Source: a virus
Strand: one strand, 5' to 3'
IMG/VR virus record: IMGVR_UViG_3300031885_000074
Location: 1-32,437 of that record
DNA: 32,437 nt
The notes under the pieces are model-generated. The model ran no database searches. It was given only the letters and a program-made list of their open reading frames with translations, and was not told the DNA's origin. Numbering within the stretch: the stretch's first letter is position 1; each line of letters begins with the position of its first letter. Shown one piece after another: positions 1 to 32,437 of the stretch. The position numbers and the translations under genes were made by a program.

Positions 1-1426
1 CCCTCGCGGCCTCAAGCTTGTACTCGTTGTTCCCCTCGGAGAGCGCCTGGCTGTTGGTCCCGCGCGAAAGGTGCGCGTAGCCGGGCAGCTCCTCCGGCGA
101 CATCTGGAAGGCGGACAGGATCGTCCTGGCGTTGGAGTCGGCGAGGAACTGGAACTCGGCGTCGCGCTGGACGCTGCTCTCGACGGACACCCAGCTGATG
201 TCGTCCTCGGGCCCCATGCCGAACACCGGCATGCGCCAGGCGTTGGTCACGGAGTTGATCGAGGCGTTGAACTGGAGCCGAATCTGCTGCAGGGCCGCCT
301 GGTCGATGCCGTCGGCCTTGACGACCAGCATCCCGCGCGTGGCACGGCCGCTCTGGAAGTAGAGCTTGTTGTGCAGCGAGATGTTGATGTGCGTCGTGAC
401 CGCGTTGATGATCGTGTCGAGCGGGGTCAGCGGGTAGCCGTTGTACTCAACGTCCGTTGCCGGGTAGAGGTTGTGCACGAAGAGTTCCTCGTGCGTGAAG
501 GCCTGGACGGGGCGGCCGTCGATGACCTGCACGAAGTCGTACCTCGGGGCGTCCTTGTCGTCCTTCGGCGGGAAGAACTTCGCGGGGTCGAGCTTCTCGT
601 TCTTGATCTCCTGCAGGATCTTGATGGCGTGGCTCCGGACGGACTCGGCCTGGGTCGCGGACCTCTCGGACACCCGGTAGATCGTGCCGGCGTCGACGTT
701 GCGGACGGAGTGGAATTCCCTCTTCCCCTCATCGGTCATAACCGTCACGGGCTCGACCGCGAACCGGCCGAACCTGAGGCCGTCGTAGGTGATCATCTTG
801 AGGAACTCTGGGAAGTTCAGCCTCTCGCTGTCCTTCCAGCCCTCTGTGCGGCCGCAGCGGAACAGGTTGAGCTTGGCCTCGTTGATCTCCTTCTGGAGGG
901 CCTCCTTCTGGCCCTCCTTCCCGCTTTCCTCGCTCTCCTCCTCCTCCATCTCTTCGAGGATGCCCGGCAGCGGGACGATGTCGTACCCGATGTCGAAGCG
1001 GTTCGCGCGGGGGCGGCCGAAGGACGACACCTGGTTCGAGCGGGCGTTGAGCACCGCGGCGATCAGGTCGTCCTGCCGGCAGACCTTCTTGATCAGGGAG
1101 TCGGGGAGGAGCTGGAGCTTCGCCTTGTAGAGGGAGTCGTAGACCCCGGTGGCCGTGGACGGGTCCACGTCGAAGGCCATCTTCACCGGCTTGTCCCTTC
1201 CAATGTTGTCCCCGCTGCCGTGCTTGGCCAGGGCGTCCGCGATCAGCGTGAGCGGGTCGGAGTTCCGCGAGAGTTCCCTCTTCGCGGTCTCGTCCCCCTT
1301 CTCGGCCTTCTCGAAGGTTTCGAGCCGCCTCTTCTCCTCGGCGACGAGCTGCGTGGCCACGGGGTCGAGGGACAGGACGATGGTCTTGTTCTGGACGGCC
1401 TCTCTGTCCTTTTTGGGGATCTTCAT
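1..1426 (-). CDS. Phage portal protein, HK97/Phage_portal-like (3' end outside window)
   Basis: This gene would form the dodecameric portal ring at one capsid vertex, through which the terminase pumps DNA. The frame is open from an ATG at 1426 to the window edge (475 codons seen, C-terminus missing). A strong ribosome site (AAAGGAG) sits just upstream and overlaps the stop of the preceding gene. The N-terminal half is charged and helical. The middle carries the usual portal layout: an 'ELFVHNLYP' strand, then 'YNGYPLTPLDTIINAV', then a 'GMLVVKADG' turn. Near the visible end, 'SAFQMSPEELPGY' followed by a Ser/Asn/Gln-rich segment matches the HK97-type portal stretch before the C-terminal helices. 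It follows the terminase genes and one virion-like gene on the same strand, the normal packaging order. The family call rests on motif order, not on an alignment. Confidence 0.82.
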   Translation of the reverse strand, partial: MKIPKKDREAVQNKTIVLSLDPVATQLVAEEKRRLETFEKAEKGDETAKRELSRNSDPLTLIADALAKHGSGDNIGRDKPVKMAFDVDPSTATGVYDSLYKAKLQLLPDSLIKKVCRQDDLIAAVLNARSNQVSSFGRPRANRFDIGYDIVPLPGILEEMEEEESEESGKEGQKEALQKEINEAKLNLFRCGRTEGWKDSERLNFPEFLKMITYDGLRFGRFAVEPVTVMTDEGKREFHSVRNVDAGTIYRVSERSATQAESVRSHAIKILQEIKNEKLDPAKFFPPKDDKDAPRYDFVQVIDGRPVQAFTHEELFVHNLYPATDVEYNGYPLTPLDTIINAVTTHINISLHNKLYFQSGRATRGMLVVKADGIDQAALQQIRLQFNASINSVTNAWRMPVFGMGPEDDISWVSVESSVQRDAEFQFLADSNARTILSAFQMSPEELPGYAHLSRGTNSQALSEGNNEYKLEAAR

Positions 1427-1435
1427 GGCTCTCCT

Positions 1436-2446
1436 TTACTGCGCGAGGAACCAGTAGACGTTCATCGGGTCCTTCGTGCTCCGGTTCACGACCGTGAGGG
1501 AGTACGCGAGGCCCACCTTGTGGAAGACGGCCACCTGCGCCGGGTCGCCCGGGAGGAACGGGGAGAGCCGGTTGCTGTTCGAGGCGTCGCCGTTCAGCCG
1601 GACCACGGCCTCCTGGTCGACCTCGACGTAGACCACCTTCTTCGCGGAGGTGTAGAACACCATGCCGGAGGCGTCGGGCATGATGCCGGACTCCAGCGGG
1701 ATCGGGGTCGTGGAGACGACCTCGAAGAAGTCGGGGGCGACGGCGGTCACCGTGTACGACTTCTGCGTCACGGCCGAGAACCCGGCCGAGACGTCAACGG
1801 TGCTGCCGACCTGCACGCCGGCCGCCGAGTACGCGCGGAAGACCGAGGCGTAGCCGAGGCCCAGGACGACGGACTCGGCCGCCGCGAGGAACGCGGCGCC
1901 GTCGGGGCGCACGCAGGTGATCGAGGTGGCGTCCTTGCCGATGACCGACCAGTAGCCCTCGTTCAGGGTGTTGAACGGGCCCGCGGCGTCGCCGGTGCTG
2001 AGGCCGGCGATGCGGAGCACGTCCCCGATCTGGACGGCGGCGAAGCTCAGGGCTCCGGCGCCGGAGGACGCGAACTTGGCCGTGGAGTTGTTGTTTGTGG
2101 TGACCACGACGGGCGTGGTCGCGCCGGCGGCCAGGGCCCTCTCCGCCCTGAGGGCCGGGGCGGTTCCCGCGGCCGAGAGGAACCGGTAGGTGGAGGCGGT
2201 CCCGGGCAGGAGCGAGACGGCGAAGGCGGTCGTCCCGTCGATGCTTGTCGCCTGTGTGCCGGAGTAGATGGCGAGGGAGCCGCCGGGCTGGATGACGGCC
2301 TGGTTCGAGACGGCGTTTTCCACCTGCACGTTCCTAAACTCGCGCGTCCAGTTGGCCAGGCGGCGGTTGGGGTTGTTGTTGGTACTGCCCTCGCTCCCGT
2401 CGTAGGCTAGGATTGAATGAAGCAGGTTGAGGAGGGTCGTGGTCAT
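1436..2446 (-). CDS. Probable virion structural protein, unknown function
   Basis: I do not recognise the family. The 336-residue product is rich in Ala, Gly, Ser, Thr and Val, with many short beta-type strands and almost no charged helices, as in capsid decoration, neck or tail proteins. It has no signal peptide or membrane segment. The N-terminus (about residues 1-45) is Asn-rich and polar. Alternating hydrophobic strands follow to the end, where the last 60 residues ('VEVDQEAVVRLNG', 'DPMNVYWFLAQ') look like a jelly-roll or beta-sandwich edge. It lies between the large terminase and the portal gene, 37 bases from the first and 9 from the second, so a packaging or head role is likely. The ATG at 2446 is preceded by AGAGGT at a good distance. 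An alternative is a head-completion or fibre-like protein. Confidence 0.55.
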   Translation of the reverse strand: MTTTLLNLLHSILAYDGSEGSTNNNPNRRLANWTREFRNVQVENAVSNQAVIQPGGSLAIYSGTQATSIDGTTAFAVSLLPGTASTYRFLSAAGTAPALRAERALAAGATTPVVVTTNNNSTAKFASSGAGALSFAAVQIGDVLRIAGLSTGDAAGPFNTLNEGYWSVIGKDATSITCVRPDGAAFLAAAESVVLGLGYASVFRAYSAAGVQVGSTVDVSAGFSAVTQKSYTVTAVAPDFFEVVSTTPIPLESGIMPDASGMVFYTSAKKVVYVEVDQEAVVRLNGDASNSNRLSPFLPGDPAQVAVFHKVGLAYSLTVVNRSTKDPMNVYWFLAQ

Positions 2447-2483
2447 GGGATAGTACCTCTAGTATCAAAAGATTGCGGCATTG

Positions 2484-4376
2484 CTATTCGTCTCCCCCGC
2501 CCTCGCCGAAGTCCCAGAGGACACTGCCGCTGCCGCCGGCGCCGCCGATGGGCGTGGCGTTCTGCGTGGCGACGGTGATCGCGTGGGTCATCCAGTTGGC
2601 GGTGCCGTCCTGCGGCGTGAGCGCCTGGGGCAGGCCTTGCTTCTTCTCGGCCTCGGAGAGCCTGGCGGTCATGATCCCGCCGGTCTTCGAAAAAAGGCAT
2701 TGGACCGGATACCTTAGGCCGTCGCACTCGTCGTCCTCGCGCTTGTCGGGGTCCTTGGTGGGGACCCCCGCCGCGTCCAGCAGCCAGTGGTATTTGGCCA
2801 GGCGACCGAACAGGAACTCAACCCCCGTGTCGCCGGACAGAAAGTACATGCTGCTGGTGCCCGTGGCCGTCATGAGCTTCATGCGTATGGCCTCGATCCC
2901 GTCCGCCACCACCTTCTTGAACTTGGGGACGTTGAAGCCGCCCTTGCGGTGCAGGGTCTTGTTGTGGCCGGGGTAGGCCTGGTCGGCGTAGACCGCCTTG
3001 ACGGCCTTGGGGCCGCCGACAAGCCCGGCGCGGTCCACGGACATGGCGACGGCGTCATCCAGCTCGAGGCCCGGGGCGGCCAGGCAGTCGAGGACGAACG
3101 TCCTGCCGGCCCCGTCCACGGCCAGGATGATGAAGACGAAGTTGTGCGTGAACCCCCAGTCGACGCCCGCGTAGAAGTCCAGCCCCAGCTCCTTCATGGT
3201 GAGGATGAGGTCGGCCCGGGTGAAGCGGGGGTCCCGGGGGCGGCCGTCCAGCATCTCGGCGATCTGCGCGGCGGTCTTCTTGTGCACCAGGCGGCTCAGG
3301 GTCGGGTAGATGAGGCCGGTCGACGCCGGCTTCCAGCACATCAGCTCCGCGGAGGCCAGCTCGGGGCTGACGTTCCTGAACAGGTTGATGACGTGGTCGA
3401 TGGGCTTGAGGAGCAGACCGTTCTCCCTGCGGTGGGCAAGCCTGGTCTGGCAGACGGAGAACAGGGGGCAGTCCACGCAGCCGGCGTATCCCCTGGCCGG
3501 GGCGTAGTCCTTGGCCTCCTCGGCCGTCAGCGAGGCGTAGCCTGCCGACGTGACCGACCTGAAGAGCGCCCTGTTGTAGTGCATGTCGACCATGGGCAGC
3601 TCGGGCTTGTGCCTCCCCGGCGGGCACCTCTCGGACACGTCGATGATGTTCCAGTGCCGGATGTGCAGCCCCGTGATCTCCGCCCTGTCTATCTCGTTCT
3701 GTACGTTGCCGTACGCGAACTTCCTGGTGGAGGTGTAGACGGTGACCGGCAGCTGCACCGTCCCGTCCTTGCGGCGGCGGGCGGACGGAATCAGCTTGGC
3801 CTGGGCGAACACCTTGGGGTTGTCGAGTACGTCGACCTCGTCCATCACCATGAGGGGGACGTGCTGGTAGTTTGTGCCCTTCATGGTCGCGACGACTATC
3901 CCGAGGGAACTCTTCCCCCCTCCGAACGCCTCCGGCCTCACCATGACGGTCCTTCTCTTGGCGTCCCTGTCCACGTAGTCGTGCAGGTACTCCCCGGAGA
4001 AGTTGTCGCCGATGTACTCCTTGGCCTTGTCGGACTGGTCAAGGATGGCCGCCATGTGGGCCGCGTTGAGGCCGAGGACGGCCAGCACGACGGTCTCCAG
4101 GGTGGAGGCCGAGAGCGTCTTGTACCCGTCGCGGCAGGCGTAGTAGAGGGCCTGGGAGAACTTGGGGTCGCTCTCGCGGAGCTTGGAGTAGACCTCCCAG
4201 ATCATGTCCATCGGGGACGAGTTGGAGTCCGGGTCCACGACCTCCCCGGGGTAGTCTATCCCCAGGTAGAACTGGATCCAGTCGTGCAGGTCCTCCTTGG
4301 TGGAGGGCGGCTCGAAGATCGCGAGCCGAAGCTCCTCCTCGGTGGGGTCCTGGTCCTGTTTGGGGTCCTCGGTCAC
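2484..4376 (-). CDS. terL: Terminase large subunit (ATPase and nuclease)
   Basis: This is the packaging motor ATPase with a C-terminal headful or cutting nuclease. In 630 residues, a deviant Walker A (CRDGYKT, 81-87) is followed by Walker B (PLMVMDE, 174-180) and a coupling-motif-like 'TSTRKF' at 215-220. The RNase H-fold nuclease begins at 'FYAGVDWGF' (Asp405), with further acidic positions at 'VYADQAYPG' (Asp465) and 'REDDECDGLRY' (547-555). A cysteine group (Cys251, then Cys300, Cys303 and Cys309) lies between the ATPase and nuclease domains and may bind zinc or an Fe-S cluster. The start is a GTG at 4376 sharing GTGA with the stop of the upstream gene, so the two are probably translationally coupled. 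Length and motif order fit TerL well; the closest subfamily cannot be told by eye. Confidence 0.93.
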   Translation of the reverse strand: MTEDPKQDQDPTEEELRLAIFEPPSTKEDLHDWIQFYLGIDYPGEVVDPDSNSSPMDMIWEVYSKLRESDPKFSQALYYACRDGYKTLSASTLETVVLAVLGLNAAHMAAILDQSDKAKEYIGDNFSGEYLHDYVDRDAKRRTVMVRPEAFGGGKSSLGIVVATMKGTNYQHVPLMVMDEVDVLDNPKVFAQAKLIPSARRRKDGTVQLPVTVYTSTRKFAYGNVQNEIDRAEITGLHIRHWNIIDVSERCPPGRHKPELPMVDMHYNRALFRSVTSAGYASLTAEEAKDYAPARGYAGCVDCPLFSVCQTRLAHRRENGLLLKPIDHVINLFRNVSPELASAELMCWKPASTGLIYPTLSRLVHKKTAAQIAEMLDGRPRDPRFTRADLILTMKELGLDFYAGVDWGFTHNFVFIILAVDGAGRTFVLDCLAAPGLELDDAVAMSVDRAGLVGGPKAVKAVYADQAYPGHNKTLHRKGGFNVPKFKKVVADGIEAIRMKLMTATGTSSMYFLSGDTGVEFLFGRLAKYHWLLDAAGVPTKDPDKREDDECDGLRYPVQCLFSKTGGIMTARLSEAEKKQGLPQALTPQDGTANWMTHAITVATQNATPIGGAGGSGSVLWDFGEGGGDE

Positions 4377-4996
4377 TTCCTCGTCTTTGCCGCCAGGGCC
4401 TTCCTTATGACCACGCGGGCCTCGCCCGGGGGAAGCGCGGCGCGGACGGGCGTCGAGGCCACGTCGATCACCGACCCGGCCGACTGGGCGGACGGGGGGA
4501 CGGTCGGGGCCTTGGCCTTGTCCTGCCCGGTGAGCTTTTGCAACAGTTCCACGGCCTTCTGGTACCCCAGGAGCCCGTTGACCATCATGTTGCCCTTAAG
4601 CTCCTCCTCGTTGCCCGTCTGGAGGTACTTCTTGAGCTGGCCGCCGTACTTCTTGTGGCTCACGGCGAGCAGGTCCGAGACGAAGTTGACGGCCTCCAGG
4701 GTGGTGTTCATCAGCCTCTCCACGACCTGCTTCTGGAGCTGCTCGGAGTACGCGTCCCTCTTGGCGTCCCAGTCGAACTTGACCTGCGCGTGGAGGATCG
4801 CCCCGAGGGGGTACTGCGGGTTGAGTTCCTGTATCTTTTCGGCAGTGTAGCCCTCCAGGAACAGCTTGTAGAACTGCGCCACGAGCGACGGGGCGAGCTG
4901 CGACCCCGGCATCGGTAGCTTGTCCTCGATGTACGCGAGCAGGGTCTCCTTCTCGCTGTCGGAGAGCCTAGACTGCTCGACCCTTTCTCTTTCCAT
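4373..4996 (-). CDS. Probable terminase small subunit
   Basis: It probably recognises phage DNA and loads the large terminase. The evidence is position (directly upstream of terL, overlapping by 4 bases) and architecture. Residues 35-90 contain 'LFLEGYTAEKIQELNPQ', a helix-turn-helix-like stretch, followed by 'VKFDWDAKRDAYSEQ', which resembles the Trp/Arg segment after the HTH in many small terminases. Residues 85-150 are long amphipathic helices suited to ring assembly. The last 50 residues are an Ala/Pro-rich linker ending in a basic tail. The 207-residue length is normal for the family. The ATG at 4996 lies inside the 3' end of the upstream gene and has only a weak ribosome site. No catalytic motif is expected, so the call is mainly contextual. 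Confidence 0.6.
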   Translation of the reverse strand: MERERVEQSRLSDSEKETLLAYIEDKLPMPGSQLAPSLVAQFYKLFLEGYTAEKIQELNPQYPLGAILHAQVKFDWDAKRDAYSEQLQKQVVERLMNTTLEAVNFVSDLLAVSHKKYGGQLKKYLQTGNEEELKGNMMVNGLLGYQKAVELLQKLTGQDKAKAPTVPPSAQSAGSVIDVASTPVRAALPPGEARVVIRKALAAKTRK

Positions 4997-5402
4997 CCGC
5001 CGCCGCCTTTGGCGAGATTTCTCTGCCGTTCACCAGCACCTTTACCTCGGTGTTGGGCCAAAACAAGTACTTCGTCCAGACGGTGAGTGCCTCCGCGCCG
5101 AGTGCCTTCGCCCTCGCGCTGGACCGCCCCTTCGCCTGCACGTCGTAGACCACGCGCACGAAGCGCGGGGTCCTGTGCATGTCGCCGTTGTCGTCGGGCT
5201 TGGAGCGGGGCTCGCCGACCTCGATGGTCGTCTTCGTCCCCTCCACCACGGAGCCCGGAATGGCGACAAGCGGCCACCGCTCCAGATTCTTCCTCTGGAA
5301 CTCGGTGACCGCACCTGTCATATCGGTAATATCACGGGCGGCCGCGAAGGCCCTGGTCTCGTTTAGCGATGCAGCCCGGTTCTCTTTGCCACTTCCTGCC
5401 AC
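4968..5402 (-). CDS. Small protein of unknown function between sbcD-like and terminase genes
   Basis: I do not recognise this product. The reading frame ends at 4968 and has two plausible starts. A GTG at 5402 has an excellent ribosome site (AAGGAGG, four bases away) and gives 144 residues, but overlaps the upstream gene by 40 bases. An ATG at 5321 gives 117 residues without a clear ribosome site. I prefer the GTG. The N-terminus is helical and polar. The middle has a Val-rich beta stretch ('IPGSVVEGTKTTIEVG', 'RFVRVVYDVQAKG'), then a helix with 'WTKYLFWPN' and a basic C-terminal tail. No cysteines, signal peptide or membrane segments are seen. It sits in a run of overlapping minus-strand genes and is probably co-translated with them. 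Confidence 0.6.
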   Translation of the reverse strand: MAGSGKENRAASLNETRAFAAARDITDMTGAVTEFQRKNLERWPLVAIPGSVVEGTKTTIEVGEPRSKPDDNGDMHRTPRFVRVVYDVQAKGRSSARAKALGAEALTVWTKYLFWPNTEVKVLVNGREISPKAAADGKRKGRAV

Positions 5403-6409
5403 AGTACCTCCTTTTCGACGCCCCACTCGCCGCCGGCGACGAACTTCTTGAGGGACGAGGCTATCCCCTCGGATTCCTTGACATCCGCCTTCGCCTCCGC
5501 CTCGCGCCGGACCCTTATCTCGATGCGCCTGTCGCCCTGGACCACCTTCAGGACCTCGTCGCAGAAGGCCGCGGGGCCCTCGATGTCCACGATGATCCTC
5601 GCGTCCACCTCGCTCGGCGGGATGGGGAGTACGACTTCCATCGGCCCCAACAACTCGACCATCTGGGGGCTCACGAGGAACCGGTAGATGGGCTTGCAGA
5701 CGCCCTCCGTCTCGAAGGTCTCCTCCGACACGACGCGGCCCTCGTCGTCCAGCCCCAGGAGGAGCAGTGACCGGGCGATGTTGGCGTCGGAGACCGTCCG
5801 CCAGCGCGGGGAGCCGGGGTAGGTGAGCTTCCCCATCTTCTGCGGGAGGTGGATGTGGCCGCTGTAGACCTTCTCGAACGGCACCTCGTCGAGCTGCACG
5901 CCGTCGGGGGCCGGGAAGTTGTTCTCGTACATGGCGCCGACGAACGTCTGGTGGCAGACGAGGGTCCTGCGGGGGCTCGGGTCCGGGTCCTCGGTCGGGC
6001 GCGGCTCCGAGGGGTAGGCGAGCTTGGCGGCGGCCGCCTTGAACTCCGCGGGGTCCTTGTAGTAGGGCATGTAGGCCACGCGGTCGACCACGGCGGGCTC
6101 CTCGACGACGAGGGCCCGGCCCTTGTACGGGATGAGCGCGTGCATGCTCCGGGGCGCCTCGGTTCCGGGCATGTCGTGGTTCCCCACGAGCATGATCGGG
6201 GTCGGCCCCGGCCAGGCCTCGAGCGCGTTGTACCAGGCGTGCATCACCTCCACCCGGACCATCGAGTGGGTGTGGTGCTGGTCGCCGAGGAAGACCACGC
6301 GGGCCTTGTGCTCGACGGCGACCCTCTTCACGAGCCCGATCAGCCGCCAGAAGTCGTCCAGCGCGTCGGGCGTGACGTGGGGGTCCCCCACAAGGAGGAG
6401 CTTCTTCAC
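5363..6409 (-). CDS. SbcD/Mre11/T4 gp47-like metallophosphoesterase nuclease
   Basis: This is the nuclease subunit of the SbcCD (Mre11-Rad50, T4 gp47-gp46) complex, which trims DNA ends and opens hairpins for recombination and replication. The 348 residues show the full calcineurin-like metal set in order: 'GDPHV' (Asp9, His11), 'FLGDQHH' (Asp43), 'VGNHD' (76-80), 'CHQTF' in the middle and 'SGHIH' further on. After residue 230 the C-terminal part is predicted to form the cap and the helical partner-binding segment. The start is a GTG at 6409 sharing GTGA with the upstream stop. Its partner ATPase (SbcC-like, 12993-15095) lies on the opposite strand beyond the divergent control region, an unusual arrangement because the pair is normally adjacent. 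Confidence 0.93.
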   Translation of the reverse strand: MKKLLLVGDPHVTPDALDDFWRLIGLVKRVAVEHKARVVFLGDQHHTHSMVRVEVMHAWYNALEAWPGPTPIMLVGNHDMPGTEAPRSMHALIPYKGRALVVEEPAVVDRVAYMPYYKDPAEFKAAAAKLAYPSEPRPTEDPDPSPRRTLVCHQTFVGAMYENNFPAPDGVQLDEVPFEKVYSGHIHLPQKMGKLTYPGSPRWRTVSDANIARSLLLLGLDDEGRVVSEETFETEGVCKPIYRFLVSPQMVELLGPMEVVLPIPPSEVDARIIVDIEGPAAFCDEVLKVVQGDRRIEIRVRREAEAKADVKESEGIASSLKKFVAGGEWGVEKEVLWQEVAKRTGLHR

Positions 6410-6759
6410 GGCTTTCCCGCCGTGGAGAAGACCGGGGGACTGTCGGGGTCGGCAAACAGGACAATCTCCGACTCGGGCACGAGGATGGCGGCGGTGGTGC
6501 CGCCGTCGCCGCAGACGTCAATGTCATACTGCGCCTTGGCCCATGCGGATGTGTAGCAGATGGCCCTCACCCAGATGTGGCTCCCGGCGCAAAGCTCCTG
6601 CAGGGCGGGGGAGCCGGCGTACGGCATCAGGACCCTCAGCCTCGTGAGGGTCGTGCGCTGCCCCGCCCTTGCAAACCCGTCCACGACGCAGGCCTTCACC
6701 TGCTGGCTCTCCATGGGTTCGGTCACGATCAAACCATTCCTGCTAAAGGGAAAATCCAT
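6406..6759 (-). CDS. Small beta-rich protein of unknown function (possible GroES-like fold)
   Basis: The 117-residue product has no sure family. The ATG at 6759 is six bases after a GGAGG and overlaps the upstream stop as TGATG; a GTG at 6762 is also possible but too close. The sequence is mostly short beta strands: 'NGLIVTEP', 'VKACVVDGF', 'LRVLMPY', 'SHIWVRAICY' and 'AILVPESEIVLF'. The last two, with their spacing, recall the GroES pattern of a Gly/Asp turn and strand followed by 'ESDIL'. This is interesting because a GroEL-type gene lies 4 kb away. Against it, no mobile loop or 'GGI' motif is seen in the expected place. It could equally be a small single-strand or RNA binding beta-barrel. 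Confidence 0.6.
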   Translation of the reverse strand: MDFPFSRNGLIVTEPMESQQVKACVVDGFARAGQRTTLTRLRVLMPYAGSPALQELCAGSHIWVRAICYTSAWAKAQYDIDVCGDGGTTAAILVPESEIVLFADPDSPPVFSTAGKP

Positions 6760-7808
6760 CACTTACCTCCGACCGCGGCCGGGGCGACGCCCTTCAGCCG
6801 CAAAACTTTGACCTCGAATATCGTCAGGCACGAGAGGGCGTCCGCGAGGGCGCGCTTGTCCTGGGCCTCGGCCACCTTCTCCTCCTGGAGCGGGCCGGGG
6901 TCGGCGACCTTCGAGTACATGGTCTGGGCGTCCTCGCCCCCCACCCGGCTGTCCATGCTCACGGGCGAGGCCGCGCGGAGGAGGCTCTGCATACTGTCCT
7001 TCGTGACGTACTTGGGCTCGGGGGTCTCGGGCTTCTCCTTCTTGGCCTCCTCCCAGATCTCCTTGCGCTGCTTGTTCATCTCCTCGACGACGCAGGGCAG
7101 GTCCGACATGTTCTTCCGGTACGAGGTGATGTTCGCCCGGTACAGCTCCCGCCGGTCCGAGGGGTAGAAGTGCAGGGTGGTGTCGGAGTACATCTCGACC
7201 ATGTTGCCGGACATGCGCCCTATGGCGACGCTGCGGAACACGGTCGTGTAGGGCGGGACGAACTTGTCGACCGCGGAGATCAGGCCCTCGCTCGCCGTCT
7301 GGACCAGGTCCATGTACTCCGTCGTGGACGTGTGCGGGACCTTCCCCCAAAAGAGCTTCGCGCGGTTGATGGCCAGCGGGAGGTTACGCTCGATGATCCC
7401 GCCGCGGTGCGCCCGGATCTCGTCGGCCATCTTCCTGACCTTCGCGGCCCTCTTCCCCCTGTACCTGGAGACGGCGAAGGCGACGAACAGGTAGTTCGCC
7501 CGGAACCCGTGGAGCCTGGAGGGGGCCTTGGCCTTGAGGGCCGGCGCGATCTTGGAGGAGAACACGCCCTGGCGCTCCCGGAAGTACGGGCGGGCCGAGA
7601 GGATGTTCTTGCGCTGCACGGTTATGTGGTCGACGAACTCCCGGTAGACGGCGCGGCCCTCCGGGTGGCTCGTGAGGAACCTTCGGAAGCGGGTCTCCAT
7701 CCTGACCAGCGTGTCGATCTGCTGCTTCTGCGTCTTGTCGGTGGCCCCGCCGGCGATGACCGACTTGAGGTCCTCCGCGAACCGCCTGAAGTGTTCGCCG
7801 CTGCTCAC
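6759..7808 (-). CDS. Phage sigma-70-like transcription factor lacking most of region 4
   Basis: The product (349 residues) should bind RNA polymerase core and direct it to phage promoters. Residues 138-205 match sigma region 2: 'IIERNLPLAINRAKLF', then 'MDLVQTASEGLISAVDKF' and 'FRSVAIGRMSGNMVE', which corresponds to the core-binding and -10 recognition helices. Residues 270-290 ('LLRAASPVSMDSRVG') resemble the end of region 3. Region 4 starts with 'ALSCLTIFEVKVLRLKG', but the protein stops about 10 residues later, so the -35 helix-turn-helix is missing. This recalls T4 gp55, which has no region 4. The first 130 residues are basic and helical with no clear match. The start is a GTG at 7808 sharing GTGA with the helicase stop. 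The family is well supported; its promoter set is unknown. Confidence 0.85.
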   Translation of the reverse strand: MSSGEHFRRFAEDLKSVIAGGATDKTQKQQIDTLVRMETRFRRFLTSHPEGRAVYREFVDHITVQRKNILSARPYFRERQGVFSSKIAPALKAKAPSRLHGFRANYLFVAFAVSRYRGKRAAKVRKMADEIRAHRGGIIERNLPLAINRAKLFWGKVPHTSTTEYMDLVQTASEGLISAVDKFVPPYTTVFRSVAIGRMSGNMVEMYSDTTLHFYPSDRRELYRANITSYRKNMSDLPCVVEEMNKQRKEIWEEAKKEKPETPEPKYVTKDSMQSLLRAASPVSMDSRVGGEDAQTMYSKVADPGPLQEEKVAEAQDKRALADALSCLTIFEVKVLRLKGVAPAAVGGK

Positions 7809-9337
7809 CGCTGCACCCCCACGTACTCCAGCTTGTCCAGTATCCCCCTGTAGGTGGACGCCCGCTCCATGGCGTGGCGGTGGAGCGTGTCGATGTTCGT
7901 GACGTCGAAGTCCACGATGGTGCAGTGCTCCTTCCTGCCCGGGACCCGGCGCGTGCCCCGGCCGACGGCCTGGCGGAACTTTACCTCGGACTTCCCGCCC
8001 TGGATCAGGATCAGGTTGTGCGCCGCCTGTATGTCGGTGCCGGTGCAGATTGCGGAGGTCCCCACCAAAACCAATATCTTGCCCGCGTTGAACCGCTCGA
8101 CCTGGTCGACGACGTCGGAGGTGTGGAACCTCGCCGGCAGGATGTTGCGGAGGTCGCGGACCTCGTACCCCTTCTCGGCCCGGGCCCGGTCCTTGGCGGA
8201 CATGTAGGGGATTCCACCGTGGGCAAACTCGAACTCGACCCGGAGGTACGGCTCCAGGGCGACGATCTGCGGAAGCTCGTCCACGAGGATGAGGGTCTGC
8301 TGGTTCAGCTGGAGCGCCGCGCGGGTGGCTATCGCTCCGGCGAGGGCGTTCACGGACGGGTTGTAGAGCAGGTGGCGGCGGGTCAGGTCGTTCGGGTCGT
8401 CCCCGTAGGAGGGGGCCGTGGAGGTGACGCGGAACACCTTGAACGAGAGGTCGGCGAGGAAGCCGGCCTTGATCCCGTCCTCGACGGTCATCCGGTAGAC
8501 CATGGGGCCGGTGATCCCGCGGAGCAGCAACTCGGAGCCGTCGTTCCTGGTCTGTGTCGCCGAGAAGAAGAACCGGTAGGGCACGCCCACGAAGAGGCCC
8601 GTGCAGACCTCCTTGATGGTCTCGGCCGGAACCAGGTGCGACTCGTCGGCGATGAAGACCTGCGCGGCGGAGAGTTCGCCCCAGACGTCGGAGCCCGGGA
8701 CAACCTTCGTGAGGGCCGCGGAGATCGCGACCGTTATGTGCTTGATCTGCTTCTTCCCGTCGCCGTACATCCCCACCCTCGCCTTGCCGAAGCAGTCCGT
8801 GAGGAGCGTGAGGAGCTGGCTTGCGATGCTGACCGAGGGCGCGATCACCACGGTCCTCAGACCGAGGCGCTGGACGAGGGAGGCTATGATCAGGGACTTG
8901 CCGAGGCCGGTCCCGACCTCGACCCCCGCGTGCTTGCCGCCAAGCAAAGTCTCCAGGGCCTCGGCCTGGTACGGGCGCAGCTGGGGCGGGACCTTCTTCC
9001 AGGGGAGGTGCCCGGTTTCGGGGTACTCGACCGTGTCCTCGAAGTCGGCGCCGAAGGTCTTGGCGACCTCGTCCCCAAGGCCGGCGTAGGTGAAGAAGCC
9101 CTGGTCGTCCCTGAACAGGAGGCAGGGGTCGCGGCGGACCGTGAGGGAGGCGGTCTCCCCGTCGTACCTCTCCTCGCCGTACCTCTCGCGCTTCCAGGAG
9201 GCCTTCTTGTGCTCCCGCAGGAGCCGCTCGACCTTCTTGTCCCTGTACGTCAAAAACTTGGCGCAGGCGGGGTTCCCGCCGATCTCGTCGGGGATCCTTG
9301 CCCAGCAGGGGGAAGTCTTGCGGACGGGGCCGACCAT
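7805..9337 (-). CDS. SF2 DNA helicase, UvsW/ERCC3-like
   Basis: This ATP-driven helicase or translocase probably remodels branched DNA during replication and recombination. Its 510 residues hold the SF2 motifs in order. A Q-type 'LRPYQAEAL' is at 120-128, Walker A 'GTGLGKS' at 142-148, motif Ia 'VIAPSVSIASQ' near 164-174, 'DESH' at 231-234, 'SAT' at 259-261, 'TGTDI' at 432-436 and motif VI 'QAVGRGTRR' at 456-464. The N-terminal 115 residues form a small accessory domain, as in T4 UvsW. The DESH box and overall size favour the UvsW/ERCC3 branch over DEAD-box RNA helicases. The start ATG at 9337 follows the upstream TAG directly. It overlaps the sigma-like gene by 4 bases at its end. Confidence 0.92.
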   Translation of the reverse strand: MVGPVRKTSPCWARIPDEIGGNPACAKFLTYRDKKVERLLREHKKASWKRERYGEERYDGETASLTVRRDPCLLFRDDQGFFTYAGLGDEVAKTFGADFEDTVEYPETGHLPWKKVPPQLRPYQAEALETLLGGKHAGVEVGTGLGKSLIIASLVQRLGLRTVVIAPSVSIASQLLTLLTDCFGKARVGMYGDGKKQIKHITVAISAALTKVVPGSDVWGELSAAQVFIADESHLVPAETIKEVCTGLFVGVPYRFFFSATQTRNDGSELLLRGITGPMVYRMTVEDGIKAGFLADLSFKVFRVTSTAPSYGDDPNDLTRRHLLYNPSVNALAGAIATRAALQLNQQTLILVDELPQIVALEPYLRVEFEFAHGGIPYMSAKDRARAEKGYEVRDLRNILPARFHTSDVVDQVERFNAGKILVLVGTSAICTGTDIQAAHNLILIQGGKSEVKFRQAVGRGTRRVPGRKEHCTIVDFDVTNIDTLHRHAMERASTYRGILDKLEYVGVQR

Positions 9338-9964
9338 CTACCCCTTCTTCGTTTCCAGGCGGAGCGTCACGGTCCGCAGGGCGGCGGTCAGCCTCTCGGA
9401 CGGGCTGCCGTGGAGTTCGACCATCTGGACGCCGGCGGGGCGGAATCCCGCCATGGTGAGCGTGTAGAGCGTCTTCTCGATGGTGCGGTCCAGCGCGAAG
9501 GAGAAGTCCGCGCTGTGGACGCGGTTCGGGTCCGGCCTGGCCTCGCCGCTCTTGCCGGAGAGCGGGTCCCACCCGACCACGCACCGGACCTCGAAGGGGC
9601 GGGCGAAGAAGACGACGTCGTACCGCTCAAGGGACAGGCCTATCATCTCGGCCCGGTCCCTGTCGGAGACGTTTTCGAGGTAGAAGTGCGCGTTCGCCAC
9701 GGAGCCGTCCGTGACGACGACCTCGGTGCCGGAGCCGAGGAAGAGGTTCTCCTCCTTGCGCTGCCCGTCCGCGATCTCGCGCTGGTCCTGGTCGTCCAGG
9801 GGGAGCGCCTTCTCGCCCCAGATTTCCCGCTGGGTGGCGATGTACTTTCGCGCGTACTCGGGGACGAACTCGCAGGCCACGCCCATCTCCTTCAGCTTTG
9901 CGAAGAGGCCGGCGGCCAGCGTTGTCTTTCCGGTTATCGGGGAACCCAACACACCAATCAGCAT
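9338..9964 (-). CDS. NadR-like P-loop ATPase/kinase (AAA_28 type)
   Basis: This is a 208-residue P-loop protein. Walker A is 'GSPITGKTT' at 7-15. It is followed by 'CEFVPEYARKYI' and 'DQDQREIADGQRKEE', the Glu-Tyr-Ala-Arg and Gln-rich signatures of the ribosylnicotinamide-kinase domain of NadR and its phage relatives. A Walker B-like strand is 'EVVVTDGS', and 'YDVVFFARP' forms a later core strand. The family phosphorylates ribosylnicotinamide or other small nucleoside substrates; the true substrate here is not shown by the sequence. Genomic neighbours (a nucleotidase upstream and a ribonucleotide reductase elsewhere) suggest nucleotide or NAD metabolism during infection. The ATG at 9964 directly follows the upstream TAG. 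Confidence 0.8.
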   Translation of the reverse strand: MLIGVLGSPITGKTTLAAGLFAKLKEMGVACEFVPEYARKYIATQREIWGEKALPLDDQDQREIADGQRKEENLFLGSGTEVVVTDGSVANAHFYLENVSDRDRAEMIGLSLERYDVVFFARPFEVRCVVGWDPLSGKSGEARPDPNRVHSADFSFALDRTIEKTLYTLTMAGFRPAGVQMVELHGSPSERLTAALRTVTLRLETKKG

Positions 9965-10597
9965 CTAGCCTCCCTTGTTTACTTTCTTGAGGATTTTTTC
10001 GAACATCTCCTGGCGCGTCTTGGACACGTCCACGTCCAGGGAGAACATCTCGGCGGCCGCCGGCGCGTTGTAGGGCCGCTCGAAGGTGTAGGTCGAGACG
10101 AGCGAGCCGAACTCCTTGGCCACGGCCAGCAGGTTCTTCCAGTAGTCGTCGGCGAAGACGTGCTGCGCCCCGGCGTACCTGGACATGAGCGCGTCCATGT
10201 AGTCCGGCTTCTCCTGCCCCTCCCCCTTCGAGGTGAAGAGGATCTCGTCGAAGTAGATGCCGTGGGCCGTGAGGTTCTTCAGCCGGTGGACCGCGAACGC
10301 CTGCCCGAGGGACGTGATCAGGACGACCCGGGCCCCGGCCATGTGCAGCTTCCAGGTGAAGGCGACGGCGCCCTGGTGCGCCTCAAGGTTGAGCGGCCAG
10401 TCGGCGGGGAGCGACGCGAAAATCTCCCGGCTGCGCTCCTCCGTCCCGAGGACTTCGAGGTAGTTCCAGCTCACGGGGACGTAGTCCAGCATGAGCGGGC
10501 CGTGCCCCATCGAGGTGATGTGCGCGTTGTAGGTCCGGCAAAAGTCGACCAGCACGTCGTCGACGTCGAGCCAAACCACGTACTTCTCTTGACTCAT
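9965..10597 (-). CDS. HAD-superfamily 5'(3')-deoxyribonucleotidase-like phosphatase
   Basis: The 210-residue product is a HAD hydrolase. The nucleophile motif is 'WLDVDDVLVDF' (Asp11, Asp13). Motif II is 'VVLITSLG', a Lys in 'EKPDYMDALM' is motif III, and 'HVFADDYWKN' supplies the acidic motif IV. The small cap after motif I and the spacing match the 5'(3')-deoxyribonucleotidase group found in phages, which dephosphorylates nucleoside monophosphates. It is the first gene of the leftward operon, starting at the ATG at 10597 next to the divergent control region. No ribosome site is visible: the bases before the ATG are AT-rich ('TATTTAGTATTCG'). Substrate preference cannot be read from the sequence. 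Confidence 0.82.
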   Translation of the reverse strand: MSQEKYVVWLDVDDVLVDFCRTYNAHITSMGHGPLMLDYVPVSWNYLEVLGTEERSREIFASLPADWPLNLEAHQGAVAFTWKLHMAGARVVLITSLGQAFAVHRLKNLTAHGIYFDEILFTSKGEGQEKPDYMDALMSRYAGAQHVFADDYWKNLLAVAKEFGSLVSTYTFERPYNAPAAAEMFSLDVDVSKTRQEMFEKILKKVNKGG

Positions 10598-10671
10598 CGA
10601 ATACTAAATAGCGGGGCCGGCACCGTTTTTTTTCTTGAGGGGAGCTTCGCCGGTTTTTCGGCCGCGCAGTT

Positions 10672-10683
10672 TGTATATATACA
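10672..10683. repeat. 12-bp perfect palindrome, possible operator or -10 core
   Basis: TGTATATATACA reads the same on both strands and lies in the middle of the divergent region. It could be a repressor site or a shared -10-like element. No matching -35 hexamer at 16-18 bp was found on either strand, so the role is uncertain. Confidence 0.55.
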
Positions 10684-10716
10684 GCTCCCTAAAACAGCCC
10701 CGCGCGGAGCTTTTTT
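10683..10716 (+). terminator. Terminator-like or attenuator hairpin with T6
   Basis: AGCTCC (10683-10688) pairs with GGAGCT (10706-10711), followed by a run of T to 10716. The loop of 17 bases is itself GC-rich and partly self-complementary (CCGCGCGG). No rightward gene lies upstream. If functional it would therefore be an attenuator in a chaperonin leader or a block to read-through from the left. The stem is short, so the call is tentative. Confidence 0.3.
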
Positions 10717-10756
10717 AAACGCGCCCTTGTTCCAGAAACATACGGGACTTAGACAT

Positions 10757-10781
10757 GGGTGAATTACGGAGTAATTCACCC
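10757..10781 (+). repeat. Perfect 11-bp inverted repeat (hairpin) in chaperonin leader
   Basis: GGGTGAATTAC at 10757-10767 and GTAATTCACCC at 10771-10781 pair perfectly around a 3-base loop (GGA). No T-run follows, so it is not a classical terminator. It may be an mRNA-stabilising or protein-binding hairpin, or a DNA operator. Confidence 0.8.
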
Positions 10782-10782
10782 G

Positions 10783-10824
10783 GAAACCGCCGGCGACTTC
10801 GTCGCCGCGGCGGGTGGCGGTTTC
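10783..10824 (+). repeat. Nested inverted repeat directly after the first hairpin
   Basis: GAAACCGCC (10783-10791) pairs with GGCGGTTTC (10816-10824). Inside, GGCGAC (10792-10797) pairs with GTCGCC (10801-10806) around loop TTC. A 9-base bulge (10807-10815) lies between the two arms on one side. The structure is compact and GC-rich and ends 68 bases before the chaperonin start. Confidence 0.75.
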
Positions 10825-10891
10825 TCCCTAGAGGCCCCCACCACCGCGCCCGCGGTATTGTAAGCTTGAACTCTGCCGAGGAGGAACAGCT

Positions 10892-12709
10892 TTGCAGTAC
10901 ATGAAGGCAAAAAGCACAGCGAAGGTCGTCGTGGGGCCCGGGAAGCACCTCGAAAAGGTCGTCAAGGACACCCTCCTGAGGGTCGCGGAACTCGTGGGCG
11001 CCACCCTCGGGCCCGGCGGCAGGCCCGTCCTGATCGAGCGCCAAGAAAATTTGCCCGAGTTCATCACGAAGGACGGGATCACCGTCTTCAAGAGCATCGG
11101 CCTGAGGGACCCGGTCGCGCACTCGATCATGTCCGCGGCCCGGGACGCCGCGGCGCGAACGTCCTCCGAGGCCGGCGACGGCACGACCACCGCCACGGTC
11201 CTCGCGGCGAAGATCGTCGAGCTGATGCACGAGTACCTCCGCAGGCACCCCAAGGAGAGCCCGCAGGCCGTCGTCCGCGCGCTCGAGCGCGCGTTCCAGG
11301 AGACGGTGCGCCCGTTCCTCAGGGAGAAGATCTCCGTCAAGTGCTCCGGCGCCTACGAGGAGGGCCTCGCCCTCCTGAGGAAGGTCGCCACGGTGAGCGC
11401 GAACGGCGACGCGGAGATCGCGGACGTCGTCATCCGAGCCATCGACCTGGTCGGGGAGCGCGGGCACGTCACGATCTCCGAGCTGAGCGGCCAGCCCCAC
11501 TACGAGGTCGAGCGGATCGACGGCTTCCCCGTCAACAAGGGGTACGAGGAGAGCTGCGCCCGGTTCTACCCGGCCTTCGTGAACGACCGCGCGAACCAGC
11601 GGTGCCACCTGGAGCGGCCCATCTTCGTCCTGTACGACGGCTCGATCTCCGACACGGGCACCATCATCCCCGTCATGGAGATGATCGGGAGGCGGTACGG
11701 CGAGGACCCGACGTCCCCGAACTGCGTCGTCCTGGTTGCCCACGGCTTCAGCGAGATGGTCCTGCAGGACCTCTCCGTGAACTTCCCGCGGCCGGAGACG
11801 ACCTACGTCTACCCGCTCCTCACCCCGCAGTCCATGGTGCAGAACAGCCGCTCGCACTTCCTCCACGACCTGTCCGCCTTCACCGGCGCGAGGGTCTTCG
11901 ACCTCATCTCGAACCCGCTCTCCGAGGCCCGGATGTCGGACCTGGGGCACGGGATGGAGTTCTTCGAGTCGTTCCGGTTCAGGAGCACGGTGGTCGGCAA
12001 GCCGGACGAGACCGCGGTGTCCCTCCAGGCCGAGGTGCTGCAGCAGCAGCTCAAGAACGCGGACAGCCAGTACGACAAGATCGTGCTGCAGGAGCGCATC
12101 GGGATACTCACCGCCGGCATCGCCAAGATCCGGGTGTACGGCGCGACGCAGGGCGAGCTGAAGGAGAAGCGGGACCGCGTCGAGGACGCCGTCTGCGCCG
12201 TCCGCGGGGCCGCGGAGCACGGGGTACTCCCGGGCGGCGGCAAGGCCCTGGTGCTCGCCGCGAACCTCTTCACCCGCCTGTACGAGAACTCCTACTTCAT
12301 CGGCAAGTCCTGGCTCAGCGAATCCAAGCTCTCCAAGGACGTGCCGGGGCCCGTGGCGGAGATCCTCGCCCCGGCCATGAGGTATCCCGTGAGGAAGATC
12401 CTTGAGAACGCCGGGAAGAGCGACCACGAGGTCAGGCAAACCCTCCTGGCCCTCTCCGACCCCGCCAGGCCGCAGAACGAGGTTTGCGACCTGGTGACGG
12501 ACACCTTCGGGGACGCCGTGGAGAAGGGGCTGCTGGACAGCGTCCCGGCCGTCGTCGAGGCGCTCGGGAACGCCCTGTCCATCGCCAGCCTCCTCGGGAC
12601 GCTCGGCGGCTGCGTCGTCTTCCCGCGGGACCGCGAGGCCGAGGCCAAGGAGTCGAGCGACACCTACGACTTCCTCGAATCGGCGAACGCGGCCGACGAA
12701 AGGCCCTAG
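10892..12709 (+). CDS. GroEL-type (group I) chaperonin, phage-encoded
   Basis: The protein (605 residues) is a chaperonin that folds proteins in an ATP-driven ring, here presumably phage proteins. Key GroEL positions are kept. 'ATLGPGGRPV' forms the phosphate loop. 'TKDGITV' carries Asp61 (Asp52 of E. coli), 'GDGTTTATV' is at 95-103, and 'RVEDAV' has Asp432 (the catalytic Asp398). 'VLPGGGKAL' is near 446-453. It is longer than bacterial GroEL (about 548), with extra residues spread through the apical and C-terminal parts. The Gly-Gly-Met tail is replaced by an acidic end. A TTG at 10892 lies 7 bases after GGAGG and is my start; the ATG at 10901 would be 16 bases away. It is first in the rightward operon, behind a hairpin-rich leader. 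No certain GroES gene is seen. Confidence 0.93.
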   Translation: MQYMKAKSTAKVVVGPGKHLEKVVKDTLLRVAELVGATLGPGGRPVLIERQENLPEFITKDGITVFKSIGLRDPVAHSIMSAARDAAARTSSEAGDGTTTATVLAAKIVELMHEYLRRHPKESPQAVVRALERAFQETVRPFLREKISVKCSGAYEEGLALLRKVATVSANGDAEIADVVIRAIDLVGERGHVTISELSGQPHYEVERIDGFPVNKGYEESCARFYPAFVNDRANQRCHLERPIFVLYDGSISDTGTIIPVMEMIGRRYGEDPTSPNCVVLVAHGFSEMVLQDLSVNFPRPETTYVYPLLTPQSMVQNSRSHFLHDLSAFTGARVFDLISNPLSEARMSDLGHGMEFFESFRFRSTVVGKPDETAVSLQAEVLQQQLKNADSQYDKIVLQERIGILTAGIAKIRVYGATQGELKEKRDRVEDAVCAVRGAAEHGVLPGGGKALVLAANLFTRLYENSYFIGKSWLSESKLSKDVPGPVAEILAPAMRYPVRKILENAGKSDHEVRQTLLALSDPARPQNEVCDLVTDTFGDAVEKGLLDSVPAVVEALGNALSIASLLGTLGGCVVFPRDREAEAKESSDTYDFLESANAADERP

Positions 12710-12966
12710 TGCCGGCGGTCACCTACAGGTGCCCGAGGTGCGGGTGGGAGCTGAAGAAGATCACCGCCGGAAAGCCCGACCCGAGCGTCCCCTGCCGGGG
12801 GAAGCTGGACTGCGGCGGTACGGCGAACCGGGCGATAGGGTCCCCCACCGTGAAGGTCGTGGAGACCATGGACAACGGGCTCATGGCCCGACCCGTGGAG
12901 CAGATCAAGGACATCGGCGAGATCATGAAGGAACGGTCCAAGAAGCACGGGGAGGGGCCGCAGTGA
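12709..12966 (+). CDS. Small zinc-ribbon protein (FmdB-like)
   Basis: The 85-residue product begins at a GTG that overlaps the chaperonin stop (TAGTG). The N-terminus has 'YRCPRCGWELKK' followed by 'PCRGKLDCGG', giving CxxC and a second pair CxxxxxC, a four-cysteine zinc ribbon like that of FmdB-type regulators. The rest is a charged helix with 'EQIKDIGEIMKERSKKH'. The role is unknown; zinc ribbons of this type often mediate protein or nucleic acid contacts. It is probably translated together with the chaperonin. Confidence 0.72.
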   Translation: MPAVTYRCPRCGWELKKITAGKPDPSVPCRGKLDCGGTANRAIGSPTVKVVETMDNGLMARPVEQIKDIGEIMKERSKKHGEGPQ

Positions 12967-12992
12967 CGCGGTATGGATTCTAGAAAGCCCCG

Positions 12993-15095
12993 ATGAGGAT
13001 AAAGTCCCTAGAATTACAGTCATTTAGGTCTTTCGGCCAAAAGGAGCGGATCGAGTTCCCCGAGAGGGGCCTCGTCCTCCTCGACGGCGTCGACAAGGCG
13101 ACCGGGGAGAGCAGCGGCTCCGGCAAGTCAAGCCTCCTTGAGGCGGTCGCCTTCGCGCTCGGGTACTCGCAGATGCCGGCGACGGAGCTGCAGTGCCGCC
13201 ACTCCGACGAGCCCCTCCAGGTCGTCCTGACCCTCGACACCGCCGACGGCGAGGTTGTCCTCTCCCGGGGCGCGAAGACCTCCTACGTCTACAAGGGCGA
13301 GAAGCACACCGGCGCCAAGGAGTACTCCGAGTTTCTCCTCCGGCTGTTCGGGATGCAGACGGACCTCGTCCGGGCCCTCACCTACCGCGCCCAGCGCGAG
13401 GTCGGCAAGTTCGTGTCCATGCCGGACTCCGAGAAGAAGGAGTTCCTCGGGATGTGCATCCCCGAGCTTGAGGTGATCGAGCGCGAGGCCGAGAGGGCCC
13501 GCGTCGAGGCCGAGCGGCACGAGGCGGTCGTCCTGCGGGAGCGCGAGTCCCTGGCGGCGCGGCGCGAGGAACTAGGGAGGCACCTCCAGAACGACCCCGC
13601 GGCCACGATCAGGGCGGTCGACCCGGCCCCGCTCTCGGCGAAGATAGACGAGCTTCAGGCGAAGAAGAGGGCCGGCATCGAGGCCCTGACGCTCCTCGGC
13701 CAGGAGCACGCCGCCTCCGTCGCGGACATCAAGACGGCGGCGTACAGCTTCATGCAGGCCGCGATGGCCGAGGCGGCCCCGCGGCGGGACTCCGCGAAGG
13801 CTGCCCTGGCGGAGCACGAGAAGGGCAAGGAGAGGGTGGCGAAGGAGATCGCGGACACCGTCTACAACATCAAAACGGCGGAGGCCGAGAGGAAGTCGGC
13901 GCTCGACGAGGTCGAGGGCCGGCTCTCCTCCCTCCGTGGCACGTACGGGGCCCTCATGGGGATCTACGCGTCCAAACCCACCCTGGAGGCCGCCGCGGAG
14001 GAGGCCCGCGCCGAGGCCGCGACCCTGCGGGGGAACGTCTGCCCCACCTGCAACCGCGCGTGGGAAGAGTCGCAGGGGAAGGCCGCACTCAGGGAGGACG
14101 AGGCCCGGGGAATCTTCGAGAAGGTCCGCATGTGCGACGAGGCCCTCTCCAGGGCCCGGGGCGTGGAGGCCCAAATCTCAGCGGCCGAGGCCGAGAAGGC
14201 CGCGGTCGGTTCGGAGAAGGTCGAACGCCTCCGCGCGAACCACCTCGCGCTGGTGCAGACGCAGTCGGGCCTGCGCTCCTACGAGCTTCAGTTCACCAAC
14301 CAGATCTCGCGCATCGACGAGGAAGTCCGCACCCACACGGCGCAGGAGGAGGTCCGGCTCCGCGCCGGCGTCGACAGGCTTGAGGCACGGATCGCGGCCG
14401 CGCAGGCCGAACACCTGGCCCTCTGCCGCGAGCTGACGGCCGCCGCCGGCGCGCTGGAGCAGGCCGAGCAGAAGAACAGGGAGATCAAAAACGTCGTATT
14501 GGCGCACGAGATGCTCGTCAGGTCCGTGAGGGACACCATCTCGGACCAGGAGGCGAAGATACTCGCGCTGGAGGCCGAGGGGCTGATGGAGTCCGCGGTC
14601 CACAAGTGCCTCGGGCGCTCCGGCTACATGGGGAGCATCTTCGACGAGATCCTGGACGAGATAGGACAGGAGACCACGCGGATCGTGTCCTCAATGCCGA
14701 ACACCCACTCGGTCTCCATCGCGTTCGCGTCCTGCACCGAGACCAAGAAGGGCAGCGCGAAAAAGGCCATAGCCCCGGTGATCTGCAAGGACGGCCTCCA
14801 GGCCTCGCTGCGCTCGCTCAGCGGCGGCCAGCAGACGACAATCGAGCTTGCGGCCGACCTCGCCATCGGCACCGTTGTCGCCCGCCGGACCGGACGGATG
14901 CCGGGGTGGCTGGCCCTCGACGAGGCCTTCGACGGCATGGGGATTCCGACGAAAGAGATCTGCATGGAAGTGCTGCGGCGGTACGCCAAGGACCGGCTGG
15001 TATTAGTGGTCGACCACGCCACCGAGATCAAGGAAGCGTTCGACAGCAGCATCATGGTGGAGATGGAGGGCGGGAACTCCCGCCTGGTACGCTGA
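12993..15095 (+). CDS. SbcC/Rad50/T4 gp46-like SMC-type ATPase
   Basis: This ATPase is the partner of the SbcD/gp47 nuclease and drives DNA end processing. In 700 residues, the N-terminal ABC half carries Walker A 'GSGKSS' (42-47), preceded by an unusual insert after 'LLDGVDKATGES'. The Q-loop region contains 'YRAQREVGKF'. Two long coiled coils (about 155-345 and 360-530) flank a zinc hook 'CPTC' at 350-353. The C-terminal half has signature 'LSGGQ' (609-613), Walker B 'WLALDE' (639-644) and the His of 'VVDHAT' (675). It is shorter than E. coli SbcC (about 1,050) and closer to phage gp46 in size. The ATG at 12993 has only a weak ribosome site. It lies on the opposite strand to the nuclease gene. 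Confidence 0.95.
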   Translation: MRIKSLELQSFRSFGQKERIEFPERGLVLLDGVDKATGESSGSGKSSLLEAVAFALGYSQMPATELQCRHSDEPLQVVLTLDTADGEVVLSRGAKTSYVYKGEKHTGAKEYSEFLLRLFGMQTDLVRALTYRAQREVGKFVSMPDSEKKEFLGMCIPELEVIEREAERARVEAERHEAVVLRERESLAARREELGRHLQNDPAATIRAVDPAPLSAKIDELQAKKRAGIEALTLLGQEHAASVADIKTAAYSFMQAAMAEAAPRRDSAKAALAEHEKGKERVAKEIADTVYNIKTAEAERKSALDEVEGRLSSLRGTYGALMGIYASKPTLEAAAEEARAEAATLRGNVCPTCNRAWEESQGKAALREDEARGIFEKVRMCDEALSRARGVEAQISAAEAEKAAVGSEKVERLRANHLALVQTQSGLRSYELQFTNQISRIDEEVRTHTAQEEVRLRAGVDRLEARIAAAQAEHLALCRELTAAAGALEQAEQKNREIKNVVLAHEMLVRSVRDTISDQEAKILALEAEGLMESAVHKCLGRSGYMGSIFDEILDEIGQETTRIVSSMPNTHSVSIAFASCTETKKGSAKKAIAPVICKDGLQASLRSLSGGQQTTIELAADLAIGTVVARRTGRMPGWLALDEAFDGMGIPTKEICMEVLRRYAKDRLVLVVDHATEIKEAFDSSIMVEMEGGNSRLVR

Positions 15096-15105
15096 GGGAG
15101 GGGAA

Positions 15106-15309
15106 ATGAGAATCGATTTCGTCTACGTTACGATTACCTCCGGCAAGAAGGTTGCCGTGAACCCGGAACACCTGGTCTGCATCATGGTGACGGACAGCGG
15201 TTTTGTGGACCTTGTCCTGTCCGCAACGGCCGGAAGGCTGGAGACGGAGATGACGTTCGAGCAGGCCGTCCGCGCCTTCTCGCCCATGAACATCGCCGGC
15301 GGAAGGTAG
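15106..15309 (+). CDS. Small unknown protein (67 residues)
   Basis: Not recognised with certainty. The ATG at 15106 follows a strong GGGAGGGG site and lies 10 bases after the SbcC-like gene. The product alternates short strands: 'FVYVTITSGKKVAVNPEHLVCI', split by turns, then 'VDLVLSATAG', ending with a helix 'TFEQAVRAF'. The order (strand with Gly-Lys, 'VNPEHL', strand, helix) is loosely like small FlbD-type proteins, but the match is weak. No cysteine motif or membrane segment is present. Confidence 0.65.
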   Translation: MRIDFVYVTITSGKKVAVNPEHLVCIMVTDSGFVDLVLSATAGRLETEMTFEQAVRAFSPMNIAGGR

Positions 15310-15310
15310 G

Positions 15311-15802
15311 TTGTCCCTTTTCTCCCGCTTCCTCCGGCTCTTTCGCCGGAGGCCGGCCATCGTGGCCCCCACGGCCGAGGAGGTCCGGCTCTACGGCAAT
15401 CCCGACGCCGCAAAGTTCTTCCCGCTCCTGGCCCTATGGGCCGACATGGCGAAGCCCGGCAACGACTACTACCTGGCCCTCCACGACGACAAGACGGGCG
15501 GCGGATACCGGCTCTGGCTCGAAGACGCGGGCGACGAGTGGATCGCCGGCAGGGCCCTCGCCTTCACCAGCGAGGAGCACCTCCACCACTACGTCGGGAT
15601 CGTATGCCGAGACACGGAGTGCGTCCCGAGCAACTTCAAGCTCTGGACCGCCAAGTACACGGAGGTGGCCGAGGTCGCGCGGAGGATCAGCGCCAAGCGC
15701 CTCTCCGAGGGCGGGAAGGGCATACGGGTGGACCTGTGCGGCGTGAACGCCGACAAGGACGTGGTGACGGCGGACGTGCTTTGGGACGGTTTGACAACGT
15801 AG
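15311..15802 (+). CDS. Unknown protein (163 residues), TTG start
   Basis: Not recognised. The TTG at 15311 begins one base after the upstream TAG, with GGAAGG just before it; no ATG or GTG start fits better. The N-terminus is short, hydrophobic and very basic ('FLRLFRRRP'), which could contact membrane or nucleic acid. The remainder is a mixed alpha/beta domain with 'FFPLLALWADMAKPGNDYY', 'YRLWLEDAGDEW' and a C-terminal 'VVTADVLWDG'. It lies in the run of small genes between the SbcC-like ATPase and the RuvC-like resolvase and is probably co-transcribed with them. Confidence 0.65.
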   Translation: MSLFSRFLRLFRRRPAIVAPTAEEVRLYGNPDAAKFFPLLALWADMAKPGNDYYLALHDDKTGGGYRLWLEDAGDEWIAGRALAFTSEEHLHHYVGIVCRDTECVPSNFKLWTAKYTEVAEVARRISAKRLSEGGKGIRVDLCGVNADKDVVTADVLWDGLTT

Positions 15803-15828
15803 GAGCGATATAAACTTTCGGAGGAAAC

Positions 15829-16110
15829 GTGTTCAAGAAAAAAAGCCTTTTCGAACAACTCAAAGAAATCTCACCGGAATTCGCGGAGTCGGTAGTCAAG
15901 CTCGACAACGCGTCCCTGAAGAACAAGCTCGCCGACCTGTCCATCGCCGACTCCGAGATCGACGAGGCGATGAAGGAGGACCAGGACCTCCAGAAGGCGA
16001 AGACGGCCTACGACGTGGCGAAAGAGGGCTACGCGGACATCACCGCCGCCAACAAGCTGAAGCGCAAGTACCTCATCCGGCTCCTCAAGGACAGAAGCCA
16101 GGCGAGCTAG
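15829..16110 (+). CDS. Small helical acidic protein, unknown (93 residues)
   Basis: Not recognised. The GTG at 15829 is four bases after GGAGG. The product is almost entirely helical and charged, with heptad-like stretches ('LKNKLADLSIADSEIDEAM', 'AKTAYDVAKEGYADI') and a basic C-terminus ('KLKRKYLIRLLKDR'), suggesting a coiled-coil or small DNA-contacting partner. Its stop overlaps the start of the resolvase gene (TAGTG), so the two are probably co-translated; it may act with the resolvase, but that is inferred only from position. Confidence 0.68.
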   Translation: MFKKKSLFEQLKEISPEFAESVVKLDNASLKNKLADLSIADSEIDEAMKEDQDLQKAKTAYDVAKEGYADITAANKLKRKYLIRLLKDRSQAS

Positions 16111-16799
16111 TGCCGGGAAGAGTCCTATCACTGGACGTCAGCACGAACACCGGGTACGCGGTGTTCGACGGCGGCGCGGACGTGCTTGTGGCCTACGGAT
16201 TCATGGCCATGATGAAGAGGCCGTCGCAGTATCCGCTCCCCTATCCGCTGAACTACGCCGTCGCGGCGACGGACTACGCCCGCGCCCTGGTGACGCTGGT
16301 GGAGCAGTTCGAGCCGGTGGCAATCGTGGTCGAGGAGACCAACCCGGGGCACGAGGTCCTCAGCCAGAGGACGCTGGAGTGGATACACATGGCCCTCAAC
16401 CTCAAGCTGGGTATGGCCACGAAGGTCTGCTACGTCAGAACCGGGGACTGGCGCCGGGCCGTCGGGCTCCAGCTGAGCAAGGTCCAGGCGAAGGCCAACC
16501 TGAAGAAGAGCCTAGAAAAAGCCAAGAAGGAGGCGTCGGCCATACGCTTCCTGATCAAGGCCGCGGGGACCAGCAAGGTGAACGCGATGCACGTAGCCAA
16601 GCTGAAGAAAGACCTGAAGGCACTGCAACTCTTCAGGACCACGCGGAAGCACCTCGCGGTCAACATGGTAAACGAACTGTACAAGCTGGACCTAAAAATC
16701 GCCGACAACGACACGGCCGACGCCATACTCTTGGGTCGGGCCTTCTACCTCGGCGCCACTGTCTGCGACGGCAAGATGCCGTCGAAAAAACAAAGCTGA
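16110..16799 (+). CDS. RuvC-like Holliday junction resolvase (RNase H fold)
   Basis: The 229-residue product should cut four-way or branched DNA, clearing recombination intermediates before packaging. The N-terminal strand 'VLSLDVSTNTGYAVFD' holds the first catalytic Asp (Asp9). 'PVAIVVEETNPG' supplies the central Glu (75/76), and 'IADNDTADAILLG' (197-209) gives the C-terminal acidic residues (Asp201, Asp204), as in RuvC. The size is larger than E. coli RuvC (173), with a Lys-rich helical insert at 120-180 that may be a DNA-binding extension. The GTG start overlaps the upstream TAG. The assignment to RNase H-fold resolvases is firm; junction specificity is inferred from the family. Confidence 0.85.
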   Translation: MPGRVLSLDVSTNTGYAVFDGGADVLVAYGFMAMMKRPSQYPLPYPLNYAVAATDYARALVTLVEQFEPVAIVVEETNPGHEVLSQRTLEWIHMALNLKLGMATKVCYVRTGDWRRAVGLQLSKVQAKANLKKSLEKAKKEASAIRFLIKAAGTSKVNAMHVAKLKKDLKALQLFRTTRKHLAVNMVNELYKLDLKIADNDTADAILLGRAFYLGATVCDGKMPSKKQS

Positions 16800-16816
16800 A
16801 CAGAGAGGGCAACACG

Positions 16817-18784
16817 ATGTTTCGGAACGAGGCGGCAGAGTTTGTCTACATCCGCACCTACGCGCGGTGGTTCGACGACAAGGGGCGCAGGGAGGTCGGT
16901 TGGGACGAGTCGGCCCAGAGGCTCCTCGACTTCTACTGGAAGATCTGCGGCAACAAGCTCCCGAAGAAGGTGAAGAAGCGGATCGAGCACCGGCTCCTGA
17001 AGATGGACGCCATGCCGTCGATGCGGGCCCTCTGGTCCGCCGGCCCCGCGCTCAGGGAGAACTCCATCCTCGGGTACAACTGCTCCTACCTCCCCGTCGC
17101 GGACCTGTTCTCGTTCGCCGAGCTGCTCTACATCCTCATGTGCGGCACCGGCGTCGGGTTCAGCGTCGAGCGCCGGTTCTCCGAGAAGCTGCCCGCGGTC
17201 GAGAAGCAGTCGGGCCTCGGCTCCGGCGTGCACGTCGTCAGCGACACGAAGGAGGGCTGGGCCACCTCGCTCTACGAGGGCCTGAAGGCCTGGTTCGGGG
17301 GCAGGGACATCGAGTTCGACTACACCAAGATCCGACCCCGCGGCGCCCGGCTGAAGATGATGGGCGGGCGGGCCAGCGGCCCCGAGCCGCTGCGCCGGCT
17401 GCACAGGTACGTCAAGTCCGCCCTCCTGGCGGCCCAGGGGCGGAAGCTGAACCCCGTCGAGTGCCACGACCTGTGCTGCATGATCGCCGAGGTCGTCGTC
17501 GTGGGCGGTGTCCGCCGCAGCAGCCTGATCTCCTTCAGCGACCTGGACGACAACGCCATGCGGACGGCCAAGGACCCGGGGATGCCGGTCTACCGGCAAA
17601 TGAGCAACAACAGCGCGGCCTACGAGGGCAAGCCCGACATGCTCACCTTCATGGCCGAGTGGCTCAACCTCGCCAAGTCCGGCTCGGGGGAGCGCGGCAT
17701 CTTCAACGCCGGCGCGGCCCTGAACCAGGCCCCGCGGCGCGGCCTGAAAATCGCCGACAGCTTCCGAACCAACCCGTGCGGCGAGATCATCCTGAAGCCC
17801 TTCGAGTTCTGCAACCTCACCGAGGTCGTGGTCCGCGCCTCCGACAGCTTCGACGACCTGATCGAGAAGGTCGAGGCGGCGACGTGGATGGGGGCCATCC
17901 AGTCCACCCTGACCAACTTCCCGTTCATCCGGCCGGAGTGGAGGCAGAACTGCGAGAAGGAGCGGCTCATGGGCGTCTCCCTCACGGGGCAGCTGGACAA
18001 CCCGGGCATCCTGACCGCGGAGAAGCTGGAGATCCTCCGCAACTACGCGATCAAGACTGCGAAGAAGGCCTGTGCCACCCTGAACATAAACCTGAGCGTG
18101 GCGATTACCTGCGTCAAGCCGAGCGGGACGGTTAGCCAGGTCGTGGACTGCGCCAGTGGGTGCCACCCGCGGTGGTCGGAGCACTACATCCGGCGCTACC
18201 GGATCAGCTCGACCGACCCCCTGTTCAAGATGATGAAGTCCCAGGGCGTCAAGTTCGCGGCCGAGGTCGGCCAGCGGCCCGAGGACTGGAAAAAGGCCGC
18301 CAAGCTCTCCGAGGAGGGCAAGCCGTTCGAGAACGTCTGTCCGCTGTACGAGCGCGGGAAGGACTGGTCCGAGGACCGGGTGCAGACGTGGGTCTGTGCC
18401 TTCCCCGTCAAGTCCCCCGTGAAGTCCATCGTCAGGAAGGACTGGGGCGCCATCCAGCAGCTTGAGTGGTACAAGCGCGTCCAGAAGAACTGGTGCGAGC
18501 ACAACGTCAGCTGCACGGTCTACGTAAAGGACAGCGAGTGGCTCAAGGTGGGCAACTGGGTCTACGAGAACTTCGACGACGTGGTCGGTGTGGCTTTCCT
18601 CCCAGACTCCGGCGGCGTGTACGAGCTTGCGCCCTACCAGTCCATCACGAAGGACGAATACGAGAAACTGAAGGCCGAGTTTCCGAAGCTCGACTACACC
18701 AAGCTGTCGAAGTTCGAGCTGGAGGACAACACGACCGGGGCCCAGACCCTCGCCTGCACGGGCACGACCTGCGAGCTGGGATAG
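16817..18784 (+). CDS. nrdJ: Class II (adenosylcobalamin-dependent) ribonucleoside-triphosphate reductase
   Basis: It reduces ribonucleotides to deoxyribonucleotides using a B12-generated thiyl radical. The 655 residues look like the monomeric Lactobacillus leichmannii enzyme. 'YNCSY' holds Cys89 (Cys119), 'TNPCGEI' holds Cys321 and Glu323 (Cys408 and Glu410) and 'FEFCNL' holds Cys332 (Cys419). The tail ends in 'ACTGTTCELG', whose two cysteines (647, 652) have the spacing of the redox pair Cys731/Cys736. It is about 80 residues shorter than the 739-residue L. leichmannii protein. The ATG at 16817 follows GAGAGGG; the frame is open further upstream but only as a shadow of the resolvase gene. 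No separate activase or small subunit is required for this class, and oxygen is not needed. Confidence 0.95.
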   Translation: MFRNEAAEFVYIRTYARWFDDKGRREVGWDESAQRLLDFYWKICGNKLPKKVKKRIEHRLLKMDAMPSMRALWSAGPALRENSILGYNCSYLPVADLFSFAELLYILMCGTGVGFSVERRFSEKLPAVEKQSGLGSGVHVVSDTKEGWATSLYEGLKAWFGGRDIEFDYTKIRPRGARLKMMGGRASGPEPLRRLHRYVKSALLAAQGRKLNPVECHDLCCMIAEVVVVGGVRRSSLISFSDLDDNAMRTAKDPGMPVYRQMSNNSAAYEGKPDMLTFMAEWLNLAKSGSGERGIFNAGAALNQAPRRGLKIADSFRTNPCGEIILKPFEFCNLTEVVVRASDSFDDLIEKVEAATWMGAIQSTLTNFPFIRPEWRQNCEKERLMGVSLTGQLDNPGILTAEKLEILRNYAIKTAKKACATLNINLSVAITCVKPSGTVSQVVDCASGCHPRWSEHYIRRYRISSTDPLFKMMKSQGVKFAAEVGQRPEDWKKAAKLSEEGKPFENVCPLYERGKDWSEDRVQTWVCAFPVKSPVKSIVRKDWGAIQQLEWYKRVQKNWCEHNVSCTVYVKDSEWLKVGNWVYENFDDVVGVAFLPDSGGVYELAPYQSITKDEYEKLKAEFPKLDYTKLSKFELEDNTTGAQTLACTGTTCELG

Positions 18785-18814
18785 GGGCGATATTAGATCA
18801 CGGAGGTACTATCC

Positions 18815-19702
18815 ATGGGAACTGGCATGTGGGAAGGCGACACGGACACGGAAGAATTCGGCGTAGAGGAAACCGCCCAGGCAGAGGCCATCATGGCCGA
18901 GCTTGAGTCCGGGGCCCGGGCCGACGCCGCAAGGGCGGAGACGCGCGCCGCGACAAGCGACCGCATCATCCGCGCGACCAGCGAGGCGGAAGCCCGCTTC
19001 GAGAAAGCCTCCCTCTACAAGACGCTCCTACAGGGGAGCCTCTTCGAGGAAAACTCGGGCTCGGCGGAGACCGTGGCCGAGGTGGAGCAGGAGATCAAGT
19101 GTTTCGTCCTCGAACGGTTCGAAACGCTGATCGGGCTCAAGGCCCCCAAGGCCGCGGCCCCGGCGCCGTCCGCGTTCGGCCCCGAGGAAACCGAGGCCCT
19201 CCTTTTCCTCGCCAGAAGGATCATGGGAGCCGAGAAGGGAAAGGCCCCGAAGAAAGAGACCCCGAAGGTGCCGGTCCTCAAGAAGGCACCGGTCCAGGCC
19301 TCCCCGGCCCTCAGGTCCCGGGGCTCGAAACTTCCCGAGGCCAAACCCGCGATTCCGGCCGCGGCCACCCAGGCGCAGGCGCCGAAGAACAAGGTGACGG
19401 CGTCCGCAGAGGTCGTCGCCGGCGTCTCCCAGCTCGCAAAGAAGCAGGGCAAGAAGCTCGTGGTCACGCCCGACGGCCGGGTGGGCAAGATATCCAAGGC
19501 GTCCGGGGCCCAGTTCCAGCCCGGGCCCGGCAGCGCGCGGCCCCTTCCCATGCCGTCACCCGAGGAGCAGATGGGCAAGGCCATGGCAGAGTCCGCCCTG
19601 AACACGGGGAACAATCCCCTCCTTTCGGTGGCGCCGGTCTACACCAAGATCATGCAGGACGCCGCGAAGAGAGTGGAAGAAGACGGCGGGGAAGAGAACT
19701 AA
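18815..19702 (+). CDS. Unknown protein with Ala/Pro/Lys-rich linker (295 residues)
   Basis: Not recognised. The ATG at 18815 follows GGAGG by eight bases. Residues 1-110 are helical and acidic (Glu/Ala-rich, possibly coiled coil). Residues 110-215 are low-complexity Ala/Pro/Lys linker with an included helix ('EETEALLFLARRIMG'). Around 200-240 is a more ordered basic stretch ('KKQGKKLVVTPDGRVGKI'), and the tail is acidic. No enzyme motif, cysteine cluster or membrane segment is visible. It sits after the reductase gene and 27 bases before another linker-containing unknown. A scaffolding or adaptor role is possible but not supported by a motif. Confidence 0.65.
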   Translation: MGTGMWEGDTDTEEFGVEETAQAEAIMAELESGARADAARAETRAATSDRIIRATSEAEARFEKASLYKTLLQGSLFEENSGSAETVAEVEQEIKCFVLERFETLIGLKAPKAAAPAPSAFGPEETEALLFLARRIMGAEKGKAPKKETPKVPVLKKAPVQASPALRSRGSKLPEAKPAIPAAATQAQAPKNKVTASAEVVAGVSQLAKKQGKKLVVTPDGRVGKISKASGAQFQPGPGSARPLPMPSPEEQMGKAMAESALNTGNNPLLSVAPVYTKIMQDAAKRVEEDGGEEN

Positions 19703-19729
19703 ACACGTTATTTCCTTAGGGGGAACAAG

Positions 19730-20362
19730 ATGAGCGAAGAAACCAAGACAGCAGAAGTTCAACCGGTCCGGCCACCACTTTCCGCCCTCCAGCGCATCGA
19801 GATTCTGGAGGCAGAGGTCAACAACCTCCGGCAGGCGATCCAGGCCATGGACGCCTCCATCGAGGTGATGTCCGAAAACTTGCAGAAGCAGGTCCGCTTC
19901 AACGCCGCCTTCGCGCGCGTCCTCAAGGATGGCAAGGCCATCTCCCTGGAGAGCATCAACGCGGCCGTTTTTGAAAACAAGATAGACGCGCTGAAGGCGC
20001 CCATCATCGCCCTGACCGGGGCCGGGCTCCTGGCCCCCGCGGAGACCGTCTCGCTCAAGTCCATAGTCGTCGGCAAGGAGCTTAAAAAGGGCGACAGGAC
20101 CGTCATATCCGAGCGTATGCAGATGATGGTGCGCGACCTCGTCAAGGCCGCGAAGGCACGGATCATCAACAAGAAGGTGGGGGACGAGGTCGAGCTGGTC
20201 GACGGCGCCGACTTCCTCTTCGTGGTGACGGAAATCCACGACGTGCAGGAGCCGAAGCAGGCGCCCGCGCCGGAGGCCCCGGCGGAAGCGCCCCAGGCCG
20301 CCCCCGCCGCCGAGGAACCGAAGGCCGAGGAAAAGGGGCCGGAAGCCCCGGAAAAAAACTAG
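19730..20362 (+). CDS. Unknown protein with coiled coil and Ala/Pro/Glu tail (210 residues)
   Basis: Not recognised. The ATG at 19730 follows AGGGGGAAC. Residues 18-60 form a likely coiled coil ('IEILEAEVNNLRQAI'). Residues 60-185 are a compact mixed domain with 'VSLKSIVVGKELKKGDRTV' and a beta ending 'VELVDGADFLFVVTEI'. The last 35 residues are an Ala/Pro/Glu tail of the type seen in SSB-like or scaffold proteins. The stop is followed immediately by a promoter (20363), so it ends the upstream operon. Confidence 0.66.
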   Translation: MSEETKTAEVQPVRPPLSALQRIEILEAEVNNLRQAIQAMDASIEVMSENLQKQVRFNAAFARVLKDGKAISLESINAAVFENKIDALKAPIIALTGAGLLAPAETVSLKSIVVGKELKKGDRTVISERMQMMVRDLVKAAKARIINKKVGDEVELVDGADFLFVVTEIHDVQEPKQAPAPEAPAEAPQAAPAAEEPKAEEKGPEAPEKN

Positions 20363-20391
20363 TTGCATTTTTCCGCGAAACCGGGCATAAT
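20363..20391 (+). promoter_or_regulatory. Sigma-70-like promoter (TTGCAT, 17 bp, CATAAT)
   Basis: The -35 is TTGCAT at 20363-20368, the spacer is exactly 17 bp and the -10 is CATAAT at 20386-20391, preceded by GG. The spacer contains CCGCG at the same position as in the promoters at 30148 and 30470. The predicted start near 20398 leaves a leader of about 33 bases with an AAAGGA site before the metallophosphoesterase ATG at 20431. Confidence 0.75.
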
Positions 20392-20430
20392 GTTGGTAGG
20401 TGTTAGGGTGTCTCTGAAAGGACGGACCAG

Positions 20431-21813
20431 ATGAAAGCCAACAAAGGCAAGAACCCCATGTTCTCTTTCGCGGAGAAGGCCAAGAAGAAGCTGGAGGCCG
20501 GGCAGGAGCTTTCGCCCCTCGAACTGGAGAGCCTCGACAACAAGTGGCTCTCCTCCTACATCGCCAAGCAGATCGAGAAGTGCGCCGGAGAAATCGGCAA
20601 GAAGCCGCACGAGGTCATCTGGCTCGACTTCCGCGAGTTCATCAACTTCGGCTACGGCAAGAACTCCGCCGGCATAGCAAAGAAGGCCCTGACGCGGTGC
20701 GGCGGCTTCAACGTCGTCCGCGACGCATACTTCCCGCCGGAGGCCTTCCCCGAGGCCGAGGAGCGTAGCCTCCTGAAGCGCACGGCCGAGATGAACCGGA
20801 AGTACGCAAGCCAGGAGATCTACGACAACCTGTTCCTCGCCAGGATCAAGGAGATCGTCGACAGGGCCTACGGCACGCGCCGGGTCCGTGTCCCCCGGTT
20901 CCTCAAGCCCCGCAAGGGCGGTCCGGTCAAGCGCATCCTGAACGTGCTGCTCAGCGACTTCCACTACCAGTCCCAGCTCAAGCTCGCCGACACCGGCCAC
21001 GCCTACGGCTCGAAGGAGGAGGCACGCCGCACCGCGAAGCTCTGCAAGACCATCGCGGAGTACAAGCTGGACCACAGGAACGAGACCAAGCTGAACCTGT
21101 ACCTCGACGGCGACGTCATCCAGGGCCAGCTCCACGACCTGCGGGACGGTTCGCCCCTCGCCGAGCAGGCCTGCGCGGCGACCCACCTGCTCGCGCAGAT
21201 GGTCGCGTACCTCTCCAGCGCGTTCCCCGAGGTCGAGGTCTACTGCGCGACGGGCAACCACGGCCGGAACACGGCCCGCCACAAGGACCGGGCCACCCGG
21301 GAGAAGTGGGACAGCGTGGAAACGATCATCTACTACGGCGTGAAGAGGGCGACGTCCCACATCAAGAACGTCGTCGGCTTCCACATCCCCCGCACCCCCT
21401 GGTTCGAGGTGTCCGCCCTCGGCCACAAGTTCTTCGGCACGCACGGCGACGGCTTCTTCAACCCGGGCAACCCCAGCAAGAACATCAACGTGGGCAGCCT
21501 GGAGAACCAGTCCAACAGGTGGAACGCGGCCCTCCCGGACACCGACGAGTACAGGGTGTTCATGGTCGGACACGTTCACACCCCGACCGCGTCCTGGCTC
21601 GCAAACGGCGCCTGCCTCCTCGTGAACGGCGCGCTGTGCCCGACGGACGGCTTCGCGCAGTCCCTCCCGGTGCCCGAGTCGACGTGCGGGCAGTGGATGT
21701 TCGAGACCACGAAGAGCCACCCCGTCGGCGACCTTCGCCTCATCACCGTCAGCAAGGCGGACGACGAGGACGAGAGCCTGGACAAGATCATCAAGCCCTT
21801 CGAGGACTTTTAG
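20431..21813 (+). CDS. Calcineurin-like metallophosphoesterase with N-terminal extension
   Basis: The 460-residue product has the metallophosphoesterase metal set: 'LLSDFHYQ' (Asp176, His178), 'YLDGDVIQG' (Asp226/228), 'ATGNHGRN' (Asn276, His277), 'FFGTHGDG' (His338) and 'MVGHVHTP' (380-383). The first 150 residues are a separate domain, mostly helical, with an HTH-like 'NSAGIAKKALTRCG' and basic patches that suggest DNA contact. It is distinct from the SbcD/gp47-like gene at 5363-6409, so the phage carries two enzymes of this superfamily. Substrate (DNA, cyclic nucleotide or phosphoprotein) is unknown. It is the first gene after the promoter at 20363 and heads the replication operon, which favours a DNA role. 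Confidence 0.85.
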   Translation: MKANKGKNPMFSFAEKAKKKLEAGQELSPLELESLDNKWLSSYIAKQIEKCAGEIGKKPHEVIWLDFREFINFGYGKNSAGIAKKALTRCGGFNVVRDAYFPPEAFPEAEERSLLKRTAEMNRKYASQEIYDNLFLARIKEIVDRAYGTRRVRVPRFLKPRKGGPVKRILNVLLSDFHYQSQLKLADTGHAYGSKEEARRTAKLCKTIAEYKLDHRNETKLNLYLDGDVIQGQLHDLRDGSPLAEQACAATHLLAQMVAYLSSAFPEVEVYCATGNHGRNTARHKDRATREKWDSVETIIYYGVKRATSHIKNVVGFHIPRTPWFEVSALGHKFFGTHGDGFFNPGNPSKNINVGSLENQSNRWNAALPDTDEYRVFMVGHVHTPTASWLANGACLLVNGALCPTDGFAQSLPVPESTCGQWMFETTKSHPVGDLRLITVSKADDEDESLDKIIKPFEDF

Positions 21814-21835
21814 CCCATGGCCGGCGTGGAGAAAG

Positions 21836-22072
21836 ATGTCGGCGGGTGAGGACGAAATTTCCCGCCTGTTGCGAGAGGACAAGGACTTCGTAGTGGCGAA
21901 GCGTTTCGAGAACAGCCTAGCCAGGGTCCTGAAGAAGTACCCGGACGGGGTGCCGGACCGGGCGGCCGCCCAGATGCTCCAGCTAACGGAGGACGAGCTG
22001 GAGATGAAGTACCAAGGAATCCTCAGAAAGCTGCGCGGCAAGATGGGCGTTGCCGACGATACAAACAGTTGA
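21836..22072 (+). CDS. Small HTH-like unknown protein (78 residues)
   Basis: Not recognised. The ATG at 21836 follows GGAG by four bases. The product is all helical and charged. 'DGVPDRAAAQMLQLTEDELEMKYQGIL' (in two helices) has the look of a helix-turn-helix, followed by a basic 'RKLRGKMG'. Its stop overlaps the polymerase ATG (TGATG), so it is co-translated with the polymerase. A DNA-binding accessory or regulatory role is possible. Confidence 0.7.
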   Translation: MSAGEDEISRLLREDKDFVVAKRFENSLARVLKKYPDGVPDRAAAQMLQLTEDELEMKYQGILRKLRGKMGVADDTNS

Positions 22073-25000
22073 TGAAAAACTTCGTCTGCCCGCACTGCCA
22101 TCCGCAGAGCCTTGACTCTGCATCGACCGTGCCCGTCATGGTCGAGCGCGAGGTGGAGCTGGGGACCGGATACGTAACCGCGACGGACCACGGGACCATG
22201 GCCGCGGCCCTTGAGGTCTACGGCACGGCGAGGAAGAAGGGCCTCAAGCCCATACTCGGCCTCGAAGCCTACTTCCGCGACGACGACTGCGAGATACTGA
22301 AGGCCGCCGGCATCGCCGACGCCAAGGCCTACAACAAGTACTACCACGTCACCATGCACTTTCTCGACCAGGAGGCCTACGAGACGGCCTGCCGCATCCT
22401 CTCAGACAGGTGCACCGACCGCAGCGAGGTCCACGGCGGGGAGGCCAAGGCGCTGTTCAACTGGTCGGACCTACGGGAACTCGGCTCCAAGAACGTGACC
22501 ATGGGCAGCTCGTGCCTCGTGGGCATGGTCGCCCGACACCTCATGTCGAAGCGCCCCGACCTGGCGGTGAAGTACTACCACGCCCTCAAGGCCTCCGTCA
22601 AGCCGGGCAACTTCTACGTCGAGGTCTTCCCCCACAGGTGCACGCACAACTGGGAGAACAACGTCCGCATCACCCTCGCCGGCGCCGGCGAGCAGATGAA
22701 GATGTGGCTCGGGAAGAAGATCTGCGTCAACGGGAAGGTCTACTCCGCCGAGGCCTACGCCGCCCACCTCGCCAGGGCCAAGAAAGACCCGGGCCCGCAG
22801 GTCTTGGAGTACGTCCTCGACAACAAGGTCAAGCGGGAGATCGGTCGGGAGATCGAGAAGGCCGAGAAGCTCCGGGACTTCATCCAGAACGAGTGCACGC
22901 CCCTCATGCCGGACGGCGACCTCCAGCTCCTCGCCAACAAGTTTGTCCTGGGGATGGCCCAGCGCGAGGGCGACCCGGTGCTCATCTCGGACGACGCGCA
23001 CTTCGCGCACCCGGAACAGAAGATCGTGCAGGACGCGCGGCTGGGGAACGGCTCGGAGATGTGGAAGTTCTACAACAACTACCACAGGTTGGAGACAGAG
23101 GAGGCGGTCGAGTACTTCCAAGAGAGCCTCGGGATCGACACCGAGACCGTCGAGAAGTGGGTCGAGAACAGCTACGCCTGGGCGGGCCGGTTCGACAAGT
23201 TTGAACTCAAGTTCGACGTCTCCCTCCCGCAGAAGTTCTACACCGCCACGGACGGCGAGGACACCACGACGCTCGTCCGCACCAAGAAGCTGATCGACAG
23301 GCACGGCCGCATGGACTGGAAGAACCCGGCGATGCTGGACCGGCTCAAGAGGGAGATCGAGATCCTGCACAACAACGGGAAGATCGACCTGCTGCCCTAC
23401 TTCTTCCCCCTGGAGGAGGTCTGCGCCCTCTACAGGGAGAACGGGATGCTCACGGGCCCCGGCCGCGGTTCGGCCGCCGGCCTGCTGCTGGCCTACCTGC
23501 TCGGGATCACGCACGTCGACCCCCTCAAGCACAGCCTGTCCCTGGAGCGTTTCATCACCAAGGAGCGCATCCTCCAGAACACCCTGCCCGACATCGACCA
23601 GGACCTTGAGGACCGGGAACTCCTCGTCGGCGCCGACGGGAACTCCGGCTGGCTCAGGGAGCGGTTCGGCGACCACGTCGCCCAGATCTCCACCGACTCA
23701 AGCATGAGGCTCAAGAGCAGCATCCGGGACGTGCACCGGTTCCGCGAGGGCTTCGTGAGCCAGGAGATCGAGGACCTCTGCCGCAAGCTGCCGGTCCCCC
23801 CGCAGGGCATCAGCGACCACGACTACGTCTTCGGGTACAGCGACGACGACGGGAACCAGATCGACGGCGTCTCCGAGACGAACCCGACGGTCCGCAAGTA
23901 CATCGAGTGCTACCCCGAGGAGTGGAGGATCGTCGCCCAGATGCTCGGGATCACCCGCCAGAAGTCCCGCCACGCCTGCGCCTACGTCATCGCGGACCGC
24001 CCCATCAAGGAGTTCATCCCGCTGACGAAGATCAGCGACGTCGTCGTCACCCAGTTCACGGCGAAGTGGGTCGAGATGGCCGGCGGCGTGAAGATCGACT
24101 TCCTCGTCGTCAACTCCCTGAAGGACATCCGCGTCTGCCTGGAGCTGATCCGCAGCCGGCGCGGCATCGACCTGGACCCGTGGAAGCTGCCGGAGGACCA
24201 GGTCGTCTTCAACGACATCTGCGAGGGCCAGACCGAGACCGTCTTCCAGCTCAACACCTCGGGCGCCGTCGGATACCTCAAGCTTTTCGACTACTACGCC
24301 GAGATTCCGAAGGCCGGCAGGACCCCCGTCAAGGGGATCGCGTCCATCGACGACATCGCCATCTTCACCTCCCTGGACCGCCCGGGCCCCCTGGACTTCA
24401 AGGACCCGCTCACGAAGCGGAACATGCTGCAGGAGTACGCCGCGCGCAAGCGCAAGGAGTCGCGCCCCGACGTGCCGGTCCTCGCGGCCCTGCTGCCGGA
24501 GACCCACGGCGTCATCGTCTACCAGGAGCAGCTCATGAGGGTGGCCCAGGAGATCGGCGGCATGACCCCGACCCAGGCCAACGAGTTCCGCGGGTACGTC
24601 GCCAAGAAGAAGAAGGTCGAGCTGATGCAGATGAAGGCCCTGTTCCTGGAGGGCGCCCTGAAGAAGCTGGACGGGGACACCGCCGAGCGCCTGTGGGACA
24701 TGATGGTCACGTTCGGGCAGTACGGCTTCAACGCGTCGCACGCGGTCTCCTACTCCTACATCGCCTACGCCTGTGCCTACCTGAAGCACCACTACCCGCT
24801 GGAGTGGTGGTGTTCCGTCCTCCGCAACGCCAAGAAGAACGAGGTCGCGGAGAGGTTCTGGAAGCACTGCGGCCACCTGGTCAGCCTGCCGGACATCAAC
24901 ACGAGCACGGACAACTTCTCCCTGCCGGCCGCGCCGGTGGAGGGCGAGAAGATCCTGGCCCCCATCCTCCTTCTGGACGGCATCGGCGAGGCCACCCACA

Positions 25001-25683
25001 ACGAGCTTTGCGCCAAGCGGCCGTTCGCGAACATCGAGGACTTCGTCAAGAAGACGGACCCGCGGCTGATCAACAAGGGGATCTCGTGCAAGCTGATCGC
25101 AAGCGGCGTCATGGACAGCCTGTTCCCGGAGGGCGACGGCATCCTCGACAAGCTGATGGCCTACATGATCGCGCGCGCGAAGATACGGGACGAGAAGCAG
25201 GAGCCGGTGCCCGAGCAGTTCGTGGGGCTGTCCCCGCTCAGGCGGTACGCGCTCCAGAAGAGCATCCTCGCCATCTGCGAGGGCAGCGCCACGGAGATGG
25301 TCCTGCGCGACCCCCCGAGGGGCATGTCGGTCCCCGAGAACGGGCGCGCGGAGTACAACAGGTCGGGGAAGAAGTACCCCGTCGTCCGGGGGAGCGAGTT
25401 CGAGAGGCTGGCGGAGATGGAGATCTCGGCGCCCGTGCACTGCGCGGCCGTGGGGTACGTCATCTCGGAGCGGCGGTTCGCGTACAAGAACAAGCAGGCC
25501 GAGGCCGTCGAGCTGGTCCTCGACGTGGACGGCGTGATCTTCAGCACGGTCAAGTGGCCGGACCGCGAGACGGGGGAGTTGAAAGCCCCCGAAAACATGG
25601 CGAAGTCGGTGGCCCTGGTGGCGCTCAGCAGGTACAAGACCGACCGGCCGTTCTACGTAGACGATATAGTTTTGCTTGTATAG
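22072..25683 (+). CDS. dnaE: DNA polymerase III alpha subunit (DnaE-type, C-family)
   Basis: This is the phage replicative polymerase (1,203 residues). The N-terminal PHP domain keeps its metal ligands: 'PHCHPQSLDS' at about 7-16, 'ATDHGTM', 'LGLEAYF', 'YYHVTMHF' and 'ISDDAHFAHPEQ'. The palm has 'GPGRGSAAG' near 463-471 and catalytic acids in 'LPDIDQDLED' (near 505-514), with the third Asp in 'VKIDFLVV' (near 677). The fingers and HhH-like region follow ('DGIGEATHNEL'). The final 150 residues hold a small OB-like segment. E. coli DnaE is 1,160 residues. The intact PHP site suggests a possible built-in exonuclease, since no separate DnaQ-type gene is seen here. The ATG at 22072 overlaps the upstream stop; a TTG three bases earlier is less likely. 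Confidence 0.95.
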   Translation: MKNFVCPHCHPQSLDSASTVPVMVEREVELGTGYVTATDHGTMAAALEVYGTARKKGLKPILGLEAYFRDDDCEILKAAGIADAKAYNKYYHVTMHFLDQEAYETACRILSDRCTDRSEVHGGEAKALFNWSDLRELGSKNVTMGSSCLVGMVARHLMSKRPDLAVKYYHALKASVKPGNFYVEVFPHRCTHNWENNVRITLAGAGEQMKMWLGKKICVNGKVYSAEAYAAHLARAKKDPGPQVLEYVLDNKVKREIGREIEKAEKLRDFIQNECTPLMPDGDLQLLANKFVLGMAQREGDPVLISDDAHFAHPEQKIVQDARLGNGSEMWKFYNNYHRLETEEAVEYFQESLGIDTETVEKWVENSYAWAGRFDKFELKFDVSLPQKFYTATDGEDTTTLVRTKKLIDRHGRMDWKNPAMLDRLKREIEILHNNGKIDLLPYFFPLEEVCALYRENGMLTGPGRGSAAGLLLAYLLGITHVDPLKHSLSLERFITKERILQNTLPDIDQDLEDRELLVGADGNSGWLRERFGDHVAQISTDSSMRLKSSIRDVHRFREGFVSQEIEDLCRKLPVPPQGISDHDYVFGYSDDDGNQIDGVSETNPTVRKYIECYPEEWRIVAQMLGITRQKSRHACAYVIADRPIKEFIPLTKISDVVVTQFTAKWVEMAGGVKIDFLVVNSLKDIRVCLELIRSRRGIDLDPWKLPEDQVVFNDICEGQTETVFQLNTSGAVGYLKLFDYYAEIPKAGRTPVKGIASIDDIAIFTSLDRPGPLDFKDPLTKRNMLQEYAARKRKESRPDVPVLAALLPETHGVIVYQEQLMRVAQEIGGMTPTQANEFRGYVAKKKKVELMQMKALFLEGALKKLDGDTAERLWDMMVTFGQYGFNASHAVSYSYIAYACAYLKHHYPLEWWCSVLRNAKKNEVAERFWKHCGHLVSLPDINTSTDNFSLPAAPVEGEKILAPILLLDGIGEATHNELCAKRPFANIEDFVKKTDPRLINKGISCKLIASGVMDSLFPEGDGILDKLMAYMIARAKIRDEKQEPVPEQFVGLSPLRRYALQKSILAICEGSATEMVLRDPPRGMSVPENGRAEYNRSGKKYPVVRGSEFERLAEMEISAPVHCAAVGYVISERRFAYKNKQAEAVELVLDVDGVIFSTVKWPDRETGELKAPENMAKSVALVALSRYKTDRPFYVDDIVLLV

Positions 25684-25701
25684 GCTTGTAAGGGAGGAGT
25701 T

Positions 25702-26505
25702 ATGGCAGACAAACTTTTGGTCGAGACAATCGAAGGCATAAGGGCCCTGAAGGCCGACGCGGCGCTGCCGGTCGAGCAGTGGGACTACCGGACGCGGCCG
25801 GGGATCGAGCTGCGGAAGAGGGCGGCCGAGAACGCGCTGCCGGAGGCCCTCGCGGCCTACAAGAAGCTTCTGGAGGCCAGAATTTTGGCCGTGGTCGTGG
25901 GAGGCCCCGGCGCCGAGAAGTTCGCCCGGCTGGCCGAGGCCGAGTTCGGCTGCCTCGCCTTCCCCGCCGACGCACTCTACCGGGACTCCGCGGGCTTCGT
26001 GCGCTCCATGGTGGCCAACGGCGAGCTGTTCTCGACCTCGGTGGTCATGGGCCTCACCAAGTTCCTCAGGGACGTCGCCCTCTCCCTCAAGCTCGAAAGG
26101 GTTGTGGCCCCGACGATGGACGCGGACCTGCTCCGGCAGGTCGACAACGACGAAACGCTCCTCGGACTGGTGCGGACCTCCATCGACCGCGGCGCCGGCC
26201 CGGCCTTCAACATGGCATACCTGACCGACATGATCGCCGAGAAGGCCGCCGCAGCCGAGTACGCGCTGCCGGTCCTCCCGGTCGTGCTGTTCGCCCCGGG
26301 CAAGCCGGAGGGGCTGAGCTTCGCCCGCCAGTTCGAGACCGCCGCGCCCAACGAAGACTTCGGCAAGGACACCGTGGAGAAGGGGCTCGTCGCCGCCCGG
26401 CAGCAGTTCGGGATCGGCGGGGAGAAGGAGAAGCGGACGCACAAGAAAAGGGAAGTGGCCGTGGTGGCCGATACAAAAGAAACGACGGAAACCGAACAAA
26501 ACTAG
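25702..26505 (+). CDS. Unknown protein in replication operon (267 residues)
   Basis: Not recognised. The ATG at 25702 follows a strong AGGGAGGAG. The product is rich in Ala, Leu and Glu and mostly helical, with a central alpha/beta core: 'ARILAVVVGGPGAEKFARL', then 'LGLVRTSIDRGAGPAFNM' and 'LPVLPVVLFAPGKPEGL'. The 'VVGGPGAEK' turn is not a proper P-loop. The last 35 residues are basic then acidic and disordered. It lies between the polymerase and SSB genes, so a replication accessory role (for example a clamp-loader or helicase-loader substitute) is conceivable but not shown by any motif. Confidence 0.7.
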   Translation: MADKLLVETIEGIRALKADAALPVEQWDYRTRPGIELRKRAAENALPEALAAYKKLLEARILAVVVGGPGAEKFARLAEAEFGCLAFPADALYRDSAGFVRSMVANGELFSTSVVMGLTKFLRDVALSLKLERVVAPTMDADLLRQVDNDETLLGLVRTSIDRGAGPAFNMAYLTDMIAEKAAAAEYALPVLPVVLFAPGKPEGLSFARQFETAAPNEDFGKDTVEKGLVAARQQFGIGGEKEKRTHKKREVAVVADTKETTETEQN

Positions 26506-26520
26506 AAAGGAAAAACGATC

Positions 26521-27543
26521 ATGGCATTTGGAAGAACGAACTACGAACGAACCCAATTCAAACGCAAGAACTACTGGAAGCTGGAAGAGGGCGAGAGCAT
26601 CTACCGCGTCCTCCCGCCGTACGGCAGCCTGCAAGAAACGAACCGGTTCAGCTACTTCTGGCGCATCCACTTCGGCTTCGCCGGCACCGACGGCAAGATG
26701 AAGCCGTTCGCCTGCATCCAGTCGAAGGACGGCAACGGGATGACCACGCAGCGGTGCCCCGTGTGCGAACTCCGCACCCAGCTCCAGATCAAGGAGCGGG
26801 AACTCACCGAGAAGGGCGAGGGCGAGCTGGCCCTCAAGCCCATCCGCGACCGCATCCGGGCAATCGACCCCGACGCCAAGCACTACATGAACGTCATGAC
26901 GATGGACGGGCAGCTCGGCTCCCTGAAGATTCCCAACAAGTCCATGACCGCCCTCAAGAACCGCATCGAGAAGCTCCGGGAGGACGGCAAGGACCCCGTC
27001 AACCCCGAGGGCGGCGTGTTCTTCGTCTTCACCCGGCACGGCACGGGCAACCAGACGGACCACCAGGTGGACGTCTATAAGGAGCACGTCACCGTGAACG
27101 GCGAGAAGCTCGAACGGACCAAGGCGGCGCCCCTCACCGAGGAGATCATCCGGCGGTGCGACGGGCAGAACAGCGAGATCTTCGACCTCCCGATGATGTA
27201 CAAGCGCCTCACGGAGGAGGAGCTTGACATGCTCGTGAAGGGCGACGCCACGATTGTGGACCGCCTGTTCGCGCGGCCCGAGAGGAACGGCGCGGCGAAG
27301 GCACCGGCACCGCAGGCCCAACAGCCCGCAGCGCCGACCCCGCCCGCGGTGCAGGCGACCGCCATGTCCACCCCGACGGTGGAAGTGCCGGCCAGCATCC
27401 CGGCCCCACCCCCCGTGGCGGCGGCCCCGGCGCCGGAGGCCCCCAAGGCGGCCGCACCGGTTCAGGCCTCAAAGCCGGTCGACGTGGCGAGCATGTCCAA
27501 CGAAGAGTTTGAGCGGATGTTCCAGGACTCGATCAGAAAGTAG
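26521..27543 (+). CDS. Single-stranded DNA-binding protein, T4 gp32-like
   Basis: This protein coats single-stranded DNA during replication and recombination. The 340 residues open with a basic 'YERTQFKRKNYWKLEEGE' and 'YRVLPPYGS' and then the OB-fold. A zinc site of T4 gp32 type is visible: His50, Cys65, Cys79 and Cys82 ('RCPVCELR'), with the order His-Cys-Cys-Cys as in gp32. The fold continues to about residue 250. Residues 255-320 are an Ala/Pro linker, and the short C-terminal tail 'SNEEFERMFQDSIRK' is the type that recruits partners. The ATG at 26521 follows GAAAGGA. It is followed by a possible mediator and the UvsX-like recombinase, as expected for a T4-like recombination set. Confidence 0.9.
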   Translation: MAFGRTNYERTQFKRKNYWKLEEGESIYRVLPPYGSLQETNRFSYFWRIHFGFAGTDGKMKPFACIQSKDGNGMTTQRCPVCELRTQLQIKERELTEKGEGELALKPIRDRIRAIDPDAKHYMNVMTMDGQLGSLKIPNKSMTALKNRIEKLREDGKDPVNPEGGVFFVFTRHGTGNQTDHQVDVYKEHVTVNGEKLERTKAAPLTEEIIRRCDGQNSEIFDLPMMYKRLTEEELDMLVKGDATIVDRLFARPERNGAAKAPAPQAQQPAAPTPPAVQATAMSTPTVEVPASIPAPPPVAAAPAPEAPKAAAPVQASKPVDVASMSNEEFERMFQDSIRK

Positions 27544-27549
27544 GCCAAC

Positions 27550-28077
27550 TTGGCGGAAGACAGGAAGCTCATGATGGTGCCCCGGGGTCTCTCCGGCCCC
27601 GGGATGCCCACGGCCCTGACGCTGGACGTCACCGACATCGCAATCGCGGAGTCCAAGCTGAACAGGGTCAGCAGCGCAAACCCCAACAACTGGCTCAGCC
27701 TGGCGGACTGCTACAACACCGGCTACGCCAAGTGCGTCAAGTACAACGCCCTGTTGAGGTCCGAGATGGGGGCGGCCGAACGCGAGGCCCGGATGATGAA
27801 GGCCCACATGACTACGAGCAAACTCGCCAGCTTCCTCAAGGAGTACGGCCTGCAAGACAGCAGGGACGCCCGGGAGGCACTGTACCTCGGCGACCCCAGG
27901 TACGTTGAGGCGCTCGACAAGATCGCGGCTTTGGCCGCGGCGATAGAGTTGTTCGAGGCCAAGGCGAAGGCGTTCACGAACGCCTACCAGGCCGTGAAGA
28001 AGATCGCGGACGACCGCAGCAACTCGTGGTTCAAGGGGAGTATCCCCGACGGGAACGGAGGAGAGGATGTCACCTAG
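27550..28077 (+). CDS. Helical protein between SSB and recombinase; possible UvsY-like mediator
   Basis: I do not recognise a family for certain. The 175-residue product (TTG at 27550) is helical: 'IAIAESKLNRVSSANPNNW', 'CYNTGYAKCVKYNALL', 'LASFLKEYGLQD', 'YLGDPRYVEALDKIAAL' and 'AFTNAYQAVKKIADD'. The arrangement (N-terminal 'Lys...Asn-Pro...Leu', a long helix pair, a 'LGDPRY' turn and final helices ending in basic residues) resembles T4 UvsY, which loads UvsX on SSB-coated DNA. Position between SSB and UvsX genes supports this, but no diagnostic motif exists. It overlaps the recombinase gene by 11 bases, so the two are probably co-translated. Confidence 0.7.
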   Translation: MAEDRKLMMVPRGLSGPGMPTALTLDVTDIAIAESKLNRVSSANPNNWLSLADCYNTGYAKCVKYNALLRSEMGAAEREARMMKAHMTTSKLASFLKEYGLQDSRDAREALYLGDPRYVEALDKIAALAAAIELFEAKAKAFTNAYQAVKKIADDRSNSWFKGSIPDGNGGEDVT

Positions 28078-29164
28078 AGACTGGTTCAAGGAACTCACCA
28101 AGCTGGAGGGGGCTGTGGACCTCACGAAGAACGTGTACAACACGGTCGTGCAGTCGCCGAGCCCGTCCTTCAACTTCATCTTCGGCCAGGGCTGGGGCAT
28201 CCCGTTCGGGTACACGGCCTGCCTCTACGGCCCGCCCAAGTGCGGGAAGTCGTTCCTCCTCAACGCGATCATCGGGCAGCTCCACAAGGACGACCCCGAG
28301 GCCATCGCCGTCAAGTTCAACACGGAGTTCCGCGAGAAGGGGCAGTTCAGCAACATCTGGGGCATCGACACCGAGGGGAAGCGTTACATCTCCTACGAGG
28401 TGAACAACCCGACCCTGATCTTCGACCGGATCGAGGGGCCCATCGCGGAGATGTGCCAGCAGGGCGCGCCCATCAAGCTGATCGGCATCGACTCGGTCCA
28501 GGGCATCCAGGGCCGCATGACCATGAACACGGATTCAATCGCGGCGATTCGACCCGGCGACCACGCCTTCACGGTCCAGGAGGGCCTCAAGCGCATCCGG
28601 CCCATCCTCGACAAGTACGGCATCGCCCTGATCCTTACGGCGCACGTCCGCGAAAACCTCCAGATGGGCGGGAACAAGCCCGGGATGAAGACCACCAAGA
28701 TGGCCGGCTCCTGGGGCCTCAAGCACAGCGCCGAGTACTGGGTCTACATCGACAAGGTCGGCTCCGAGGACGGGCGCGAGAGCGGCCTCGGCGAAAAGTT
28801 CGTCGACTCGGAAATGAAGGACCTGCGCGACAACGCGGACAAGACCGCGCACAAGATCTACTTCCGCATGCAGGAGAACAGCGTCGGCCCCGCGGGGCGA
28901 ACCGGCGTGATGACCATCGACTACAAGCAGGGGATCATCAACACCTACGAGGAGATCGCAATGCTGGGCCTCCACCGGAACGTGGTGGTTCACCCGCCGT
29001 CGAAGGCCGGCACCGGCGTCGACGCCTCGCGCTACGCCTACGGCACCGACGTGTGGCACGGCAAGACCAACTTCCTCATGGCGGTCCGGGACAGCAGGGA
29101 ACTGCAGGAGAAGATCCTGCAGGAGCTTCGAGCCCTCGACACCCCGGCGGCCAAGAAAGACTAG
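28067..29164 (+). CDS. RecA/UvsX-like strand-exchange recombinase
   Basis: The 365-residue product forms filaments on single-stranded DNA and drives strand exchange. Walker A is 'GPPKCGKS' at 55-62. The catalytic Glu is likely in 'KFNTEFRE' or 'GIDTEGK', and Walker B is 'KLIGIDSVQ' near 137-145. The L1/L2 region follows ('QMGGNKPGMKTTKMAG'). 'GIALILTAHVREN' is the strand before L2, as in UvsX/RecA. The C-terminus is a helical tail. The ATG at 28067 is preceded by GGAGGAGAGG inside the upstream gene. Length and motif spacing fit UvsX (about 390) better than bacterial RecA. Confidence 0.92.
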   Translation: MSPRDWFKELTKLEGAVDLTKNVYNTVVQSPSPSFNFIFGQGWGIPFGYTACLYGPPKCGKSFLLNAIIGQLHKDDPEAIAVKFNTEFREKGQFSNIWGIDTEGKRYISYEVNNPTLIFDRIEGPIAEMCQQGAPIKLIGIDSVQGIQGRMTMNTDSIAAIRPGDHAFTVQEGLKRIRPILDKYGIALILTAHVRENLQMGGNKPGMKTTKMAGSWGLKHSAEYWVYIDKVGSEDGRESGLGEKFVDSEMKDLRDNADKTAHKIYFRMQENSVGPAGRTGVMTIDYKQGIINTYEEIAMLGLHRNVVVHPPSKAGTGVDASRYAYGTDVWHGKTNFLMAVRDSRELQEKILQELRALDTPAAKKD

Positions 29165-29171
29165 GCCCCCC

Positions 29172-30134
29172 GTGGGCGACAAGAGGGCCCCGGTTCCGGG
29201 GTCAATCGAAAAGATCCTGAGGGACGCGGGCGTCCAGTTCAAGGCGCGGTCCGTTTCGCTCGTCCTCGACTGCCCCAAGTGCTCGAAAAGGTCCAAGCTC
29301 TACATCCGAAGGTCCGACGGGCGCTTCGTGTGCTGGTACTGCGACGCGAACGGGGGGTTCTCGGGCAAGCCGGAGTACGCCCTGACGGAGTTGACCGGCC
29401 GACCCCTCTCCGAGCTTCGGGCCGAACTCTACGGGGAGGACCTCCCCAAGAACCAAAAGTACCTGGACGTCGAACTCGGGAGGAAGACGGTCGCGGAGAT
29501 CGAGGGCCCCGTCCCCGACATCCGGCTGCCGGCGAACTTCCACTTCACCCACGAGCCGCAGGCCGCCGAGGGGCTGGCCTACCTGGTGTCACGCGGGGTG
29601 TCGCCCGAGGTCGCGGAGGAGTACCTGCTCATGTACTGCCCCACCATGCGGAGGGTCGTGTTCCCCGTCTTCTCGGAGGACCAGAGGCTCGTGGGCTACC
29701 AGGCCCGGACCATAGACCCCGGGGTGGAACCGAAGATCCTGACGAGCACACCGTTCCCCCGGAACCGAACCCTCATGTTCTTGAATAGATTGCGAAATTC
29801 CGAGCACGCCGTCCTGTTCGAGGGCCCCTTCGACGCCGTGAAGGGCCACCTCTGCGGGGGCAACGTCGCGGCCATGGGGAAGAAGGTCGGCGACGGCCAG
29901 ATCGAGCTGATAAAGTCCTTTGGAATCAAAAGGTTGTACCTCTTCCTCGACACCGACGCCCTGAACGACGTCTCCGGGGTCATCGACCGGGCCGGCGAGA
30001 TGGAGTGCTGGGTCTGCCGGGTGCCCGAGGGCAAGAAGGACGCCGGCGAGTGCACCCCCGAGGAGGTCCTCGCGCAGTTCCGGCTGGCGACCCGGGCCAC
30101 GCGCCGGAACCTCTTCATCTACCTGAAAAGATAG
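29172..30134 (+). CDS. DnaG-like primase (zinc finger plus TOPRIM)
   Basis: It makes RNA primers for lagging-strand synthesis. The 320 residues have an N-terminal zinc ribbon with Cys34, Cys37, Cys54 and Cys57 ('CPKC', 'CWYC'). A linker with 'LVSRGVSPEVAEEYLL', a conserved element before TOPRIM, follows. The TOPRIM domain has 'VLFEGPFDAVKG' (catalytic Glu217) and 'LYLFLDTDA' (Asp260, Asp262). It is shorter than DnaG (about 580) and has no helicase domain, so a separate replicative helicase must lie elsewhere. The start is a GTG at 29172 with a weak ribosome site. It is the last gene before the promoter at 30148. Confidence 0.92.
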   Translation: MGDKRAPVPGSIEKILRDAGVQFKARSVSLVLDCPKCSKRSKLYIRRSDGRFVCWYCDANGGFSGKPEYALTELTGRPLSELRAELYGEDLPKNQKYLDVELGRKTVAEIEGPVPDIRLPANFHFTHEPQAAEGLAYLVSRGVSPEVAEEYLLMYCPTMRRVVFPVFSEDQRLVGYQARTIDPGVEPKILTSTPFPRNRTLMFLNRLRNSEHAVLFEGPFDAVKGHLCGGNVAAMGKKVGDGQIELIKSFGIKRLYLFLDTDALNDVSGVIDRAGEMECWVCRVPEGKKDAGECTPEEVLAQFRLATRATRRNLFIYLKR

Positions 30135-30147
30135 CCTAAAAAAGTAC

Positions 30148-30176
30148 TTGCTTTTTCCCGCGGGAAGGCGCATAAT
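30148..30176 (+). promoter_or_regulatory. Sigma-70-like promoter (TTGCTT, 17 bp, CATAAT), ATG 6 bases after -10
   Basis: The -35 TTGCTT (30148-30153) and -10 CATAAT (30171-30176) are separated by 17 bp with a CCGCGG core. The ATG of the next gene begins 7 bases after the end of the -10, so the predicted transcript start is at or within a base or two of the ATG (leaderless). Confidence 0.8.
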
Positions 30177-30182
30177 CAGATC

Positions 30183-30461
30183 ATGGCGAAAACTCGCTAC
30201 CTTATCAGCAGGATCGGTGCACTCTACCACAGGGGTTGTTGGAACGAGTCGAGGGGCTACCACACGGAACGGGACGGGGACACCAGGCCGCTCAAGGCCA
30301 AGCCGCGGGAATTCATCTGCGCGTGGTGCGGCGGCCGCGGCGCGAAGCGCCCCATCAAGGCCTGCCCACCCCCCAAGAGCAGACGCAGGAAGCCGGCTGC
30401 CCGCAAAAAAGCCTTTTCTTTCGATAAAGTCAGGGCCTCCCGCCGGATGAGGTTTTTTTGA
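30183..30461 (+). CDS. Small basic protein with a Cys pair, unknown (92 residues)
   Basis: Not recognised. The ATG at 30183 directly follows the promoter, with no ribosome site, consistent with a leaderless mRNA. The product is strongly basic; the middle has 'FICAWCGGRGAKRP' and a further Cys in 'KACPPP', so it may bind one zinc. The C-terminus is Arg/Lys-rich and probably disordered ('PPPKSRRRKPAARKK'), suggesting nucleic acid or ribosome binding. The last codons overlap a hairpin (30451-30467). A role as an early host-directed protein is possible but only inferred from size and promoter. Confidence 0.62.
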   Translation: MAKTRYLISRIGALYHRGCWNESRGYHTERDGDTRPLKAKPREFICAWCGGRGAKRPIKACPPPKSRRRKPAARKKAFSFDKVRASRRMRFF

Positions 30462-30467
30462 AAAACC
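30451..30467 (+). repeat. Small hairpin at the end of the 30183 gene
   Basis: GGTTTTT (30451-30457) pairs with AAAAACC (30461-30467) around TTG. It covers the stop codon of the upstream gene and lies just before the next promoter. The stem is A/T-rich, so it is weak; it may be a minor terminator on either strand. Confidence 0.35.
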
Positions 30468-30469
30468 AG

Positions 30470-30498
30470 TTGCTTTTTGCCGCGGAAGGGCGCATAAT
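30470..30498 (+). promoter_or_regulatory. Sigma-70-like promoter (TTGCTT, 17 bp, CATAAT), ATG 6 bases after -10
   Basis: A near copy of the promoter at 30148: the -35 TTGCTT is at 30470-30475, the spacer is 17 bp with a CCGCGG core and the -10 CATAAT is at 30493-30498. The ATG at 30505 is again 7 bases after the -10 end, giving the same predicted leaderless arrangement. Confidence 0.8.
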
Positions 30499-30504
30499 GG
30501 GGTC

Positions 30505-30708
30505 ATGGTGAAGAGACAGTTCAGACTCCTAGACGCCCACATCACGATCACCTCCACCAGCCGCGCGGGGAACTTCCAGGGCTGGCGGGTCAGGGTGAAG
30601 ATGGACGACGGGCGCACGGCCGAGGGCTTCTGCTCGAAACTCACGATCCAAGAGGCCATGGACGCCTCGATCAAGTTCATCCCGACCAGGGACGACGGGC
30701 AGCGATGA
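30505..30708 (+). CDS. Small unknown protein (67 residues)
   Basis: Not recognised. The ATG at 30505 follows the promoter at 30470 with no normal ribosome site. The product has a short beta pattern ('HITITSTSRAGNF', 'WRVRVKMDDGRTAEGF') and a final helix ('TIQEAMDASIKF'), and could be a small nucleic-acid-binding or accessory domain. Its stop overlaps the next ATG (ATGA). Confidence 0.62.
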   Translation: MVKRQFRLLDAHITITSTSRAGNFQGWRVRVKMDDGRTAEGFCSKLTIQEAMDASIKFIPTRDDGQR

Positions 30709-30923
30709 CGACGGAGAAGGAAAGACGGAAGGACTTCGAGCAGCCGCTTCCGCTGTACCTGCCCCTCCCCGAGCCGCCCATGCTGGACAAGGACCCCAAG
30801 GGCATCGCCGCGGACACCGAGCGCGGGATTTGGGTCATAGACCTGGGTCCCCCGGCGGCAAGAAAGAGAGCCCGCCGGCTGCGGCTCCTGAAGAGGCCCA
30901 AGAGGGCACGGGGGGAAAAATGA
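30705..30923 (+). CDS. Small unknown protein with basic tail (72 residues)
   Basis: Not recognised. It starts in an ATGA overlap with the preceding stop. The N-terminus is charged, the middle Pro/Leu-rich ('PLPLYLPLPEPP'), and the tail strongly basic ('RKRARRLRLLKRPKRARG'). This reads as mostly disordered with an RNA- or DNA-binding end. Translation is likely coupled to its neighbours. Confidence 0.6.
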   Translation: MTTEKERRKDFEQPLPLYLPLPEPPMLDKDPKGIAADTERGIWVIDLGPPAARKRARRLRLLKRPKRARGEK

Positions 30924-31159
30924 GGAGAGGCTACGCGAAGCTCGGACTTTCCGGCAAGACAAACGTGACGGCCTGCGGGCCGCGATATCATTCCCTGCCA
31001 TTCCCGTCCTACCTGGAGACAAAGGTCGAACTGAAGGCCTGGGCCGCGACGATCAACGCCGGCCGCCGGGCCCGAGGGGACAAGCCATACGACTACGTCT
31101 GCTGGTTCACGGCCGGCGGGAAGAAGCTCACCAACCAACCACTGGCGGAGGTCGAATGA
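30920..31159 (+). CDS. Small unknown protein (79 residues)
   Basis: Not recognised. The ATG at 30920 overlaps the upstream stop (ATGA) and its own stop overlaps the next gene the same way. The basic N-terminus is followed by 'RYHSLPFPSYLETKVELKAW' (split by a turn) and a C-terminal 'YDYVCWFTAGGKKL'. The Trp/Tyr-rich compact pattern suggests a small folded domain. It is part of a four-gene coupled run ending in the Vsr-like fusion. Confidence 0.62.
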   Translation: MRRGYAKLGLSGKTNVTACGPRYHSLPFPSYLETKVELKAWAATINAGRRARGDKPYDYVCWFTAGGKKLTNQPLAEVE

Positions 31160-32337
31160 GGGAGAAGATCAACATGGCGGTGATCGGCCCGTCCAAGGGC
31201 ACCAAGGCGGAGCTGGCGGTCAGGAAGTGGCTCCGGGAGGAGAACCTCGACGTCGTGGAGAACGACGCGACGCTGCCCGGGAAGCCCGACGCCGCGATAC
31301 CGTCCCTCCAGCTCGCCGTCTTCGTCGACGGCCGCTTCTGGCACGACCCGGAGTTCGTGGCCGGGCGCAAGATCAACACCGACAAGCAGTTTTGGGTCGA
31401 CAAGGCGACCGCGAACGCCGAGCGGGACCGCCAGGCCAACGCCGAGCTGGCGAAGGCGGGCTGGCGCGTGGTCCGCGTGTGGTCCGAGGACGTCCTCGGG
31501 AAGTCCACGCAGGCCGAGGCCAAGCGCAAGGTGCTCTCCGCGACGCGCATCAACTTCCACGACAACTTCGAGCTGGTCTACCTCCGGCACCGCTCCGTGC
31601 GCCGGGCGAAGGGCAAGCTCACCGACGCGAAGCTGAAGAAGTACGGGCCGCAGGTCCGCGCGATCTCGCGCGCGGCCTACAACAAGTACAGGTACGCCAT
31701 GGGCGTGCTCGGCGCGGACGAGTGTGACCTCTACAACGTCGGGCTCGTCTACCTCATGATCTTCGTGGACAAGTGGGAGGTCGGGGGCGACGAGAAGAAG
31801 AACAGGCGCACGCTCTGGCAGTTCCTCAACCAGCGGTTCGGGGAGTGGGCCATGATCGCGGCCAAGAAGAACTACAACATCCGGGGGAACATGGACACGT
31901 CGCCCCTCACCGAGGAGGAGTACATGCAGTGCGTGAGGGCCGAGGAGCCGCCCGCCGCGGACCCCGACCCGGGGCGGGAGGAGAACACGAGGCGCCTCAG
32001 GGAGACCTTCGCCCGGCTGACGGCGAGGGAGCGGAACCACCGCGTCGTCGAGGTCGCCTCCCTCCGGCACGGCGACCCGGTCGCCCGGGAGGCCGCCCGG
32101 GCCTGGTGCGCGAAGAACGGCGTGGACTGGGAGATGCTGACTTGGATGCGACTCAGGGAGCGCCCGAACATGTACGCGCACTACGTCGTCGTCCGGTACG
32201 ACCCCGCCTGGCGCGCGCGCGCCGAGGCGATGGGGATCGACACCGCGGGCTGGCCGGCGGACCACCGGCGGCACAAGAAGACGAGCGGCTGCCTGGCCCT
32301 GGCGTGCGCCCCGGAGAAGGAGAGGGAGGAGCCGTGA
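31156..32337 (+). CDS. Vsr-like endonuclease domain fused to a sigma-region-2-like helical domain
   Basis: Residues 14-125 match the very-short-patch-repair endonuclease fold: 'GTKAELAVRKWL' (Glu19), 'ATLPGKPDAAI' (Asp45), 'AVFVDGRFWHD' (His63), then 'FWVDKATANAERDRQ' and 'AGWRVVRVWSEDVL', in the standard Vsr order. In Vsr these residues bind metal and cut DNA next to a mismatch. Residues 155-245 are different: 'LKKYGPQVRAISRAAYNKY', 'DECDLYNVGLVYLMIFVDKWE' and 'LWQFLNQRFGEWAMIAAKK' resemble the helices of sigma region 2 ('DLIQEGNIGLMRAVDKF'). Residues 278-325 ('LRETFARLTARERNHRVVEV') are loosely like region 4. The tail is basic. The ATG overlaps the upstream stop. The nuclease domain is firm (about 0.85), the sigma-like part a hypothesis (about 0.5). 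Confidence 0.8.
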   Translation: MREKINMAVIGPSKGTKAELAVRKWLREENLDVVENDATLPGKPDAAIPSLQLAVFVDGRFWHDPEFVAGRKINTDKQFWVDKATANAERDRQANAELAKAGWRVVRVWSEDVLGKSTQAEAKRKVLSATRINFHDNFELVYLRHRSVRRAKGKLTDAKLKKYGPQVRAISRAAYNKYRYAMGVLGADECDLYNVGLVYLMIFVDKWEVGGDEKKNRRTLWQFLNQRFGEWAMIAAKKNYNIRGNMDTSPLTEEEYMQCVRAEEPPAADPDPGREENTRRLRETFARLTARERNHRVVEVASLRHGDPVAREAARAWCAKNGVDWEMLTWMRLRERPNMYAHYVVVRYDPAWRARAEAMGIDTAGWPADHRRHKKTSGCLALACAPEKEREEP

Positions 32338-32437
32338 AGTCGCTTTTCTTCAAGTGCGGCCACTGCGACGTCAGGCACTACGTCTGCGACGCCGGAAGGT
32401 CCGCGAACTCCGAAATGGTGTGGTTCCGCATGGAACG
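32334..32437 (+). CDS. Start of a zinc-ribbon protein (cut by window edge)
   Basis: The GTG at 32334 shares GTGA with the preceding stop and follows a GGGAGG site. The 34 complete codons seen encode 'FKCGHCDVRHYVCDAG', giving CxxC plus a third Cys, the first part of a zinc ribbon. The rest lies outside the window, so no function can be given. Confidence 0.6.
   Translation, partial: MKSLFFKCGHCDVRHYVCDAGRSANSEMVWFRME

Follow-up and report, generated by a model that had tools for sequence, protein, structure and literature searches.

A Vsr-type nuclease domain joined to a helical domain of a previously unnamed family in a virus of bacteria

We describe a 393-aa protein that consists of a Vsr nuclease domain, a helical core domain and a C-terminal region, and that is encoded on the plus strand at positions 31156–32337 of the window (by which we mean the whole analyzed stretch of 32,437 nucleotides, a linear viral contig of 32.4 kb). 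The product, which comes from a virus of bacteria, is predicted to nick DNA as an enzyme of the Vsr type, known from mismatch repair. As a rule, Vsr nickases are small and have a single domain. Neither a Vsr with such an extension nor the family to which the helical core belongs is present in the libraries searched, and no paper on a Vsr fusion or a nuclease-sigma fusion of this kind was found in the openly licensed literature.

The open reading frame is a real gene. A single open frame extends over all 393 codons, an SD-like GGAGG is located 5 nt before the ATG, and GC3 is uniform (0.98–0.99) across the Vsr domain, the core and the C-terminal region; therefore, there is no compositional seam and we treat the frame as one integrated gene. 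It stops 100 bases short of the end of the contig.

The Vsr-type nuclease domain covers residues 5–120 (31168–31515, plus strand). It is matched by the Pfam family PF03852 (E = 2.6e-12; 46.9 bits, which exceeds the cut-off of 27), by TIGR00632 (E = 2e-27 over positions 12–118 of 119; 95.9 bits, narrowly under the cut-off of 97.85), by phrog_13076 of the PHROGs collection (1.4e-24), by the PADLOC Vsr profile (1.2e-14) and by the crystal chain of E. coli Vsr, 1cw0 (E = 1.9e-14). The preliminary description had placed the Vsr motifs at Glu19, PGKPD with Asp45 and FWH with His63, and an alignment with seven phage Vsr proteins locates them exactly there, Glu19 being aligned with the usual glutamate of these proteins. 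Its Vsr half is borne out by PF03852, TIGR00632 and 1cw0, and its two-part architecture is right as well, the core at residues 131–241 being the other part. When both the phage proteins and 1cw0 are aligned, Glu19, Asp45, His63 and Asp91 are kept, and the residues that are invariant with respect to the seven phage Vsr proteins comprise P41, G42, P44, D45, F56, F61, H63, W80, K83, N87, D91, L98, G102, W103, V105 and W109.

The N-terminal 120 residues are thus assigned to the same fold family as E. coli Vsr, PF03852 and TIGR00632, with Asp91 and the GW motif also in common with 1cw0. The protein differs from E. coli Vsr in its C-terminal extension of about 270 residues, in having Asp58 at the position of His64 (the second active-site histidine of the E. 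coli enzyme), and in lacking the cysteine and histidine residues that form the E. coli zinc site. An aspartate is aligned at the position of Asp58 in several phage Vsr proteins too, and the zinc-site residues are missing also from some of them. A further difference concerns the cytosine methyltransferase, which is a common but not obligatory partner of Vsr: no cytosine-C5 methyltransferase (PF00145) was found in the 32-kb fragment. Vsr proteins without a linked methyltransferase are known (PMC12907096).

The helical core domain, residues 131–241 (31546–31878, plus strand), is common to protein WNM70287.1 of Myxococcus phage Mx1 and to 11 viral contigs, and on the evidence of these alignments it is a previously unnamed domain family. 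Its identity to WNM70287.1 is 40% over 111 aa (BLASTP, E = 5e-22). The Mx1 protein, which is 541 aa long and adjoins the primase gene, aligns with residues 131–241 only and has no Vsr domain. Related contigs were reached via their UvsX and primase neighbors and then scanned with a core-domain profile, which found matches in L003, L004, L012, L015, L017, L018, L019, L022, L025, L028 and L043. Nothing was found when viral and bacterial contigs were scanned for the whole protein or the core with two-sequence patterns, and no annotated phage homologues of the single-domain core members were found. A search for homologues with the same order of Vsr followed by core, one of the checks proposed in the preliminary description, yielded no second case among Mx1 and the 11 contigs, all of whose core-family members lack Vsr; the fusion is known from one contig only. 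The AF2 prediction for the core has a local pLDDT of about 90 over residues 150–240, with helices at 157–177, 189–206 and 213–243. In the AF2 model of the full 393-aa protein the Vsr part is poorly predicted, since Vsr is missing from the rows of the underlying alignment. A short helical segment further downstream, residues 275–322 (31978–32121, plus strand), can also be aligned with the core family.

What is attached to the core differs among the members of the family. Most of them begin with an alpha/beta domain of another kind, about 100 residues long, for which AF2 predicts the order alpha-beta-beta-beta-beta-alpha. This might be a decayed Vsr domain, but the hhalign score against Vsr is not above the null (1/121 as high), and Foldseek retrieved no Vsr. 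In L003, L004, L028 and L043 the core has a short, almost absent N-terminus and stands as a separate protein. At the other end, the core-family proteins of L017 (11004–12161, minus strand) and L018 (11017–12186, minus strand), in which no nuclease domain was recognised, carry a C-terminal module resembling the NUMOD of I-HmuI (E = 7.5e-5 and 3.9e-5, under the curated cut-off), and I-HmuI is the top PDB match of the L018 model in Foldseek. By eye, a four-cysteine motif can be discerned in the C-termini of the members from Mx1, L025 and L003, and DUF7226 weakly matches the C-terminus of the L015 member. Neither a NUMOD nor a cysteine ribbon can be recognised in the 393-aa protein. It shares with Mx1 and the rest of the family the core and the place beside primase or UvsX, whereas the others lack Vsr and the C-terminus of the Mx1 type carries the four cysteines. 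The exchange of N- and C-terminal modules across members would fit a DNA-binding scaffold with swappable ends.

The surroundings of the gene are those of phage replication and recombination. The window encodes the phage's own DNA polymerase III alpha, including the PHP domain (22069–25683, plus strand), its own ribonucleotide reductase of the B12-dependent type (16379–18784, plus strand), a UvsX/RecA-like recombinase (28067–29164, plus strand; phrog_97, E = 1.1e-21), which is 39% identical to the RecA-like protein of Mx1, and a primase (29172–30134, plus strand; phrog_47, E = 3.5e-41) homologous to that of Mx1. The window and Mx1, whose genome has been published (PMC10720576), agree in having polIII-alpha, x, SSB, x, UvsX-like recombinase and primase in this order. 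The core gene lies beside the primase gene, on the opposite strand and facing it, in nine records including Mx1; it lies just downstream of UvsX on the same strand in L004 and L043, at the contig edge in L028, and, in the window, ~1 kb past the primase with both genes on one strand. It is missing from several large related genomes and from several near relatives, and is therefore dispensable; on the UvsX tree its presence is patchy, with five changes needed.

We propose that the 393-aa protein nicks phage or host DNA while being held in place by the core and tail, in the service of repair or UvsX-dependent recombination, and we give this proposal nearly an even chance of being right. The Vsr catalytic domain precedes a helical domain specific to phages and a C-terminal tail, and these two together would act as an adaptor that tethers the nuclease to DNA or to the replication/recombination complex. 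Phage DNA that is being replicated or has been damaged would then be nicked, at T:G mismatches for instance, and the nicks would feed repair or UvsX-dependent recombination. The adaptor function of the core is one that we infer solely from its gene neighbors and the modules attached to it. The proposal is favored by the conserved active-site residues, by the conservation of the core in Mx1 and its usual location in the UvsX/primase neighborhood, by the gene order shared with Mx1, by the uniform codon composition and by the NUMOD-like C-termini in L017 and L018; against it are the single occurrence of the fusion near a contig end, the lack of PF00145 in the fragment, the lack of a NUMOD or cysteine ribbon in the 393-aa protein and the absence of the gene from several near relatives. 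A Vsr on a replication-linked phage scaffold would reveal the way in which phages direct a nickase of this sort, and it would give access to a domain family that is uncharacterised in Mx1-like phages, Mx1 itself being growable on Myxococcus xanthus.

The main rival to an adaptor-held nickase is a freestanding homing endonuclease, i.e., a nuclease like Vsr (EDxHD-related) that has a long modular region for binding DNA and whose gene would spread from one Mx1-like phage to another through cleavage at one site within the replication gene cluster. EDxHD and Vsr nucleases are linked. Phage EDxHD homing endonucleases such as I-Bth0305I are elongated multi-domain proteins, and NUMOD modules are common in phage homing endonucleases (PMC3943268). 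The 393-aa protein is similar to I-Bth0305I (structure 3r3p) in that a phage gene cluster encodes a Vsr-related nuclease together with putative additional modules for binding DNA; moreover, the Vsr profile reaches 3r3p, NUMOD-like and four-cysteine modules occur among the C-termini of the core family, and both the patchy distribution of the core gene and its opposite orientation beside the primase in nine records speak for this rival. However, the nuclease is far nearer to true Vsr (see the TIGR00632 and 1cw0 matches above) than to I-Bth0305I: a phmmer search with the nuclease domain finds Vsr chains only, and 3r3p is reached solely, and weakly, via the Vsr profile (9e-5). In addition, the core domain is not known from EDxHD enzymes, there is no recognisable nuclease in any other core-family member and no NUMOD in the 393-aa protein, the domains diverge along with the phages, as under vertical inheritance, and mobility is in this case putative. 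We consequently regard homing as rather unlikely. It is also improbable, in our estimation, that an ordinary Vsr nuclease serving repair or attack on host DNA was fused by chance to an unrelated neighbor with no joint mechanism. That there is only one example of the fusion, and that the core with a short N-terminus stands alone in four contigs, would agree with an accident of this kind, but one SD site and one frame of uniform GC3 serve both parts, and in other members the position of Vsr is taken by a different N-terminal domain, from which we conclude that an N-terminal partner is usual.

The preliminary description had taken a different view, in which what follows the nuclease is a diverged sigma region 2, with a later stretch (residues 275–322) resembling region 4, and RNA polymerase would direct the enzyme to its sites. 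We consider this view very improbable. No Pfam or PHROG match to a sigma factor was found in the C-terminal half even up to E = 10, PF04542 and PF04545 (region 4) included, and a ten-sequence core profile found no sigma among 177,635 PDB sequences, whereas in a control a profile of the real phage sigma, built from four sequences, found more than 60 sigma chains in the PDB, up to 1.8e-10. The core HMM scores sigma factors inside the decoy range, and no sigma was among the PDB matches listed by Foldseek for the AF2 core model or the L018 model, small helical domains being a weak case for that method. The comparison that speaks for the relation is profile-profile alignment by hhalign, in which the core scores 20–23 against sigma region 2 (P 0.001–0.006), in register with the G...DL helix start; windows from real phage families never scored as high (0/121) and reversed windows did so at most once (1/121). 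The positive control of this test scores 50.7. Since T4 gp55, a known sigma, scores only 13.6, a very old sigma relation would be compatible with the result, and the AF2 helix order of the core also resembles region 2. Because the region was picked for looking like sigma, we take the score as a hint only, and the in-register resemblance to region 2 as marginal. The weak similarity in helix pattern accounts for the likeness originally noted by eye. For the presumed region 4, the hhalign score of 16.4 is not above the null maximum of 17.0 obtained with real protein families, and that assignment is dropped. A late sigma of the T4 gp55 type was likewise considered and rejected (no match to phrog_234; hhalign against gp55, P = 0.5). 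Compared with sigma-70 and gp55, then, the core has the region 2 helix pattern around G...DL with marginal profile similarity, but it has no significant sequence or fold match and no region 4. Furthermore, the phage has a genuine sigma factor gene elsewhere, at 6786–7799 (minus strand), which is matched by the profile of WNM70309.1, the annotated putative sigma of Mx1 (E = 2.1e-90), and adjoins a helicase gene (7805–9334, minus strand) as in Mx1. This gene is found in all ten related records larger than 100 kb, with or without the core gene; therefore, the core gene is not the phage's sigma, and neither the sigma half of the preliminary description nor its idea of nicking directed by RNA polymerase is supported. 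A modified version, in which the core would be a highly diverged region 2 homologue turned into a non-transcriptional module for binding single-strand DNA or RNA polymerase, and in this phage would guide the Vsr nickase to transcription bubbles or to places where replication and transcription meet, also appears very doubtful. Setting the sigma likeness aside removes a striking but mistaken claim.

Several other features of these phages were observed in the course of the analysis. A promoter-like sequence, TTGCTTTTT-CCGCGG-GCATAAT, occurs in near-identical form at 30148–30176 and 30470–30498 (plus strand), just upstream of two small open reading frames with ATG at 30183 and 30505, respectively, and a weaker copy is present at 20363–20391 (plus strand). 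The repeats at 30148–30176 and 30470–30498 are not expected by chance and are possibly a phage early promoter. In two related phages, the replicative helicase genes (L016, 10994–13567; L008, 12070–14604; both plus strand) contain, by eye, an apparent intein right after Walker A. A TnpB/OrfB-like gene, likewise recognised by eye, is located inside the replication cluster of another related phage (L021, 12518–13555, plus strand).
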